DNA of 64,000 nt from Candidatus Accumulibacter sp. ACC003 (GTDB lineage: Bacteria > Pseudomonadota > Gammaproteobacteria > Burkholderiales > Rhodocyclaceae): assembly GCF_907163085.1 (NCBI RefSeq), contig NZ_CAJQTX010000006.1, positions 248,001-312,000 of the forward strand. Reading direction: 5' to 3'. Shown piece by piece: positions 1 through 64,000 of the stretch. The notes beneath the pieces were generated by a model. It was given only the letters and a program-made list of their open reading frames with translations, was not told the DNA's origin and made no database searches. Within the stretch, counting starts at the first letter, position 1. Every line of letters starts with the position of its first letter. The translations under genes and the position numbers were made by a program.

Positions 1-2
1 TG

Positions 3-2240
3 CACGTGCACCAGATCGAGGCGCTCGACGGCTACGTCCGCTTTCTCCAACAAACCCCGGGCGAGGTCGAGGAGCTGTTTCAGGACCTGCTGATTGGCGT
101 TACCAATTTCTTCCGCGACCCGGACGCTTTCCAGTTCCTTGACGAGCAGATCATCGGCAAGCTCTTTGCCAGCCGACCGGCGGACAGCGTGCTGCGCGTC
201 TGGGTGGTGGGATGTTCGACCGGCGAGGAAGCGTATTCGCTGGCGATCCTGCTGCAAGAACACATGGCGGCGCTCAAACAGTGCTACGCGGTGCAGATCT
301 TCGCCACCGACATCGATCGCCGGGCGATCGCCAACGCGCGTGCCGGCGTCTATCCGGCCGGCATCGCGGCCGACGTCTCGCCGCAGCGCCTGGCGCGCTT
401 TTTCACCAAAGAGCCGGGCGGCGCGTATCGGATTCACAAGAGTATTCGCGACCTGCTGATTTTTTCCGAGCAGGACGTCGCCAAAGACCCGCCGTTTTCC
501 CGACTCGACCTCATTACCTGCCGCAACCTCTTGATCTATCTCGACGCCGAGCTGCAAAGGAAACTGCTGCCGATGTTCCACTACGCGCTACGGCCGGGCG
601 GCGTGCTGTTCCTCGGCAGCTCCGAAAGCGTCGGCGACGCGACCAGTCTGTTCACCGTTGTCGACCGCAAGGCGAAGCTGTTCCAGCGCCGGGACGACGT
701 CAGCGGCGTGCAACATGCGTCCTTGAGCGGCTTGCTGCCGCCGAGTGGGCTACCGCGCGTCGGCGCAAAGAACGTATTCCCCGAGAAACGGCCTTTGCGC
801 GAGCTGACCGAACAGGCGCTGCTGCAGCAGCTGGCGCTGGCCGCCGCGCTGGTCAACGCGCAGGGCGATGTCTTCTATCTGCACGGTCGCAGTGGCGCCT
901 ACCTGGAGCCGGCGCCGGGCGAGGCGGGTATCAACAACATCGTCAAGATGGCACGCGAGGGCTTGCGACTCGAACTCGCGACGGCGCTGCACCGGGCGAG
1001 TTGCCGCCACGAGAGCGTCCGCGTCGATGGCCTGCGCGTCAAGAGCAGCGGTCACGTGGCGCGCGTCAACCTGCGCATCCAGCCGCTGGCGAACGACGGC
1101 GCGGCGCCATCGGCGTTGCCGATGTACCTGGTCATTCTCGAAGAGGCGCCCGGCGCTGATCCTGAAGCGCCGGCACTCGCCTCACTCGCCAACGGTGAAC
1201 TCGCCGCCGCCAGGGGTGGCGCGGTTGACGGCGACGCGCGGCTGGCGGCGGTCACCGAAGAACTGCGTGCACGCGACGAATACCTGCAGAGTGCGCACGA
1301 GGAACTCGAGACGGCGAACGAGGAACTCAAATCGTCGATCGAGGAAATGCAGTCGGTTAACGAAGAGCTGCAATCGACCAACGAGGAGTTGGAGACGTCC
1401 AAGGAGGAGTTGCAGTCGGTCAACGAAGAACTGGCGACGGTCAACACCGAGTTGCAGACCAAGGTCGCCGATTTGTCGCAGGCCAACAACGACATGAACA
1501 ACCTGCTGGCCGGCACCGGCATCGCGACGGTCTTCGTGGACCATCAGTTGCGCATCCTGCGCTTTACCCCGACGGCGGCGCAGATCATCAACCTGATCCA
1601 GAGTGACGTCGGGCGGCCGGTGGGACACATCGTCACCGACCTGATCAGCGGCGACGATCACCTGGTCGCCGACCTGCACGCGGTGCTCGACACGCTGGAG
1701 CCGAAAGAGGCGCAAGTGCAGACCAGGGCTGGCCAGTGGTACCTGTTGCGCATCCGGCCTTATCGCACGCTGGACAACGTCATCGAGGGTGCGGTGATCA
1801 CTTTTGTCGACATCACCGAGATCAAGCGCATCGAGGATGTGCTCGAGCAGGCCAGCACGGAACTCCGTCTGGCGGTCGTCGTGCGCGATGCCTTCGATGC
1901 CATCACCATGCAGGATCTGACCGGCCGAATCCGCGCCTGGAACCCGGCGGCGGTGCGGATGTACGGCTGGAGTGAAGCCGAAGCGTTGCTGCTGAACGTC
2001 CGCGAGCGCATTCCGGCGGCTTTGCGCGACGATGAACTGGCGCGCTTCGATCAACTGCATCGGCCCGAAACGCTGCCGCCGCAGCTGACGCAGCGCATCA
2101 CCCGCGACGGCGCGGTGCTTGACGTCTGGGTCAGCGCCAGCGCCTTGCTGAACGACGCCGGGCAGGTCTATGCGATTGCCACCACCGAACGCGCCAGCGA
2201 GCCAGCGATACTGGCCGCCGCCGCCGAGGTCAGCAGGTGA
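3..2240 (+). CDS. CheR-type methyltransferase with coiled coil and PAS domains (5' partial)
   Basis: The reading frame is open to the left edge, so the true start, and probably a CheB domain, lie outside the window. The visible N-terminal ~230 residues are a CheR chemoreceptor glutamate methyltransferase: the SAM-binding stretch VVGCSTGEEAYS is followed by the family motif LDLITCRNLLIYLD. A long Glu-rich coiled coil of repeated (A/S)xEELxS units follows (about residues 410-495), then a PAS domain (about 500-610) and a second PAS (about 620-735). No histidine kinase domain follows. Fusions of this CheB-CheR-coil-PAS type act in chemosensory-like signalling, often with a separate kinase. The stop overlaps the start of the next gene by 4 bp (GTGA), so the two are probably co-translated and share a pathway. 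Whether this is chemotaxis or another sensory output cannot be read from the window. Confidence 0.9.
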   Translation, partial: HVHQIEALDGYVRFLQQTPGEVEELFQDLLIGVTNFFRDPDAFQFLDEQIIGKLFASRPADSVLRVWVVGCSTGEEAYSLAILLQEHMAALKQCYAVQIFATDIDRRAIANARAGVYPAGIAADVSPQRLARFFTKEPGGAYRIHKSIRDLLIFSEQDVAKDPPFSRLDLITCRNLLIYLDAELQRKLLPMFHYALRPGGVLFLGSSESVGDATSLFTVVDRKAKLFQRRDDVSGVQHASLSGLLPPSGLPRVGAKNVFPEKRPLRELTEQALLQQLALAAALVNAQGDVFYLHGRSGAYLEPAPGEAGINNIVKMAREGLRLELATALHRASCRHESVRVDGLRVKSSGHVARVNLRIQPLANDGAAPSALPMYLVILEEAPGADPEAPALASLANGELAAARGGAVDGDARLAAVTEELRARDEYLQSAHEELETANEELKSSIEEMQSVNEELQSTNEELETSKEELQSVNEELATVNTELQTKVADLSQANNDMNNLLAGTGIATVFVDHQLRILRFTPTAAQIINLIQSDVGRPVGHIVTDLISGDDHLVADLHAVLDTLEPKEAQVQTRAGQWYLLRIRPYRTLDNVIEGAVITFVDITEIKRIEDVLEQASTELRLAVVVRDAFDAITMQDLTGRIRAWNPAAVRMYGWSEAEALLLNVRERIPAALRDDELARFDQLHRPETLPPQLTQRITRDGAVLDVWVSASALLNDAGQVYAIATTERASEPAILAAAAEVSR

Positions 2241-4174
2241 CTCGCCAGGAAAAAACCCCCGACGTCGCCGCGCTGCTGGCGGCGAAAAAACAGCTGAGTG
2301 CGCAGCAGGCGCTGCGCCGACGCGCGGAAAAGACGCTCCACGACGATGCCGATACGCCGCCGGAGAAGCTCGAGACGATGTCGCCGAAGGCGATCCAGAA
2401 AATGCTCCACGAACTGCAGGTGCACCAGATCGAACTGGAAATGCAGAACGAGGAGCTGCGCCGGGTGCAGCTTGACGTCGATGCCGCGCGGGCGCGCTAT
2501 TTCGAGATCTATGACCTGGCGCCGGTCGGCTACTGCACCGTCAGTGCCCTCGGCATGATCGTCGAGGCCAACCTCACGGCGGCGAACTTGCTGGGCGTCG
2601 CCCGCCGCGCGCTGGTCAGGCAGAGGATCAGTCGCTTCATTGCCAAAGGCGACCAGGACGTTTTCTACCGGCTCCGCCAGAGGCTTCGGGCGTCCGGCCA
2701 GCCGCAGACCTGCGAGCTGCACATGCGGCACGCCGACGACACGCCTTTCTGGGGGCAGCTGGAAGCGACCGTGGCGCACGAGGCCGACGGCGCCAGCGTC
2801 CTGCGCGTCGTGATCAGTGATATCAGCGAGAGCAAGACGGCCGCACGCGAGATCGAGAGTCTGGCCTACTTCGATTCTCTGACCAATCTGCCCAACCGCG
2901 TCCTCTTGCTCGATCATCTGAAACAGGTGATGAGCACCAGTCAGCGCAATGGCACTTTCGCCGCGCTGCTGTACATCGACCTCGATCGCTTCAAGAGGCT
3001 CAACGATACGCTCGGCCATGACCATGGCGACCTGCTGCTGCAGAGCGTCGCGCAACGCCTCACCGCCAATGTTCGTGAGTGCGACACGGTGGCCCGGTTC
3101 GGTGGCGACGAATTCGTGGTGCTGCTGGTCAGTCTCAGCAAGAACCAGAAAGAGGCGGCGATACAGACCGAAGTCATCGGCGAAAAGCTCCTCGCTGCGC
3201 TCAGTCGCCCGTATCAATTGGCAGAAATTGATCACCACAGTACGGCGAGTATCGGCGCGACCTTGTTCCGGGGGCAGGAAATTTCGACCGAGGCCTTGCT
3301 GAAACAGGCCGACGTGGCGATGTACAAGACCAAGGAAAGCGGCCGCAATCGATTCTCTTTCTTCGACCAGGCCTTGCAGCGTGTCGCCGTCGGCAACGCC
3401 AGCCAGGAGGACTGTCTGCGGCACGCGCTGCGCGAAAATGAGTTCGTCCTTCACTATCAGCCACAGGTCGCCGGCGATGGTCGCGTCATCGGCAGCGAAG
3501 CGCTGCTGCGCTGGCGGAGCCCCGAGCGCGGCATCGTTCTTCCCGCCGAGTTCATTCCGCTGGCTGAACGAAGCGGCCTGATTCTGCCCTTGGGTTACTG
3601 GGTTCTCGAAACGGCGTGCAGTCAGCTGGCGCTGTGGGCCAGGCGCAGCGACCTGGCGCAGCTGACGATCGCCGTGAACGTCAGCGCCCGGCAGTTCCAC
3701 GAATCGCGCTTTGCCGACAAGGTCCTGGCGATACTCGCGCAGACCGGTGCCAATCCGGCGCTGCTGAAGTTGGAACTGACCGAAAGCCTGCTGGTGGACA
3801 ACGTCGACGAGTTCATCGACAAGGTTTCCCGGATGAAGGCCTGGGGAATTCGGTTTTCTCTCGACGATTTCGGTACCGGCTATTCGTCGCTGTCTTACCT
3901 CAAGCGCCTGCCTCTGGATCAGTTGAAGATCGACCATTCCTTCGTTCGCGATGTACTCAGCGATAGCAGCGATGCGGCCATCGCCAGGACCATTGTCACG
4001 CTGGCGCACAGCGTTGGTCTCGGCGTCATCGCCGAGGGCGTGGACAGCGAAGGGCAACGGGCCTTTCTGGCGAGCGTCGGTTGTGACGCCTATCAGGGTT
4101 ATTTGTTCAGCCGGCCGCTGGCCATCGACGAGTTCGAGGAGTTCGCCCGCGAGGACTTCGCCCGGCGCCGCTGA
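2237..4174 (+). CDS. PAS-GGDEF-EAL cyclic-di-GMP turnover protein
   Basis: The 645-residue protein has an N-terminal helical segment, a PAS domain (about 85-200), a GGDEF domain (about 205-370) and an EAL domain (about 385-640). The diguanylate cyclase signature is intact (RFGGDEFVV), and an RxxD inhibitory site (RECD) lies five residues before it. The phosphodiesterase EAL signature is also intact (SEALLRW), with the downstream DDFGTGYSSL loop. Both activities are therefore possible on paper, and the PAS domain probably sets the balance. The GTG start is chosen because it overlaps the stop of the upstream CheR-PAS gene by 4 bp. No transmembrane segment is visible, so the protein is likely cytosolic. 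Confidence 0.93.
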   Translation: MTRQEKTPDVAALLAAKKQLSAQQALRRRAEKTLHDDADTPPEKLETMSPKAIQKMLHELQVHQIELEMQNEELRRVQLDVDAARARYFEIYDLAPVGYCTVSALGMIVEANLTAANLLGVARRALVRQRISRFIAKGDQDVFYRLRQRLRASGQPQTCELHMRHADDTPFWGQLEATVAHEADGASVLRVVISDISESKTAAREIESLAYFDSLTNLPNRVLLLDHLKQVMSTSQRNGTFAALLYIDLDRFKRLNDTLGHDHGDLLLQSVAQRLTANVRECDTVARFGGDEFVVLLVSLSKNQKEAAIQTEVIGEKLLAALSRPYQLAEIDHHSTASIGATLFRGQEISTEALLKQADVAMYKTKESGRNRFSFFDQALQRVAVGNASQEDCLRHALRENEFVLHYQPQVAGDGRVIGSEALLRWRSPERGIVLPAEFIPLAERSGLILPLGYWVLETACSQLALWARRSDLAQLTIAVNVSARQFHESRFADKVLAILAQTGANPALLKLELTESLLVDNVDEFIDKVSRMKAWGIRFSLDDFGTGYSSLSYLKRLPLDQLKIDHSFVRDVLSDSSDAAIARTIVTLAHSVGLGVIAEGVDSEGQRAFLASVGCDAYQGYLFSRPLAIDEFEEFAREDFARRR

Positions 4175-4314
4175 GCGGCGTCGGCAAAGCTTGCCCGTGC
4201 CCTAGCCGGCGACGCGGCCAGCCCGCGGGCTTGGCGATCTCGCTTGGCCCATCGGCCGGTGAGCCGAGCGGGCATTCGGGATAGAATCGCCGATTATTTC
4301 TGCGAAAGCATCGC

Positions 4315-5631
4315 ATGCCCATCGGAATCATTGCCTCGCTGGACCACGAGGGACGCGGCGTCACGACCCTCGAGGGCAAGACGGTGTTCGTCACCGGCGC
4401 CTTGCCGGGCGAACGCGTCGAATACGCCGTCTACCGTCGCCAACCCACCTACGAGCAGGCGCGCAGCCTGCGTGTCCTGGACGAATCGGCGGCGCGCGTG
4501 CGGCCGCGTTGCCCGCACTTCGGCGTCTGCGGCGGTTGCAGCATGCAGCATCTTGACGCCGACGCACAGGTGGCCGCCAAGCAGCGGCTGCTCGAGGACA
4601 ATCTGCGGCATATCGGCGAACTCACGGCCGCGCAACTCTACGCGCCGATTCATGGGCCGGCGTGGGCTTACCGCGGCCGCGCCCGCCTGTCGGTTCGCCA
4701 TGTACCCAAGAAGGGCGGCGTGCTGGTCGGCTTCCACGAGCGCAACAGCCGCTACGTCGCCGACATGCGCCAGTGCGAAATCCTGCCCGCGCATCTTTCG
4801 GCGCTGCTGCTGCCGCTACGCGAGCTGATCGCTGCGCTGTCGATCCGCGACCGTCTGCCGCAGATCGAGGTGGCCGTCGGCGAGCGGATAACGGCGCTGG
4901 TCTTGCGTGTTCTCGAAGCACCGAGCGCCGACGACGAGACGCTGCTGCGCGATTTTGCCGACCGCCACGGCGTGGTCTTCTACCTGCAGCCGCAAGGGCC
5001 GGCCAGCGCTTACCGCTTCCATCCGCTAGCTGCGCCGCCGCTTTCGTATCTGCTCCCCGACTTCGGCGTCGAGCATTTTTTCTTGCCGACCGAGTTCACG
5101 CAGGTCAATCATTCGATCAATCGGGTGCTGGTACGGCGCGCGATGCGGCTGCTCGATCCGCAACCCGGCGAGCGCGTCGGCGACATGTTTTGCGGGCTCG
5201 GCAACTTCGCGCTGGCGATGGCTCGCTGTGGCGCACAGGTTCTCGGCGTCGAGGGCAGCGCCGAGCTGGTCGGCCGGGCCGCCGAGAACGCCGCGGCGAA
5301 TGGCCTGGACGCTCTCGTCGAGTATCGGGTCGCCAACCTCTTCGCAGCGACCGCAGAAAGCGTCGCCGCTTTCGGCAAGCTCGACAAGATGCTGATCGAT
5401 CCGCCGCGCGACGGCGCGCTCGAACTCGTCAAGGCGCTCGCCGCCGATGCTCGCGATCGCCCGCGGCGCATCGTTTACGTCTCGTGCAGCCCGTCGACTC
5501 TGGCGCGTGATGCGGCCATCCTGGTTGGCCAGAAGGGTTATCGCCTGGCTGGCGCCGGCGTCGTCAACATGTTTCCGCACACCTCGCACGTCGAGTCGAT
5601 CGCGCTGTTCGAGCGCGTCGCCGCGCCTTGA
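4315..5631 (+). CDS. rlmD: 23S rRNA (uracil-C5)-methyltransferase RlmD
   Basis: The 438-residue protein matches the RumA/RlmD family, which methylates U1939 of 23S rRNA using SAM. An N-terminal TRAM-like segment ([12 protein letters not shown]) precedes a 4Fe-4S cysteine cluster, [10 protein letters not shown], with a further Cys in DMRQCEIL. The SAM site [15 protein letters not shown] and the catalytic motif [14 protein letters not shown], containing the nucleophilic Cys, are intact. Length is normal for the family. RlmC/RlmCD and TrmA are the close relatives it could be confused with; the N-terminal cluster argues for RlmD. It stands alone, with about 140 bp before it, and faces a convergent operon on the minus strand. 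Confidence 0.92.
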
Positions 5632-5638
5632 CCCGAAC

Positions 5639-5673
5639 CGCTGGCGCGCCTGACGCCGTCAGACGCGCCAGCG
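5639..5673. terminator. convergent hairpin, probable bidirectional terminator
   Basis: A perfect 10-bp inverted repeat (CGCTGGCGCG / CGCGCCAGCG) encloses a smaller palindrome, TGACGCCGTCA. It sits in the short gap between convergent rlmD and the DUF2950 gene. There is no long T tract, so termination is inferred from position and stem strength. Confidence 0.6.
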
Positions 5674-5680
5674 GCGAGGG

Positions 5681-6631
5681 CTAATGCACGGCCGTCCAGC
5701 TGGCATCGGGATTGTAGCTACGCATCTTGAGCGCCGCCGTCGCGGTATTCTTGCCCAGGTCTTTCTGGTAGACCGTACCGTCGTGGTTGACGATGAAGGT
5801 CATGATTCCCGAGGCGTCGTAGCGGGCAGGATAGGCGAGAACCGCAAAGCCGCCGATCATCTTGTCGTCGACCAGATAGCTGTAGGCGCCGCCGGGCGCG
5901 TTCTTGCCCTCGGCGGTCAGCATCCGGTAGCGATAGCCGTGATAAGGCCTCGGCTCGACGTCCGTGGCTTTGCTGCCGGAGTAGCCCTCGCGCGCCGCAT
6001 CGGCGACCAGCGGTCCCAGCGGGCTGGGCGGCTGACCTTCCTCGACGGGCCAGTACAGCCCATCCCGGTGGCCCTTGCTCGACAAGAAACGACGCGCGTA
6101 GTCGTTGTAGCCGTTGCCGTCCATATCGTCAGCGGCGTACTCACGTTGCGCATCGACGATCGCCAGCAGCGTCTGGATGGTGTCAAGCTCATTGCGGCCG
6201 ATGCGCCGGTTGGTAATCTCCTCGCGGCCGGCTTCGGCATCGAATACCCAGCCGTCGCTGCGGTGCACCAGAGGTGCCGGGAAAGACCAGTCGCTGTCGC
6301 CGACCAGCAGCTCGGCCTGGCCATTCGGGGTCTCGCTGATGCTGTGCTTCTGATCGTAGGCGGCGAGGAATTTCTTCCAGTCCTCGCGGTCGGCGACGCC
6401 GTCGCCGCTGAACAGCCAGCGCCGCGAGTTCGGGCCGACGACCGCCAGTAGCGCTTCCGGATCTTCGGTGCGGACGGCTTCGGCGAGCGCCGTGGCGGCG
6501 TCGGCAGGGCTTGCAAAAGTACTGTGAACGACCTTCTGCGCAGGCGCTGTCGCTGGCGCGGCGAGCGTTGGGGCGGCTGTCGCGAACATCAGGGCGACCG
6601 CCAGCGTCTTCATCGTGTGCTTGAGTTTCAT
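5681..6631 (-). CDS. exported DUF2950 family protein
   Basis: The 316-residue protein begins with a signal peptide (MKLKHTMKTLAVALMFATA, cleavage expected near ATA-AP) and matches the DUF2950 family. The start is chosen at ATG 6631, with GGAGAA just upstream; the open frame extends further but would run into the neighbouring gene. The body contains family-typical segments such as DMDGNGYNDYARRF and DGLYWPV, and ends with AALKMRSYNPDASW. No catalytic residues are assigned to the family. It lies 37 bp downstream of a DUF3300 gene on the same strand; these two families commonly occur as neighbours, which suggests a joint cell-envelope role. The biochemical function is unknown. Confidence 0.8.
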   Translation of the reverse strand: MKLKHTMKTLAVALMFATAAPTLAAPATAPAQKVVHSTFASPADAATALAEAVRTEDPEALLAVVGPNSRRWLFSGDGVADREDWKKFLAAYDQKHSISETPNGQAELLVGDSDWSFPAPLVHRSDGWVFDAEAGREEITNRRIGRNELDTIQTLLAIVDAQREYAADDMDGNGYNDYARRFLSSKGHRDGLYWPVEEGQPPSPLGPLVADAAREGYSGSKATDVEPRPYHGYRYRMLTAEGKNAPGGAYSYLVDDKMIGGFAVLAYPARYDASGIMTFIVNHDGTVYQKDLGKNTATAALKMRSYNPDASWTAVH

Positions 6632-6668
6632 CGTCTTGTTCTCCGCTGAAATGGGGGGGCAGGGCGCT

Positions 6669-8006
6669 CTAGCGACCACGGCCGCCACCGCCACGACCAC
6701 CGCCACCGCCACCACGATGACCGCCGCCACCACCGCCGCGGTTGCTCATCTGGGCGCGGCTGGCGTTGCCGCGCTGGCTGGCTTCGCGCGTCGAGCGGCC
6801 ATTGCCGGCACCGGAGAAAGCACCGCCGCCTGCTCGACTGCTGGCATTGTTGCGCGCCGTGTCCATACGGTTGCCGGCATTCGCTCTGGCGCCACCGCTG
6901 TCGATGCGCTGGCCGGCATTCGCCCTGGCGCCGCCGTCCATGCGCTGGCCGGCGTTCGCCCGTCCTGCACCGGCGGCGACGGCCTTGTCGCGGGTCGCCG
7001 CGCTGGCGCCGCGATTGGCGTTGCGGGCGCGATCGTTCAGCTCGCCGCGGTCCATTCCCTTGAGGTCCGAGCGGCCGCTGTCGGCGCGGCCGCGGAAATT
7101 CTCGCGCGCCTGCGCTGCCGAGGCGTTGCCGCCGCGATTGTACTGGCGCGCGACGTTCTGGTCGCGATAGGCGACGCCGCGCCGGTGGTTCACGTTGTGG
7201 TTCCAGTTGTTGTTGCTGATCCGCGTGCGGTTGAACGAGTTGTAACGATTGACGTTGACGTTGACGCTGCTGCGCCCCCAACCCCAGTTGCACGCTCCCC
7301 AGATCGCCGCGCCGACGAGAACGCCGGTGGCGAAGACCAGGCCGGGCGGATAGACGTAGGCTGGCGGATACATGTAGTAGGGCGGCGTCGGATACCACCA
7401 GCTGCCGTAGACCACGCTCGGGTTGTAGGTCGGAACGTAGACCACCTCGGGCTTCGGCGACTCGACGACGTAAATCGTCTGACTGCCCTGCGTCTCGGTT
7501 TTCACCACCTGCTGGTCGCTCGACTTGAGGTTGCCGGTGGCGTCGGCGCGGGCGCGCAAGGCCTGCACGGTGTCCATCACCGCCTGCTGCTGGGCGAGGA
7601 AGGCATCACCGAGTTTCTGCGTCCAGCTGAGGTTGTCGTTCATCTGCTTGAGCACTTCCGGCACCGAAGTCAGCGACTTGACCGCCGGGTCCCATTGCTG
7701 CCTGCTCATCGCGTCCTCAAACGCCGTGCCGTTGAGCCTGGCGTTGGCTTTCGACCAGCGCGCCGCTTCAACGACTTCCAGCGGATACGTCGAGGCCATC
7801 AGGATCTGCGCCAGCAGCGCGTCGGGATAGAGCGCAATCGGCGCCAGCAGCCGGTCGAGGTCCTCCTGCGAGAAGGTCTGCGGCGCCGGAGCTGCCGACG
7901 CCGCTTGCGGCGCCGCCGTCGCCGGGGATTGCTGCGCCATCGTCGGTGACACCGCGAGCAGCAGTGCCGAAAGCAGCGCACACGACCGGGAATATTTTGA
8001 GTTCAT
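6669..8006 (-). CDS. exported DUF3300 family protein with Gly/Arg/Asn-rich tail
   Basis: The 445-residue protein starts at ATG 8006 (GAGG upstream) with a signal peptide (LLSALLLAVSPTMAQQ). The DUF3300 domain follows (about residues 45-250): LAPIALYPDALLAQILMAST is the family's leading signature, then MSRQQWDPAVKSL and VVYVPTYNPSVVYG. A Tyr/Pro-rich hydrophobic stretch (about 215-245) may be a membrane or surface segment. The last ~170 residues are low complexity, with Asn/Arg/Gly/Ser repeats of the form GARANAGQR and a Gly-rich end. Function is unknown; the tail suggests nucleic-acid or surface polymer binding, but that is speculation. It is the first gene of a two-gene unit with the DUF2950 gene. 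Confidence 0.82.
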   Translation of the reverse strand: MNSKYSRSCALLSALLLAVSPTMAQQSPATAAPQAASAAPAPQTFSQEDLDRLLAPIALYPDALLAQILMASTYPLEVVEAARWSKANARLNGTAFEDAMSRQQWDPAVKSLTSVPEVLKQMNDNLSWTQKLGDAFLAQQQAVMDTVQALRARADATGNLKSSDQQVVKTETQGSQTIYVVESPKPEVVYVPTYNPSVVYGSWWYPTPPYYMYPPAYVYPPGLVFATGVLVGAAIWGACNWGWGRSSVNVNVNRYNSFNRTRISNNNWNHNVNHRRGVAYRDQNVARQYNRGGNASAAQARENFRGRADSGRSDLKGMDRGELNDRARNANRGASAATRDKAVAAGAGRANAGQRMDGGARANAGQRIDSGGARANAGNRMDTARNNASSRAGGGAFSGAGNGRSTREASQRGNASRAQMSNRGGGGGGHRGGGGGGRGGGGRGR

Positions 8007-8270
8007 CGAGAATCCTCGGATACAAAACAATGATTTACGAGAGAATCGACAAGGGCCAGTGGCGATCTCACGCGGCCAGCGTTCGAGCGACCAGGGGCGA
8101 TTACTTCGCCAGCATATCCGCTGCACGGCTAGCTTGCCAGGTTTACCTTGCTGGCGATCGTCAAGCGGCCCTTCGCCAAGGCTCCACTATTCTCGCGGCG
8201 GCGCGCCGGACTTCGTTTGCGCAAGCGGCCGCCATCGCCGCGATCCAGGCAGCGGCCTGCCGGCCAAGAC

Positions 8271-9197
8271 TTACTGGTGCATGCGCATCAGCGTGCTCTT
8301 GCCGAAGAGGCTCTCGACGAGGTCCACGGCCAATTCTGCCGTCATGTTGCGCAGGTCCAGAGCGGGGTTGAGTTCGACGATGTCGAGCGAACCCAGCCGG
8401 CCGGTATCGGCGATCATTTCCATGCACAGTTGTGCCTCGCGGTAGGTCGGGCCGCCGCGTACCGTGGTCGCCACGCCCGGCGCGATTTCCGGATCGAGGA
8501 AATCGACGTCGAGGCTGACGTGCAAGTGCGTTTCCGAATCGACGCCGGCGAGCGCCTGCTCCATCGTTTGGCGCATGCCGACCTCGTCAACGTAGCGCAT
8601 GTCGAAAACTTCGATGCCGAGTTCGGCGAGGAAGCGCTTTTCGCCTTCGTCGACGCTACGAATGCCGATCTGGCGGAATTCGTGCGGCGACATCGCCGGT
8701 ACGTGACCGCCGATTTCTATCAGCGGCGTTGGGCCGTGCCCGCACAGGCAAGCTCCCGGCATGCCATGGATGTTGCCGCTGGGGGTCATCGTCGCGGTGT
8801 TGAAGTCGGCGTGTGCGTCGAACCACAACACCCGCAGGGTCCGCCCGCTGTCGCGGCAATGGCGCGCGACGGCGCTGATCGAACCGATCGCCAGGCAGTG
8901 GTCGCCGCCGAGCATGATCGGCAGGCGCCCGTCCTGCAGTTCGCCATGCACCGCCTGGTGCACGCTGCGGTTCCAGGCGACGACTTCACGCATGTTGCGA
9001 AAACCATCGACCGCCGGCAAGTCAGGGTTGGCCGGGCCGCTGAGGTTGCCGCAATCCCTGACCTCGACACCAAACTGGGCGATCGCCCTGGCGATGCCGG
9101 CGACGCGCAGCGCCTCCGGCCCCATGCGGGCGCCCGGCGTTCCGGCACCGACGTCGGTGGGAACGCCGATCAGGCTGACGGCAAGAGTGCTCGGCAC
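8271..9197 (-). CDS. rocF: arginase
   Basis: The 308-residue protein hydrolyses L-arginine to ornithine and urea. All Mn-binding motifs are visible: GGDHCLAIGS, WFDAHADFNT and SLDVDFLDP, with a late conserved Glu in DIVELNPALD. Length is normal. The start is set at GTG 9197, where a good AGGAG lies upstream; the frame is open further but would enter the ornithine cyclodeaminase gene. It lies 25 bp downstream of that gene on the same strand, so arginine would be turned via ornithine into proline. Agmatinase is the main alternative, but the N-terminal segment LIGVPTDVGAGTPG and the neighbour favour arginase. Confidence 0.9.
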   Translation of the reverse strand: MPSTLAVSLIGVPTDVGAGTPGARMGPEALRVAGIARAIAQFGVEVRDCGNLSGPANPDLPAVDGFRNMREVVAWNRSVHQAVHGELQDGRLPIMLGGDHCLAIGSISAVARHCRDSGRTLRVLWFDAHADFNTATMTPSGNIHGMPGACLCGHGPTPLIEIGGHVPAMSPHEFRQIGIRSVDEGEKRFLAELGIEVFDMRYVDEVGMRQTMEQALAGVDSETHLHVSLDVDFLDPEIAPGVATTVRGGPTYREAQLCMEMIADTGRLGSLDIVELNPALDLRNMTAELAVDLVESLFGKSTLMRMHQ

Positions 9198-9222
9198 AGG
9201 CTGCAATCTCCTCGTTGATGAA

Positions 9223-10329
9223 TCAGGCGGCCGCCGCGAGTGCGGCCAGCAGCTGTCCCTGGGCACCGCGATGTTCGGCGAGGAAGCCGAAGAGGTTTTT
9301 CGGGTTGGCCAGGTTCGGAATCAGCGAGATAGTTTCCGTCATTTTGAGTTCGGCCGCCACATCGCGCATGTAGCGCAGCGCCGAGTAGTCTTCGAGCGCG
9401 AAGCCGACGGAATCGTAGATCGTCACCTGCTCGGCGCTGTGGCGACCGCGCACGCTGCCGGCGAGGACGCGCCAGATTTCGGTGACCGGGAAGTCAGCAG
9501 GCATCTGCTGCATGTCGCCTTCGATACGCGACTGCGGCTCGAACTCGCAGAATACCGGTCCCATGCGCAGCACGTCGGCGTGCAACTCGGTCTTGCCCGG
9601 GCAATCGCCGCCGACGCCGTTGATGTGCATGCCGGCTTCGATCATGTCCGGCGTCAGGATCGTCGCGTTGCTCTTGTCGGCGGTGACCGTGGTGACGATG
9701 TCGCAGCCCTTGACGGCGCTGCGGGCGTCACTGAAGCGCTTGCCGTGCAGGCCGATGCCGGCGAGGTTGGCGAGCAGCTTGTCGGTGGCGCCGGCGTCGA
9801 TGTCGAAGAGATGGAAGGTCTCGATGCCGAGCAGGCGATGGAAGGCCAGCGCCTGAAACTCGCTCTGCGCACCATTGCCGATCAAGGCCATGCTCCTGCT
9901 GTCCGGACGCGCCAGGGCACGCGCCGCGACGGCCGACATTGCCGCCGTGCGTATCGCCGTGGTGATCGTCAGTTCGCTGACCAGCAGCGGCACACCGCTG
10001 GCGACGTCGGCGAGCACGCCGAAGGCCATCACCGTCGGCAGCTGCTGGCGGTAGTTCGCCGGGTGGCCGTTGACGTACTTGAAGGCATAGGTCGTGGCGT
10101 CGGCCACCGGCATTAGTTCGATGACGCCGACGGCGGAGTGATTGGCGACGCGGGCGCACTTGTCGAAATCGTTCCAGCGCCGGAAATCCTCTTCGATATA
10201 GGCCGCGACACCGGCGATGCATGCGCCGAGTCCCTTCTTGTTGATGACCTCGGCGACGCGTTCGGCGCTGAGAAATTGCGTGCTGACGCGTCTGCCAGCG
10301 TCGTGCTTGAGTGGGCTGTTCTGCGACAT
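9223..10329 (-). CDS. ornithine cyclodeaminase
   Basis: The 368-residue protein matches the ornithine cyclodeaminase/mu-crystallin family, which converts L-ornithine to L-proline and ammonia with bound NAD. The NAD-binding stretch is SMALIGNGAQSEFQALAF (about residues 140-157). Substrate-side motifs include YKFK-like YAFKYVNGHP and the late INGVGGDCPGKTEL. The start ATG 10329 has AGGAG upstream. It leads the arginase gene, forming a two-step arginine-to-proline route, and is divergent from an Lrp/AsnC regulator whose promoter region it shares. Some members of the family act on other amino acids, but the context supports ornithine. Confidence 0.9.
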   Translation of the reverse strand: MSQNSPLKHDAGRRVSTQFLSAERVAEVINKKGLGACIAGVAAYIEEDFRRWNDFDKCARVANHSAVGVIELMPVADATTYAFKYVNGHPANYRQQLPTVMAFGVLADVASGVPLLVSELTITTAIRTAAMSAVAARALARPDSRSMALIGNGAQSEFQALAFHRLLGIETFHLFDIDAGATDKLLANLAGIGLHGKRFSDARSAVKGCDIVTTVTADKSNATILTPDMIEAGMHINGVGGDCPGKTELHADVLRMGPVFCEFEPQSRIEGDMQQMPADFPVTEIWRVLAGSVRGRHSAEQVTIYDSVGFALEDYSALRYMRDVAAELKMTETISLIPNLANPKNLFGFLAEHRGAQGQLLAALAAAA

Positions 10330-10412
10330 GCTGGTCTCCTCTTTTATGTATTGCGATGAGGCCATAGTGAAGCAAGTCGGTGTCAAACAGAATCGTCAAT
10401 CCTGTATCAATT

Positions 10413-10430
10413 TTGTCAGAATATTGGCAA
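10413..10430. promoter_or_regulatory. candidate Lrp-type operator
   Basis: TTGTCAGAATATTGGCAA is a near-palindrome (TTGtCA / TGgCAA around GAATAT). It lies in the AT-rich gap between the divergent ornithine cyclodeaminase and Lrp/AsnC genes, just before the regulator's start. Position and symmetry suggest the regulator binds here. Confidence 0.45.
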
Positions 10431-10431
10431 A

Positions 10432-10884
10432 GTGAACGATCAAACTGACGAATTGACCAATATGGATGCGCTTGACCAGCAACTGATCAGCCTCTTGCGC
10501 GGCGACGCTCGTCTCACCGTCGCTGCCCTGGCGCACCGCCTCAAGGTCGCACGCGGCACCGTCACCAACCGCATCACGCGTCTCGAAGACGACGGCGTGA
10601 TCGTCGGCTACACGGTTCGCTTGCGGCCCGACGCGCGACCGAACGAGATTCACGCGTGGATGAGCATTGCCGTCGAAGGCAACGAAACGCGGGCGGTGAT
10701 CGCCAGCCTCCTCGGCGAACCCGGCGTCGCCGAGATCCACGATACCAACGGTCGCTGGGACCTGCTCGCCGGCCTGCGCGCCGCCAATTTGTCGGAGCTG
10801 TCGTCGGTGCTCGAGCGCGTCCGTTTGATCAAGGGGATTCAGAGTACCGAGACGAGCATTCACCTGCAGACGTATCGCGGCTGA
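10432..10884 (+). CDS. Lrp/AsnC family transcriptional regulator
   Basis: The 150-residue protein has the usual two parts: an N-terminal winged helix (about residues 11-70; LTVAALAHRLKVARGTVTNR includes the recognition helix) and a C-terminal RAM/ligand-binding domain (about 75-148). The start is uncertain: GTG 10432 or ATG 10462 (MDALDQQL), the latter being where most relatives begin. It is divergent from the ornithine cyclodeaminase/arginase pair and close to a basic amino acid transporter, so control of arginine/ornithine catabolism is the likely role, with arginine or ornithine as the probable ligand (inference). Confidence 0.88.
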   Translation: MNDQTDELTNMDALDQQLISLLRGDARLTVAALAHRLKVARGTVTNRITRLEDDGVIVGYTVRLRPDARPNEIHAWMSIAVEGNETRAVIASLLGEPGVAEIHDTNGRWDLLAGLRAANLSELSSVLERVRLIKGIQSTETSIHLQTYRG

Positions 10885-10956
10885 TGGCCTGGTGGATCAC
10901 CTGCGTTCTGCCGCGCGGGCCCGCTTCGCTGCGTGCTGGCGCGGTCGCCGTGGCGA

Positions 10957-11742
10957 CTACTTGAGGTTGCCCGACAGGAATTGCTGCAGACGTTCGCTGC
11001 TTGGCTTGGTCAACACTTCGCGCGGGTCGCCTTCTTCCTCGACGCGACCCTGATGGACGAAAATGACGTGGTTCGCGACTTCGCGCGCAAAGGCCATTTC
11101 GTGCGTGACGACGAGCATGGTGCGGCCCTCGTCGGCGATCGAGCGCATCACCTTGAGGACTTCGCCAACCAGCTCCGGGTCGAGTGCCGATGTGGGTTCG
11201 TCAAACAACAGCGCCTCGGGTTCCATCGCCAGAGCGCGCGCGATCGCCACGCGCTGTTGTTGGCCACCCGACATGTGTGCCGGATAGGTGTCGCGGAATT
11301 GCCAGACGCCGACGCGTTCGAGATAGCGTTCGGCCCGTTCCATCGCCTCTTTTTTGGGCAGGCCAAGGACGTGTATCGGCGCTTCGATGACGTTTTGCAG
11401 GACCGTCATGTGGCTCCAGAGATTGAAGTGCTGGAAGACCATCGACAGCCGCGTGCGAATTTTCTGCAGCTGCTTCGGGTCGGCCACCTGCAGCGCATCC
11501 TGGTTGCTGCCCGGAAGCAGCTTGACCTCTTCACCGCCGACGATGATCCGTCCCGAGGTCGGCAACTCAAGGAAGTTGATGCAGCGCAGCCAAGTGCTCT
11601 TGCCGGAACCCGAAGAGTCGATGATGCTGATCACGTCGCCCGAATTGGCGGTCAGCGACACGCCTTTGAGTACTTCGTTGTCGCCGTACTGCTTGTGCAG
11701 GTTTTCGACGCGGAGGAGTTCCTTGCTCGCCTTGTGGGCCAT
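10957..11742 (-). CDS. HisP/ArtP-like amino acid ABC transporter ATPase, altered Walker A
   Basis: The 261-residue ATPase of a polar amino acid uptake system. The signature motif LSGGQQQ-type (MSGGQQQRVAIARAL), Walker B (ALLFDEPTSALD) and the switch His (VVTHEMAFA) are intact. The Walker A reads IIDSSGSGKST; close relatives have IIGSSGSGKST, so the first conserved glycine is Asp (residue 42, codon at 11617-11619). Gly to Asp here would be expected to impair nucleotide binding. It is the last gene of the operon binding protein - permease - permease - ATPase. The start is ATG 11742, 14 bp after the stop of the upstream permease gene. Confidence 0.9.
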   Translation of the reverse strand: MAHKASKELLRVENLHKQYGDNEVLKGVSLTANSGDVISIIDSSGSGKSTWLRCINFLELPTSGRIIVGGEEVKLLPGSNQDALQVADPKQLQKIRTRLSMVFQHFNLWSHMTVLQNVIEAPIHVLGLPKKEAMERAERYLERVGVWQFRDTYPAHMSGGQQQRVAIARALAMEPEALLFDEPTSALDPELVGEVLKVMRSIADEGRTMLVVTHEMAFAREVANHVIFVHQGRVEEEGDPREVLTKPSSERLQQFLSGNLK

Positions 11743-11756
11743 GGCAGTCTTTCTGA

Positions 11757-12497
11757 TCAGTCTTCTTGGGCGCTGGCGCTGCCGTTGCGACGCGGCTGCA
11801 GATGCGCCAGCCAGCGGTATTCGGCGAGTCGGAACAGCCCGACCAGGATGAAGGTCACCGCCAGGTAGAGCAGTCCGGCAAAAATGAACGCTTCGAAAGG
11901 CGCGTAATGGCGCGAATAGACGTTGCGGGCCGCGCCGGTCAGGTCGACCAGTGTCACCGCGCTGGCAATCGCCGAGCCTTGCAGCATCAGAATCACTTCG
12001 TTGCTCAGCGGTGGCAGCGCCCGCCGCAGGGCCGACGGCAGAATGATTCTGCGCAGCGCCGTGGCGCGCGTCATGCCCATTGCCGTGGCGGCCTCGACTT
12101 CGCCGTGCGGCGTGTTGCGGATCGCGCCGGCAAACATTTCGAGCTGGTAGGCGCAGGTGTTCAGGGTGAACGCCAACAGGGCGCAGAAATAGGCGTCGCG
12201 GAACAGTAGCCAGAAGGCGTTGCCGGTTTCCCACATGCCCTGTATCCATTCGCTCTGACCGATGCCGTAGTAGATCAGCAGCAACTGGACGAGCATCGGC
12301 GTGCCGCGGAAGAAGTAGGTGTAGGCGCGCACCGGCGCGCTCACCCAGGAGTTCTTCGACACGCGCGCGATCGCCAGCGGCACGGCGACGACAAAACCGA
12401 CGACGAGGGCGATCGCCGTCAGATGCAGCGTCATCCACAGGCCGCGCCAGAATTCGGGCAGGCTGCCGGTAACGACGGTCAGATCAAACCATTCCAT
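11757..12497 (-). CDS. HisM-like amino acid ABC transporter permease
   Basis: The 246-residue inner-membrane permease has about five hydrophobic segments. The cytoplasmic EAA loop that docks on the ATPase is visible as EAATAMGMTRATALRRIILP. The FFRGTPMLVQLLLIYYG segment is typical of HisM/ArtM/GlnP-type permeases. It follows the HisQ-like gene by 11 bp and precedes the ATPase gene. Together they would form the heterodimeric channel for basic amino acids such as arginine, lysine, histidine or ornithine. Confidence 0.9.
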   Translation of the reverse strand: MEWFDLTVVTGSLPEFWRGLWMTLHLTAIALVVGFVVAVPLAIARVSKNSWVSAPVRAYTYFFRGTPMLVQLLLIYYGIGQSEWIQGMWETGNAFWLLFRDAYFCALLAFTLNTCAYQLEMFAGAIRNTPHGEVEAATAMGMTRATALRRIILPSALRRALPPLSNEVILMLQGSAIASAVTLVDLTGAARNVYSRHYAPFEAFIFAGLLYLAVTFILVGLFRLAEYRWLAHLQPRRNGSASAQED

Positions 12498-12508
12498 GCG
12501 TCGCTCCT

Positions 12509-13201
12509 CTAGACGTTCGCTTCCCGGACGCCGACGTTGTAGCGGCGTTCGAGCTTTTGCATCAGGGCATTCGAGACGCTGGTCATCGCCAGGTAGAGAG
12601 CGCAGACGGCGAGATAGAAAATGAACGGCTGATGCGTCGTGCGGCCCGCCTGGTCGGCCAGCCAGGTCATGTCCGAGAGGCCGATCATCGAGACGATGGC
12701 GGTGCTCTTCAGCAGCACCAGCCAGTTGTTACCGATACCCGGCAGTGCGTAGCGCAGCATCTGCGGGAAAAGGATGCGCCAGAAAGCCTGCCAGCTGCTC
12801 ATCCCGTAGGCGCGGCCGGCTTCCATCTGGCCCGCCGGTACGGCTTGAAACGCGCCACGAAAGGTTTCGGTGAAGTACGCGCCAAAAATCAAGCCGATGG
12901 TCAACACGCCGGCGACAAAGGCATTCAGCTCGATCATTTCCCATTCGAAATAGTCGCTGACCTGATTGATCAGGACCTGCCCGCCATAAAAGACCAAGAG
13001 CATCATCACCAGGTCGGGGACGCCGCGCGCGACGGTGGTATAGAAGGCTGTCCACCAGCGCAGCGGTGCGATCTTCGACAGCTTGCAGGCGGCGCCGATC
13101 AGGCCCGTGCTGATGGCCAGCAGCAGCGACAGGATGGCCACCTTGAGGGTGATCCAGGCGCCGGCCAGCAAGCTCGGTGAGTATTCGATCAGGGCATCCA
13201 T
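12509..13201 (-). CDS. HisQ-like amino acid ABC transporter permease
   Basis: The 230-residue inner-membrane permease is the partner of the HisM-like protein. It has the N-terminal segment LLLAISTGLIGAACKLS, the VARGVPDLVMMLLVFYGGQ motif characteristic of HisQ/ArtQ, and an EAA loop (EAGRAYGMSSWQAFWRILFP). It lies between the binding-protein gene and the HisM-like gene, with about 90 bp to the former. The repertoire of basic amino acids is inferred from family similarity and from the nearby arginase locus. Confidence 0.9.
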   Translation of the reverse strand: MDALIEYSPSLLAGAWITLKVAILSLLLAISTGLIGAACKLSKIAPLRWWTAFYTTVARGVPDLVMMLLVFYGGQVLINQVSDYFEWEMIELNAFVAGVLTIGLIFGAYFTETFRGAFQAVPAGQMEAGRAYGMSSWQAFWRILFPQMLRYALPGIGNNWLVLLKSTAIVSMIGLSDMTWLADQAGRTTHQPFIFYLAVCALYLAMTSVSNALMQKLERRYNVGVREANV

Positions 13202-13293
13202 GGGCGGCTACTTTCTCGGGTTGCGCGCGCGGCCGGGTCAGCAAACGCCAGCCGCGTCGGCGGCCGGCGTAGCGAGGCGAGGAGTTACAGGAA

Positions 13294-14085
13294 TTACTGG
13301 CCGTAGATGTCCATCGGGAAGTACTTCTTGCGGATTTCGTCGTAGGTGCCATTGGCCCGGATCGCGGCGAGCGCCTTGTTGAGTTGCTCCTTGAGGTCCT
13401 TGTCCTTCTTGCGGATGGCGATACCGATGCCTTCGCCGATGACCGCACGCTCCTCGGCGTTCTTGCCGAAGTACTGGTCGCCGGCGACGCTGTAGCCGGC
13501 GCCTTCGGGCTTGGTCAGGAAACCGCCGTAGGCTTCTCAGTAGTCGGCAAAGGTGCCATCGACGCGGCCCGACTTGAGGTCCAGGTAGGCTTCATCCTGT
13601 TTGCCGTAGCGAACAACTTCGACACCCTTGCCATCCCAGTACTTGGTCGCGAAGTGGTCGGAAACCGTGCCGCGCTGAACAGCGATCTTCTTGCCCTTGA
13701 GAGTGGCGAGGTCAGGCCGCAGCGGCGAGCCGTCCTTGGCGATCAGGACCACCGGTGACGCGTAGTACTTGTTGGTGAAGTCGACCTTGGCTTTTCTTTC
13801 TGCGGTGATCGACATCGAGGCGACGATGGCGTCGAACTTGCGTGCCATCAAGGCCGGGATCATGCCGTCCCACTCCTGCTTCACCCAGCTGCATTTGGCT
13901 TTCATCTCGGCGCACAGGGCATTGCCGATATCAATATCGAAGCCCTTCAAGGCGCCGTCGCCGGAGACTTCATTGAACGGCGGGTAGGCACCTTCGGATG
14001 CCATGCGGATGTCCTTCCAGTCCTTGGCCGAAACAGCGAAAGACGAGAGCGCCAGGAGCGCCGACAGCAGTAGAGCTTTTTTCAT
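13294..14085 (-). pseudogene. basic amino acid-binding protein, interrupted by an in-frame TGA
   Basis: The frame from ATG 14085 (GGAGGAG upstream) encodes a signal peptide (LLLSALLALSSFAVSA) and a LAO/HisJ-type periplasmic binding protein. The conserved disulfide pair is visible (LCAEMKAKCSW). A TGA at 13537-13539 stops translation after 182 residues, in the context FADY-stop-EAYGG. The same frame then continues without further defect (EAYGGFLTKPEGAGYS ... KKYFPMDIYGQ) to TAA at 13294, giving 263 codons, the normal family length. A single G-to-A change from TGG would explain it. It is the first gene of the transporter operon. Alternatives are a sequencing error or stop readthrough; no selenocysteine context was recognised. 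Confidence 0.85.
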
Positions 14086-14390
14086 TCTTTTACTCCTCCA
14101 GAGTTGAGACACGCAAATGGTGGCCAGAAAGCCAGTCTTGATGAACGGATTTCTTCGCGCATAGTACAACGCTTCAGAGACGCTGCAACGAAGATCAAGA
14201 CCCGGCCAGGAAATGCGAAACGCTTGTCAGCCAGGAGCTTCGTGCCGAGAGGTCGCGACCAATCTTGCCAAACGCACCTGCTCGACGGCACCCGTGCGCG
14301 CGACGACAGCTGACGCGGTCGATCGCCGACGCCGCGGGCCGGTGCCGCTGCGCCTTGTCACCGCCTTGCCATCGTCTCGTCGCCGCCTCG

Positions 14391-15038
14391 CTAACGCTCA
14401 CCGCCAACGAGTTCAATCCGCCGCCGCAGGCTCGCCGCCAGCTCATCCTGGCTGGCGCTGGCGGCGCGTTTTTCCTGGACTCCCAGCCAGGCCAGCAGCG
14501 GCCGCCGCCAGCCTTGTGCCGAGGCGGTGTCGACCGCCGTCTGGATGTCGGCGGCGTTCAGTTGCCCCCTTTCGAGGCGTACGCCGGCGGCAATCAGGCG
14601 CGGCAGGGGCTCTTCGATAGTGCTCAGGGCGTCGCCGCCGCGCAGGCTGCGATACTGGGGCGGCAGCAGCGCCGGATCGGTCGGCCGATTGGCGAGGAAG
14701 GCGGCGTAGGCGTCTTCGGCGGGGCCGGCGTCCTGCGCCAGTGCGGCGTAGCCGGGGCAGCCGTCGAACTCGACGCTGGCGACGCGGACAGCGCAGCGGA
14801 CGAGTTCGGCGCGGGCGACCAGGTCGAAGCGGCCGGTGCGCGCGAGTTCGGCGCGAGCGCGGCTGAATTCGGCGTCGGCAACGCGGCGCTTGCCGTTCAG
14901 GTACGCCGCCGTGAACGCCTCCAGCGAGGCGTGCGCGCCGGTCTGCCAGGCGGGCGGCAGTGGTCCGCCAGCGCAGCTGGCGAGGAGCAAGGCGGCGATC
15001 GATGGCGCGCCGACGGCAAGCAGCGAGCGGCGGGTCAT
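14391..15038 (-). CDS. lipoprotein of an MCE (Mla-type) transport cluster
   Basis: The 215-residue protein has a Tat-like or Sec signal with a lipobox (ALLLASCAGG), so it should be lipid-anchored after Cys at about residue 21. Start ATG 15038 overlaps the stop of the MlaD-like gene (ATGA), supporting translational coupling. The rest is Ala/Arg-rich and helical, without a domain I recognise. From position it is probably the auxiliary lipoprotein of the MCE transporter encoded upstream. Confidence 0.65.
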   Translation of the reverse strand: MTRRSLLAVGAPSIAALLLASCAGGPLPPAWQTGAHASLEAFTAAYLNGKRRVADAEFSRARAELARTGRFDLVARAELVRCAVRVASVEFDGCPGYAALAQDAGPAEDAYAAFLANRPTDPALLPPQYRSLRGGDALSTIEEPLPRLIAAGVRLERGQLNAADIQTAVDTASAQGWRRPLLAWLGVQEKRAASASQDELAASLRRRIELVGGER

Positions 15039-15952
15039 GGCAGCTTGATCTCGGTGTCGCGGGCGAACGGCCATTTGCGGTCAAGCGCGTCGATCAGCCG
15101 GCCGCTTTTGCGCAGGCTGGCGTCGACCTCGCTGCGCAGCGCGTCCAGGTCGGCTGTCGCGGTGCGCGTGCTGGCGGCAATGGCCTGCGCATCGAGCAGT
15201 AGCGCGTCGACCTTCTTCAGGTTCTCGCGGGCGTCGCGCAGCAGGCCGTGCAGTTGCCTGATCGCGGCCTTCGATTCGTCCATCACGCCACCCTTGCCGA
15301 AGACGCGGACGTCGGTCTTGTCCAGCAGGGTGTTGGCGTGGTCGAGCGTGCTGATCAGCTTCCTGGCGTTTTCGTCACTGCCGAGCACGCCGGCGATGGC
15401 GCCGTACGGACCCTGCATCCGCTGGGTGACCGACTGCACGTCGCGCAGTGCGCCGTTTAGCGGCGAGTCCTCCGCCGAGAGCCGTTCGAGGTTTTCGAGC
15501 ACGGCGCGCATGCTCGCCATGAGCTGCGGGATCTGCTCGCCGAGGTCGCCGCGCAACACTACCCGTTCGGCGCCGTCGGGCAGCGGCGGGTCGGCGAGAT
15601 TGGTCGAGAAGGCACGGATCTTGATGTCGCCGACCAGGCTACGTTCCATGGTGAACACGCTCGAGCTGCGCAGCCAGTGCGCATCCTGTTGGCTGACATC
15701 GACGACGATGCGGACATTGCCGTCCGCTGCCAGCTCGGCACGGCGCACGCGGCCGATCGGAAAGCCCGAGAAGGTCAGGTCCATACCGGTCTTGACGCCC
15801 TCCGAGTTGTCGGCGATCAGTACCAGGCGCTGGGTTTCCTCGAAGACGCCACGCGCGCTCATCACGTAGACGATGAAGGCGCCGATCAGCGCGATGGTCA
15901 GGGCGACCAGCGCGGCGGCCTTGAATTCGGCGTAGCGGACAGTTGTCGGCAC
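15035..15952 (-). CDS. MlaD-family MCE protein
   Basis: The 305-residue protein has one N-terminal membrane segment (ALVALTIALIGAFIVYVM), then an MCE domain (about residues 38-120; GVKTGMDLTFSGFPIGRVRR is the family core) and a long helical C-terminal part (about 150-290). Such proteins form periplasmic rings that move phospholipids or related substrates between membranes with an MlaE permease and MlaF ATPase. It sits between an MlaE-like permease gene and a lipoprotein gene on the same strand. The cluster lacks an ATPase gene here. Confidence 0.85.
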   Translation of the reverse strand: MPTTVRYAEFKAAALVALTIALIGAFIVYVMSARGVFEETQRLVLIADNSEGVKTGMDLTFSGFPIGRVRRAELAADGNVRIVVDVSQQDAHWLRSSSVFTMERSLVGDIKIRAFSTNLADPPLPDGAERVVLRGDLGEQIPQLMASMRAVLENLERLSAEDSPLNGALRDVQSVTQRMQGPYGAIAGVLGSDENARKLISTLDHANTLLDKTDVRVFGKGGVMDESKAAIRQLHGLLRDARENLKKVDALLLDAQAIAASTRTATADLDALRSEVDASLRKSGRLIDALDRKWPFARDTEIKLP

Positions 15953-16029
15953 AGGTGTCGTCTCGGGTATCAGCTGGCGGTTTCCCAGGGCAGGGGGCTT
16001 GGCGTCAAAGGCTCGTTGGTAGAATTAAT

Positions 16030-16150
16030 GTGAAAGTCGCGCAAGCGACTCACAAAGCTCCCTTCTCCCCTCGCGGTGGAAGGGTTGGGGAAGAGGGGGA
16101 ACGGCCATGACTTTCATGATCTGGGGTATCTCGACAGGTCATGACCGTTA
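16030..16150. repeat. structured intergenic repeat, copy 1
   Basis: About 121 bp closely related to 20804-20926. It contains a hairpin AGTCGC-GCAA-GCGACT, a CCCTTCTCCCC / GGGGAAGAGGG stem, and an outer inverted repeat ACGGCCATGAC / GTCATGACCGT (one mismatch). The terminal TTA is the reverse complement of the TAA stop of the MlaE-like gene. Confidence 0.85.
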
Positions 16151-16942
16151 GTAGAATTCTGCCGTCAGCGCCAGCATTTCGATCGCTATGAGCACCATGA
16201 ACAGGCGTGGCGGGCGTTGCCTAAGCACCGCGTCGCGACCGCCGCCGCCGCGCGCGCTAGCGGCGCTGGCGAGCGCGGGAATGGTCGCCACGGCGACGGC
16301 AAAGAACAGCGTTTTCAGCGCCAGCGACAGCGTGACGACGGGGTCGAAGACCTGCCCGACGGTACGCGTGAAGGCGGCCACGCCCCAGGGCGTCACGCCA
16401 TAGACGCCGACGTAGGCCAGCAGCATGGCGAGGGTGCCGCCGAAGGCGATCAGCGCGACGACGGTCAGGGTGTCGGCGAGCACGCGCGGCAGGATCAAAA
16501 GCCGGGCGGCTTCGAGCCGCGCGGCCAGCGTATCGACCGGCAAGCCGAGGGCGCCTGGTAGGGCGTTGTCCTCGCTCGCTGCGCCAGTGTCGGTGCGCAG
16601 TGCGACGTACAGTGCGGCGGACAGTGGCAGCAGTTCGACGACGAGCACGCGCACGACCATGCCAAGGGCAAACTGCGAAAGGCCGTAACTCTGCGCGGTG
16701 ACGACGACGATATGCACGAGAACCAGGCTGAACAGCGCCGCAAGAAGAATGAACAAGGGTATCGTCTGGGCAGCCGTCCGGCAGATCCGGTTGGCCACCG
16801 CGCGCCGGATGGCTGGCGAATAAGTGGACGGGGAGAGCGCCGCCGCGAAGAGCAGCGCGCCGGCATGGATCAATTTCCCCCAGCCCGAAATCAGACCATA
16901 GGGGCTGGGCCTGGACGGGGCGGTATGGTGCGTCAGGTTCAT
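16148..16942 (-). CDS. MlaE-like ABC permease
   Basis: The 264-residue membrane protein has several hydrophobic segments (for example PLFILLAALFSLVLVHIVVV and a late TLFFAVAVATIPALASAAS) and resembles the MlaE family, the permease that works with MCE proteins and an MlaF ATPase. The start is set at ATG 16942 (MNLTHHTAP); the open frame extends upstream without coding character. It is the first gene of a cluster with the MlaD-like and lipoprotein genes. Its stop codon is supplied by the intergenic repeat that follows. Confidence 0.75.
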   Translation of the reverse strand: MNLTHHTAPSRPSPYGLISGWGKLIHAGALLFAAALSPSTYSPAIRRAVANRICRTAAQTIPLFILLAALFSLVLVHIVVVTAQSYGLSQFALGMVVRVLVVELLPLSAALYVALRTDTGAASEDNALPGALGLPVDTLAARLEAARLLILPRVLADTLTVVALIAFGGTLAMLLAYVGVYGVTPWGVAAFTRTVGQVFDPVVTLSLALKTLFFAVAVATIPALASAASARGGGGRDAVLRQRPPRLFMVLIAIEMLALTAEFY

Positions 16943-17406
16943 GAGACGATGATAGCAGCTTGCCGACCGCGTCGCGGCGGCCGCGCGCCCGCGAGCAGTG
17001 GCGGGCGAAGGCTGTGTTGGCGCGACAAAGGCGGCACGCACCCACACCGTCGCTCGCGCTGCGTGGCCTCGTATGTTTGATGCAGCGTGCCACGCTGCAC
17101 GAGTGCGCCAGAACCTGATGGCCGCCGCTGGGACTCCTTGCCGGGCTGCTTCGCGATTGACACCTCTCGACGGTGGCTCATATACTCGCTGCGGTTCGCT
17201 TGGCGGTCCGGTTGGTTTCTGCGGGCGTCGGCCTTGCCCGCGCCATGTGTGCTGTGCCCACGGCGCGACCAGGCCAGGCCGCCGAGCATCGATGATCGCC
17301 CGCTTGAACTGTCGCCGTCTGACCTCGCCGAGCGTTCCCTGTAGCCGCGCCATAGGCGGTGAACGTCGTACGCTTACCGCTTCACCACACAAGAAATCAA
17401 TAGTGA
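16943..17406. other. 464-bp gap without a recognisable gene
   Basis: It separates the divergent MlaE-like gene and the coiled-coil membrane protein gene. No MlaF-type ATPase, RNA gene or clear repeat is visible. It presumably holds both promoters; the stretch just before 17407 is less GC-rich. Confidence 0.5.
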
Positions 17407-18099
17407 ATGTTCGGACGATCCAAACCCGTTGTCTTTGATCGCTATGCCTCACGCCAGCCGCGCCGCTTGCTTCCGAACTGGCTGTGGGTGCTGCTCTGCG
17501 GTGTAGCGATCGGCGCTGGCGCGCTGTTCTACGTGCTGGAGAATCTCATGCCGCCGCGCTTGTCGGCCGACGCGACCATTCGCCTGCGCGAGGCTTTCGA
17601 TTCGGCAACGCAGGAGCGTTCGCGTCTCGCCACTGAACTGGCGCAGACCAGGAAGGAGCTCGAAGAGACGCTGGCCAGGAACGAGCGCGTCTCTGAGGAA
17701 CTCAAGGTCAGCCAGCGCAACCTTGGCGTCCAGCACGACGATGTCGAGGCCTTGCTGGCGGCTCTGCCGGCTGACCCGCGTGGCGGCGTTGTCGAGATTC
17801 GCGCCGTGCGTTTCGCGGTCGACGGCGATGCGCTTGGCTATGACATGGTCTTCGCCAGCGACCGCGCGCAAAGCGCCCCTTTGGCCGGCGTAATGGAATT
17901 GCACGTCGCCGGCAAGACCGCCGGCGGCACCGAGACGACGGTGTCGCTCGATCCCGTCGCGGTCAAGGTCGGCCAGTACGCGATCGTCCACGGCAGCGTG
18001 CCGATGCCCGGCGGCTTCGCCCCGCGCCAGGTGACCATCCGCGTTCTCGATCGTCTCGGCGGCAAGCTGTACGGCATGCGCGTGATCAACGTGAAGTAG
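17407..18099 (+). CDS. membrane-anchored coiled-coil protein (DUF6776-like)
   Basis: The 230-residue protein has a basic N-terminus, one membrane segment (LWVLLCGVAIGAGALFYVL, about residues 26-44), a coiled coil (about 60-105, Glu/Arg/Leu heptads) and a C-terminal beta-rich domain (about 120-230). The layout resembles proteobacterial DUF6776 proteins, but the assignment is tentative and the function unknown. It stands alone and faces the convergent exonuclease gene 31 bp away. Confidence 0.6.
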   Translation: MFGRSKPVVFDRYASRQPRRLLPNWLWVLLCGVAIGAGALFYVLENLMPPRLSADATIRLREAFDSATQERSRLATELAQTRKELEETLARNERVSEELKVSQRNLGVQHDDVEALLAALPADPRGGVVEIRAVRFAVDGDALGYDMVFASDRAQSAPLAGVMELHVAGKTAGGTETTVSLDPVAVKVGQYAIVHGSVPMPGGFAPRQVTIRVLDRLGGKLYGMRVINVK

Positions 18100-18130
18100 T
18101 TTCTCGGGCTGGGGGAAGCCGGCGGCGTGC

Positions 18131-18838
18131 TCAGGCGGCGAAGCGGCTGGCGCTTGGTGATAGCCAGGATTTCAGCGGTGTCGCGCCTGGCGCGTCGGCC
18201 TGTTGCGCGAGGAACAGTTCTGCTGCCGAGAGCGCGTCGCTCAGCGCGTTGTGCGCCCGGTAGCGCGGCAAACCGTATTTTTCACGCAGCGCATGCAGAC
18301 GCAAGCTGCCGCGTCTGGGGATCTGCTGCCGACGCTGCTGCTTGCGGATGGCGATCTGCAGCGTGTCGACCGCCGGGATGACGATGCGGCCGCCATAGAG
18401 TCGCTCGCAGGCGCGACCGACAAAGTCAAGCTCGGTCTCGACCCGGTGGGCAATCAGCACGCGCCCGGCGAGTGCCTGGAGCAGTTCGGCCAAGGCCTGT
18501 TCAAGGCGGCAGCCACGATCGGCTTCGTCGTCGGTAATGTGGTGAATCACCGCCGACGTCGGGCTGATCGCGGCGCGCAAGCGAACGACACGATGTTGCG
18601 CAGTCGCCAGGTCAATTCTCTTGCCGTTCACGGCAACCCAGCCGAAGCTGACGATTTCATCGTGCTCCGGGTCGCCGCCGGTGGTTTCGAGATCGAGCGC
18701 CAGATAGGCGACTTCGCCGCTGGCGGACTCTTTTGCCGGAAAAGGCGTCGCCAGGTAGTCGCGCAAGGGACCGGCTGGCGCTTTGGCCAGTAGCCGGCGG
18801 CGGCGAAAATCAGCTCCCAGAAAGCGCTCGAAAATCAT
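18131..18838 (-). CDS. DEDDh 3'-5' exonuclease (DNA polymerase III epsilon-like)
   Basis: The 235-residue protein has the exonuclease core (about residues 43-215). The catalytic residues are visible in LALDLETTGG (D-x-E), in the middle Asp of ETELDFVGRACE, and in HNALSDALSAAE (His...Asp). Such stand-alone epsilon-like proteins are often encoded with the cNMP/CBS/nucleotidyltransferase protein that here overlaps its start by 4 bp. The pair is probably co-translated. Its substrate is unknown; it need not be part of the replisome. Confidence 0.85.
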   Translation of the reverse strand: MIFERFLGADFRRRRLLAKAPAGPLRDYLATPFPAKESASGEVAYLALDLETTGGDPEHDEIVSFGWVAVNGKRIDLATAQHRVVRLRAAISPTSAVIHHITDDEADRGCRLEQALAELLQALAGRVLIAHRVETELDFVGRACERLYGGRIVIPAVDTLQIAIRKQQRRQQIPRRGSLRLHALREKYGLPRYRAHNALSDALSAAELFLAQQADAPGATPLKSWLSPSASRFAA

Positions 18839-20700
18839 TGGCTGCGATGTGCGGCGTAACGTTGCGCCAACACGTCCTGCATCCTGCCGACGACCTTGAA
18901 CGCTTGCTTCAGGTAGTTCTTCTCGAGCGCGGTGAGCGAGCGTGGCGAGATGAAGTTGTCGGGCGTGCTGCCGCCGCGGATTTGCTCGACCTGATGGCGA
19001 AGACGCAGACTGCCAAAGTATTCGAAGGCTTCCTCGAGTTCCTGGGCGCTGGCGGCGGCAAGCCCCGGCGAACCGCCGGCCGCGCGCAAGCGCGCCAGCG
19101 TGCCGATCTCGGCGTGGCCGCCGGCCAGCGCGTGGATGCGCGCGAGATCGGTGATCGGGATCAGGCCGCCGCGCTTGATATCGAAAGCGTCGGCGTGATC
19201 ACCGTCGGCGATTAGCGTGAAGTTGCGAAAGAAACCCAGGGGCGGCTTGTTTTTCAGGGTATTGGCGACCATGCGGGCAAGAAATGCGTCGTGGCGGGAA
19301 CAGTAGGCGTTGATCGCGGCATGCAAGGGTGTCAACAGCGCCGCCTCGCCGAAGACCGTGCGCATGTCGAGGAAATTCGCCGCGAGCATCGCCGCCATCG
19401 TGTCCGCCTGCCGTATCCAGCCGCGAAATGCCTGGATCCAGCCGCTTTGCGGCTTTCGCCAGGCCGCGTTACTGGCCATCACCTTGCCCGGGCAATAGCG
19501 GTAGCCGCAGGCATTGAGGCCATCATTGACGTGCTGCGCAAGGGCTGCGAAATACGCGCCATGCTGTTGCTCGACGAAGCGGTCATCGAGGATCAAGGCG
19601 TTGTCCTGATCGGAATGCACGCTCTGCTCGTGGCGGCCCTGCGAGCCGCAGGCGACCCAGGCGAAAGGGACCGGCGCTGGCCCGAGCTGCCATTGTGTGA
19701 TTTCGATCAGGCGGATGGTGATCGCGTCGTTCACCGACGAAACCGCCTGTCCGAGCTGGCTCGGTGTGGCGCCGTTGGCTTGCATTCGCACCTGCAGTTC
19801 AGGCAGTTCGGCGCTGGCGCGGACCAGATCGCCCAGCGCCTCGGACTTGCGCACCAGTCCGGCGAGGTAGACCGTATTGGCACTTTGCCAGCGCATCAGG
19901 TCGGTGCTCGACAGCAGTCCGCGCAGACCGGCGGCGTCGACCACCGGCAAGTGATGGATGCCCTTGTGCGTCATCAGCATCAGTGCTTCGAAGGCGGCGC
20001 TTTCCGGGCCGATGCTGGCGACATCGCTGCTCATGATGCGGGCGATCGGCGTCGCGGAGTCGACCCCGGCGGCCAGGCAGCGGGCGCGCAGGTCGCGATC
20101 GGTCACGATGCCGCAGAGTTTCCCGGCATCGACCAGCAGCAGCGCCGAAACGCGCTCTGCGGTCATGATCTCGGCGGCTTGCCGAATCGACAGCGACGGC
20201 GCGCCGCACACCGGCTGGCGTTCGACAAAGGCGCCGACTGCTAGCGTCAGCAGGCTCGAGCGCACCTGCGAAGCGGGCTCCAGCGCGCCGCGGCCGAGCC
20301 GCAGACGCTCGGCGGCGCTGCGCACAAAATACTCGTCGAGCGTTGCGTGTTCGCGGCGCAAGGCGCGCAGCGTGGCGCAGGGCAGCAGGTAGACGAGAGT
20401 GTCCTCGATCGCCGTGCCGATGCTCGATTCACCCTCGGCAAGGCAATCGACGGCGCACAGATCGCCCTCGCAGAGCGTGTCGAGCAGCGCACCGGCGCTG
20501 CTCCGGCGTTCGACCGCGCCCTTGCGGACGAGGTAGAGACAGGGCTGCGTTTCATCGGCCGGCGGGAAACGACTGCCACGCCGCAGGTAGCGTACCGAGA
20601 GCATTTTTGGTAGCGCGTTAAGCAAATTGGCGTCGAGTGTGGAAAAAGGGGGGTATTCGGCGAGGAAATCCCGAACCTCGACAAGTTCCACGTCCATCAA
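18835..20700 (-). CDS. cNMP-binding/CBS/nucleotidyltransferase-like protein (DUF294)
   Basis: The 621-residue protein joins a cyclic-nucleotide-binding domain (about residues 18-125), two CBS domains (about 165-285; AEIMTAERVSALLLVD and ARIMSSDVASIGP), a DUF294 nucleotidyltransferase domain (about 310-450; WVACGSQGRHEQSVHSDQDNAL with the G-S and D-x-D type residues) and a DUF294 C-terminal domain. It has no membrane segment and is probably a cytosolic regulator sensing nucleotides. It precedes the DEDDh exonuclease gene, an arrangement often seen for this family. The target is unknown. Confidence 0.88.
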   Translation of the reverse strand: MMDVELVEVRDFLAEYPPFSTLDANLLNALPKMLSVRYLRRGSRFPPADETQPCLYLVRKGAVERRSSAGALLDTLCEGDLCAVDCLAEGESSIGTAIEDTLVYLLPCATLRALRREHATLDEYFVRSAAERLRLGRGALEPASQVRSSLLTLAVGAFVERQPVCGAPSLSIRQAAEIMTAERVSALLLVDAGKLCGIVTDRDLRARCLAAGVDSATPIARIMSSDVASIGPESAAFEALMLMTHKGIHHLPVVDAAGLRGLLSSTDLMRWQSANTVYLAGLVRKSEALGDLVRASAELPELQVRMQANGATPSQLGQAVSSVNDAITIRLIEITQWQLGPAPVPFAWVACGSQGRHEQSVHSDQDNALILDDRFVEQQHGAYFAALAQHVNDGLNACGYRYCPGKVMASNAAWRKPQSGWIQAFRGWIRQADTMAAMLAANFLDMRTVFGEAALLTPLHAAINAYCSRHDAFLARMVANTLKNKPPLGFFRNFTLIADGDHADAFDIKRGGLIPITDLARIHALAGGHAEIGTLARLRAAGGSPGLAAASAQELEEAFEYFGSLRLRHQVEQIRGGSTPDNFISPRSLTALEKNYLKQAFKVVGRMQDVLAQRYAAHRSQ

Positions 20701-20803
20701 GGCTCCCCGTTCAACGCGTTCAACGCGAGGTCAAGCAACACGCTTCGCCTCCCGCACGCGAGCCCGCACGCCGCGGCCGCGTCAGCTTGCGCGATGGCTT
20801 ACT

Positions 20804-20926
20804 GTGAAAGTTGCGCGTACGCGACTCACGAAACTCCCGTCTCCCCTTGCGAGAGAAGGGCCAGGGGAAGAGGGAAACGGTCATGACTTTCATGGTCTGG
20901 GGTGTCTCGACCTGTCATGACCGTTA
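20804..20926. repeat. structured intergenic repeat, copy 2
   Basis: About 123 bp matching 16030-16150. The outer inverted repeat is perfect here (ACGGTCATGAC at 20877-20887, GTCATGACCGT at 20914-20924). The leading hairpin differs from copy 1 with a G-T pair and a changed loop, as a selected structure would. Its last three bases give the TAA stop of the diguanylate cyclase gene. Confidence 0.85.
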
Positions 20927-21790
20927 GCCGCCACCAGCTTCGCTGGCGTATTCCTCGAAAAAAATGTTGTTCTTGCCCGAGTTCTTGACCTTGTACATCA
21001 GGCCGTCGGCGTAGCGCAGCGCATCGTCGGGATTGGCCCTGGCATGGTGGAACACGGCGACGCCGATGCTGAAGCCAACGGGCCAGCTGTTCGTACCCGC
21101 AAGCTTGACAAGACTTTCGTGCAACTCGGTAAAGAACGTTCGGGCGCCGGCCAGGTCGGTTTCTGGAAGCAGCACGGCGAACTCGTCACCGCCGAGGCGG
21201 CTGCCAAGGTCGGAGGCGCGCAGTCGTTTGCTTAGCGCGCTCGCGACTGCTTTCAGAACCTCATCGCCGACAGCGTGGCCGAAGCTATCATTGACGCCCT
21301 TGAAGCCATCCAGGTCCAGATAGCCGAGAGCCAACGGCCGGCCATGCCGTTTGGCCAGCATGAAGATCGCGTCGCATCTTTGTCGGAAGGTGCGAGCGTT
21401 CAAAAGGCCGGTGAGGCCATCCTCCTGGGCAAGCAATTCCTGAAAATCGAGGGCGCCGCGGAGGCGATCGAGAAGGTAAGCGATGATGACAAAATAGCCA
21501 AGCCGGACGCTGGCATTCCAGAACGGTATGGCGGGATGGCTGAACGGGTGCTCCGAGGCAAAATCGACCGCCAGCCAGGTGATGGCGGAAACGATGCAGA
21601 CAAGAAAGCCGAAGCGCCTACCGACGTACCATGTGCCGACGCCAACGGGAATCGTGTAGAAGATCGAAATGGACAGTTCATAGCTGGTCGCGAGGTCGCA
21701 GGCGCCGACTATCGCGACGAGCAGGAATGAAAATGCCCGTAGCTGCCACGGTGACAGCAGCGCTAGCAATCGAGTTAGTGCTTTCGGCAT
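20924..21790 (-). CDS. membrane diguanylate cyclase (GGDEF)
   Basis: The 288-residue protein has several hydrophobic N-terminal segments (about residues 15-105, including LRAFSFLLVAIVGACDLAT) and a C-terminal GGDEF domain (about 120-280). The active-site motif RLGGDEFAVLLPETD is intact, and an RxxD inhibitory site (RASD) lies five residues before it, so product inhibition by c-di-GMP is expected. The protein should make c-di-GMP at the membrane. Its signal is unknown. Its stop codon comes from the adjacent intergenic repeat. Confidence 0.9.
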   Translation of the reverse strand: MPKALTRLLALLSPWQLRAFSFLLVAIVGACDLATSYELSISIFYTIPVGVGTWYVGRRFGFLVCIVSAITWLAVDFASEHPFSHPAIPFWNASVRLGYFVIIAYLLDRLRGALDFQELLAQEDGLTGLLNARTFRQRCDAIFMLAKRHGRPLALGYLDLDGFKGVNDSFGHAVGDEVLKAVASALSKRLRASDLGSRLGGDEFAVLLPETDLAGARTFFTELHESLVKLAGTNSWPVGFSIGVAVFHHARANPDDALRYADGLMYKVKNSGKNNIFFEEYASEAGGG

Positions 21791-21977
21791 GGCAACAGCC
21801 CTGATCGAAGGCCTGATAGTGCGACACGTGTCCGCGGTCGTCCGCAGATTTGCGGACGCCGCGACTTACCGTCGTCCAATGTACAGCGAAACGGCGTGGA
21901 CGTCGTCTCTGGCGGGCTTTCTGCAGCCCTTTGTTCCGCTGACTTCAGCGACCGGCCAAATTCAGCAAGCCCCCCGG

Positions 21978-22880
21978 TCAGCCCGCATCACCAAGCCCCA
22001 GCCGCAACTTCGGTGCGGCGAAATCGATGAATGCGCGCACGTTCGGCGACAGCAGCCGCGCTTGCGGGTAGACGATGTGCGCCGGTGTGCGCTGGGTGTG
22101 CTGGTCGGCGAGAACCTCGAGCAGCGTACCGGCGCGCAGTTCGTCGCGGACGTGGTAGTCAAAGAACTGCCCCCAGCCCAGCCCCTGCACACAGGCCTGC
22201 ACGGCGGCGTCGATCTGGTTGGTCGTCAGCACGCTGTGCACGGCTAGCCGTAGCGCCTTGTGGTCGTCGCGGATCTCCCACTCGCCGGGCGACACCAGCC
22301 CGGTGAAACTGACGCAAGGCGCGCCGGCCAGATCAGCAGGGGTCTGCGGCGCACCGCGGCGCGCGAGCAAGGCCGCGCTGCCGACGATCAGGCGGCGCGT
22401 GTGGCCGATCGGCACGGCGACCATTGACGAATCGGGTAGCGGCGCCAGCCGCACCGCGAGATCGATGCCTTCTTCGAGCAGATCGGTCAGTCGGTCGAGC
22501 AACAGCAGTTCGATATGCATCTGCGGCTGTGCGGCCAGGAAGTCGATGACCACCGGCGTCACGAAGCGGCGGCCGAAGGGCACCGAAGCGGTGATTCGCA
22601 GCTTGCCGCGCGGCTCGACGCGGCGTGCGCTCAGACTCGCCTGCGCGTCGTCGACCGCCGCCAGAATGGCGCGGCAACGTGCGCAGTATTCGCGGCCTTC
22701 GTCGGTCAGCGCCATGCGTCGCGTCGTGCGGTTCAACAGCCTGACGCCGACTTCGCGTTCGAGCGCTGCCAGCGTGCGGACCATCGACGGCTGCGAGACC
22801 GCGAGCGCTTCCGCAGCCGCGGTCAGGCTGCCGGAATCGACAATCTTCACAAACGCCTGCATCGCTGAGAGCATGTCCAT
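21978..22880 (-). CDS. LysR family transcriptional regulator
   Basis: The 300-residue protein starts at ATG 22880 (MDMLSAMQAFVKIVDSGS) with the LysR helix-turn-helix (SLTAAAEALAVSQPSMVRTL) and has a C-terminal co-inducer domain from about residue 90. Length is normal. It is divergent from the AhpD-like gene at 23021, with a palindrome in the shared 140-bp gap, so it probably controls that gene and the oxidoreductase gene after it. Confidence 0.9.
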   Translation of the reverse strand: MDMLSAMQAFVKIVDSGSLTAAAEALAVSQPSMVRTLAALEREVGVRLLNRTTRRMALTDEGREYCARCRAILAAVDDAQASLSARRVEPRGKLRITASVPFGRRFVTPVVIDFLAAQPQMHIELLLLDRLTDLLEEGIDLAVRLAPLPDSSMVAVPIGHTRRLIVGSAALLARRGAPQTPADLAGAPCVSFTGLVSPGEWEIRDDHKALRLAVHSVLTTNQIDAAVQACVQGLGWGQFFDYHVRDELRAGTLLEVLADQHTQRTPAHIVYPQARLLSPNVRAFIDFAAPKLRLGLGDAG

Positions 22881-22890
22881 AGGGTCAAAT

Positions 22891-22913
22891 ATTACTGCGC
22901 AATCTGCAGCAAT
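22891..22913. promoter_or_regulatory. candidate LysR operator
   Basis: An interrupted palindrome, ATTACTGC - 7 bp - GCAGCAAT, with one mismatch in 8-bp arms, lies just before the lysR start in the divergent gap. This fits the dyad symmetry expected of LysR sites. Confidence 0.5.
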
Positions 22914-23020
22914 CAAATCGCTTTTGCGCCATTTATCTGTGCTTTCCAAGCGATCAAGATAGCCATCGTCGCTACTGCAGCGACACCCGAACCCCAAGCA
23001 ATCACGAAAGGAAATTCATC

Positions 23021-23593
23021 ATGGCACGCGTTCAAGTCATCGATCCAAAGACCGCCAGCGGCGAAACCCGCGAATTGCTCGATGCCGTCCAGGCGCAGCT
23101 CGGCGTCACGCCCAACTTCATCCGCGTCCTGGCCAACTCGCCGAAGGCGCTGCAAGGCTTCCTCGGGCTGTACGGAGCGCTCGGCGAGGCGAGCATCGAC
23201 AAGGCGACGCAGGAACGCATCGCGCTGGCGATTGCCGAGGGCAACGCTTGCCAGTATTGTGTCTCGGCGCATACCGCCATTGGGCGCCACGCTGGCCTCT
23301 CAAACGACGAGATGCTGCTCAATCGGCAGGGCAGCTCGGACGACGCCAGGGCCGCCGCGACTGTTGCCTTCGCGCAGGCGCTGAACGCCAACCTGGGCGA
23401 GGTCAGCAGCGCCGAATTCGCCGCCGCACGGAGCAGTGGGCTGAGTGACGCCGAGATCGTCGAGGTCATCGCGGTCGTGGCGATCAACATTTTCACCAAT
23501 ATTCTCGGCAAGGCGACGCGCGTCGAGATCGACTTTCCGAAGGTCGAGTTGTGGCGTGATTCGCGGCGCGAATCGCGCAGCGCCGCCGCCTAG
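23021..23593 (+). CDS. carboxymuconolactone decarboxylase/AhpD-like protein
   Basis: The 190-residue protein has the AhpD-type core E-x5-C-x2-C-x3-H (AEGNACQYCVSAH, about residues 69-81), which in AhpD supports thiol peroxidase activity. An ATG with AGGAAA upstream marks the start. Relatives are annotated as peroxidase-related or carboxymuconolactone decarboxylase proteins; the Cys pair favours a redox role. It is divergent from a LysR gene and is followed 70 bp later by a flavin/iron-sulfur oxidoreductase gene, suggesting an oxidant- or electrophile-response unit. Confidence 0.85.
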   Translation: MARVQVIDPKTASGETRELLDAVQAQLGVTPNFIRVLANSPKALQGFLGLYGALGEASIDKATQERIALAIAEGNACQYCVSAHTAIGRHAGLSNDEMLLNRQGSSDDARAAATVAFAQALNANLGEVSSAEFAAARSSGLSDAEIVEVIAVVAINIFTNILGKATRVEIDFPKVELWRDSRRESRSAAA

Positions 23594-23663
23594 AAAATCG
23601 TCGGCCGCTTCGCTTGCTGGCGCGCCGGCCCTCGCGCTGCTGCCAATGTCACCGGAGACGATC

Positions 23664-25277
23664 ATGGCTCGTGCCTTTAGCGAAATCGCTTTCACCGCCG
23701 GCGTACGCGCCTTCCAGACGCGCATGGGAAGTCGGCAAAACTACGCCGCGCTCGACCATACCGACGAGCGCGGCGACACGCTCGGCGCGTCCGAGGCCAG
23801 GTTCATCGCCGCGCGCGATGGTTTTTACCAGGCCAGCGTTGGCGAGAACGGCTGGCCCTATGTGCAATTTCGCGGCGGGCCGGCTGGTTTCCTGCGCGTG
23901 CTCGATCAGCGGACGATCGCCTACGCCGATTTTCGCGGCAACGTGCAATACATCAGCGCCGGCAACATCGCAGCCGATGGTCGCGTGGCGCTGATCCTGA
24001 TCAACTATGCGAAGCGAAGCCGCCTGAAAATATGGGGTCGCGCGACGCTGGTGGACGAGGCCGACGATCCGGCGCTGATCGCACGTCTGGAGGACGGCAA
24101 CTATCGCGCGCGCGTCGAACGCGCGGTGCTGATCAGCGTCGAGGCTTTCGACTGGAACTGCCCGCAGCACATCACGCCGCGCTTTAGCGAAGCCGAGATC
24201 GGCCAACGCCTGCAAGCACAGCACGCCGAGATCGCGCAACTGCAGCAACAACTTGCACAACGCGAGCGCGATCAGCCTGTGCCGGCTAAGCACGGCGAAA
24301 CGCTGCCGCTGGCCTTGGGAAATGGCCCACTGGCATTGGTCGTCAGCGGCATTCGGCAGCTGACGCCGCGGGTGCGCGCCTACGAGCTGCGCGCGCCCGA
24401 CGGCGTTGATTTGCCGAAGGTTGGCGCTGGCGCGCATCTCGACGTGCCGCTGCGCCTGCCGGGTCGTGGCCAGGAAACACGTCGCTATTCGATCAGCTCC
24501 AACCCGGCGCGCCGCGACGCCTTTGAAATTGCCGTGCTGCGCGAGGACGCGGGCAGCGGCGGCTCGCTGGCCATCCATGCCAGCTGGCAGCTTGGCCTGC
24601 AGCTCTTCTGCCAGCTGCCCGGCAACGACTTCGCGGTGCACGACGAGCAGCGGCCTGCGGTATTGATTGCTGGCGGTATCGGCATCACGCCGATCAAGGC
24701 GATGGCCCTGCAACTACAGGCCCGGAAGAACCCGTTCGCGCTGCACTACGCCGGCCGCTCGGCGAGCGAAATGGCCTACCGCGATCGCCTCGAGCGGCAG
24801 TTCGGCGCGCAGCTCAGAACCTACGCCGGCGATCGCGGCCAACGCCTGGACGTGCCGGGCGTGTTCGCCGCGGCGCCCACCGACGCGCTGTTCTACGTCT
24901 GTGGCCCGGCGCGACTGCTTGACACTGCGCGCGACGCCGCAGCGACGCACGGCATCGCCGCCGATCGACTGCGCTTCGAGCGTTTCCACGTGCCCGCGCG
25001 GCCCGACGATCGGCCGGTACAGGTAGTGCTGCGCGGCAGCGGCCGCACCCTCGCGGTCGCTGCCGGACAGAGCATCCTCGACGCCGTGCAGGCGGCGGGG
25101 ATCGCCGCGGCAGCGGGCTGTCGTAGCGGCAACTGCGGGAGCTGCGCGGTCAAGGTGCTGGCAGGCACTCCCGATCACCGCGACAGTGCGCTCAGCGATC
25201 GTCAGCGCGACAGCGCCGGCCTGATGTGCATTTGCGTCTCGCGGGCAAAGTCGGAAACCTTGACGCTTGACCTCTAG
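23664..25277 (+). CDS. fusion of PNPOx-like flavin domain, ferredoxin reductase and 2Fe-2S ferredoxin
   Basis: The 537-residue protein starts at ATG 23664 (GGAG eight bases upstream). Residues ~20-190 match pyridoxamine-5'-phosphate oxidase-like split-barrel proteins (FRGGPAGFLRVLD, YADFRGNVQYIS). A short coiled coil (about 185-205) links to an FAD/NAD(P)H reductase module (about 220-440; RRYSISSNPA for FAD, AGGIGITPIKAMA and YVCGPARLLD for NAD(P)H). A plant-type 2Fe-2S domain follows (about 450-537; CRSGNCGSC plus the late Cys of LMCICVS). It should pass electrons from NAD(P)H through FAD and the cluster to a flavin or substrate on the N-terminal domain. The substrate is unknown. Confidence 0.88.
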   Translation: MARAFSEIAFTAGVRAFQTRMGSRQNYAALDHTDERGDTLGASEARFIAARDGFYQASVGENGWPYVQFRGGPAGFLRVLDQRTIAYADFRGNVQYISAGNIAADGRVALILINYAKRSRLKIWGRATLVDEADDPALIARLEDGNYRARVERAVLISVEAFDWNCPQHITPRFSEAEIGQRLQAQHAEIAQLQQQLAQRERDQPVPAKHGETLPLALGNGPLALVVSGIRQLTPRVRAYELRAPDGVDLPKVGAGAHLDVPLRLPGRGQETRRYSISSNPARRDAFEIAVLREDAGSGGSLAIHASWQLGLQLFCQLPGNDFAVHDEQRPAVLIAGGIGITPIKAMALQLQARKNPFALHYAGRSASEMAYRDRLERQFGAQLRTYAGDRGQRLDVPGVFAAAPTDALFYVCGPARLLDTARDAAATHGIAADRLRFERFHVPARPDDRPVQVVLRGSGRTLAVAAGQSILDAVQAAGIAAAAGCRSGNCGSCAVKVLAGTPDHRDSALSDRQRDSAGLMCICVSRAKSETLTLDL

Positions 25278-25364
25278 GCGCATGCGCCGAAAATACGCAA
25301 GCAGCGGCCAGTCCATCGATCAGCTTGAACTGTTTGATAAACGCCTCAACTCAGGAGAAAAGCC

Positions 25365-25970
25365 ATGCTTCGCCTCTACCAATTCGCCCTCTCGGGTAAC
25401 TGTCACAAAGTGCGTTTGATGTTGTCGCTGCTCGGCGTCGAACACGAGCTGCTTGACCTGGTTGGCGCGCAGCGCGAGCACAAGGCCGCAGAATTTCTCG
25501 CTCTCAATCCGTTTGGCCAGGTGCCGGTGCTCGTCGACGGTGACAAGGTCATCCGCGACAGCCAGGCGATCCTCGTTTATCTGGCCCGCCGGGCCGGCGA
25601 AACGACCTGGCTGCCGGGCGATGCGGCGGCTCTGGCCGCGGTCGTCGCCTGGCTGTCGACCGCGGCCAACGAAGTCGCGCACGGTCCGAACCTGCTCCGC
25701 CTGCACTTCAAGTTCGCCCGCCAGATCGACGTTGCGGCCGCCCAAGCCGTCACCGAAACTCTGCTGCAGGTCATGCAGGCTCGCCTCGCCGAGCACTCGT
25801 GGTTGGCCAGCGCGGCGCCGACGGTCGCCGATATCGCGGTCTATCCCTACCTTGCCCTCGCTCCCGAGGCGCACGTCGATCTGGCCGCTTATCCGGCGGT
25901 GAGCGACTGGCTGGCGCGCGTGCGTGCGCTGCCCGGCTACGTTGGCATGCCCGGCATGCTCAGCGGTTGA
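25365..25970 (+). CDS. glutathione S-transferase
   Basis: The 201-residue protein has the thioredoxin-like N-terminal domain (about 1-78; NPFGQVPVL and the glutathione-binding DSQAILVYLAR) and an all-helical C-terminal domain with TVADIAVYPYL. CAGGAG precedes the ATG. Its last ~20 codons and the following bases are repeated imperfectly at about 27988-28060. Confidence 0.88.
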   Translation: MLRLYQFALSGNCHKVRLMLSLLGVEHELLDLVGAQREHKAAEFLALNPFGQVPVLVDGDKVIRDSQAILVYLARRAGETTWLPGDAAALAAVVAWLSTAANEVAHGPNLLRLHFKFARQIDVAAAQAVTETLLQVMQARLAEHSWLASAAPTVADIAVYPYLALAPEAHVDLAAYPAVSDWLARVRALPGYVGMPGMLSG

Positions 25971-25989
25971 GTCCACGAGTGGCAGCCGT

Positions 25990-26295
25990 TCAGCGGCGAT
26001 AGCTGATGCGATAGATCGCACCCGCGTGGTCGTCGGCGACCAGCAGCGAGCTATCGGGTAATACCAGCACGTCGGCGGGGCGCCCCCAGACGCTTTCGCC
26101 ACCTTGCTCATCGAGCCAGCCGCTGGCGAAAGTTTCATAGGCGACCGCCCTGCTGCCTTGCACTCGCACCAGCGTTAGCCGGTAGCCGATCTTCCGCGAA
26201 CGGTTCCACGAGCCGTGCTCGGCGATGAAGATCTGGTTGCGGTACTCGGGCGGGAATATCGTTCCGGTGTAGAAGCGCATTCCCAGCACCGCGCT
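25990..26295 (-). pseudogene. 3' fragment of a sugar dehydrogenase gene (partial duplicate)
   Basis: About 100 C-terminal codons are nearly identical to the end of the complete gene at 28175-29311, including IFIAEHGSWNRS, ETFASGWLDEQGGES and the end HAGAIYRISYRR. Homology stops near 26293, where the frame runs into a remnant of another gene. The fragment lacks the signal peptide and most of the beta-propeller and cannot be functional alone. Confidence 0.88.
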
Positions 26296-26298
26296 GGG

Positions 26299-26371
26299 CA
26301 TGCGTGTCGGCTTGCTCGGCGGTGTCGGTGATCGAATCCCACACGTTTCTGAAAGTCTCGGACTTGATCAT
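26299..26371 (-). pseudogene. 5' remnant of an XRE/HigA-like antitoxin gene
   Basis: The first ~24 codons from ATG 26371 (MIKSETFRNVWDSITDT) closely resemble the start of XRE-family antitoxins that follow a HigB-type toxin. The helix-turn-helix is missing because the frame passes directly into the dehydrogenase fragment. It is a deletion junction. Confidence 0.6.
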
Positions 26372-26582
26372 TGGGCGCCTCTTGTCAGTTCGGTGAGTCG
26401 TATACGCAAGCCCGCTACGCGCGACCGAAAGACCCCTTGATCAACGAGACGGTCAAATACTGCGGCTTGTCAGGGAGGGCAACAGCCCCTGCTTCCCTAG
26501 CAGGGCGGCGATCATCCGCTCTTCGCAACTCTGCGCTCGCTGCCGTTCCTCGACCATGCGTTCCTGCTGATGTTCGGCCAGG

Positions 26583-26706
26583 TCGACTGCTGGAGATCCG
26601 CGAGCTGATCGTGCATCCGAACTACATTGTCTTCTTCCGGCTTCTGGACGAGGCGCGCACGGTGCAGGTTCTGCGTCTAAAGCACGGCGCGCATCAAGTG
26701 CCTTGA
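26583..26706 (+). pseudogene. 3' remnant of a ParE/RelE-like toxin gene
   Basis: About 40 codons encode LLEIRELIVHPNYIVFFRL and the end VLRLKHGAHQVP, the C-terminal half of a ParE-type toxin. No matching N-terminal half or antitoxin gene lies upstream. Confidence 0.6.
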
Positions 26707-26831
26707 CCTGCGCCATGGGCGCGCAGCGAAAGGTGGGTGAATGGCGAGAGGATCGTCGGCAAGCAAGTTACCCGCAAGCATGGGAACAAGAGTTTCGCTC
26801 AGTGTAAGTGTGGCGCGCTGATCCCCAGATC

Positions 26832-26847
26832 GGGTACCATAGTACCC
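26832..26847. promoter_or_regulatory. palindromic operator before the HTH-nucleotidyltransferase gene
   Basis: GGGTACCATAGTACCC is a perfect 6-bp inverted repeat with a CATA spacer, ending three bases before ATG 26851. A protein bound here would block expression, so autoregulation by the HTH domain of the downstream product is likely. Confidence 0.65.
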
Positions 26848-26850
26848 ATT

Positions 26851-27495
26851 ATGCGGAATAAAGACTCGGTGTCGATTTCAGATGTGCTTTTCTCTGGAGG
26901 CCAGCAGCGGGTGCTTGGGCTGTTGTTTGGCCAACCGGATCGGTCTTTCTACGCCAACGAAATTGCAAAACTTGCCTTGACCGGGCGCGGCGCGCTGCAG
27001 CGTGAACTGGAACGAATGACAGCCTCCGGTCTGATCACCATGACACCCATCGGCCGACAGAAACACTACCAGGCCAACCGAAATTCCCCGATCTTCACGG
27101 AACTCCGAGGGATTGTCGTCAAGACCTTCGGGCTGGCCAGTGTCTTACGTGCCGCCTTGTCCGAGTTTGCCGATCTTGTTCGTTGCGCCTTCATCTATGG
27201 TTCCGTGGCCAAGGGCACGGATACTGCGGCGAGCGACATCGACGTCATGGTCATCGCCGGGGGCTTGAGCTACAGTCATCTCTTCGAGGCTCTGGCAAAG
27301 GCCGAGGAGGTGCTGGGTCGCAAGGTGAACCCAAGCATCTACGCCGCAGAAGATTTCTCAAAGAAGCTACGTGGCGACAACCACTTCCTTACCCGCATAG
27401 TCCAGCAACCAAAGATCATGCTCATCGGCGACGACAATGACATCCCGACGGGAAACTCTGCAGAACCTGGCGAAGATCGGCAAGCTCAAGGCTGA
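26851..27495 (+). CDS. HTH-nucleotidyltransferase (MNT-type antitoxin/regulator)
   Basis: The 214-residue protein has a winged-helix domain (about residues 10-90; FYANEIAKLALTGRGALQREL) and a minimal nucleotidyltransferase domain (about 105-200). The catalytic pattern FIYGSVAKGT...SDIDVMVI has the GS motif and paired Asp residues. ATG 26851 is preferred because the palindromic operator sits directly before it; an in-frame start at 26737 is possible. It overlaps the HEPN gene by 59 bp. In HepT-MntA systems the nucleotidyltransferase antitoxin modifies the HEPN toxin; this pair, with an added HTH, is probably of that kind. Confidence 0.82.
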   Translation: MRNKDSVSISDVLFSGGQQRVLGLLFGQPDRSFYANEIAKLALTGRGALQRELERMTASGLITMTPIGRQKHYQANRNSPIFTELRGIVVKTFGLASVLRAALSEFADLVRCAFIYGSVAKGTDTAASDIDVMVIAGGLSYSHLFEALAKAEEVLGRKVNPSIYAAEDFSKKLRGDNHFLTRIVQQPKIMLIGDDNDIPTGNSAEPGEDRQAQG

Positions 27496-27868
27496 GCCCC
27501 CGGATCAGGCCGAGTTCGACGGACTGCTCCGATCAGCCAGGAATCGGCTGCCGGACGCGCAGAACCCTGGACTGAACCCAGAAAGCCGCTTCAGCCTGGC
27601 CTACGACGCAGCACACAGCCTCGCTTTGGCGGCCCTGCGCTGGCATGGGTATCGATCGGAGAGCCGCTATATCGTTATCCAGATTCTGGGCAGCACCGTG
27701 TCCTTGCCGGTAGCCAAGTGGCGTTTCCTGGACAACTGCCACCAGAAGCGTAACCGTGCTCTCTACGATGGCGAGTATGAGGAAGACGAGCCCTTGATCC
27801 GGGAACTGATTGCGGTTGCCAAGGAACTTCAGGCTGCGGTGGAGGCGCTGGGCCCAGTCGACGCCTGA
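27437..27868 (+). CDS. HEPN-domain protein, probable toxin partner
   Basis: The 143-residue, all-helical protein matches the HEPN group (AYDAAHSLALAALRWHGYR and CHQKRNRALYDGEY). The usual RNase motif R-x4-6-H is not clear; instead an H-x2-R-N-x3-Y arrangement is present, as in several HEPN proteins linked to nucleotidyltransferases. Its gene overlaps the HTH-nucleotidyltransferase gene by 59 bp. It could be an RNase toxin held inactive by the partner. Activity is not proven by sequence. Confidence 0.75.
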   Translation: MTSRRETLQNLAKIGKLKAEPPDQAEFDGLLRSARNRLPDAQNPGLNPESRFSLAYDAAHSLALAALRWHGYRSESRYIVIQILGSTVSLPVAKWRFLDNCHQKRNRALYDGEYEEDEPLIRELIAVAKELQAAVEALGPVDA

Positions 27869-28174
27869 TTGTTACTGTCATGTCCCTCGTTAGCAAGGTT
27901 TGCTTGCTGCTCTCGGAATCGATTTCCTTTCTCCTGGCAGCGGTATCGCCGCGTTCCCGCCGAAGCTTTGCTGGCCGAGATCGTCGCCTGGCTGGCGCGC
28001 GTCCTTGCGCTGCCCGGCCACGTCGCTATGCCCGGCATGCTCGGCGGCTCAAGCCCACGAGTGGCGGCCAGCCGTGCCGTGACGATTGGCGCTCGACAAG
28101 TCTGGCCAGGGAGAACCGCCATGAACAGCGATCGCAACAGCAAGGAATCGCAGCATCCGCTTGGCGGCAGCCGT
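27869..28174. other. gap with a duplicated glutathione S-transferase tail
   Basis: Positions ~27988-28060 repeat the 3' end of the GST gene (TGGCTGGCGCGCG...CCCGGCATGCTC). About 100 bp of unrelated sequence (about 28062-28165) then separates it from the end of the dehydrogenase gene. Together with 25990-26295 this marks a duplication flanking the MNT/HEPN island. Confidence 0.7.
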
Positions 28175-29311
<1,137 letters not shown>

Positions 29312-29500
29312 GTCGGTTCCTCGCCTCGTCAGTAGTGTGCCGGCAGGCCGCGTTCTCCGGGGCCGCGCCGGCCCGGCGCCGGCGGCCAGTGTGCCAGTTC
29401 TTCGCGCTCTTGCGAATGCCGCCTTCGGCCAGGGCAGCCGGGGCATGCGCCAGCACTCGATATCGGCGATACTTGCGGCTTGACAATGGCGGAGAAGACG

Positions 29501-30331
29501 ATGAAACGAAACACGGTGGTGCATCTTTTCGGCGGCACAGCGCTGGCCGCTGCGGTGCTTTTTGGCGGCGCTGCCCCGGCCTTGGCCGACGACAAGCCGG
29601 CGCCGTCGGCGGCGCCCGCGCAGATGATGATCACGGACGAACGCGCGCTGACGCTGCTGCAGGGCATGAGCGACACCCTGGCGAAAGCGCGAACGCTCGC
29701 CTTCAAGGTGCGCAGCCTGGTGCCGCTGCAAGCGCCGACCGGCCAGTACATCAGCCTTTTCGCCTCGTCGCGGGTGCTGCTGCAACGCCCTGACCGGCTA
29801 TTCGTCGAGTCGCGCGGCGACCTGCTGCCGAACGACCTGTACTACAACGGCAAGACGGTGACGGTGATCGGGCCGGCGAGGAATTTCTACGCGCAGCAGG
29901 AAGTTGCCGGTAGCAGTCTCGACGCCATCCTCGACAAGGAACTGCCAGCCGCAGACAGCCTGGCGCCCTTCGTCGATCTCCTGGTTTCCGACCCCTACGC
30001 GCGCCTCACCAAGGATCTGTCGAGTGCCCTGCTGGTCGGGCAAACGACGATCGGCGGCGTTGCCACCGATCACCTGGCCTTCACCTCGCCGGGTGTCGAC
30101 TGGGAGGTCTGGATCGGCGCGCAGGACAAGCTGCCGCGCCTGGCCGTCGCCTCGTATCGCGGCGCCGAGCGCCAGCCCAGCTTCAGCGTCGAGTTCTCGG
30201 ACTGGCGGCTCAACGCAGCGCTGCCGGCGCGGGCCTTCGACGTCGCCATCCCGAAAGACGCGGTGAAGCTCGACTTCAAGCTGCAAGGCCTGGCACAGTC
30301 CAAACAAGCCGAGAAAGGAGCAATGCAATGA
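29501..30331 (+). CDS. exported DUF2092 family protein
   Basis: The 276-residue protein starts at ATG 29501 (GGAG upstream) with a signal peptide (FGGTALAAAVLFGGAAPALA). The rest matches DUF2092 proteins, which resemble periplasmic lipoprotein-carrier (LolA/LolB-like) folds: RVLLQRPDRLFVESRGD and DLYYNGKTVTVIGPARN, with a late DWEVWIGAQDKLPR. It overlaps the next gene by 4 bp (ATGA). DUF2092 proteins are often encoded next to small Gly/Tyr-rich exported proteins such as this neighbour; function is unknown. Confidence 0.8.
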   Translation: MKRNTVVHLFGGTALAAAVLFGGAAPALADDKPAPSAAPAQMMITDERALTLLQGMSDTLAKARTLAFKVRSLVPLQAPTGQYISLFASSRVLLQRPDRLFVESRGDLLPNDLYYNGKTVTVIGPARNFYAQQEVAGSSLDAILDKELPAADSLAPFVDLLVSDPYARLTKDLSSALLVGQTTIGGVATDHLAFTSPGVDWEVWIGAQDKLPRLAVASYRGAERQPSFSVEFSDWRLNAALPARAFDVAIPKDAVKLDFKLQGLAQSKQAEKGAMQ

Positions 30332-30813
30332 CCCACCTCAAGACCCTGATTCTCGGCGTCGCGGCGACCGCCAGCGTGCTCGTTCCGCTGGCCGACGCGA
30401 ACGCCTGGGTGGCCGCCGGCAGAGGCTGGGGCGGACGCGGCTTCGTTGCCGCGGGTCATCCGTACCACGGTGGCGGCTATTACCATGGCGGCGGCTACTA
30501 CCACGGCGGCTGCTACGGCTGCGGTGCCGCTGCGGGCGCCGTCGCTGGCCTGGCCGTCGGCGCGATGGCCGGGGCCGCGATCGCCAGCGCGTCGCAACCC
30601 GCGGTCGTCGTCCAGCAGCCGGTCTACGTCGCTTCACCGCCGGTTTATGCCGTCCAGGGCAATTTGCCGATCGGCAGCCAGTACGCGGTGTTGCCGCCGG
30701 GTGCGCGCAGCATGACGGTAAACGGCGCGACCTATTACCAGAGCGGGCCAACCTGGTACAAGCCCTACTTCGGCTCGAGCGGCGTCTATTACGAAGTGGT
30801 GCCGACGCCCTGA
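30328..30813 (+). CDS. exported Gly/His/Tyr-rich protein (DUF6515-like)
   Basis: The 161-residue protein has a signal peptide (TLILGVAATASVLVPLADA), then three near-identical repeats (YHGGGYYHGGGYYHGG), a Cys pair (GGCYGCGAA), a hydrophobic Gly/Ala stretch (AAGAVAGLAVGAMAGAAIA) and a C-terminal domain with paired Tyr residues (GATYYQSGPTWYKP, SGVYYEVV) like DUF6515 proteins. The His-rich repeats could bind metal. It is translationally coupled to the DUF2092 gene. Confidence 0.72.
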   Translation: MTHLKTLILGVAATASVLVPLADANAWVAAGRGWGGRGFVAAGHPYHGGGYYHGGGYYHGGCYGCGAAAGAVAGLAVGAMAGAAIASASQPAVVVQQPVYVASPPVYAVQGNLPIGSQYAVLPPGARSMTVNGATYYQSGPTWYKPYFGSSGVYYEVVPTP

Positions 30814-31006
30814 TCGCACGCGTACCCCGGCCAGCGGGCGTGTTGACGCCTGACTGGCGCGGCGCTGGTCGGGGCGTAGTGAATCTTCCCGGCGTTGAAG
30901 CACGGGCGGCTTCGCGGCCAGCGACGAGGCGTTGCGGCGTGACAGCTGCACCGGCTACCATGTGCCTGCTGCAGCTTCACCACTTCGCCTTCTCCTCGCT
31001 CATACC

Positions 31007-31585
31007 ATGACCACTCTAATCCTCGGCATCGTGATCTTTCTCGGCGTCCATTCGGTGCGCATTTTCGCCGACGCCTGGCGCAGCGCGGTGCGTGCGCGCA
31101 TCGGCGCGAACGCCTGGAAGGGCGGCTACTCGCTACTGTCCTTGTTCGGCTTCGTGCTGTTGGTCTGGGGATATGGCCAGGCGCGGCTCGATCCCGTGCT
31201 GCTGTGGACGCCGCTGCTGTGGACGCGCCACCTTGCCGCGCTATTGATGCTGCCGTCGTTCATCCTGCTGGTCGCCGCCTATGTGCCGCAGAACGGCATC
31301 AAGGCGCGCGTGCACCATCCCATGGTGCTGGCCGTGAAGGTCTGGGCGCTGGCGCACCTGCTCGCCAACCACACGCTGGCCGACCTGCTTCTGTTTGGCA
31401 GCCTGCTGCTCTGGGCGGTGCTCGATTTCCGCTCGTCGCGGCAGCGCGACCGTGCGGCGAACACCGTCTATCCGGCGGGCACGCTGAGCGGCACTGTCGC
31501 CACGGTGGCGGTGGGCGCCGTCGCCTGGGCCGTGTTCGCCTTCTGGGCGCACGGCTGGCTGTTTGGCGTGCGGCCCTTCGGCTGA
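31007..31585 (+). CDS. nnrU: NnrU family membrane protein
   Basis: The 192-residue protein has five or six hydrophobic segments and the NnrU family features: GVHSVRIFADAWR near the start, the conserved HHPMVLAVKVWALAHLLANH segment around residues 100-125, and the late WAVFAFWAHGWLFGV. NnrU was named from its link to nitric-oxide metabolism and denitrification; its exact role is unsettled. ATG 31007 is preferred. It lies between the DUF6515-like gene and an RNase Z-like gene, all on one strand. Confidence 0.85.
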   Translation: MTTLILGIVIFLGVHSVRIFADAWRSAVRARIGANAWKGGYSLLSLFGFVLLVWGYGQARLDPVLLWTPLLWTRHLAALLMLPSFILLVAAYVPQNGIKARVHHPMVLAVKVWALAHLLANHTLADLLLFGSLLLWAVLDFRSSRQRDRAANTVYPAGTLSGTVATVAVGAVAWAVFAFWAHGWLFGVRPFG

Positions 31586-31630
31586 CGCGCCGGCGCTGGC
31601 CGGCGAATTTCAGCCACTGCTGCCCTCGAC

Positions 31631-32647
31631 ATGCGCCCCTCTTGCCATCTGCAACTGGTCAATCCACCCTTCGGCGATCCCGGGCTGCACGTCGACTTCT
31701 TGTTCGAAAAGCGCGCGCTGCTCTTCGATCTCGGCGACATCCGCGCGCTGCCGGCACGCCAGCTGCTGCGCGTCAGCCATGTGTTTGTGTCGCACACGCA
31801 CATGGACCATTTCATCGGTTTCGACTGGCTGCTGCGCGTCTCGCTCGGGCGGGCGAACGCGATCGAGCTGTTCGGGCCGCCCGGTATCCTGGCGCAGGTG
31901 GAAGCCAAGCTTGCGGCCTACACCTGGAATCTGGTGCACAACTACGCGGGAAACTTCACCCTGGTGGTCGGCGAATGGCACCCCGACGGCCGCCTCGAAC
32001 GAGCGCGCTTCGCGTGCCGCAAGTGCTTCCAGCGCGAGCCGCTGCCCGCCACTCACTCCCCGGACGGACTGCTCGTCGCCGAGAAGAGCTTCCAGGTGCG
32101 GGCGACTTTCCTCGATCACGAAGTGCCCGTGCTGGGCTTTGCGCTCGACGAGCCGCGGCACGTCAAGGTCTGGAAGAACTGCCTGGAAGAGATGGGGCTG
32201 CAAGTTGGCCCGTGGTTGCAAGCGCTCAAGCAGGCCGTCCTTGCTGGCGCGGCTGACGATACGCCGGTGCGTGCGTTGTGGAAGAGCGAGGGCCGCACGG
32301 TCGAGCGAACTCTCGCGCTCGCCGACCTCGAAGCGGCGCTGACGATCGTCCCCGGCAGCCGCATCGCCTACGTCACCGACGTCGTTTATCACGCAGAAAA
32401 CGTCGAGCGCATCGTGACGCTGGCGCGCGACGCCGACGTGCTGTTCATCGAAGCCGTCTTCCTCGACGAGGACGCCGCGCAGGCGGCGCGCAAGTTTCAC
32501 CTGACGGCAAAGCAGGCCGGAAGCATTGCCCGCGCGGCGGCGGCACGGCAGGTGATCCCGTTTCATTTTTCACCACGCTACGAGAAGCGGGAAGCCGAGT
32601 TGCGCGCGGAGTTGGCACAGTCGGTACAGTCGTTCGGCGCTGGCTAG
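31631..32647 (+). CDS. RNase Z-like metallo-beta-lactamase-fold hydrolase
   Basis: The 338-residue protein has the metal-binding motif SHTHMDHF (HxHxDH) at residues ~56-63, a second ligand region around FLDHEVPVLGF, and a late YVTDVVYH plus IPFHFSPRY. This is the RNase Z/ElaC-like branch, which matures tRNA 3' ends or acts on other phosphodiesters. It differs from classical tRNase Z in having a Cys pair (CRKC, residues ~134-137). An arylsulfatase-like or other role cannot be excluded. Confidence 0.75.
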   Translation: MRPSCHLQLVNPPFGDPGLHVDFLFEKRALLFDLGDIRALPARQLLRVSHVFVSHTHMDHFIGFDWLLRVSLGRANAIELFGPPGILAQVEAKLAAYTWNLVHNYAGNFTLVVGEWHPDGRLERARFACRKCFQREPLPATHSPDGLLVAEKSFQVRATFLDHEVPVLGFALDEPRHVKVWKNCLEEMGLQVGPWLQALKQAVLAGAADDTPVRALWKSEGRTVERTLALADLEAALTIVPGSRIAYVTDVVYHAENVERIVTLARDADVLFIEAVFLDEDAAQAARKFHLTAKQAGSIARAAAARQVIPFHFSPRYEKREAELRAELAQSVQSFGAG

Positions 32648-32668
32648 CCGCGCGGCTCGTCAATCGCG

Positions 32669-32740
32669 GCTGAGCGTCTGGCGCGCTGGCCTTCGCCATC
32701 GACAAGCGCTAGCCGCCGGCAGTGCCACGCGACGCTCAGC
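32669..32740. terminator. long inverted repeat between convergent genes
   Basis: GCTGAGCGTC (32669-32678) and GACGCTCAGC (32731-32740) form perfect 10-bp arms around ~52 bp. The right arm overlaps the stop codon of the antiporter gene. Placement between converging genes suggests a terminator. Confidence 0.45.
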
Positions 32741-34580
32741 TATCGTCCGACGCTGGCTCTTTCTGTCGCTGGCGCTGGCGCGCGGCACGTTCCAGCCGCT
32801 CCTGCGCCATCTGTTCCTCGAGTTGCTGGCGGCCCTGCTTGACGACGGCGATCATCCGGGCGCGGTCCTGGTGGTGGGGATGCAGAAGTTCGAAGAGCTC
32901 CAGGTTGTGGGTGCGGAAACGTGTCGTCGTCAGCTGTGCGTCCGCGGCCGAATGGCCGAGCACCTCGAGCACTTCGCGCGCACTGCACAGACTTGCTTCG
33001 AATAACTCGCGCTGGACGCGCATCACCTGGTGGTCACGCAACTGGTTCCAGTGGGTGACGTCGCGCGCCCGCGCGACGATTTCCAGATTCGGGAAATGTT
33101 CGCGCACCAGGTCGACGATCTTCAGCGATTGTTCGACATCGTCGACCGCCAGCACCAGCACCCGCGCACTCGCCGCACCGGCCGTACGCAGCAGGTCGAG
33201 CCGCGACGCGTCACCATAAAAAACGCGGTAACCGAAGCTGCGCGCGGCCTCGACCATTTCCGCGTCGTGGTCGAGAATCGTGCACGCGACGCCCTCGGCG
33301 AGCATCACGCGGGTGACGATCTGCCCGTAACGCCCGAAGCCGGCGATCAGGATCGGCGCGTCCTGGGCTTCCGAGATTTCTTCAAGAGCAACCTGCCGCC
33401 GGCTCGCGTAACGCGGCAGCAGCCATTTGTCGACGGCCACCAGCAACAAGGGCGAGACCAGCATCGAGACCGCCACCGCACCGATCAGCAGCGACGCCGT
33501 TTCCGGTGCAAAGACACGCGCGCCAGCCGCCGCCTGAAAGACCACGAAGGCGAATTCCCCACCCTGCGCGAGCAATAGCGTAAACACCGGCCGGTCCTGG
33601 AACGGCACCCCCATCTTCCACGCGAGCGTATAGATGACCGCCAGCTTGAGGACCAGGAAACCGACGACGATGGCGGTCATCAGCAGCGGCGAGGCGATCA
33701 ACACGCCGAAGTCGATGCTCATCCCGACAGCGATGAAAAACAGCCCCAGCAGCAGGCCCTTGAAGGGTTCGATGTCGGTTTCCAGCGCCCGTCGGTATTC
33801 ACTCTCGGCCAGCAGAACCCCGGCCAGAAAGGCGCCGAGCGCCATCGACAGCCCGACCTGATGCATCAGTCCGGCGATACCGACGACCAGTAGCAGCGAC
33901 GCCGCCGTGAAGATCTCCGGCGTCCGCGAGCACGCGATCCAACGCAAGAGCGGGCGCACCAGCAAGCGTCCGCCCAGCACGATGGCGGCGATGACGCCGA
34001 CAATCCTGGCGGCCTCGACTCCGTGGTTGACGGGTGCGCTGCCGACATCGCCAACGACGCCGGTCGCCAGCAAGGGCAGCAGCGCCAGGATCGGGATCGC
34101 CGCGACGTCCTGGAACAGCAGAATGGCAAAAGCCGAGCGGCCGCTGGAAGTCGGCATCAGATTGCGCTCGCCCATCACCTGCAGGGCAATCGCCGTGCTC
34201 GACAGCGCCAGCCCCAGAGCGGCGACGAGGGCAATACGCCAGGGCACGCCGGCGAGGATCGCCAGCGTCGCCAGCACCGCCGCGCAGCCGACAAGCTGCG
34301 CACCGCCCCAGCCAAAGATCGGCCGCCGCATACTCCACAGCCGCTTCGGATCGAGTTCCAGGCCGACCAGGAAAAGCATCAGCACGACGCCAAACTCGGC
34401 GAAATGCAGGATGTCCTCGACGTTCGCGACCAGCCCCAGGCCCCACGGCCCGATGACGATTCCCGCCGCCAGGTAGCCGATGATCGCGCCGAGCCCCAGC
34501 GCCTTGCTCAGCGGTACGGCGATGACTGCCGCACTCAGGTAGATGAAGCTGTTGACCAGCCAGGTCGGTGCGTCGTCCAT
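32736..34580 (-). CDS. Kef/YbaL-type cation:proton antiporter with TrkA-N domain
   Basis: The 614-residue protein has a membrane domain of about 12 segments (residues ~8-395; LGAIIGYLAAGIVIGPWGLG and LFLVGLELDPKRLW are CPA2 motifs) and a cytosolic TrkA-N/RCK domain (about 415-535; LIAGFGRYGQIVTRVMLAEG binds a nucleotide). The C-terminal ~60 residues are charged and helical. It would export K+ or another cation in exchange for protons under RCK control. The KefB/KefC ancillary subunit KefG/KefF is not encoded nearby, so a YbaL-like member is more likely. Confidence 0.9.
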   Translation of the reverse strand: MDDAPTWLVNSFIYLSAAVIAVPLSKALGLGAIIGYLAAGIVIGPWGLGLVANVEDILHFAEFGVVLMLFLVGLELDPKRLWSMRRPIFGWGGAQLVGCAAVLATLAILAGVPWRIALVAALGLALSSTAIALQVMGERNLMPTSSGRSAFAILLFQDVAAIPILALLPLLATGVVGDVGSAPVNHGVEAARIVGVIAAIVLGGRLLVRPLLRWIACSRTPEIFTAASLLLVVGIAGLMHQVGLSMALGAFLAGVLLAESEYRRALETDIEPFKGLLLGLFFIAVGMSIDFGVLIASPLLMTAIVVGFLVLKLAVIYTLAWKMGVPFQDRPVFTLLLAQGGEFAFVVFQAAAGARVFAPETASLLIGAVAVSMLVSPLLLVAVDKWLLPRYASRRQVALEEISEAQDAPILIAGFGRYGQIVTRVMLAEGVACTILDHDAEMVEAARSFGYRVFYGDASRLDLLRTAGAASARVLVLAVDDVEQSLKIVDLVREHFPNLEIVARARDVTHWNQLRDHQVMRVQRELFEASLCSAREVLEVLGHSAADAQLTTTRFRTHNLELFELLHPHHQDRARMIAVVKQGRQQLEEQMAQERLERAARQRQRQKEPASDDS

Positions 34581-35329
34581 GGTCGATTCTCGGGGTGTGA
34601 TCGAAAGCATCCGCGAGCCTCTTGCAGGGCTCGCGCTGCTGCGTGGTTCCAGTTGCTGCCGACAAAATTTGCCGACGCCGCTGGCCAATGGCTGAGAAAA
34701 GCGTTTCTCGAGACCGCTATCGCGATGTTGGCATGAAAGCCACCAGCCAACGCGAAGCGATCATACAAGACCTTGGGCTGCCAATCCGCTAGCGAGCCAG
34801 CAAGCGCAGCGTGTTGCCGCTCGACGACAGGCTACTGCTGGCGATCCGCCCGCGCAGCGCTCTCTGCGCTGCCGACAACTCGCGGCCGACGGCGGTGGCC
34901 AGCGCCGGGTAGCTTCCGTCAACGTCGGCAGCGTCCGCCGCGCCACGCCTGAACTCGTCCTGCGTAGCGCGCTGATCTGGGTAAGCATCGGATCAGAAAT
35001 TTGCCGCTGGCGTGGTGTTGGAGGCTGGGGGCGCAAGCCAATTTCCCACGCCGAAAGGGTTTCGCGCTGGTTTCAAGCCTGCCGAGACGCTCGTCGCGAA
35101 TGCCGCAACACGACACCAGGCGGCGCGTCATTGCGAGGAGGCAAAGCCGACGTGGCAATCCAGTTCCATCGTCTCACTACTCTTGCCCCGCATCGACAAG
35201 GCGTAGGCCAAACGTCTGGATTGCCGCGTCGGCTGCGCCTCCTCGCAATGACGATGGGAGGGGGCAGACGCTGCGGCTTGTTGTCGCTCCAGAACATGTA
35301 GTGGTCAAACAATTCCGGACGCCGCAACG
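34581..35329. other. 749-bp gap with a palindromic repeat and no recognisable gene
   Basis: It separates the antiporter gene from parDE and marks the change from backbone to accessory DNA. The only clear structure is the inverted repeat at 35127-35252; open frames here lack coding character. Confidence 0.5.
35127..35252. repeat. large inverted repeat (GTCATTGCGAGGAGGC type)
   Basis: Two ~37-bp arms (about 35127-35163 and 35216-35252) are inverted copies with three mismatches; each starts or ends with GTCATTGCGAGGAGG and contains GGCAATCCAG. Repeats of this general sequence are scattered between genes in many bacteria. Confidence 0.75.
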
Positions 35330-35623
35330 TCACCGGTGAAACGCTGTCGCCACGTCACGAGCGCTGTGCAGGACACGCGCAATTCGAACACCGTCCTCAT
35401 CTTTCCGGTAGAAAATAAGGTAACGCCCGTGCGGCAGTACTCGCACGCCATCGCCCAGCTCGGGGCGCGGCGCACCGATACCCGGCTGAACGGTGAGCCT
35501 GCCGCAATCCGCTTCAAGTTCATCGACGAACGATTTCGCACGAGCCGGATTGTCCTGGGCAATGAAAGCGGTGATTTCGATCAGGTCGAGCTGGCTCTCA
35601 GGCGAGAACTCCAGACGCATCAC
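35330..35623 (-). CDS. parE: ParE-type toxin
   Basis: The 97-residue protein is a RelE/ParE-superfamily toxin: SPESQLDLIEITAFIAQDNP forms the first helices, and RVLPHGRYLIFYRK is the conserved strand region, followed by RIARVLHSARD. ParE toxins block DNA gyrase. The start overlaps the parD stop by 4 bp, and the antitoxin gene comes first, as usual. With the Doc module near 58 kb it brackets the mobile region. Confidence 0.88.
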   Translation of the reverse strand: MMRLEFSPESQLDLIEITAFIAQDNPARAKSFVDELEADCGRLTVQPGIGAPRPELGDGVRVLPHGRYLIFYRKDEDGVRIARVLHSARDVATAFHR

Positions 35624-35886
35624 TCGCCCTCACCGGCGGCAATTTCGTCGATCCGCCGCCGCAAGTTCTCGAACACCTGCCCGGCAGGAATCCCCGGTCT
35701 ACCGTCCATGCCTCTCTGCACTTCGGCCCGTAGCGCCTCAAGCTTGAGGGCTCGCAGCTTTTCCTGGTCTTCGAGCATCCGCAGGCCTTCGCGGACGACC
35801 TCGCTGGCGTTGTTGTACCGCCCCGACGAGAGTTGCGACTTCACGAACTCTTCAAAGTGGGAGCCGAGCGCGACACTGGTTGGCAT
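35620..35886 (-). CDS. parD: ParD-type antitoxin
   Basis: The 88-residue protein has an N-terminal ribbon-helix-helix (MPTSVALGSHFEEFVKSQ then GRYNNASEVVREGLRMLE) and a charged C-terminal part that would wrap ParE. It is encoded directly upstream of, and overlapping, parE. It should bind its own promoter within the ~110 bp before 36000. Confidence 0.88.
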   Translation of the reverse strand: MPTSVALGSHFEEFVKSQLSSGRYNNASEVVREGLRMLEDQEKLRALKLEALRAEVQRGMDGRPGIPAGQVFENLRRRIDEIAAGEGE

Positions 35887-36019
35887 ATCAGACCTCCAAC
35901 GAATAGTTGGACGAAGCCGCTACGCGGAGGAAACCCCGGTGCTGTCGTCGCGTTGACTCAAGATGTGACCTCGCCCCTCATCCGAGGGATGTTCATGACG
36001 AATGCGAGGTTACCGCAAG

Positions 36020-36936
36020 ATGGAAGAGATGTCCCCTGTCGCAACGACGATTTTTGACACGAACTACGAGCTGCACCAGAAGCACCTGAAGCTCAAGGGC
36101 TTGCAGCCGAAGACGATCGACGCGTATTCGCGCGCGGTCCGCCGGGTGGGAGATTACTTCGCTCATCAGATCGACGATCTGAGCGAGGCCGACCTGTTGG
36201 ATTACTTCGCCGACCTGCGTGAGACGCACTCCTGGAGTTCGCTCAAGCTCGATCTGTACGGGCTCAAGTTCTACTACGAGCACGTGCTGAAGAAACCCTG
36301 GGTGGCGCCCGGTCTGATCAAGCCGCCGCGCTCGCTGCGCCTGCCGGACATCGTCACGGTCGAGGAGACCGAGCGTATTTTCCTGGCCACGCAGGTGCTC
36401 AGTTACCGGGTCTTCTTCTTCACCCTCTACAGTCTCGGCCTGCGCCTGGGCGAAGGCTTACGGCTGACGGTCGCCGACATCGACGGCGCGCGCGGGCGGG
36501 TGCATATCCGGGATGCCAAGGGCAACAAGGATCGCCTGGTGCCGCTGCCGACGGCCACCTACCGACTCCTGCGTTGTTTCTGGCAGCGCCACCGTAATCC
36601 CGTTCTGCTGTTTCCCAATCGCCGCGGCGGCTCGGCGGGCGCACGCACGGCCAGGACGCCGCTCGACCGCGGCGGCGTTCAGAAAGCACTGAAAGCGGTG
36701 GTCGAATCCTGCGGGCTAAAAAAAACATTTCGCCGCACAGCTTGCGTCACGCCTATGCCACGCACCTGATCGAGGCGGGCGTCGAGCTCACCGAGGTGCA
36801 GAGTATTCTCGGCCATCACTCGATTCTCACGACGGTTCGCTACACCCATCTGACGGATCAAAGCCGGCATCACGCCATCGACCGCATCAACGCGCTGATG
36901 GACCGCTTTTGTCTGAGCAAGGGGACGCCGCGATGA
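36020..36936 (+). CDS. tyrosine recombinase of the IS91-like element, -1 frameshift at an A8 run
   Basis: The first frame (from 36020, or 36002) encodes a SAM-like N-terminal domain and the start of the catalytic domain, with the first Arg in SLGLRLGEGLRL. At the run of eight A (36718-36725) the frame must shift by -1 to continue: the shifted frame reads NISPHSLRHAYATHL (HxxR), then GHHSILTTVRYTHL with the nucleophile Tyr, to TGA 36936. Without the shift the protein ends at 36769 with an unrelated tail. The joined product is ~305 residues and normal. The run fits the A-AAA-AAx slippery pattern or transcript slippage, but a simple one-base indel is also possible. Confidence 0.75.
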
Positions 36937-38039
36937 TCCGCCTCGGCTCTGTCATTGCCGAATTCGAAGCGGACTTCATGACGCAATTTCGCCACCGCCT
37001 GAGCTTCGATCAGCTTCGGGCACTCTCGGCGATGCGCGATTGCCGCGGCCCGGCCAGCCCGATGATGCAGCTCCAGTGCGAAGGCTGCGATCAGCAAAAA
37101 CTCGTTCCGCATTCCTGCGGCCATCGCCTTTGCCCGCACTGCCAGCACCACGAGAGCCAGCAATGGCTGGAACGTCAGATAGAGCGCCTCGTCCCGGCCG
37201 ACTACTTTCTGCTGACCTTCACGCTGCCGGCCGAATTGCGCGGGCTCGCTGCGGCGCACGCCGACGTCGTCTTCGATGGCTTGATGCGCTGTGCCTGGGA
37301 AACGGTGCACCGCTTCAGTCAGAACGACCGGCAGTTGCAGGGCACGCCCGGCGCCATCGCGGTCCTGCACACGCACTCGCGTCGGCTCGACTTCCACCCG
37401 CATGTCCATCTCGTCGTCCCCGCGGCAGCGATCGATGCCGCGAAGCAGCGCTGGCGACGCAAGCGGCGCGGCAAGAACGGCACCTACCTGTTCAACGAGA
37501 AGGCGATGGCCAAGGTCTTCCGGGCCAAAATGCTGGCGGCGATCGAGGCGGCCGGCATTTGCCTGCCGGCGTCCTATCCGCGGGAATGGGTAGCGCACTG
37601 CAAATCGGTGGGCAGCGGCGAGAAGGCCCTGATCTACCTCGGTCGTTACCTCTACCGCGGCGTCATCCGTGAACAGGACATCCTCGCTTGTAAGGATGGG
37701 CGGGTGAGCTTCCGCTACCGCAACGCACAAACCGGCAAGTCGGAAAAGCGCTCGCTAGCCGGCGCCGATTTCCTCTGGCTGATCCTCCAGCACGTGCTAC
37801 CCAAGGGCTTTCGCCGCGCCCGCAATTTCGGCTTCCTGCACGCCAACTGCAAGCGCCTGATCAGTTTGCTGCACCGCTTGCTGAAGTTCGATCCCAGCCG
37901 CTTCACGCCGCCGCGCAAGGAGCGGCCAGCGATGCTTTGCCCGTGCTGTGGCTCCGTGATGTCAATTGTCCGGACGCGTATTCGATCAACATCGCCCGCC
38001 TTCGTCGCTGCTCCACCGCTCGTCGCGATCGCTGCCTGA
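36933..38039 (+). CDS. IS91 family HUH transposase
   Basis: The 368-residue protein has an N-terminal zinc finger (CEGCDQQK ... CGHRLCPHCQ), the HUH metal-binding motif (FHPHVHLVV, about residue 155) and the catalytic tyrosine region IYLGRYLYRG. It should nick and rejoin single strands for rolling-circle transposition. Start ATG 36933 overlaps the recombinase stop. Length is normal for the family. Confidence 0.9.
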   Translation: MIRLGSVIAEFEADFMTQFRHRLSFDQLRALSAMRDCRGPASPMMQLQCEGCDQQKLVPHSCGHRLCPHCQHHESQQWLERQIERLVPADYFLLTFTLPAELRGLAAAHADVVFDGLMRCAWETVHRFSQNDRQLQGTPGAIAVLHTHSRRLDFHPHVHLVVPAAAIDAAKQRWRRKRRGKNGTYLFNEKAMAKVFRAKMLAAIEAAGICLPASYPREWVAHCKSVGSGEKALIYLGRYLYRGVIREQDILACKDGRVSFRYRNAQTGKSEKRSLAGADFLWLILQHVLPKGFRRARNFGFLHANCKRLISLLHRLLKFDPSRFTPPRKERPAMLCPCCGSVMSIVRTRIRSTSPAFVAAPPLVAIAA

Positions 38040-38378
38040 TCGTGTAAGCCGCCTTCACAGCGCTGTCCGGCCGCCTTTGGGACTTCAGTTTCCCCAAGCT
38101 GAGTGACGGGGTCGCCCGGAGTTCAGTGGCCGGGACGCCAAAACGGCCGGATTTGCGCGATCTTCGCTGACGGTGCCGCAGCGCGCGGCGACGGCCCGCT
38201 CCCCGCCCTTCGGCATTCATGCCTGCGGGGTAAATCCAAAAAAGATATTTGCAGAGGGCGCGCCCAGCGCTCCGGCCCGGGCTCGTCCAACAAACGGATC
38301 AGATCGTGGCTTCGCACGATCTATCCTTATTCGTTGGGCACATTGTTGGGCACATTTTGAGATGTTAGGGGCGCGACC
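38040..38378. other. gap holding a hairpin and a tandem 12-bp repeat before the integrase
   Basis: No gene is visible. It contains the perfect hairpin at 38301-38322 and two tandem copies of GTTGGGCACATT (38333-38356), 22 bp before the integrase start. The tandem repeat could be recombinase arm sites or part of an attachment site. Confidence 0.55.
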
Positions 38379-38498
38379 ATGGCGAGACTGACCGTGAAGC
38401 AATTGCAGGCCCTTTCCGCTATTGACGCAGGTAAGAGGTTGAGCGACGAGCACGCCCTCTACGGTGTCGTGAGAACGCGTGGTGATGCAGCCTCGGTC

Positions 38499-39782
38499 CA
38501 GGGCCTCCGCACTCGGCTGTCATAGCGGTGTGAGGCCCAGCATCGTCATCCGGACATCGTCATCCCAAGCAGCTCCTTTGCGCTTCAAGCGTAAGCTGGC
38601 TTTAGTCTTGTCGGTCGTATCCAGACGAATCAGGTTGAGAACGATTTTCTTCAAGAGGGAGAGGTTCTGTGGGGCGTTGTCCTTGCGTACAGTGCTGGCA
38701 TCTTCACGAAAGCTGACGTCGAGCACCCAGTGAAGGCGGTTTTCTACGCCCCAATGGCCTCGCACCGCGGCCGCCAGCTCTTCGGCGGTCAAGGCACGAG
38801 AACTGATGTAGTAGCGTCGCTCGAAGTTCGATTCCTTGTTGCCAACCTTGCGCAGGGAGTCGACCAGGCCGATCGTCTGGCACTTCGGCCAATCGGCCAG
38901 ATCAACGAGTCCTTGCGCAGGCAAGACCGAGGCGATCTGTCCGACGATTCGACCATGGGACTTGCGGGCCTGACGGTGGCGATCAACGGCCTCGGATTGA
39001 TACTGGTCGATGAACTCGGTCTCGATGGCTTCCAGCAACGTCGGCTGGTTGCCTTTGACCGCCAGCAGGTAGTCGCCGCCTTGATCCGTGATCTGCCGGG
39101 CGATAGTTTTCTGGCAGCCCATGGCGTCGATGGTGACCAGCAACCCATTGATATACAGTGCCTTGAGCAGTTCCGGGATGGCGGTGATCTCATTACTCTT
39201 GCTGGCGACCTTTTCCTGACCGAGGACAATACCCAATTCCGTAGCGAAGGCGCTGACCATGTGAATCGCGGTTTCGCCACCACTGCCGGAACCTCGCACC
39301 GTCTTGCCATCGAACGCGACGCTGCCTCGCAAGGCGCCGACCACCCCGGCCACCCAGCGGCGAAACGCGACCTCAAATTGCTTCGGGTCAAGCGCTCGGA
39401 ACACCCGCAGAAACGTCTCCGTGGAGGGAACCCCGTTCTTGAGCACCAGGAATTCACGCAGCCATTTTTCCTTCCGGCGCCCCCAATAGGCGATGTCTTC
39501 GATGGTGTCACAATCCGAGAGTACCCCTGCCATGGCAATCACCAAAATCTCCTGAAAGTCATGCAGCGTTCCATTGCTGGGTCTGCGCGGGTCGTCCACT
39601 TCCCTCAAGCAGCACATCAGGCTCACTCCCGTCGTCACAGTCATTTCGGTTGTCCAAAAGACGAGAGTAGACCTGATTTCAGTAGGGTTTACAAGTGGTT
39701 GTCATAAGCTCGTGAATTTTAACGATTTTCCGCTGATCGAGTATGACAATAAACACTATGCTATCCGAGTGCGGAGGCCCTG
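38499..39782. mobile_element. ISAs1-family insertion sequence (1,284 bp)
   Basis: Perfect 18-bp terminal inverted repeats (CAGGGCCTCCGCACTCGG at 38499-38516; its complement at 39765-39782) flank a single transposase gene. A perfect 10-bp target duplication, AGCCTCGGTC, lies at 38489-38498 and 39783-39792. The IS is therefore an intact, fairly recent insertion. Confidence 0.95.
38520..39644 (-). CDS. ISAs1 family DDE transposase
   Basis: The 374-residue protein has the family start (LREVDDPRRP, then HDFQEILVIAMAGVLSDCD) and DDE residues in GSVAFDGKTVRG, LVTIDAMGCQ and the C-terminal HWGVENRLHWVLDVSF. Length is normal and no frame damage is visible. It occupies almost all of the IS. Confidence 0.93.
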   Translation of the reverse strand: MTVTTGVSLMCCLREVDDPRRPSNGTLHDFQEILVIAMAGVLSDCDTIEDIAYWGRRKEKWLREFLVLKNGVPSTETFLRVFRALDPKQFEVAFRRWVAGVVGALRGSVAFDGKTVRGSGSGGETAIHMVSAFATELGIVLGQEKVASKSNEITAIPELLKALYINGLLVTIDAMGCQKTIARQITDQGGDYLLAVKGNQPTLLEAIETEFIDQYQSEAVDRHRQARKSHGRIVGQIASVLPAQGLVDLADWPKCQTIGLVDSLRKVGNKESNFERRYYISSRALTAEELAAAVRGHWGVENRLHWVLDVSFREDASTVRKDNAPQNLSLLKKIVLNLIRLDTTDKTKASLRLKRKGAAWDDDVRMTMLGLTPL

Positions 39783-41173
39783 AGCCTCGGTCATGTTTCG
39801 CTGGAGATACAGATTCGGCGGTCAGGTTAAAGACTACACCTGCGGGACTTGGCCAAAAGACTCGCTCGCCCAGATCCGTCAGGTGCGAGCGGATGCCGCT
39901 GCCTACGTCAGTAAGGGTTTGGATCCAACTGAACAGGCGCGCACGCGGAAGCTCTCTGCTCGGGCGGTGCAAGCGGAGGAGCTAGCCAAGCTCAACTGCC
40001 GGATTGCTGAGGCCGAATCTTTCAAGTCACGCCTAAGCGTTCGGGCTCTTTTTGATCGCTGGGAAAGGCTTGAGTTGTCGGCGCGGAAGGATGCCGGCAA
40101 AGAAGCAAGAAGATCGTTCGAGAAAGACGTGTTCCCCAGCCTGGGTGATGTTGCGGCGGAGGATGTCACGAGGCCGATGGTCGCTCAGGTACTTGACAAC
40201 GTTGTGGAAAGAGGCGCCCGCATTCTTGCTCGCAACCTCCTCGGCGACATTCGCCAGATGTACGGCTTCGCCATCGTTCGTGGCCTCGTAACTACTGATC
40301 CGAGCAGCCACATGAAACGCGATGACTTTGGCAAGAAAGTCGAGCGTAGCCGAGTATTGAGTGAGGACGAGGTTCGTTTGCTCAAGAGCAAGCTGTCGGC
40401 GGCCAGAATGGCAAAGACATCGGAACTGGCCGTCTGGATCATCCTCGCGACCTGTTGTCGCGTTGGCGAGCTGTCGATGGCCCGTTGGGATCAGATTGAT
40501 CTTGAAAAAGGCGTCTGGCGCATCCCCCCAGAAGATGCCAAGAATGGCAAGGAGCACACGGTGTTCTTGTCCGATTTCGCGGTCGATCGGTTCAAGGAGC
40601 TTCGCGACATCACGGCTACTTCCTTCAACGCGGAAGGCGTGAAAATTAGATGTCCTTGGGTCTTGCCTTCGCACGATAAGAGCAATCACCTGTGCCTCAA
40701 GTCTTTGGCCAAGCAGATCGGCGATCGCCAGCGGGGTGACAGACCAGCACTGAGCAACCGCAGTAGTAACGTGTCATCTCTAATTCTTCCACGGGGGAAA
40801 TGGACGCCGCACGACCTACGGCGAACTGGAGCCACGTTGATGGGTATGCTCGGTATCCGTCCAGACGTAATTGAAAAGTGCCTTAATCACGTTCAGCAAA
40901 ACAGACTGGTTCGGATCTATCAGCGCCAAGACCTGACATTAGAGCAGAAGAATGCCTGGAGGAGCCTCGGAGAGCTGCTTGACCTGCTCGGGCGAGATAA
41001 CTTAGACGATGTCACATCGCTGCCTCGGGTACCGTCATAAAAGCGCCGGAGTGTGACGCCACTTATCTGAGCTCGCCAGCAACGCCACACGTCAGACTGG
41101 TCCGGCAGATCTGGCGCCGTGCTCGCTGACGCGAACGCTGAACCGCTCGGTTCCCTGAGGTGTTGATCGCCAG

Positions 41174-41827
41174 TTACCTTGTCTGCGAGGACTCGTCCGG
41201 GGTGCCTGCCGTCTCCAAATCGCGATGCTCCACAGCCGGAAGCTCTTTCTCTTCAGCAACCACCCCACCCGTCTCCTTCCGCCGTGCCGCCAGCACCGCA
41301 CGCGTAGCGAGCTGCCGGATCTGTCCGGCCAGACGAAGAATCCGCCGCTTCCATTCATAGACTCCGAGCGCGTATTGGCTGTCGGTGATGACGCATGACA
41401 GCCAGAGCGCATCCAGGTGGGCCATCATCCCGTCGAACTCGCGGATGATCGCCAGGTACCTGATCGAGCGCGGCGAGGTGATCTGCACATCGATGGTCTT
41501 GGCACTGGTGTAGCCGATCGCAGTTTCGATGCCATTGCCCTCGGCAACTTCCTTCAGCCGCAGCGACTCCTTGCGAATCTCGTCCAGAGTCTGGTCGATC
41601 TGACTATCGACCAAGGCGTCGACCTCCTGCGCCTGCTCTTCGCTCCCGATGAATCTCAAGACCACGCTCAACGAGAACAGCGCGTTGGCGCACATCTCGT
41701 AGCCACGGTCGAAGGTCTGCTTCGCGTGCAGTGAATTGAGCACGGCCTTCTGCGTCAGGAAAGGCCGGCTGTTGTCCTGCCGGACCGATGGAATATGCGT
41801 CGAATCGTTCCGCTGTCGCTGTGCCAT
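41174..41827 (-). CDS. integrative-element protein, DUF1845/AcaB-like
   Basis: The 217-residue protein resembles the DUF1845 (PFL_4669/AcaB-like) family encoded in integrative conjugative elements: FLTQKAVLNSLHAKQTFDRG, then TAIGYTSAKTIDVQITSPRS and MAHLDALWLSCVITDSQY. It is mostly helical with no membrane segment. Some relatives are annotated as regulators, but the role is not settled. It is the only gene of this set on the minus strand and is divergent from ssb. Confidence 0.65.
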   Translation of the reverse strand: MAQRQRNDSTHIPSVRQDNSRPFLTQKAVLNSLHAKQTFDRGYEMCANALFSLSVVLRFIGSEEQAQEVDALVDSQIDQTLDEIRKESLRLKEVAEGNGIETAIGYTSAKTIDVQITSPRSIRYLAIIREFDGMMAHLDALWLSCVITDSQYALGVYEWKRRILRLAGQIRQLATRAVLAARRKETGGVVAEEKELPAVEHRDLETAGTPDESSQTR

Positions 41828-41984
41828 TTGCCGTCTCCCGGAGTGTCGATCAAGCCCAGCGTATCGCTTGCACTGCGAGCGCGACCTTCGAAAAGCGCCC
41901 AGAAGCGACGCATTTCAAACTCCTGCGACGACCGTAGCGGCAGAGAATTCAGCCATCTCTCGTTCCGTCTATGACGATCGAAGT

Positions 41985-42083
41985 GAAGGTAGCTGGCCTT
42001 CTTCATAAACAGCATTCTCTCCAACCCCCGGCGGGGTAGCCCCGTCAGGATACGGCGGCGTCCCTGCCTTCCTTGTCAGGAGG
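41985..42083 (+). promoter_or_regulatory. structured leader of ssb: pseudoknot plus hairpin
   Basis: An H-type pseudoknot is predicted: stem GAAGG (41985-41989) / CCTTC (41997-42001), loop TAGCTGG, and loop bases GCTG paired to CAGC (42010-42013). A second hairpin, GGCGGGG (42030-42036) / CCCTGCC (42062-42068), encloses CCGT-CAGGAT-ACGG and is followed by AGGAGG before ATG 42088. It shares the loop and spacing with the leaders at 43312 and 45849. Confidence 0.7.
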
Positions 42084-42087
42084 CCCT

Positions 42088-42537
42088 ATGCCCTCGTTGA
42101 ACAGAGTCACCCTCATCGGCCATCTCGGCGCCGACCCCGAGGTTCGCTACACCCAGAACCGAGAAGCGATTGCCACCATCCGGATCGCGACGACGGAGAT
42201 CAGCAAGGACAAGTCGTCCGGTGAACGCAAGGAAACCACCGAATGGCACCGCGTGATCTTCTTCAACCGTACCGCCGAAGTCGTCGGCGAGTACCTCAGA
42301 AAGGGCTCCCCGATCTACGTCGAAGGCCGCATCCAGACCCGCAAGTGGCAGGACAGCGCAGGTCAGGATCGCTACGTCGTCGAGATCCTCGCCAGCGAGA
42401 TGCAGATGCTCGGTGCTCGTCCATCGGCGAAAGACGCCAAAGCATCGGGTTCCGTCCCGCTTCGTGCCGACACGGTCTCGTCTAATCAGGCAAGCAGTTC
42501 AGCCGGTGACGAAGTGCCGGCCATGGAGCCGTTCTGA
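42088..42537 (+). CDS. ssb: single-stranded DNA-binding protein
   Basis: The 149-residue protein has the OB-fold SSB domain (about residues 1-108: [44 protein letters not shown]) and an acidic tail ending AMEPF, close to the usual DDIPF. The start ATG 42088 has AGGAGG upstream. As an element-borne SSB it probably works with the RecT and RecE-like proteins encoded after it. A structured leader precedes it. Confidence 0.93.
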
Positions 42538-42563
42538 GCAGGTCGTCACGTCTTTTCCCCACC

Positions 42564-42599
42564 GGACGGTCATTCTCCCGGGCCGGGAGCCGACCGTCC
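42564..42599 (+). promoter_or_regulatory. two-stem hairpin leader
   Basis: The outer stem GGACGGTC / GACCGTCC (8 bp) encloses CTCCCGG-G-CCGGGAG (7 bp). It ends 21 bp before ATG 42621, with AGGAGG between. It has the same position as the hairpins in the other leaders of the element. Confidence 0.65.
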
Positions 42600-42620
42600 T
42601 TCACCTCAGGAGGTTCGCTC

Positions 42621-42869
42621 ATGGAACGTGTCATTCTCGTCATCACCATGCTGGCAGGGCTTCAGTTGCTGCTGTCGTTTCTCCGTTACTCAGCACAAGG
42701 CCTCAAGAGCTTGTTGAACCGTAGACCCGAAGCGACGGCAGCGTCCGAACCGGTGAAGGTCACGAGCACCCTTTGGCAGCAATACGACCGACCGGCTTAC
42801 CAGCGCCGGACCGGGATCGACATCGATCCCGCCAAGAGCGGTGAGGCTTCGTTTGAAGTGATCGCCTGA
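42621..42869 (+). CDS. small membrane protein of the integrative element
   Basis: The 82-residue protein has one N-terminal hydrophobic segment (VILVITMLAGLQLLLSFL) and a polar C-terminal part; no family is recognised. AGGAGG precedes the ATG and a strong hairpin precedes that. It lies between ssb and further small genes. Confidence 0.65.
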   Translation: MERVILVITMLAGLQLLLSFLRYSAQGLKSLLNRRPEATAASEPVKVTSTLWQQYDRPAYQRRTGIDIDPAKSGEASFEVIA

Positions 42870-42886
42870 ACGCTCATCCCCCTGCG

Positions 42887-42929
42887 GGGCATCGCCTCCG
42901 CATCAGGGGAGGGATGCCCTTTATTTCTT
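42887..42929 (+). terminator. terminator-like hairpin in a leader
   Basis: GGGCATCGCCTCC (42887-42899) pairs with GGAGGGATGCCC (42908-42919), one bulge, followed by TTTATTTCTT. It lies between the 82-residue protein gene and the GGAGG/ATG of the next small gene, so it could end one transcript or attenuate the next. Confidence 0.7.
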
Positions 42930-42943
42930 AATGGAGGCATCTC

Positions 42944-43021
42944 ATGGCACTCGTTCTTCTTTCTTGCTGCATCACCGGCTGGATCATCAGCCGTCCGATC
43001 ATTCGCGCGCTGGGGCTCTGA
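42944..43021 (+). CDS. 25-residue putative membrane peptide
   Basis: A tiny frame from ATG 42944 with a near-ideal GGAGG spacing encodes MALVLLSCCITGWIISRP and a short tail. It is hydrophobic throughout. It ends two bases before the next start, which suggests translational coupling. The leader hairpin and ribosome-binding site support it, but it is too short for homology. Confidence 0.5.
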   Translation: MALVLLSCCITGWIISRPIIRALGL

Positions 43022-43023
43022 AG

Positions 43024-43215
43024 ATGGCTTTCGACCCCGCACACGATCAAGTCCTGCAATCCAACCCGCTTCTCGTTCGGCTTTTTTCGGCGCTGTCGAT
43101 GGCGCGTGCTTGCGATCTCCACCAGAGACTCCAGGCAGGGCGCACCGACCCGGAAACCCGCCGGCTGCTCCGACGGGCTCTGATCCTCTCGAAGCAAGAA
43201 CAAGCAGCGAACTGA
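43024..43215 (+). CDS. small hypothetical protein
   Basis: The 63-residue, basic, helical protein (LLVRLFSALSMARACDLHQR) follows the 25-residue frame by two bases. No family is recognised. A terminator-like hairpin follows its stop. Confidence 0.55.
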   Translation: MAFDPAHDQVLQSNPLLVRLFSALSMARACDLHQRLQAGRTDPETRRLLRRALILSKQEQAAN

Positions 43216-43220
43216 ACCAC

Positions 43221-43240
43221 GCCCCGGCTTGCCGGGGCTT
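43221..43240 (+). terminator. terminator-like hairpin
   Basis: GCCCCGG-CTTG-CCGGGGC followed by TTTCCC lies directly after the 63-residue protein gene. An equivalent hairpin, with different stem bases and the same trailing CTTTCCC, is found at 45759-45774. Confidence 0.6.
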
Positions 43241-43311
43241 TCCCGAGTGCGTTTCCAAAGCGCCCTCCGGAAAGCAGCCTTTGATCGAGCGATTCTTCGC
43301 CCGAGCAAGTC

Positions 43312-43402
43312 GCGGTAGCTGGCCGCACGAAACAAACAGCATTTTCATCCACCCAGCCGGGGAGGCCATCTCCGGAAGGGGCAGGTGACTCCGGCTTTTT
43401 TT
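43312..43402 (+). promoter_or_regulatory. structured leader of the RecE-like gene: pseudoknot plus hairpin with T7
   Basis: Pseudoknot: stem GCGG (43312-43315) / CCGC (43323-43326), loop TAGCTGG, and loop GCTG paired to CAGC (43337-43340). Hairpin: AGCCGG (43355-43360) / CCGGCT (43391-43396), then a T7 run and TGGAGG before ATG 43417. The hairpin plus T run resembles an attenuator. Confidence 0.7.
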
Positions 43403-43416
43403 CTTCTGGAGGCACC

Positions 43417-44250
43417 ATGGACGTCAAACATCCTGGCCTGCTGCGCATGCCGGCCAAGCAATACCACGCGGATCAATCGATCGGCCATTCGGGAATCATC
43501 AAACTGCTCAAGAGCCCCGCGCATCTGCGCGAAGCCCTCGATCATCCGTCGCCACCCACGCCGGCGATGGCGTTTGGTACCGCGGTTCACACCCACGTCC
43601 TCGAACCGGATCGTTTTTCCGAAGAGTTCGCAGTGGTCGAGAAGTTTGATCGCCGCACCAAGGAAGGCAAGGAAGCCGCCGCCCGCTTCGAGCAAGAGAA
43701 TCAGGGCAAAACCCTGATCACTTCCGACGACCTGGCGACATTGACCCGAGTGCGCGCCGCCGTTCACGCGCACGAGGGGGCGGCCCGCCTGTTCAAGCAA
43801 GGAGAAGCCGAGCTGTCGGCGTTCTGGACAGACCCGCTCACCGGGATCCCCTGTCGCTGTCGTCCGGACTGGTTCAACGGGACGGCCGTGGTCGATCTCA
43901 AGAGCTGTGTCGATGCCAGCAGTCGGGGCTTTTCTCGCGCCATCGCCAACCTCGGCTACGACATTCAAGCGGCGTTCTACGTCGATGGAATGAAAGCCGT
44001 GACCGGCACGGAGCTGCCCTTTCTCTTTGTCGCCGTCGAGAAGGAGGCACCCCATGCCGTGGCGCTTTACCGGGCTGACCCCGAAATCATCGAGGTCGGT
44101 CGCAAGAAGTACCGGGCAGCACTGCAGCTTCTGAAGTGGTGCCAGGATTCTGGCAGCTGGCCGGCTTACCAGCCCGGGGGTGAGATCGAATTGATCTCGC
44201 TACCGCGTTGGGCTGCCAACGCCGACGCCTTCGAGTTCGACGCCGCCTGA
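43417..44250 (+). CDS. PD-(D/E)XK nuclease, RecE/exonuclease VIII-like (DUF3799)
   Basis: The 277-residue protein matches phage-type PD-(D/E)XK exonucleases: AMAFGTAVHTHVLEPDRF near residue 50, then GIPCRCRPDWF and AVVDLKSCVDAS, giving the Asp and the D-x-K catalytic pair, and a late YDIQAAFYVDGM. Paired with RecT (two genes on), it would resect double-strand ends so that RecT can anneal the strands. The start has TGGAGG upstream and a structured leader. Confidence 0.85.
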   Translation: MDVKHPGLLRMPAKQYHADQSIGHSGIIKLLKSPAHLREALDHPSPPTPAMAFGTAVHTHVLEPDRFSEEFAVVEKFDRRTKEGKEAAARFEQENQGKTLITSDDLATLTRVRAAVHAHEGAARLFKQGEAELSAFWTDPLTGIPCRCRPDWFNGTAVVDLKSCVDASSRGFSRAIANLGYDIQAAFYVDGMKAVTGTELPFLFVAVEKEAPHAVALYRADPEIIEVGRKKYRAALQLLKWCQDSGSWPAYQPGGEIELISLPRWAANADAFEFDAA

Positions 44251-44270
44251 TCGGCGGCTATTTTTAGTTT
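44242..44270 (+). terminator. intrinsic terminator after the RecE-like gene
   Basis: GCCGCC-TGATC-GGCGGC followed by TATTTTTAGTTT. The left arm overlaps the last codons and the loop contains the stop of the nuclease gene. This is the clearest intrinsic terminator in the element. Confidence 0.8.
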
Positions 44271-44279
44271 ATCAACCCC

Positions 44280-44324
44280 GGCGGGGAGACCAGTCCCCGC
44301 TCCGGGAGGCATGGTGTCTCCGCC
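44280..44324 (+). promoter_or_regulatory. hairpin leader of recT
   Basis: GGCGGGGAGAC (44280-44290) pairs with GTCTCCGCC (44316-44324) with a two-base bulge, followed by a T-rich stretch and TGGAGG before ATG 44345. No pseudoknot precedes it. Confidence 0.6.
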
Positions 44325-44344
44325 ATTTGTATTTGGAGGAAACC

Positions 44345-45406
44345 ATGTCTCAAACCTTGCGTAACATCCAGAGCGCCCGCCAGGGGAATACGACCAGCGT
44401 GGTGTCTTTTCCAGCGATGCTCGAACAGCTCAAGGGCGAAATCGCCCGCGCGCTGCCCAAGCATCTCAGTGCGGAGCGCATGGCGCGGATCGCACTGACT
44501 GCGTTTCGCATGAATCCGAAGCTGTCTGAAGTGGAGCCACGCAGTGTCGTCGCGGCGGTCATCCAGTCTTGTCAGCTCGGTCTGCAAATCGGCCTGATGG
44601 GCGAAGCGCATCTCGTCGCCTTCGGTAGCCAGTGCCAGTTGATTCCCGGCTATCAGGGGCTCGTGAAACTCGCGCGCAACAGCGGCAGCGTGCAGGACAT
44701 CTATGCGCACGAAGTGCGGATCAACGACAAGTTCGACATCGTCCTGGGCCTCAACCGTTCCTTGATGCACGAGCCGTTGAAGAAGAACGGCTTTCCGGCG
44801 TCCGACGACGAGCGCGGAGCGATCGCCGGTTTCTACGCAGTCGCGGTGTTCACGGATGGCTCACGCACCTTCCACGCCTTGTCGAAGGAGCAGGTCGAGT
44901 GGGTACGTGACCACTCCCGCGGGTACCAGATGGCGAAGAAGAACCGAAAAGAGAGTCCCTGGGACACGCATTTCGTCCCGATGGGCCTCAAGACGGCCAT
45001 TCGCCGCCTGTGCAATCTGCTACCGAAATCGCCGGAGCTGGCCATGGCACTGGCCATGGACGAACTCAACGAACGCGGTAAGACCCAGAACATCGGGATG
45101 GCCGAGGCGATCGACGGCTCCTGGGCTCCGATCATCGACGACGAATCAAGTGAATCGAAGAGTAACGAGGCGGGGGCGGGCGACCAGAAGTCCGGTCGTG
45201 AAGGCGCCAACCCGCCGCTCCATGTGCTCCTCACCAGCATCAGCCAGGCCGCATCCGTTGATGACCTCGACGAACGCTACGCCAAGGCTGAAGACGCCGC
45301 CGACGACGGCGATCTTGAGCAGTTGCTTCGCGCCTATCGCAGCCGTAAGGCAGTGTTGACCGACACGGCTTCACCGGCCAGTGCGATTGTCGGCGTAGCG
45401 AAATGA
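44345..45406 (+). CDS. recT: RecT family single-strand annealing recombinase
   Basis: The 353-residue protein matches RecT: LSAERMARIALTAFRMNPKL, IGLMGEAHLVAFGSQCQL, IPGYQGLVKLARNSG and DTHFVPMGLKTAIRRLCN are family motifs in the usual order. The C-terminal ~100 residues are variable. It promotes annealing of resected strands with the RecE-like nuclease and SSB. GGAGG and a hairpin leader precede it. Confidence 0.92.
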   Translation: MSQTLRNIQSARQGNTTSVVSFPAMLEQLKGEIARALPKHLSAERMARIALTAFRMNPKLSEVEPRSVVAAVIQSCQLGLQIGLMGEAHLVAFGSQCQLIPGYQGLVKLARNSGSVQDIYAHEVRINDKFDIVLGLNRSLMHEPLKKNGFPASDDERGAIAGFYAVAVFTDGSRTFHALSKEQVEWVRDHSRGYQMAKKNRKESPWDTHFVPMGLKTAIRRLCNLLPKSPELAMALAMDELNERGKTQNIGMAEAIDGSWAPIIDDESSESKSNEAGAGDQKSGREGANPPLHVLLTSISQAASVDDLDERYAKAEDAADDGDLEQLLRAYRSRKAVLTDTASPASAIVGVAK

Positions 45407-45430
45407 GCGCCCCGCGAGAAAGCGATCGCG

Positions 45431-45754
45431 GTGTCTCTATCCAGGGCCGATGGCCCGAGCCCACGACGAAAGGCGTCGGTCCGTGCACAGCGAGCAGAGG
45501 CACCTGACGAAGGTTACCCGTGGGCTGACGATGACCTCGTCAGGCTCCACAGGCGCCTGCTGCACAAGTCGCTGCGCGCTCTGTTCGATTCGAGGGTCTG
45601 CGCCACCACACGGGTGGAGATCCTCGACTGGCTGTCCCCGAGGGAGTGCTCGAACGCCTTCTCGTACTACGCGTGCTGCGCGTTCTCTGGCCTCGATCCC
45701 GAAGTGATTTGGGGTCGAGTGCTGGAGCGTTATCGGCGACGCGATTCCCTATAA
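45431..45754 (+). CDS. hypothetical protein of the integrative element
   Basis: The 107-residue protein from GTG 45431 has no recognised family. Its C-terminal ~75 residues look folded (LLHKSLRALFDSR, LDWLSPRECSNAFSYYACC) with three Cys. It follows recT by 24 bp, so it is probably co-transcribed. The exact start is uncertain. Confidence 0.55.
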   Translation: MSLSRADGPSPRRKASVRAQRAEAPDEGYPWADDDLVRLHRRLLHKSLRALFDSRVCATTRVEILDWLSPRECSNAFSYYACCAFSGLDPEVIWGRVLERYRRRDSL

Positions 45755-45758
45755 ACCT

Positions 45759-45774
45759 CCGGCGGCAACGCCGG
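45759..45774 (+). terminator. terminator-like hairpin
   Basis: CCGGCG-GCAA-CGCCGG followed by GCTTTCCC lies just after the 107-residue protein gene and mirrors the hairpin at 43221-43240. Confidence 0.55.
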
Positions 45775-45848
45775 GCTTTCCCAAGAGGGTTGACGCAGCC
45801 CTTTGCGGAAAGCGGATTCTGGACCCATCCGTCGGATGGGACCTGAAA

Positions 45849-45900
45849 AGCGGTAGCTGGCCGCTACAAACAAACAGCATTTCTACCACCCCACGCGGGG
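45849..45900 (+). promoter_or_regulatory. structured leader: pseudoknot plus hairpin
   Basis: Pseudoknot: stem AGCGG (45849-45853) / CCGCT (45861-45865), loop TAGCTGG, and loop GCTG paired to CAGC (45875-45878). The hairpin CCCC-ACGC-GGGG follows at 45889-45900. GGAGG and ATG 45953 lie downstream at the same spacing as in the other two copies. Confidence 0.7.
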
Positions 45901-45952
45901 GCGCGAGCCTCCAGCGGGGCATGGCGTCTTTCGCACGATTCACGGAGGCGTC

Positions 45953-46186
45953 ATGACTCAAGTACCCCGGAGCACCGGCTATCGGTACTTCATCAACCTG
46001 GACGAGCGCGGCAGCTTCTCCGCCGACGTCCGTAACCCGCGTAAAAAAACCATTTTCGAGATCCACGGATTCCAGATCTTCGAGGACGGTTGGATGCTGT
46101 ACCGCCGCGACCTCGATGGACTGAAGCAGTACCTCGTCGATCTGGGACTCATGAACCGCGAGGACGACCTCGCAATGGGTCAATAG
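45953..46186 (+). CDS. small hypothetical protein of the integrative element
   Basis: The 77-residue protein (GYRYFINLDERGSFSADVRN, then IFEDGWMLYRRDLDGL) has an alpha/beta look but no recognised family. GGAGG precedes the ATG and the third pseudoknot leader precedes that. Confidence 0.65.
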   Translation: MTQVPRSTGYRYFINLDERGSFSADVRNPRKKTIFEIHGFQIFEDGWMLYRRDLDGLKQYLVDLGLMNREDDLAMGQ

Positions 46187-46284
46187 CGCACGCGAGAGGT
46201 GTCAAGAGGCTGCAAGTTTGCAGCGAAGCCGTGGCGCCTGGCGAGAGTCGGCGCGCCATGACCCATGTTGTTGATTCCACCCTT

Positions 46285-46325
46285 CCGGTGACACACCCCG
46301 GAAGGGGTACGTGTCTCCGGCTTTT
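46285..46325 (+). promoter_or_regulatory. hairpin leader of the methylase/helicase gene
   Basis: CCGGTGACAC (46285-46294) pairs with GTGTCTCCGG (46311-46320), enclosing ACCCC-GGAA-GGGGT with a GNRA-type loop, followed by CTTTTC and AAGGAG before GTG 46339. Confidence 0.65.
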
Positions 46326-49300
46326 CAAGGAGACCCACGTGAAACTCACTCAACTCGCCCAGACCACTCTGTGGCTGCCGGGCTTTGCTCCTCAAGATTC
46401 GCAAGCAGTGCTCGCTGCAGGCCAGACGGCGGAGATCATCGCCTTTCCGCTCGTCGAACCGACGTGCTCTCCGGCTCCGGCAACGGGGCCAGCTCGCAGT
46501 CTCTGGGACCCACTCGACCCTGCGCTGCATGCGAGTCTTCGTGGTGACGTCGCCAAGTTCGAAGCGAACCTGGCGGCCATCGCGCTCCTCTCCAGCCTGG
46601 CCGCAGAGAACCGCGCTGCCCACGACGACGAGCGCGCCGTCCTCAACCGGTTCACCGGATGGGGCGGCATTCCCAAGGCGTTCAATCCCGATCAGGACGA
46701 TCGGGCGTGGAAGGCGAGAGCCCAATCCCTGCCCGATGTGTTGGGCGAAGATTACGAAAGCGCCAAGGCGAGTGTCGTCAACGCCCACTTCACGGAAGTC
46801 TTCGTGATCGAGGCGATGTGGCGCGCCGTTCGCCGGTTGGGTTTTCGCGGCGGCCGTGTGCTGGAACCCTCTGCCGGCGTCGGCTACTTCATCGGGGCGA
46901 TGCCAAGAGATTTGGCCGCAACCTCGGACGTGACGGCTGTCGAGATCGATCGCGTGTCGTCGCGCATCCTGTCGGGCCTGTATGGTCCTCATGGTGTGAG
47001 GACCCTCGCGGTCGGTTTCGAAAAAGCGCGCTTGCCGAAGGACTGGTACGACCTCGTGATCTCGAACGTTCCCTTCGGGAACTACCCGGTGCCCGAGGAC
47101 CGCAATGTGCCGTATGCCAACTTCCTCATCCACGACTACTTCTTTGCTCGCGCTCTGGAGGTGACTCGCCCCGGTGGACTGGTGGCATTCATCACCTCCG
47201 CCGGGACGCTCGACAAGGGCGATGACCGGGCACGGCGCCATATCCGTGACCGGGCCCGATTCCTCGGCGCGATTCGTTTACCGTCCGGCACGTTCTCGCA
47301 GATTGCCAACACCGATGTCACGACCGATATTGTCTTCCTCCAGAAACTGGCGGAGGGTGAGCAGGCCGCCGGCGACTGGATCGGCGTCAGCGAAGCCCCG
47401 CGGTCGATATGTGACACGGATCGACGCCTGTTCGTCTCGAGTTGGTATGTCCACCATCCGGACCTGCTGATCGGTCGCATGGGGCTCAAGTCGAATGGCT
47501 TCGGTCCGGCCAATGCGGCGATCTTTGACGGCGATGTTGGCAGCGCATTGACAGAGCGCGTTGCCCGCTTGCCCGAGGACGTGTATCTCCCTCGTGCCGT
47601 CGAGAACCTGTTGTCGATGCCGCGGGAGAGCCTTGTCGCTGCACCGGAGTTCGTCAAGCCCGGCGCGTACTGCCTGACCCCGGATGGCCGCCTGGCCATC
47701 TCGGAAGGCGATGCGTTGCGGGTCATCGACGCGACGCTATCAACCGCCCGGCGGATTCGCGGCTTGATGGCGATTCGCGATATGGCACGCCGGCTCTTGC
47801 ACCTACAGCCCGTCACGGCGGACGATGGTCGACTCGGCGAACACCGGGCCGCCCTGAACACCGCCTACGATACCTTCGTGGCGCAACACGGCATTCTCCA
47901 CGCGACGGTCAACAAGCGGGCGTTCAAGGGGGATCCGGATCTGCCGCTGCTGCTCTCCCTCGAGGACTTCGATCGGGAAAGCAGCACGGCCGAGAAGGCG
48001 GACATCTTCTCCCGCAGAACGGTGGGCGCGGTCCGCAAGGTGGAGCGCTGTTCGTCGGCCGACGAAGCGCTGCTGGTCTCCCTGCACGAACGCGGACGCG
48101 TCAATCCGACGCTGATGGCATCCTTGCTGGGGCAGGCGGTTGAGCAGTTTCTCCCGGATCTGGCGGGTCGTGGCCTGATCTTTCTCGATCCGCAATCCGG
48201 CGACTGGGAAACCGCCGATGCCTATCTCTCCGGCAACGTGCGCGACAAGCTGGCGATGGCGGAAACGGCCGGGGAAGCCTATCTCCCCAACGTCGAAGCC
48301 CTGCAGGCGGTCATCCCGACGGACCTGGGGCCGGGTGAAATCGATGCCCGGATTGGCTCGACCTGGATCCCCTCGCGTGACTACGGCGCATTCCTCGATC
48401 ATCTCCTGGAATGCGAGGGTTGCACGGTGGAGTTCAATGCCGAGGCCGGTGCGTGGAACATCGACGTGCCATGGCCAGGCGAACGCTCGGTCGCCTCGAC
48501 GCAAACCTACGGCACCGGGCGCATGACGGCGGGTGAGCTTTTCCTGATCAGCCTGAACCAGATGGTTCCGACAATTCGGGACCGGGATCCGGTCACCGAG
48601 CGGTCTGTCGTGAACCCGAAGGAAACCCTCGTCGCCAGGGAAAAGCAGCAGGCACTCAAGGAGCAGTTCCGATCCTGGGTGTTCGCCGATCCCGAACGGT
48701 GCGAGCGGCTGGTCAGGCGCTACAACGACCAGTTCAACGCGGTTCGATTGCGGACGTTCGACGGTTCAGGGCTCTCTTTACCGGGGTTCTCCGAGGTGTA
48801 CGCGCTTCATCGGCACCAGAAGGACGCCATCTGGCGAATCGTCTCCAGCGGGGTGAATACCCTGCTGGCGCACGTCGTCGGTGCCGGCAAGACCCTGACC
48901 ATGGTCTGCGCCGGCATGGAGTTGCGGCGCCTCGGCCGAGCCAGCAAGCCGTGCTACGTGGTGCCCAACCACATGCTGGAGCAGTTCGCGACGGAGTTTT
49001 TGCGCGCCTATCCGGGGGCCAACCTCCTGATGGCCAGCAAGGACGACCTGGCCGGTGACCAACGCCGGACGTTACTGTCCCGGATTGCTACCGGCGACTG
49101 GGATGCCGTGCTGATTACCCATGCCTCTTTCGAGAGGATCAAGATGAGCGACGCCTCCATGGCATCGTTCATCAAAGCGCGTGTCCACGAAATCGAGCGC
49201 GCCATCCGGGCCTCGACATCGGAGCAGCGGGGGAATCGGATCGTCAAGGAGTTGGAGCGGGCCAAGAAGGTCTGGCTCGCCAGGCTGGAGAAGCTGTCGG

Positions 49301-49971
49301 CTCGTTCGAAAAAGGATGACCTGCTCACGTTCGAGGAACTGGGCATCGACTACCTGTTTGTCGACGAGGCGCACTACTTCAAGAACCTGTACCGCTTCAC
49401 CAAAATGACGCGGGTTGCGGGTTTGCCGAACAGCCACTCAGAGCGCGCCTTCGATCTGTTCGTGAAGACGCGCCATGTGATGGGCGAGCAGGGTGGCCGT
49501 TCGGGGGTGGTATTCGCGACCGGGACACCGGTTTCGAACTCGATGGCCGAGATGTGGACCATGCAACGCTACTTGCAGCCGGCGACGCTGGACACCCATC
49601 AGCTATCGCACTTCGACACCTGGGCGGGCAACTTCGGGGAATCGGTCACGGCGCTGGAGTTGTCGCCGGATGGGAGTGGCTATCGCATGAACACGCGTTT
49701 CGCACGCTTCGTCAATTTACCGGAGCTGATGACAGCCCTGACGCATGACCTCCCCGAATCGACAGCACTTGCCGGTTACGCCCACTTTCGCCGCCGAGGC
49801 GGCCAGATGGGGGTTGGCTAGCGGCAAGGGAGCGCTTGCGGCGCGGGGGTTTGGTGTTCAGTCAGTGGGACAGGAGAGGTCGAGGGAGCTCCGTTACGAT
49901 CGCCAGGCGAGCCTTTCCCGGCGCGGGGTGCGCCGCGCTTGGGAAGATGTGTTGGGCAGGCCTGGGCAAGG

Positions 49972-51492
49972 TTATTCGAGTTGCAGCAGGAACGGTTCGG
50001 CGAGAAGCAGACGCAGGCGTGCTGGGTCAAGCCAGGGCGCAGCACAGGAATTACGGATGAAGGCGATGGCGCCGCGCACACCGAGTTCTTGATACAGGTT
50101 GCGTAACTGCCGGGTGAAACGTGCCAGGGTATTGAACACATGCGCCAGGCGCATGAGGAGGTGATAGCCTTTCATGGCATTCCAGTCGAGGGCAAAGGCA
50201 TGCTCGTAGTGGTAGCCCTGATGTTTTTCGACGAGGAAGCCCGCTTCGATGCCCCAACGGTGGCGGGCACCGAGGTTGCAGCGCTCATGGACATTGTCTT
50301 GTCTGAGCGGTTGGCTGGAGAGCCAGGCGTGGCGCGATGTTTCGGTGACGGTCCTGGCCTGTTCATCGATCTTTTCCCAGCTTTCCTCACAGACCACCAG
50401 GTTCAGCTTGAGACGCTGACGCCCGTTGGCCGCGAAGGCGTAGTCGATGTCGTTGACCCAGCTGAAGTGTTGTCGGCGCCTTCCCCAAGCGCGCTGCACG
50501 GCTTGTGGCTTCAGGGCGTGGAGTGCGCGGAACTCCTGCCAGACCGTGGACAAATCCTTGTCCTTAAGCACGATCATGAACTGCCAGTGGGCGCGCAAGC
50601 AGCGCTGCATCACCGGCCCGTTGGCGTAAAGGCCGTCGAGCAGGAGCAGGATCGGCAGGCGGGGGAACAGCGTCTTGAGCCGGTCGCTCAAGCGCACAAA
50701 GCCGCGCAGCTCGCAGTCCTGCTTTTGCGCTTCGGTATCGCCCAGCGCGTGTTCGAGGAACTCGCTGAGCAGTGGGACGACCAGGCCGTTGTGGAAAGCC
50801 AGGCTGGCCTCGAGGACGTAGACGAAGTACTGGGTGTGGCGGGTTTCCTCCTTGCCGACGGTGCGCTGGAGGAGTTCCTCCGCCCAGAGGGTGTCGCCGG
50901 CGACCTTCTGCGAGCCGTCGATGGCGATGGGGTAGCAGTGGTTGATCAGATAGCGGCGGAAGCTCTTGCCGCGGATCAGCCGCTTCACCAGATCGACGTG
51001 GGCCTGCTCAAGGTGGTCAAGGTCGATGTCGCGCAGCAGCCGAAACAGGGTGTCGGCGTGTGGCAGGGTCTCGATCTCCGGGAACAGCAGGTGGAGGTTG
51101 GCCATGAACTGGGGACGGGATATTTCGCGGTTGGTCTCGCGCCGAGAGGAGAACTGAAAGACGAACATCAGCAGACCGTAAAGCAGCAGCGCGGTCAGCT
51201 TGTGGCGGCGCTTCCTGGGGTCTCTCGGGTCGGGAATTTGTTCCAGTTGCTCGAGCAAGGCGGGTAGCTCTTTGCGCAGGAGACGCGTCTTTTTGCTCAC
51301 GGCGTCCTCGCGGGCCTCCCTTTCCTCGCCGACGGTCGCGAAGGCTGAGCATCGGTTGGGCAGAGAAGTGGGGGAGTGGAGGACTTGTCCACTCGCGCGC
51401 CGTTTCGCGTTCAGTGCCTTTTCCTGCCGTTTCTTCTCTGAGCGCAGCTCCTTGAGGGCAGCGCGTGTCGGGCGACGGCAGGGTTTGCTCAT
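49972..51492 (-). CDS. DDE transposase of the DUF4338-carrying element
   Basis: The 506-residue protein has a basic N-terminus and a DDE-type catalytic domain: PIAIDGSQKVAGD, LLLLDGLYANG and RHRWGIEAGFLVEKHQGYHY are the likely D, D and E regions, the last like the YREK motif of IS4-type enzymes. DPRKRRHKLTALLLYGLL precedes the core. The start ATG 51492 overlaps the DUF4338 stop (ATGA), so the two are translationally coupled, with DUF4338 first. The IS family remains unassigned. Confidence 0.85.
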   Translation of the reverse strand: MSKPCRRPTRAALKELRSEKKRQEKALNAKRRASGQVLHSPTSLPNRCSAFATVGEEREAREDAVSKKTRLLRKELPALLEQLEQIPDPRDPRKRRHKLTALLLYGLLMFVFQFSSRRETNREISRPQFMANLHLLFPEIETLPHADTLFRLLRDIDLDHLEQAHVDLVKRLIRGKSFRRYLINHCYPIAIDGSQKVAGDTLWAEELLQRTVGKEETRHTQYFVYVLEASLAFHNGLVVPLLSEFLEHALGDTEAQKQDCELRGFVRLSDRLKTLFPRLPILLLLDGLYANGPVMQRCLRAHWQFMIVLKDKDLSTVWQEFRALHALKPQAVQRAWGRRRQHFSWVNDIDYAFAANGRQRLKLNLVVCEESWEKIDEQARTVTETSRHAWLSSQPLRQDNVHERCNLGARHRWGIEAGFLVEKHQGYHYEHAFALDWNAMKGYHLLMRLAHVFNTLARFTRQLRNLYQELGVRGAIAFIRNSCAAPWLDPARLRLLLAEPFLLQLE

Positions 51493-52397
51493 GGCCGGGA
51501 GCTCCCAGGGGCGGCACACAGCCGGTCGCGACAATCGGCGCTCAGCGGTTTGAGCCACACCTGGCGGGGCGTGCTGCGATACGACTGGCCGGGGCGGGCC
51601 AGCCCGCGCCCGCTGGTTGCCCCGAGCAACTGCCAACCGGCCGCGCGGTAACAGGTGCCGGTATAGTGACGAGGATCGACGAAAGTCTCCAGCAACAGGG
51701 GCTCGAAGCCCCAGTGATCGAGCCAGTCCGCGCGTGCGCGGCGCGCGAGTTGTCCGAGCACATGACTGGCCAGATGCGGCACCCGGACGTGGGGAAAGAT
51801 CAGGAAGCGGCTGTTGTTCACCACCCGCGCCAGGTTCTCGCGGCGGGCCTGGGCCGTCCAGCCGATCCAGCGGTCGCGCACGGCGACCGCGCGGGCAGCG
51901 CCGGCCAGCAGGACGCTGCCGAGCCGCCGGTCGCCCGCCGTGATGAAGTAGCGCAGGCGGTAGCCGAAGGCCCCCTGGAAACCCAGTGGGTGCCAGCGCG
52001 CCACCAGCGCATCCCACTGCGCCACCAACGCCGCGTCGCGAACGACTTCCAGGCAGACCGGTGCGAGTGCCGACAGGGCGCAGTGCACGGGAAGCTCCCC
52101 GGTGACCGTATCTACGGGTGCCGCGGGCGGCGCGCAACGGCGTGCTGACGACGGCCTTATCGCCGGCAGTGTCAGCAGCCCGGCCGCCTGCAAACGCTCC
52201 AGAAACTCCAGGCAGGCGCTGATCTTCGCCGTCCCTGTCAGAGTGGTCCACCCCAGGTGCTCGCAGACCGTCGCCGCCAACTCCTTGCGCGCCAATCCCG
52301 GAAGCCACGCCACCGTCCCGCACACCTCGGCGATCTCCGCGGCGCTGAATACGCGACCGCAGTGCACCCACTCCCCTTCGCTCGTTGCAACCACCAC
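51489..52397 (-). CDS. DUF4338 (DruA-like) protein, first gene of an insertion element
   Basis: About 302 residues. The N-terminal part is helical (FSAAEIAEVCGTVAWLP); the C-terminal half is the DUF4338 domain: FITAGDRRLGSVLLAGAARA, WTAQARRENLARVVNNSRFL and LLETFVDPRHYTGTCYRAA. GTG 52397 or 52394 is preferred (GGAGGT upstream); a TTG at 52424 is possible. The domain is that of DruA of the Druantia defence system, but here it is coupled to a transposase gene with no other Druantia gene, so a role in transposition is more likely. Confidence 0.82.
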   Translation of the reverse strand: MVVATSEGEWVHCGRVFSAAEIAEVCGTVAWLPGLARKELAATVCEHLGWTTLTGTAKISACLEFLERLQAAGLLTLPAIRPSSARRCAPPAAPVDTVTGELPVHCALSALAPVCLEVVRDAALVAQWDALVARWHPLGFQGAFGYRLRYFITAGDRRLGSVLLAGAARAVAVRDRWIGWTAQARRENLARVVNNSRFLIFPHVRVPHLASHVLGQLARRARADWLDHWGFEPLLLETFVDPRHYTGTCYRAAGWQLLGATSGRGLARPGQSYRSTPRQVWLKPLSADCRDRLCAAPGSSRP

Positions 52398-53959
52398 GAT
52401 ACCTCCGGCTGAAACGTGGACCAATGACCCTCCACCTATCCTGCCAGAAGTCCCCCCGGCTGTCTAGCTCCCTTGTGCGAAACCTTTTTTGCCTGCCCAC
52501 CGCAACGCCTTGCCAGTACTGGGCTGGCGCAGTCATGCTTCAGCGCTGAGCTGATGACCCTGTTCCGGGAAGTGGCCGATATCCGCACCGCCGAAATGCT
52601 GCAGCTGCCGGTACCCAGGCACCACCTGGAAACCATCGCAGCCAAGCCCAGCGCGGAACTGAAGGCCTTCGTGACCACGCTGGTCGCGCGGGCGAAAGCG
52701 ATCCGCAACGGCCAGGTCATGCCCAGCGAAGACAACATGCTGGCGGTGACCAACGATGGCCGCAAGGCTGCGTTGGACATGCGACTGGTCGATCCTGCCA
52801 GCCGGGAAGATCCGGACAGCAAGCTCAATCAGTGTGCGGACAGGGTCTATGGGATATGGCGGGAAACCGCAGCGTTCCGCGGTACACAGGTGCTCTTCTG
52901 CGATCTCGGCACGCCGACGGACGATGGACGGTTCAGTGTCTATCCCGTCATTCGGGCCAAGCTCGTCGAGCGGGGGGGGCCGTCAGAGGAGGTGGCCTTC
53001 ATCCACGACTATGACAGCGATGCCGCCAAGGCAGAACTGTTCCAGTCGGCGAGGAAAGGGCGGGTTCGTATCCTCCTGGGCAGCACCCTGAAGATGGGGG
53101 TGGGCACCAACGTCCAGACCCGACTGGCGGCCTTGCACCATCTGGACGCCCCTTGGCGACCGGCCGATGTGGAACAGCGGGAGGGACGCATCATTCGACA
53201 GGGTAACCTGAACGAAGAAGTGCGGATCGTTCGCTATGTCACCGAGGCCTCGTTCGACGCCTACCTCTGGCAGACCCTCGAAACCAAGGCACGTTTTATC
53301 GCCCAGGTGATGCGCGGGGACACCGGCATGCGCAGTGCGGAGGACGTCGAACTGGCGGCGCTGTCTTATGCCGAGGTGAAAGCCCTGGCATCGGGCAACC
53401 CGCTGGTGATGGAAAAGGCAGGCATCGATGCCGAAGTGGCGAAGCTTGGTTTTCTGAAATCCCAATGGGACAACCAGCGATGGTCGAACCAGCAGGAGTC
53501 GGCGACCTTGCCCGGCAGAATCGCGAAGATCCGGGAACGGATTGGATCGATCGAAGCTGACCTCGCCGATCGGAGCGATGTACGGGGTAAGCCCTTCAGC
53601 ATGGTGATCGACGGCCAGCACTATACCAATCGATCAGCGGCGGGAGAGGCACTCCAACGGCACTACCTCGAAGCCAGAACCCGAAAGATCGGCTGGAAGG
53701 CTGTGCGAGAAGAGCGGTCGGTGGGGCAGTTTGCCGGTTTCGATCTCGATCTCTCGATCCCTGCAGCATCGGACGATAGTCCTTGTTTCGTCCTGAAAGG
53801 CCGACGCGCCTATGCGGCTCATCATTCCGAGACCCCGCAAGGGATGCTCAGGGTGATCGAGAACGCGGCTAACAGCCTGGAAGAACGATTGTCTGAAGCG
53901 AACGACAATTTGTCCCGACGGATCTTCCACGCACCATCAATGTAAGTCGTTGATGTAAT

Positions 53960-55185
53960 TGAAGTAAGCCATAAATCGCCCGAACGCGTAGGCATGTAAC
54001 AATGTATTTACGGCTTTACAAACATGTCGTTATATTGTTAAGTGTCGGCATGTACATCGCCCACATCCCCAACCGCAAGTCTAGGCCAGCCATTCTGCTT
54101 CGCGAATCGTATCGCGAGGGGGGCAAGGTCTGCACACGGACTATCGCCAATCTGACGAATTGGTCTGCGGAGCAGATCACCGCGATGGAACGTCTGGTGA
54201 AAGGCGAGTTCGACGATTGGTCCGGGGAGATGACCAGTGGTGAGATTTTCGGTGTTCTGTTTGCGCTCAAGCATCTGGCTGACCAGGTGGGCATCACGCG
54301 GGTGCTGGGCACGGCCCCGGAAAGCAAGCTCAACTTGTTCCTGATTCTGGCACGCATCGCGCATGGTGGGTCGCGGTTGTCGGCGGTGCGCTGGGCGCAG
54401 CAGCACGCGGTGGCCAGCGTGCTGGGGGTGGACGACTTTGATGAGGATGATCTCTACGCGGCGCTGGACTGGCTGGCGAGCCAGCAGGAGCGCATTGAGC
54501 GCGAGCTGTACCAGGCCTATGTCAAACAACAGGGCCAGCCACCGGTATTGGTGCTCTACGACGTCACCTCGAGCTACTTTGAAGGGGAATGCAACGAGTT
54601 GGGGCGGTACGGTTACAACCGCGACGGCAAGCGGGGCAAGCAGCAAATCGTCATCGGTTTATTGACCGCGGAGGACGGGGAGCCCCTGGCTGTGCGAGTC
54701 TTCGAAGGCAACACGGCGGACCCGACGACGGTGGCCAGTCAGATCACGATTCTCAAAGAGCAATTCGGCCTGGCCGAGGTGGTGCTGGTCGGCGACCGGG
54801 GAATGATCAAAGCCAAGGGGAAAGCGGCGCTGTCGGCGCAGGGCTTTCGTTATATCACCGCCTTGACTGACGCCCAGGTGCGTACCTTTCTCAAGCAGGG
54901 CGTGTTGCAGACGGATCTCTTCGACGCACATCTGTGCGAGGTGGAGCACGGCGACAAGCGCCTGATCGTGCGCCGCAACGATACCGTGCGGGTACGCGAG
55001 GAGCGGCGGCGGGACGACAAGCTGACCCAGTTGCAGGCAAAGATCACCGCACGTAACGCCTTCGTCAAGGACTCCACCCGCGCCAGCGCCGCGACAGGCC
55101 TGGCCGCCCTGCAGAACTGGGCCAAGCGCCACAAGCTCAGCGGGTTTGTCACGCTGACGCTGGAGGAACGCGTCATTGTCTGGTC
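53960..55185. mobile_element. IS1634-like element, 3' truncated
   Basis: It starts within the AT-rich stretch after the helicase gene (exact left end not found) and is cut at 55185 by the IS66-type element. Its 3' end is not found on the other side of that element, so a deletion accompanied or followed the insertion. Confidence 0.7.
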
Positions 55186-55189
55186 GTAA
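54050..55189 (+). pseudogene. IS1634 family transposase, truncated
   Basis: From ATG 54050 (MYIAHIPNRKSRPAILL) about 378 codons match IS1634-type DDE transposases: VLYDVTSSYFEGE holds the first Asp and VVLVGDRGMIKAKG the second. The C-terminal third with the catalytic Glu is missing. The frame ends at TAA formed by the GTAAG terminus of the inserted element. Confidence 0.85.
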
Positions 55190-55234
55190 GTATTCGGCCA
55201 ACCCGTAGCGCGCCAGCGCCATTGCCGAGGCGGG

Positions 55235-56092
55235 TTAGCGGCAGAGGACTGATCGGAAGGCTCTGTGAAGGGGGTAGAGCCAGATGTCCTTGATCGGGAG
55301 GATCGACTTGCTGGTGGGGCATTTCTTGCCTCGCCCGGCGGTTTGACCGACCTTGATCCAGTTGGCGGCCTGGTAGCAGGTGCCGCGATGGCGGGGCGTC
55401 TCGACGAAGGTTTCGAGCAGCACGGGGCGGTAGCCGTAGCGCGCCAGCCAGTCCTTGGGCAGTTGCCGCTGCATAAGCGAGAGGATCTTGGAGGCCAGGC
55501 CCTTGCACTGGATCCAGGGCAGGATCAGAAAGCGGGCATTGTTCACCACCAGTTGCAGGTTCCTTTGTCGCTGCTCATCGTGCCAACCGATGAATTGCTC
55601 GCGCGCGGCGAGTTTCCAGGCGCTGGCGCCGAAGCTGAGCAAGGCGACCAGGGTCTCGCCGGCGAAGACGAAGTAGCGGCTCTGACTGCCCGCCATGGGC
55701 GTGTGGCCGAGATAGTGGTAGCGGGCGATGTACTCGTTCCACAGACGCGAGTTCGCCGAACCGACGACCTGATGCAGACGCAGCGGCGGCAGTTCATGCA
55801 CCGGCTGGGTGAGCAACGGTTGTGGATCGGTGGCGTGAGTAGGCAGATACTCGGGTTGGCGAGGAGCGGCCCGTCGTGCCGCCGGCAGGGTGAGCAGGCC
55901 GTCGGCCTGCATACGCAGCATGGCCACCCGGCAGGTCATATCCTTCAGCTCGCCATTGGGCTTACGCCAGTCGAAGAGCTCACACACCTGGCGCGACAGT
56001 TGCGCGCGGCTGCTGCCAGGATGGGCTTCGATCAGGCGGCAGAGGGCCTGCAGTTCGTCGTCGGTAAAGTGACGCCCGCAATAAGGCTTCAC
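55235..56092 (-). CDS. DUF4338 (DruA-like) protein of the IS66-type element
   Basis: The 285-residue protein has an N-terminal helical domain (HFTDDELQALCRLIEAHPG) and the DUF4338 domain: YHYLGHTPMAGSQSRYFVFA, NNARFLILPWIQCKGLASKI, LLETFVETPRHRGTCYQAAN and VGQTAGRGKK. It shares the NN-x-RFLI-x-P and LLETFV...GTCY-x-A motifs with the protein at 51489-52397. Its start overlaps the TnpC stop by 4 bp. It replaces the usual TnpA/TnpB, so it may be an accessory protein for transposition. Confidence 0.85.
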   Translation of the reverse strand: MKPYCGRHFTDDELQALCRLIEAHPGSSRAQLSRQVCELFDWRKPNGELKDMTCRVAMLRMQADGLLTLPAARRAAPRQPEYLPTHATDPQPLLTQPVHELPPLRLHQVVGSANSRLWNEYIARYHYLGHTPMAGSQSRYFVFAGETLVALLSFGASAWKLAAREQFIGWHDEQRQRNLQLVVNNARFLILPWIQCKGLASKILSLMQRQLPKDWLARYGYRPVLLETFVETPRHRGTCYQAANWIKVGQTAGRGKKCPTSKSILPIKDIWLYPLHRAFRSVLCR

Positions 56093-57789
56093 GAGCTATC
56101 GATGGGACGGCTCTGATCGACCGGGATGCCACGCATCTGAGCCAGTCGATCGGTCGCCATCGCCCAGGGCAGAAAGGCACTCAAGTCCGTCGGCGGCAGG
56201 TTGCCGTTGGCGGCGCAGGCCTCCAGATACGCCGTCAGCCAGGTGCGCGGGTTGATTCCCCACAAGCGCAGCGTCAGCAGCAAGCTGAACATCGTCGCGG
56301 CGAGTGCGCCGGACCAGAGACTGCCCGACCCATAGAAGTTCTTGCGTGCGACCACCGGCGTGCGCTGTGCGCGCTCGGCGGCATTATTGTCCATCGCCAC
56401 CTCGGGGCGGTCGACAAAGACGGTCAGGCCGGACCAATGTTTGCGCATGCTTCGCAGCACCTTGCTCGCCGGCATTTTGAGCGCCGGGTTCGCCAGTTCG
56501 CTTTCCCGTTGACTGGCCATTTGCGTGATCGCCTGCCGCAAGGCGCGGTCGCGTTCGGCCCACTGTACTGGGTCGCTACGGACTTCCAGGCGCCGTCCAT
56601 TCAAGTGGTAGAGCTGAGCGATCTGCTCGACCCAGGCCAGTGCCCAGTCCGCGAGCTCCGGATGGGCGTTGGCCAGTTCCAGGAAATCACGCCGCTGATG
56701 TGCCCAGCAGAAAGCCAGAATGAAGTGGTCAAGGACTCGCGCGAGCTTCTTGTAGGCCGAATAGCGATCACAGATGATGACTCCTCCGGCGCTACCGGAG
56801 AGCTCCCGGATCGGCACCGCCGCCGAGCGGCTCGGGTCGAGCACGAAGTGGATGACCGATGGGCCGTGGAACACCCAGAAATACCAGCGATGTCCGACCT
56901 TCCCTTCGGTCTCGGCAAAGACCCGCCAGCGGGTCTCGTCTGCGTGCCACTGTTTCTCGCTGCGTAGTTGGCCAAGCAGTGCTTCTTCAAGCGGCTCGAA
57001 CAGCGGTGCCAAGGCACGCAGTCCGCCGGCCACCGTTCCTGCCGAGAGCGTCAGTCCGTGGTCGGACAAGTCTCGCAGAAGCCGATGCGTCGGCTGGCCG
57101 TACAAGAACTTCGACAGCAGCAGGTGCACCCAGATCGACACGCCGTACTTTCCACGCGGGATCAATCGTGCCGGCGGTGGCGCGGTCAGAATACCCCGCG
57201 CGCCCGAACACTGACAGGTCCGCCGGTAGCGCCGCCGGCAGATCTTCCGGCGGTAGGCCTTGACCTCGATCTCGAGGACTTCACTGTCTTCCGTGCCGGG
57301 AAAGTCGACGTAGCCCAGACCACAGTCCGGGCAATGCGGGCAGTCGATGTCGATGACCTCGATCTGCGTCGGCAAGTGACTTTCCGGGTTCCGCCCGTGA
57401 CCCGCTGCTCCCGGTTGCTGACCTCGAGCTCGCGACGATTTTTGGTCCGCCGCCGGGTTCTTCTCGGCTCCCGAAGAGCGTTCTGACTTGCGACCAAACA
57501 GGCGTTTTTGCAGATCGCGGATCTTGCCCTTGGCCTGCTCCAGTTCGCTGCGCAAGGCCGCCTCGCGCGCCGCCGCTTGCGCCATTTCCACCCGATGAGC
57601 GGCCTCCGATTGCGCCAACCGAACCAGCGCTTGTCGATGTTGGCTCCGCCAGAAGCTGGCCTCCCAGCGGAGCTTGATTTCCTGCTCCTTGGTCAACGTC
57701 ACCAACACCTCGGCGAACGGCGCCACTTGGCGGTGACTTGCCGCCGATCCTCCGCCAATGATGTCCGCACCCGTGTCCATGCGCCGCAT
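56089..57789 (-). CDS. IS66 family transposase TnpC
   Basis: The 566-residue protein has an N-terminal coiled coil and Gly/Arg linker (KRLFGRKSERSSG), a zinc-binding region (CPHCPDCG), and the DDE domain with HADETRWRV, IICDRYSAYKKL and NNAAERAQRTPVV. The C-terminal TLRLWGINPRTWLTAYL is the usual IS66 end. No damage is visible. Confidence 0.93.
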   Translation of the reverse strand: MRRMDTGADIIGGGSAASHRQVAPFAEVLVTLTKEQEIKLRWEASFWRSQHRQALVRLAQSEAAHRVEMAQAAAREAALRSELEQAKGKIRDLQKRLFGRKSERSSGAEKNPAADQKSSRARGQQPGAAGHGRNPESHLPTQIEVIDIDCPHCPDCGLGYVDFPGTEDSEVLEIEVKAYRRKICRRRYRRTCQCSGARGILTAPPPARLIPRGKYGVSIWVHLLLSKFLYGQPTHRLLRDLSDHGLTLSAGTVAGGLRALAPLFEPLEEALLGQLRSEKQWHADETRWRVFAETEGKVGHRWYFWVFHGPSVIHFVLDPSRSAAVPIRELSGSAGGVIICDRYSAYKKLARVLDHFILAFCWAHQRRDFLELANAHPELADWALAWVEQIAQLYHLNGRRLEVRSDPVQWAERDRALRQAITQMASQRESELANPALKMPASKVLRSMRKHWSGLTVFVDRPEVAMDNNAAERAQRTPVVARKNFYGSGSLWSGALAATMFSLLLTLRLWGINPRTWLTAYLEACAANGNLPPTDLSAFLPWAMATDRLAQMRGIPVDQSRPIDSS

Positions 57790-57929
57790 GGTGCCGGATT
57801 TCCGCTGCTGTGTCCAGTCCAGATTTCCGGTCTACCCGCCAATCGCTGACTGAACCACGCCGACCAAAAAAGCGGGGGCTACGGGTTCACCGAATACTTA
57901 CGCCACTTGCCCTGCACCCTCTGTGTTGG

Positions 57930-57945
57930 TATAACGAAAGTTATA
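57930..57945. promoter_or_regulatory. operator/-10 palindrome of the AbrB/Doc pair
   Basis: TATAACGAAAGTTATA is a perfect 6-bp inverted repeat with a GAAA spacer; TATAAC also resembles a -10 box. It lies 23 bp before ATG 57969. The AbrB-type antitoxin probably binds here. Confidence 0.65.
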
Positions 57946-57968
57946 ACATCGACCGTGTGGAGCCTTCC

Positions 57969-58193
57969 ATGACCACCCTCAAGCTTACCCAGATCGGCAA
58001 CTCGCTTGGCCTCATCCTGCCCAGGGAAGTGCTGGCGCGACTCAAGCTGCAGAAGGGCGATACGGTATTCGTGACCGAGGCGGCGAATGGCGTGATGCTG
58101 ACGCCCTACGACCCTGATCTGGACCAGCAACTCGAGATCGGGCGCGAGTTCATGCACGAGTACCGCGACACCTTCCACCAGCTCGCCAAGTGA
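57969..58193 (+). CDS. AbrB/MazE-type antitoxin
   Basis: The 74-residue protein has a swapped-hairpin AbrB DNA-binding domain (LTQIGNSLGLILPREVLARL) and a C-terminal tail (DPDLDQQLEIGREFMHEY) for toxin binding. ATG 57969 follows a palindromic operator. Its stop overlaps the doc start. AbrB-type antitoxins occur with Doc toxins as an alternative to Phd. Confidence 0.88.
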   Translation: MTTLKLTQIGNSLGLILPREVLARLKLQKGDTVFVTEAANGVMLTPYDPDLDQQLEIGREFMHEYRDTFHQLAK

Positions 58194-58579
58194 GCTGGTG
58201 CTGGCTCGACCGGTGCGCGCTCGAATTGTTGCACGACGAGAGCTTGGCCGAGCATGGCGGCGCCAGTGGGCTGCGTGACGAGGGTCTGCTCGAATCCGCG
58301 CTCGCGCGGCCACTGAATCTTGCGCTCTATGGCCAGCCGGATGTGGCCGACCTGGCTGCCGCCTACGGCTTTGGTCTGGCGCGTAACCACCCTTTTGTCG
58401 ACGGCAACAAGCGCGTCGCTTTTCTGGCGGTGGGCCTGTTTCTCGCGCTCAACGGCCGGCGCCTGGTGGCGAGCCACGCCGATGCCACGCTGACCGTGCT
58501 CGCCGTCGCATCGGGCCAGATTGATGAAGCGACGTTCGCGCGCTGGGTGCGCGAGCACAGCGCGCCGCGCCACTCTTGA
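58190..58579 (+). CDS. doc: Doc-type (Fic family) toxin
   Basis: The 129-residue protein has the Doc/Fic motif NHPFVDGNKRVAFLA (about residues 65-79), the active-site loop that in Doc phosphorylates EF-Tu. The GTG start overlaps the antitoxin stop by 4 bp. Length is typical. It lies at the right edge of the mobile region. Confidence 0.88.
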   Translation: MSWCWLDRCALELLHDESLAEHGGASGLRDEGLLESALARPLNLALYGQPDVADLAAAYGFGLARNHPFVDGNKRVAFLAVGLFLALNGRRLVASHADATLTVLAVASGQIDEATFARWVREHSAPRHS

Positions 58580-59275
58580 GCTCGTCCTGCCGGGCGAGCG
58601 AGCGGCGCGGCTCACAGGGGATCGGCATCATCATTAACCGGCTACTCGCCAACGCCATTCTGCTCTCTCTGGTCCGACACAAGTAGGTGGCCGAGTGCGC
58701 GCCTGAATTTGATGGCGCAGGTTGGGTCGGGCTCCTTAGTTGACCGCGCGGCCTAGCGATGGGTAGATGAGCACTGTCTGGAGAGGCCTGAGGGAGGCCT
58801 CATTTGGTGGCTTTCAGCGATGAGCAGACGGTCGCGACTTTTTTTGAAAGCCGACGACGTTAGCCTGGAGCGCTCAGCCGTAAGCGGTCATTCGGCTGCG
58901 CCTGTGGCTTTCTTCGCCTGACCGACCGCTATGCGCCGGCAATCAGCCGGTGGGCGCAGAATGGCGTCGGTCGGCAGCCGGCCACAAGCCGCCGGTCAGT
59001 CATTCAGGGGGAACGACAGCAATGCAGCGAAAGCAGGCGGTGACGTATCATGACGTGGAGATGTGGCCGAGGCAAAATCAGCTCGCAAGAGGCGGTTTGT
59101 TGGCGGGAATTTCTCTCCTCTCTGCAGTCGCTGAAGAATCTACTATCTGACACTAAGAATTTCGCTGCCTTGAGGTTGTTCGTGCCGAGAACTAATGATT
59201 GACCTGCCGCCGCTCGATAGCGATACTCCGCGCAAGCGGTTGGCATCCCTATCCTTGGAAAACGGAAGGAACGAT
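58580..59275. other. 696-bp gap, no recognisable gene
   Basis: It separates the Doc pair from the sulfatase gene. Short open frames lack coding character. The last ~100 bp is less GC-rich and probably holds the sulfatase promoter. Confidence 0.5.
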
Positions 59276-60760
<1,485 letters not shown>

Positions 60761-61417
60761 CCCTTCGACTTGAAAACACGCGGGCAGCCTCCCACGAGGC
60801 GGCCCGCAGCTTTACCTGCGAACCGATTCGAATGTTCGCGACCACCGCTTTACCCCCAGGTGGCGACGGTCGACGTCGAACTCCACAGGCACCGACTTCG
60901 CTTAGATCGTCTTGAAAGGCGCCAACGCCGAACGGCTCTCGCCAGCCTGCTGCGGACGTGGCGCTGAAAAGTCGCAATGACCGTTGATGGCTGGGTTGCC
61001 ACCTGCCCACCAACGCAATCGGACAGGCTCCTCACGACCCGACACCGCCCGTCAGGCTATTGAGAAGCAGACGTCGAACGTTCTGCTTCACCGGCGCGGC
61101 GGGTGAATCGCCTCACCGCAGGCGCATGCAGGTCGCATCGCGATTGTCCAATGCGATATGGTCGGTGACAAGAAACCAAGCTCTTTCTGGTGTGAGCTGC
61201 CCTCAGATTTCGCCTGCCAAGGATGACATAGACTTGAGTCACCCTTAGGAGGCGGGAAATGGACATCCCGAACCAGCGCGTCAGGTCGACCGCAAGATTG
61301 GGCCGTACGTCATGCCACGATGGTGAGCGTCAGACCTTTCTTCCCCGCGGCAACGTTGGTTGCCAAATGCATCCTGATGCCTTGACAACACGCACCGCTG
61401 TGGTTCCTGCGCGACAC
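60761..61417. other. 657-bp gap, no recognisable gene
   Basis: It lies between the sulfatase gene and the convergent DyP peroxidase gene. Short open frames exist on both strands, including one with GGAGG at 61259, but none resembles a known protein. Confidence 0.5.
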
Positions 61418-62881
61418 TCACAAGCCGGCGATGAATTTCAGCGCCGTGACGCTCGGCAGAAAGCAGTAGGCAACCGCCTGCGTAGTCACGAAGTTCGAGA
61501 AGCCGTTGATCCGTAGCGGCGGCCCCTGCGGCTGAGGCATCTCGAATATGCTTCCGGCGGCGTCGTTGTGCCCGATCACGACATCTTTGGAATTGGGATT
61601 GAGCCGGACGGAGCCAACGAATGCAGCGTCGTCCACCCATTGTTTCAGGATGAACTCGTACTGGTTCTCGATGTTGGAGTTGACGAAGTATCCCAGTAAC
61701 CCGCGTTCGATTCCGTCATCCGGCTGGCCAGGAATATAAGTAGGTCCATAGGGCAGCCCGCGCCGTATGAGGCGGTGGCTATTATTGCTCCCACCGGGCC
61801 GTCCTTGGCCCGTTACAGGCTGACCGCGGGGATTGACCCGGCGTATATGCGACCCGACAGGACAACGCAGCCCCCTGGGATCACCCGACCCATCCTGATT
61901 GACGTACTCGAAGTCGTTCAGTCTTTCAGGTGAGATACCCCCTTCGGGTGAGTCCGTATCTGGCGACAGTGCGAGGGGCACGCCATTGCGCCAGCGGCCC
62001 ATGATCTTCGCTGCGAGGAGTTCCGGATTGATCGTGTCCTTGTTGCTCTGCAGGAAGCTTTCGAACCCGACTACGTCCTGCCGCATCATCTTGAAAACCC
62101 CAAAACTGCCGTTCCTCCCGAGCTGCGGTGGTTCTGGGAGGTAATAATTCTCAGCCTCTTCGAGGAGCACGAACAACCATGGCTCGCACGGCTCTTGGTG
62201 GTCGGGTTGAGTGGGTTCCGGTCCGCCGCGAATGGTCGGCGTACTGATAGCATCCACATAGCCGAAGTGAACTTTTGGCACGGGTACCGGTTTGCCGTCC
62301 TGAATTTCGAGGAGGGCCATGCCATCGCCGTGCCAGAGCTGCTCGAACGCACCTCCCTGCTCGAACAGAGCGGTAAGCCGCAGGGCGTAGCTTCGCAGCG
62401 CTTCAAAGCTCAAGGCGTGCAGCGTCACCATGACGTGGTCGCTTCCGGTTCCGAACCCGCCGATCCAGTGCTCCGGCGCATTGAGTCCCTTGTCGCCAAC
62501 CCGCTCGGCGCGCTGCGCCGCCCCCTCAACGAACGCCGTGAAGGACTTGAACGAAAGGGCAGGAACGCGATCGCTTACTTCGAGTGCCACTAACCCAGGC
62601 CACGTGATGCCCACATTGAGGCAATAGTCCGGTCTGCGGCACGGGCTTGCCGACGGGTCATCGCCCGGCCCCGGCGCGAACCCGACCTGCCACTCTTCGG
62701 CAGTCGTGACCTGCGGGGCATCCTTTTCCTCGCCACTTACCAGCCGCCCGAGTAAGGCGCGCGCTGCCGCGGGCGTCTTCACCTTCAGCAGGTAGTATCG
62801 CACCATTGGCATGCGATACCCGCGCAGTATCAAGCCTTGAATGTCTTCGAGATCGAGCTTGCTCGTGCTCATGGCATTCAC
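61418..62881 (-). CDS. DyP-type (dye-decolorizing) heme peroxidase
   Basis: The 487-residue protein matches larger DyP peroxidases. The heme-ligand His is in CPVGSHIRRVNPR, and YGPTYIPGQPDDGIERGLL with a late FILKQWVDDAAF is typical. The catalytic GxxDG motif reads FGYVDAIS (about residue 209), with Ala for the second Gly but the catalytic Asp kept. No signal peptide is visible, so it should be cytosolic. The GTG start at 62881 overlaps the upstream stop (GTGA); ATG 62872 is the alternative. It is the last gene of a unit with two genes of an unknown repeated-module family. Confidence 0.85.
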   Translation of the reverse strand: MNAMSTSKLDLEDIQGLILRGYRMPMVRYYLLKVKTPAAARALLGRLVSGEEKDAPQVTTAEEWQVGFAPGPGDDPSASPCRRPDYCLNVGITWPGLVALEVSDRVPALSFKSFTAFVEGAAQRAERVGDKGLNAPEHWIGGFGTGSDHVMVTLHALSFEALRSYALRLTALFEQGGAFEQLWHGDGMALLEIQDGKPVPVPKVHFGYVDAISTPTIRGGPEPTQPDHQEPCEPWLFVLLEEAENYYLPEPPQLGRNGSFGVFKMMRQDVVGFESFLQSNKDTINPELLAAKIMGRWRNGVPLALSPDTDSPEGGISPERLNDFEYVNQDGSGDPRGLRCPVGSHIRRVNPRGQPVTGQGRPGGSNNSHRLIRRGLPYGPTYIPGQPDDGIERGLLGYFVNSNIENQYEFILKQWVDDAAFVGSVRLNPNSKDVVIGHNDAAGSIFEMPQPQGPPLRINGFSNFVTTQAVAYCFLPSVTALKFIAGL

Positions 62882-63309
62882 CGATGCTCCGCCATGGCCA
62901 ATGTCTTGATGTCGCCAACGCTCAAGTTCGGATAGGCGCTGTAGAAGGCTAGCGGCTCGATATTGTGCGCCTTAACCCATTCGAGCAACGCTTCTGCATT
63001 CTTCGCGACCGGCGTCGGCGGAGGGTCAACAACGTGAGCGAAAATGGTGTCGAAGATTGGGCCGAGATGCTTGGTGAAATCCATGACGTAGTCCCGCAAC
63101 TCGCCGTCATACTCGCTCACAAAGGCGAGTGTCGTTTCGCCCAGAACGACGAATCGCGCGAAGTGCAATGTGCCGATGATATCTGCCGCGTCGAACAGCT
63201 TGGGAATCAGCGGAGGCAGCGTTAGCGCCAGGGTTTGCATGTCGGAGGCCGACTTGACTGGAAAAATCAGGAAGAAAGGTGATTGAACGTTACCGTCTAC
63301 GGTGCCCAT
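62878..63309 (-). CDS. unknown protein with one copy of a ~100-residue module
   Basis: The 143-residue protein is not recognised. It contains IIGTLHFARFVVLGETTLAF, then LGPIFDTIFAHVVDPPPTPV, KNAEALLEWVKAHNIEP and YPNLSVGDIKTLA. The same order of motifs is found in the next gene upstream, so the two are paralogues. It overlaps the DyP gene by 4 bp and probably works with the peroxidase. No signal peptide or membrane segment is visible. Confidence 0.7.
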   Translation of the reverse strand: MGTVDGNVQSPFFLIFPVKSASDMQTLALTLPPLIPKLFDAADIIGTLHFARFVVLGETTLAFVSEYDGELRDYVMDFTKHLGPIFDTIFAHVVDPPPTPVAKNAEALLEWVKAHNIEPLAFYSAYPNLSVGDIKTLAMAEHR

Positions 63310-63378
63310 GATCTCTCCATGCCAGGCCGAAGGGTTGGTTTTCGCACAGCGCGGCTGCAGCGGGCCGTCGCAATCGCA

Positions 63379-64000
63379 CTAGCCGGGAAGGAGCGCGTTC
63401 ACGTCTTGCACGGTCAACCCGGGATAGGCCTTATAGAACCCGATCGGTTGCAGGTCGCGTGCTGCCACCCACTCGGCCAACGCATCGGCATTCTTTGCGC
63501 TTGGCGTGGGTGGCGGGTCGATGACAAACTTGAACAAAAGGTCGAAGATCGGCCCGAGCTTCTCCGCAAAATCCTGGATGTACTTGTCGAAGGGACCGTC
63601 GTAGACGGTGAAGAAGCCCAGCTTGCTGTCCTCGAGCGGAACGAAGTGGGCGAAATGCAACGTTCCAACCGTATCCGACCCATTGACCAGCGTGGAGCCT
63701 GCCACGCGAAATACCACCTGTTCCAACGCGAGCTCGGCCACCTTCCCCTTGAGCGGCATGATGACCAGGAATGGAAGCTGCTCGCTCGCACCGGTAACAC
63801 CCGCCGCCGCCGCTTGGGACTTGATTTCTCGCACTGTGGCGGTCGGATTGGACGTATACACAGCGACAGGGTCCAGCGCATGCGCACGTGTCCATTGGAT
63901 GAATGCGTCGGCATTGTCGGCCACGGGCGCGGGCGGCGGGCTCTCCAGGCAGCCGAGTATGGCGTCAAATACCGGCCCAGCTTGCTTGGCGAGATGTCCA
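63379..64000 (-). CDS. unknown repeated-module protein (5' partial)
   Basis: The frame is open to the right edge, so the start lies outside. The visible ~207 residues hold one complete module (VGTLHFAHFVPLEDSKLGF, LGPIFDLLFKFVIDPPPTPS, NADALAEWVAARDL, YPGLTVQDV) and the last part of another at the edge (AGPVFDAILGCLESPPPAP then NADAFIQWTRAHALDP). It is therefore a tandem-repeat protein related to the gene at 62878-63309, in the same direction as the DyP gene. Function is unknown. Confidence 0.7.
   Translation of the reverse strand, partial: GHLAKQAGPVFDAILGCLESPPPAPVADNADAFIQWTRAHALDPVAVYTSNPTATVREIKSQAAAAGVTGASEQLPFLVIMPLKGKVAELALEQVVFRVAGSTLVNGSDTVGTLHFAHFVPLEDSKLGFFTVYDGPFDKYIQDFAEKLGPIFDLLFKFVIDPPPTPSAKNADALAEWVAARDLQPIGFYKAYPGLTVQDVNALLPG

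Follow-up and report, generated by a model that had tools for sequence, protein, structure and literature searches.

A structured leader unit, in which a hairpin (P0) is followed by an H-type pseudoknot, stands several times over before DNA-handling genes in a large family that comprises conjugative plasmids as well as integrated elements and includes the IncA/IncC plasmids. Judging from its sequence, it is most likely a leader RNA that acts in cis in MOBH conjugative elements of the AcaB type, and it looks like an undescribed switch that governs the DNA-handling genes jointly. IncA/IncC plasmids are clinically common carriers of resistance genes and have been much studied; in a search lying mostly outside the subscription literature, no published description of a shared RNA element before their recombination and DNA-metabolism genes was found.

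The window, that is, the whole stretch of DNA analysed, comprises 64,000 nt of Candidatus Accumulibacter sp. ACC003 (NZ_CAJQTX010000006.1, assembly GCF_907163085.1, positions 248,001-312,000 of the forward strand). In window coordinates, the features of the locus are as follows.

39793-41040, + strand: tyrosine integrase gene, adjoining the module (Pfam Phage_integrase, 4.4e-18)
41174-41827, - strand: acaB homologue, oriented divergently to copy 1 (168 aa aligned at 57% identity with the AcaB-family regulator of pSTJ2; itself without a Pfam match)
41960-41981, + strand: hairpin P0 upstream of copy 1 (a weak fold prediction, z -0.1; P0 covariation in relatives)
41985-42013, + strand: pseudoknot copy 1, ssb leader (GAAGG 41985-41989, TAGCTGG 41990-41996, CCTTC 41997-42001, CAGC 42010-42013; letters, window pattern search, covariation in relatives)
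42014-42087, + strand: leader between copy 1 and ssb (CCCC/GGGG hairpin; 7-bp GGCGGGG/CCCTGCC helix before the Shine-Dalgarno sequence)
42088-42537, + strand: ssb (Pfam SSB, E 7e-36)
43221-43241, + strand: terminator-like hairpin upstream of copy 2, with only three T (letters; class statistics)
43238-43275, + strand: hairpin P-1 of copy 2, CTTTCC ... GGAAAG (letters, anchored test)
43280-43309, + strand: hairpin P0 of copy 2 (fold, with a z of -0.6 here; leaders of the same type)
43312-43340, + strand: pseudoknot copy 2, leader of the RecE-like gene (GCGG 43312-43315, TAGCTGG 43316-43322, CCGC 43323-43326, CAGC 43337-43340; letters, window pattern search)
43355-43402, + strand: terminator-like hairpin B of copy 2, AGCCGGGG / CTCCGGCT and a T run (letters; class statistics)
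43384-43416, + strand: hairpin C of copy 2, predicted to mask the Shine-Dalgarno sequence, GGTGACTCC / GGAGGCACC with one A.G mismatch (letters; class statistics)
43417-44250, + strand: RecE-like nuclease gene (Pfam DUF3799, 1.4e-45; NCBIfam exodeoxyribonuclease VIII model, 4.8e-45, under the cut-off of that model)
44264-44344, + strand: recT leader, attenuator-like, without a pseudoknot (12-bp helix, U-rich tail)
44345-45406, + strand: recT (Pfam RecT, 4.8e-38)
45759-45779, + strand: terminator-like hairpin upstream of copy 3, with only three T (letters)
45776-45813, + strand: hairpin P-1 of copy 3 (letters, anchored test)
45817-45847, + strand: hairpin P0 of copy 3 (fold, z -2.6)
45849-45878, + strand: pseudoknot copy 3, leader of the 77-aa gene (AGCGG 45849-45853, TAGCTGG 45854-45860, CCGCT 45861-45865, CAGC 45875-45878; letters, window pattern search)
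45953-46186, + strand: 77-aa gene (no family found in Pfam or NCBIfam)
46285-46328, + strand: leader of a helicase-like gene, without a pseudoknot (9-bp helix, U-rich tail)

The pseudoknot consists of a stem, S1 (GAAGG/CCTTC in copy 1), and a second helix, S2, in which GCTG of the loop pairs with CAGC of the tail. An earlier, sequence-only reading of this DNA had placed pseudoknots at 41985, 43312 and 45849, and both letters and positions were borne out, the combined pattern having three matches in the window against a mean of 0.00 in 100 shuffles. Its invariant loop, TAGCTGG, holds for the three window copies and breaks down in relatives (TAACTGG, TAGCTAG, TAGCACTGG), and the 72-74 nt that it gave between CAGC and the start codon were measured as gaps of 74, 76 and 74 nt for copies 1, 2 and 3. 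The pseudoknot that it described is part of a longer structured unit, of which it missed the upstream hairpin and the structured leaders downstream. The copies are not alike merely through recent duplication, as stem, spacer and flanks vary from one to the next and other elements contain highly diverged copies. A second copy of 41269-45817 is present elsewhere in the same genome (98% identity).

Comparisons among relatives support a selected H-type pseudoknot before the ssb, RecE-like and 77-aa genes, as had been proposed. All five pairs of S1 vary on both sides, and the covariation score of the whole structure (0.479, against 0.140 shuffled) was reached by none of 500 shuffles. For S2 there are five double changes (0.6 shuffled); just two of its pairs change on both sides (0.5 shuffled, with 34 of 500 shuffles reaching that number). 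Compensatory change is thus present in both helices. The alignments used were A1 (49 of 67 representatives), A4 (49 of 62 cores), and A5 and A6, with 10 and 16 copies picked by hand; A5 is weak by itself, with two double-change pairs against a shuffled mean of 2.0. In P0, for 16 hand-picked copies of one type, double changes were found in four of ten pairs (nine cells, 2.3 shuffled). In the folding test P0 had a mean z of -2.12 against -1.62 in the upstream control stretch; because that stretch is structured too, this test alone proves little, and the case for P0 is carried by covariation. Hairpin P-1, taken as one uninterrupted helix, was little different from shuffles, whereas the anchored test did differ.

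On the sense strand, G.U cells outnumber A.C cells by 59 to 10, and by 8 to 2 in S1 and S2 alone, the part not picked by folding. Because of this excess, and because the copies lie shortly before start codons, RNA is favoured over single-stranded DNA, and the view that the pseudoknot acts as RNA, not as DNA, is well supported; the earlier reading had allowed for both. It is highly improbable that the unit is instead a single-stranded DNA structure used in transfer, such as a primosome or ssDNA-promoter site. Genes for handling single-stranded DNA do adjoin the copies, and one strand holds all copies in each of seven plasmid records, but leaders predict such co-orientation equally, and the closeness of the start codons and a sigma70-like promoter in register in seven copies, together with the G.U excess, argue against it. 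An operator in duplex DNA, for example an activator box, would suit the conserved core and the divergent regulator gene beside the first copy. This is extremely improbable, since the stem tolerates any letters that pair: the loop-proximal pair may be GC, AU, CG or UA, a freedom hard to square with a protein that reads sequence.

Matches to one copy were found in 878 plasmid records (blastn). Six whole plasmids each carry 6-12 co-oriented copies in one cluster and a seventh carries four, and among 19 acaB loci in the host family, 18 have a copy beside the gene. The third acaB gene of the Accumulibacter genome (locus L336) has no pseudoknot. Among 398 genomes of the phylum, 29 fit the pattern with two mismatches, of which only two (G000 and G019) were judged real; the remainder are without stem or cluster. 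Spread via phages was considered and rejected: scans of viral sequences gave one 4.6-kb contig, itself a fragment of a conjugative element (by eye, its genes are an AAA ATPase, ssb, a bet-like and an exonuclease-like gene), and of seven records at E<=10 in a phage collection, the one covering more than 80% of the probe is a Salmonella genomic-island record. Downstream of the copies, 129 guessed ORFs, some of them wrong guesses, fall into 44 clusters that include many unrelated genes, and this rules out ssb self-control as a general rule. The start codon lies 60-125 nt from the copy in 107 of the 129, a simple rule having been used to guess the start codons behind these distances and the leader counts below. 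Six loci have one copy before apparently non-coding sequence. Three loci (L086, L088 and L275) are chance or doubtful matches, dropped from several later counts and kept in the 272/150 counts.

Neither the window nor six related loci gave an Rfam 15 match at the gathering score of the family, and nothing lay over the copies at E<=10 (window 41-47 kb) or E<=1 (pRA1 module), where the weak matches are located off the copies; STAXI (RF01728), EAR (RF01735), JUMPstart (RF01707) and all other Rfam families are therefore rejected. STAXI, which the sequence-only reading had offered as a possible identity, is described as tandem repeated pseudoknots with frequent UUCG loops in Enterobacteriales (PMC2864571). 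It shares with the present leader a pseudoknot near ssb and other DNA-handling genes, but the copies here are spaced, at least 688 nt apart in all 66 neighbouring pairs of the strict set; the sole exception seen is locus L152, where the model puts two copies about 170 nt apart.

JUMPstart/ops is described as a hairpin leader tied to altered transcript elongation (PMC2864571). The present unit is likewise a hairpin leader, although its letters before TAGC are variable. Among the letters of JUMPstart/ops are GGTAGCTG and GGCGGTAGC, to which those of some copies here seem similar, a likeness checked through Rfam and one pattern count. The epsC motif (EAR), for which a pseudoknot is predicted, and put of HK022 are cis-acting RNAs reported to relieve termination (PMC2864571, PMC9378689); the same effect is proposed here, although EAR belongs to Bacillus exopolysaccharide operons and put to a phage early operon. 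With conAn they are cited as precedents of RNA antitermination (PMC8955417; for put also PMC9378689). In pLS20-type plasmids, conAn serves conjugation operons in which internal terminators are numerous, and one of its parts, conAn2, is an RNA (PMC8955417). The likeness extends to conjugation operons, internal terminators (terminator-like here) and an RNA part, but conAn is Gram-positive, a single system at the start of the operon with the protein ConAn1 as processivity factor, whereas here there are several copies and no known protein.

Behind the pseudoknot, many leaders can apparently fold either as a terminator-like hairpin (B) or as hairpins masking the Shine-Dalgarno sequence. In copy 2, hairpins B and C are mutually exclusive; B is clear by eye in this copy, where the automated test chose another helix, has 7 bp in copy 1 and is absent by test in copy 3. 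A long-loop helix followed by a U-rich tail stands directly ahead of the start codon in 43 of the 97 leaders with a pseudoknot (5.9% shuffled). It also precedes 30 of 80 module genes that have no copy shortly upstream (82 genes less L309 34405 and L312 32023, which have a copy and are not among the 30), compared with 2 of the 37 genes lying upstream of acaB and 5 of 40 ORFs in the window, the module and tra gene lists being partial and typed from annotations. Upstream of the copies, a terminator-like hairpin lies at -130 to -40 in 90 of 142 (7 of 142 shuffled). Seven of the 142 copies have a sigma70-like promoter, and none has both; in copies with a good promoter, P0 would lie near the expected 5′ end.

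The reading preferred here, with a probability of roughly 0.4, is that the leader RNA acts in cis to carry transcription through, or to open, the attenuator-like leaders that split the module. By itself or with a factor bound to it, the folded RNA would let the elongating polymerase pass both these attenuators and the intergenic terminator-like hairpins, and the effect would be reloaded every few genes through the repeated copies. Structure, covariation, strand, position, repetition, the link to acaB and the enriched terminator-like and ribosome-binding-site (RBS)-masking helices are read from the sequence; transcription of the RNA, termination at B, relief of B by the pseudoknot and an action that may extend over several genes are what we infer. 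In favour are the covarying S1, S2 and P0, the sense-strand G.U excess and the enrichment of terminator-like and RBS-covering helices. Processive antitermination would demand that the RNA be transcribed ahead of intrinsic terminators in an operon, and terminator-like helices are predicted there from the sequence. Against it stand the 54 of 97 pseudoknot leaders below the threshold for hairpin B, the 45 of 142 copies with neither terminator-like hairpin nor good promoter upstream, and the hairpins between genes, which often end in only three T. No NusG-domain gene (PF02357) was found in six plasmid records, and thus no element-encoded partner of the RfaH/NusG-paralogue type.

The masking hairpins point equally to translational control. 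SSB, AcaB or another protein of element or host might bind P0 and the pseudoknot and open or close the Shine-Dalgarno hairpin gene by gene; this is the main rival reading, which we consider rather unlikely. A helix of at least 7 bp covers the RBS in 61 of 120 leaders (20% shuffled), above the 19 of 75 other module genes in the partial lists, and the nearness of start codons and of acaB would also suit such control. As a precedent, the T4 protein gp32 binds to a pseudoknot in the leader of its own gene, 67 nt before the start codon (PMC3014915), again a pseudoknot upstream of a gene for a single-stranded-DNA-binding protein; that leader serves one gene only, with an A+U-rich unstructured stretch over the RBS and no repeats before other genes. 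However, many unrelated genes follow the copies, so that simple self-control by ssb falls short, and the terminator-like helices ahead of module genes that lack a copy are left unexplained. It is improbable that the unit is a 5′ stabiliser or processing signal, with P-1 cut and P0 and the pseudoknot shielding the new or original mRNA end. In copies close to a promoter P0 is near the predicted 5′ end, in many internal copies it comes right after P-1, and in three loci a shortened pseudoknot directly follows a strong promoter, but hairpins B and C would go unexplained, and strong loop conservation suggests a specific contact.

A fuller form of the antitermination reading, which is unlikely, is RNA-based processive antitermination in Gram-negative conjugative elements, in which the pseudoknot RNA, with or without a partner, would make the polymerase termination-proof and be reloaded 6-12 times along a module of 15-50 kb. 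Read-through of hairpin B would capture the anti-Shine-Dalgarno strand and so restrict translation to transcripts of the modified polymerase, and one RNA would then guard the whole module against stray transcription. The pseudoknot leader offers a handle on how the DNA-handling module is switched and a marker of this conjugative-element family, which reaches from betaproteobacteria to Vibrio. If antitermination is true, a Gram-negative RNA-based system would join the few known.

The sequence-only reading had placed three copies of an H-type pseudoknot in the window, and all three positions proved exact when the letters were re-checked. Each copy has a stem (S1), the loop TAGCTGG, an A-rich spacer and the tail CAGC, which pairs with GCTG of the loop as helix S2. 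Pattern counts in the window and in shuffles indicate that chance would not be expected to produce this combination.

41174..41827 (-), acaB homologue by sequence similarity, divergent from copy 1
41985 (+), copy 1, leader of ssb
43312 (+), copy 2, leader of the RecE-like gene
45849 (+), copy 3, leader of the 77-aa gene

Two further exact copies are present in the same genome on a different contig, in a stretch with 98 % identity to window 41269-45817.

The proposed covarying stem and loop-tail pairing are borne out by compensatory changes in S1 and S2 of relatives. In 49 diverse cores, both-sided changes occur at all five pairs of S1, and 93.2 % of S1 and S2 cells are paired. The covariation score for the two helices is 0.479, against 0.140 in shuffled alignments (0/500 as high) and at most 0.115 when the alignment is slid; an alignment made earlier, with partly shared membership, scored 0.470 against 0.134. 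For S2, 194 of 196 cells are paired and double changes occupy five cells, against 0.6 in shuffles (0/500), these being ACTG/CAGT (Pseudoalteromonas and two Halomonas copies) and GCTA/TAGC (Pseudoalteromonas and Vibrio). Counter-evidence to S2 comes from Pseudoalteromonas plasmid copies, in which ACTG faces CAGC, so that the end pair is a mismatched A.C (3 of 91 rows). A loop crossing the S1 groove would fit the A-rich spacer that separates S1 from CAGC.

A hairpin, P0, is located before S1. Sixteen copies of a single type, selected by hand, show both-sided changes at four of its ten pairs (nine cells versus 2.3 shuffled, 0/500); support is weaker in the RecE-like leader type (10 copies). Many internal copies have another hairpin before P0, P-1, closed by TTTCC and GGAAAG. 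TTTCC is found upstream in 48 of the 65 distinct copies having the GGAAAG box, and these 48 have a mean inner-helix length of 7.6 bp, versus 3.8 in shuffles.

Scanning a single genome per species gave at least 118 stretches that match the conserved core. Named carriers include Candidatus Accumulibacter, Sulfuritalea, Comamonas, Alcanivorax, Shewanella, Providencia and Vibrio. Across all loci then collected, 272 distinct matches were scored on loop and tail letters only, with no stem required. The pairing of their first four S1 positions is two-peaked (all four in 150, three in 16, two or fewer in 106); in viral loci, used as a chance control, all four pair in 1 of 62 matches. An Infernal search of 274 genomes of the class, under stricter filters, found the RNA in the window's genome only, and at family level it was found in 15 of 150 genomes, the window's included.

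By blastn (E<=10), one copy matches 878 of 72,556 plasmid records at 5,552 places, with at least 80 % of the probe covered in 775 records; 846 of the 878 are classed as conjugative. Among complete Escherichia coli genomes, 107 of 5,426 match, and 602 of 613 places are plasmid-borne. Seven whole plasmid records contain 7, 7, 12, 7, 6, 7 and 4 copies (E<=0.01), using a model built partly from their own copies. Within each record all copies share one strand, and in six they are grouped in a single cluster spanning roughly 15-50 kb; on the Halomonas plasmid, one copy, the fourth, is some 38 kb from the other three. Five of the seven are typed as MOBH conjugative. The other two are typed as non-mobilizable. 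Of these, pSTJ2 encodes a MobH relaxase, and tra genes are present on the Halomonas plasmid.

Aligned over 168 aa, the product of the window's acaB homologue is 57 % identical to the AcaB-family protein encoded by pSTJ2, itself 39 % identical to the pRA1 protein. Among the 150 family genomes, acaB is present in 14, the strict motif in 15 and both in 13 (Fisher p 8e-16). A copy adjoins acaB at 18 of 19 acaB loci, counting both loci of one genome (G050) that the strict pattern missed. Stretches of plasmids with a distant AcaB (26-31 % identity; L339-L342) contained no copy at E<0.01. A third acaB homologue, with 90 % identity, is on contig 11 of the window's genome (L336); no pseudoknot was found in its upstream stretch, which looks replaced. 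Between acaB and the first copy is a palindrome-like box (window about 41885-41925), with counterparts in L271 (pRA1; GTGCCCAAAATGGACA), L309 and L312 (pSTJ2); it is perhaps a candidate activator site. Exact matches to the ops-like pattern GGCGGTAGCNT are also present in pRA1 (L271 5387-5397 and 32268-32278).

Genes behind the copies include those for Ssb, DUF3799/RecE-like nucleases, RecT, AAA ATPase, DUF3150, RadC and many unknowns. The window also encodes a 1160-aa protein with helicase domains (46339-49821), which weakly matches the anti-phage MAD2 methyltransferase model, far below cut-off. In pSTJ2 a tRNA-Asp gene is within the module, after the first copy (L312 19091-19164). IMG/VR lists contig L344 as viral; by eye, it has AAA ATPase and ssb genes as well as bet-like and exonuclease-like ones, a set read as part of a conjugative-element module. 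TraI_2 and TraU genes some 44 kb further along the same contig suggest that the window may hold one terminus of an integrative conjugative element of MOBH type.

Upstream, at -130 to -40, 90 of 142 copies have a terminator-like hairpin (7 of 142 shuffled). Seven have a sigma70-like promoter (at least 10 of 12 matches; none shuffled), 45 have neither and none has both. In the promoter class, P0 would start at about the expected transcript start. Internal copies show no evident promoter space between the terminator-like hairpin and P0, P-1 excepted, therefore their RNAs probably come from read-through. A single-copy class (L144 3295, L146 282, L156 6837, L198 849, L232 245, L248 1503) has such a promoter in five of six cases and apparently non-coding sequence downstream; acaB was not found in its two family genomes (G040 and G126), and it may be a stand-alone RNA. 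Shortened cores without P0 are immediately behind strong promoters at L143 537-600, L184 5727-5790 and L236 1716-1781; these match the model weakly (E 0.08).

Downstream, many leaders fold into two hairpins, A and C, with the Shine-Dalgarno as the 3' arm of C. A helix of at least 7 bp covers the ribosome-binding site in 61 of 120 pseudoknot leaders. The corresponding figures are 20 % for shuffles, 9 of 40 for window ORFs, 2 of 16 for tra genes and 19 of 75 for the other module genes. Competing with this fold is B, a long-loop helix with a U-rich tail just 5' of the start codon; 43 of 97 pseudoknot leaders have it, against 5.9 % of shuffles. Of the listed module genes that have no close upstream copy, 30 of 80 are also preceded by helix B, versus 2 of 37 genes on the upstream side of acaB. 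Its presence before both kinds of module gene means that predicted attenuator-like leaders interrupt a good part of the module, beyond the pseudoknot genes, and the pseudoknot recurs among them.

An RNA form of the structure is favoured, because G.U exceeds A.C on the sense strand (59 to 10 cells overall, in which the P0 portion is biased through choice by folding; 8 to 2 in S1 and S2 alone), the start codon is 60-125 nt from the copy in 107 of 129 cases, and the promoters are in register. Two output designs fit. In one, termination would be relieved at B and at inter-gene hairpins; in the other, the Shine-Dalgarno would be opened as a gene-by-gene translational switch. The switch does not explain the terminator-like helices before genes without a pseudoknot, and for this reason antitermination is provisionally put first. 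Precedents for antitermination of this kind are published (PMC8955417; PMC9378689). No NusG-domain gene was found in the six plasmids searched.

None of the Rfam 15 families matches the copies, and no description of the RNA was found in the literature searched, which covers few subscription papers. Structured cis-regulatory RNA is already known as a kind; what appears to be new is this pseudoknot RNA family, together with the repeated arrangement of its copies and its link to acaB-type elements.
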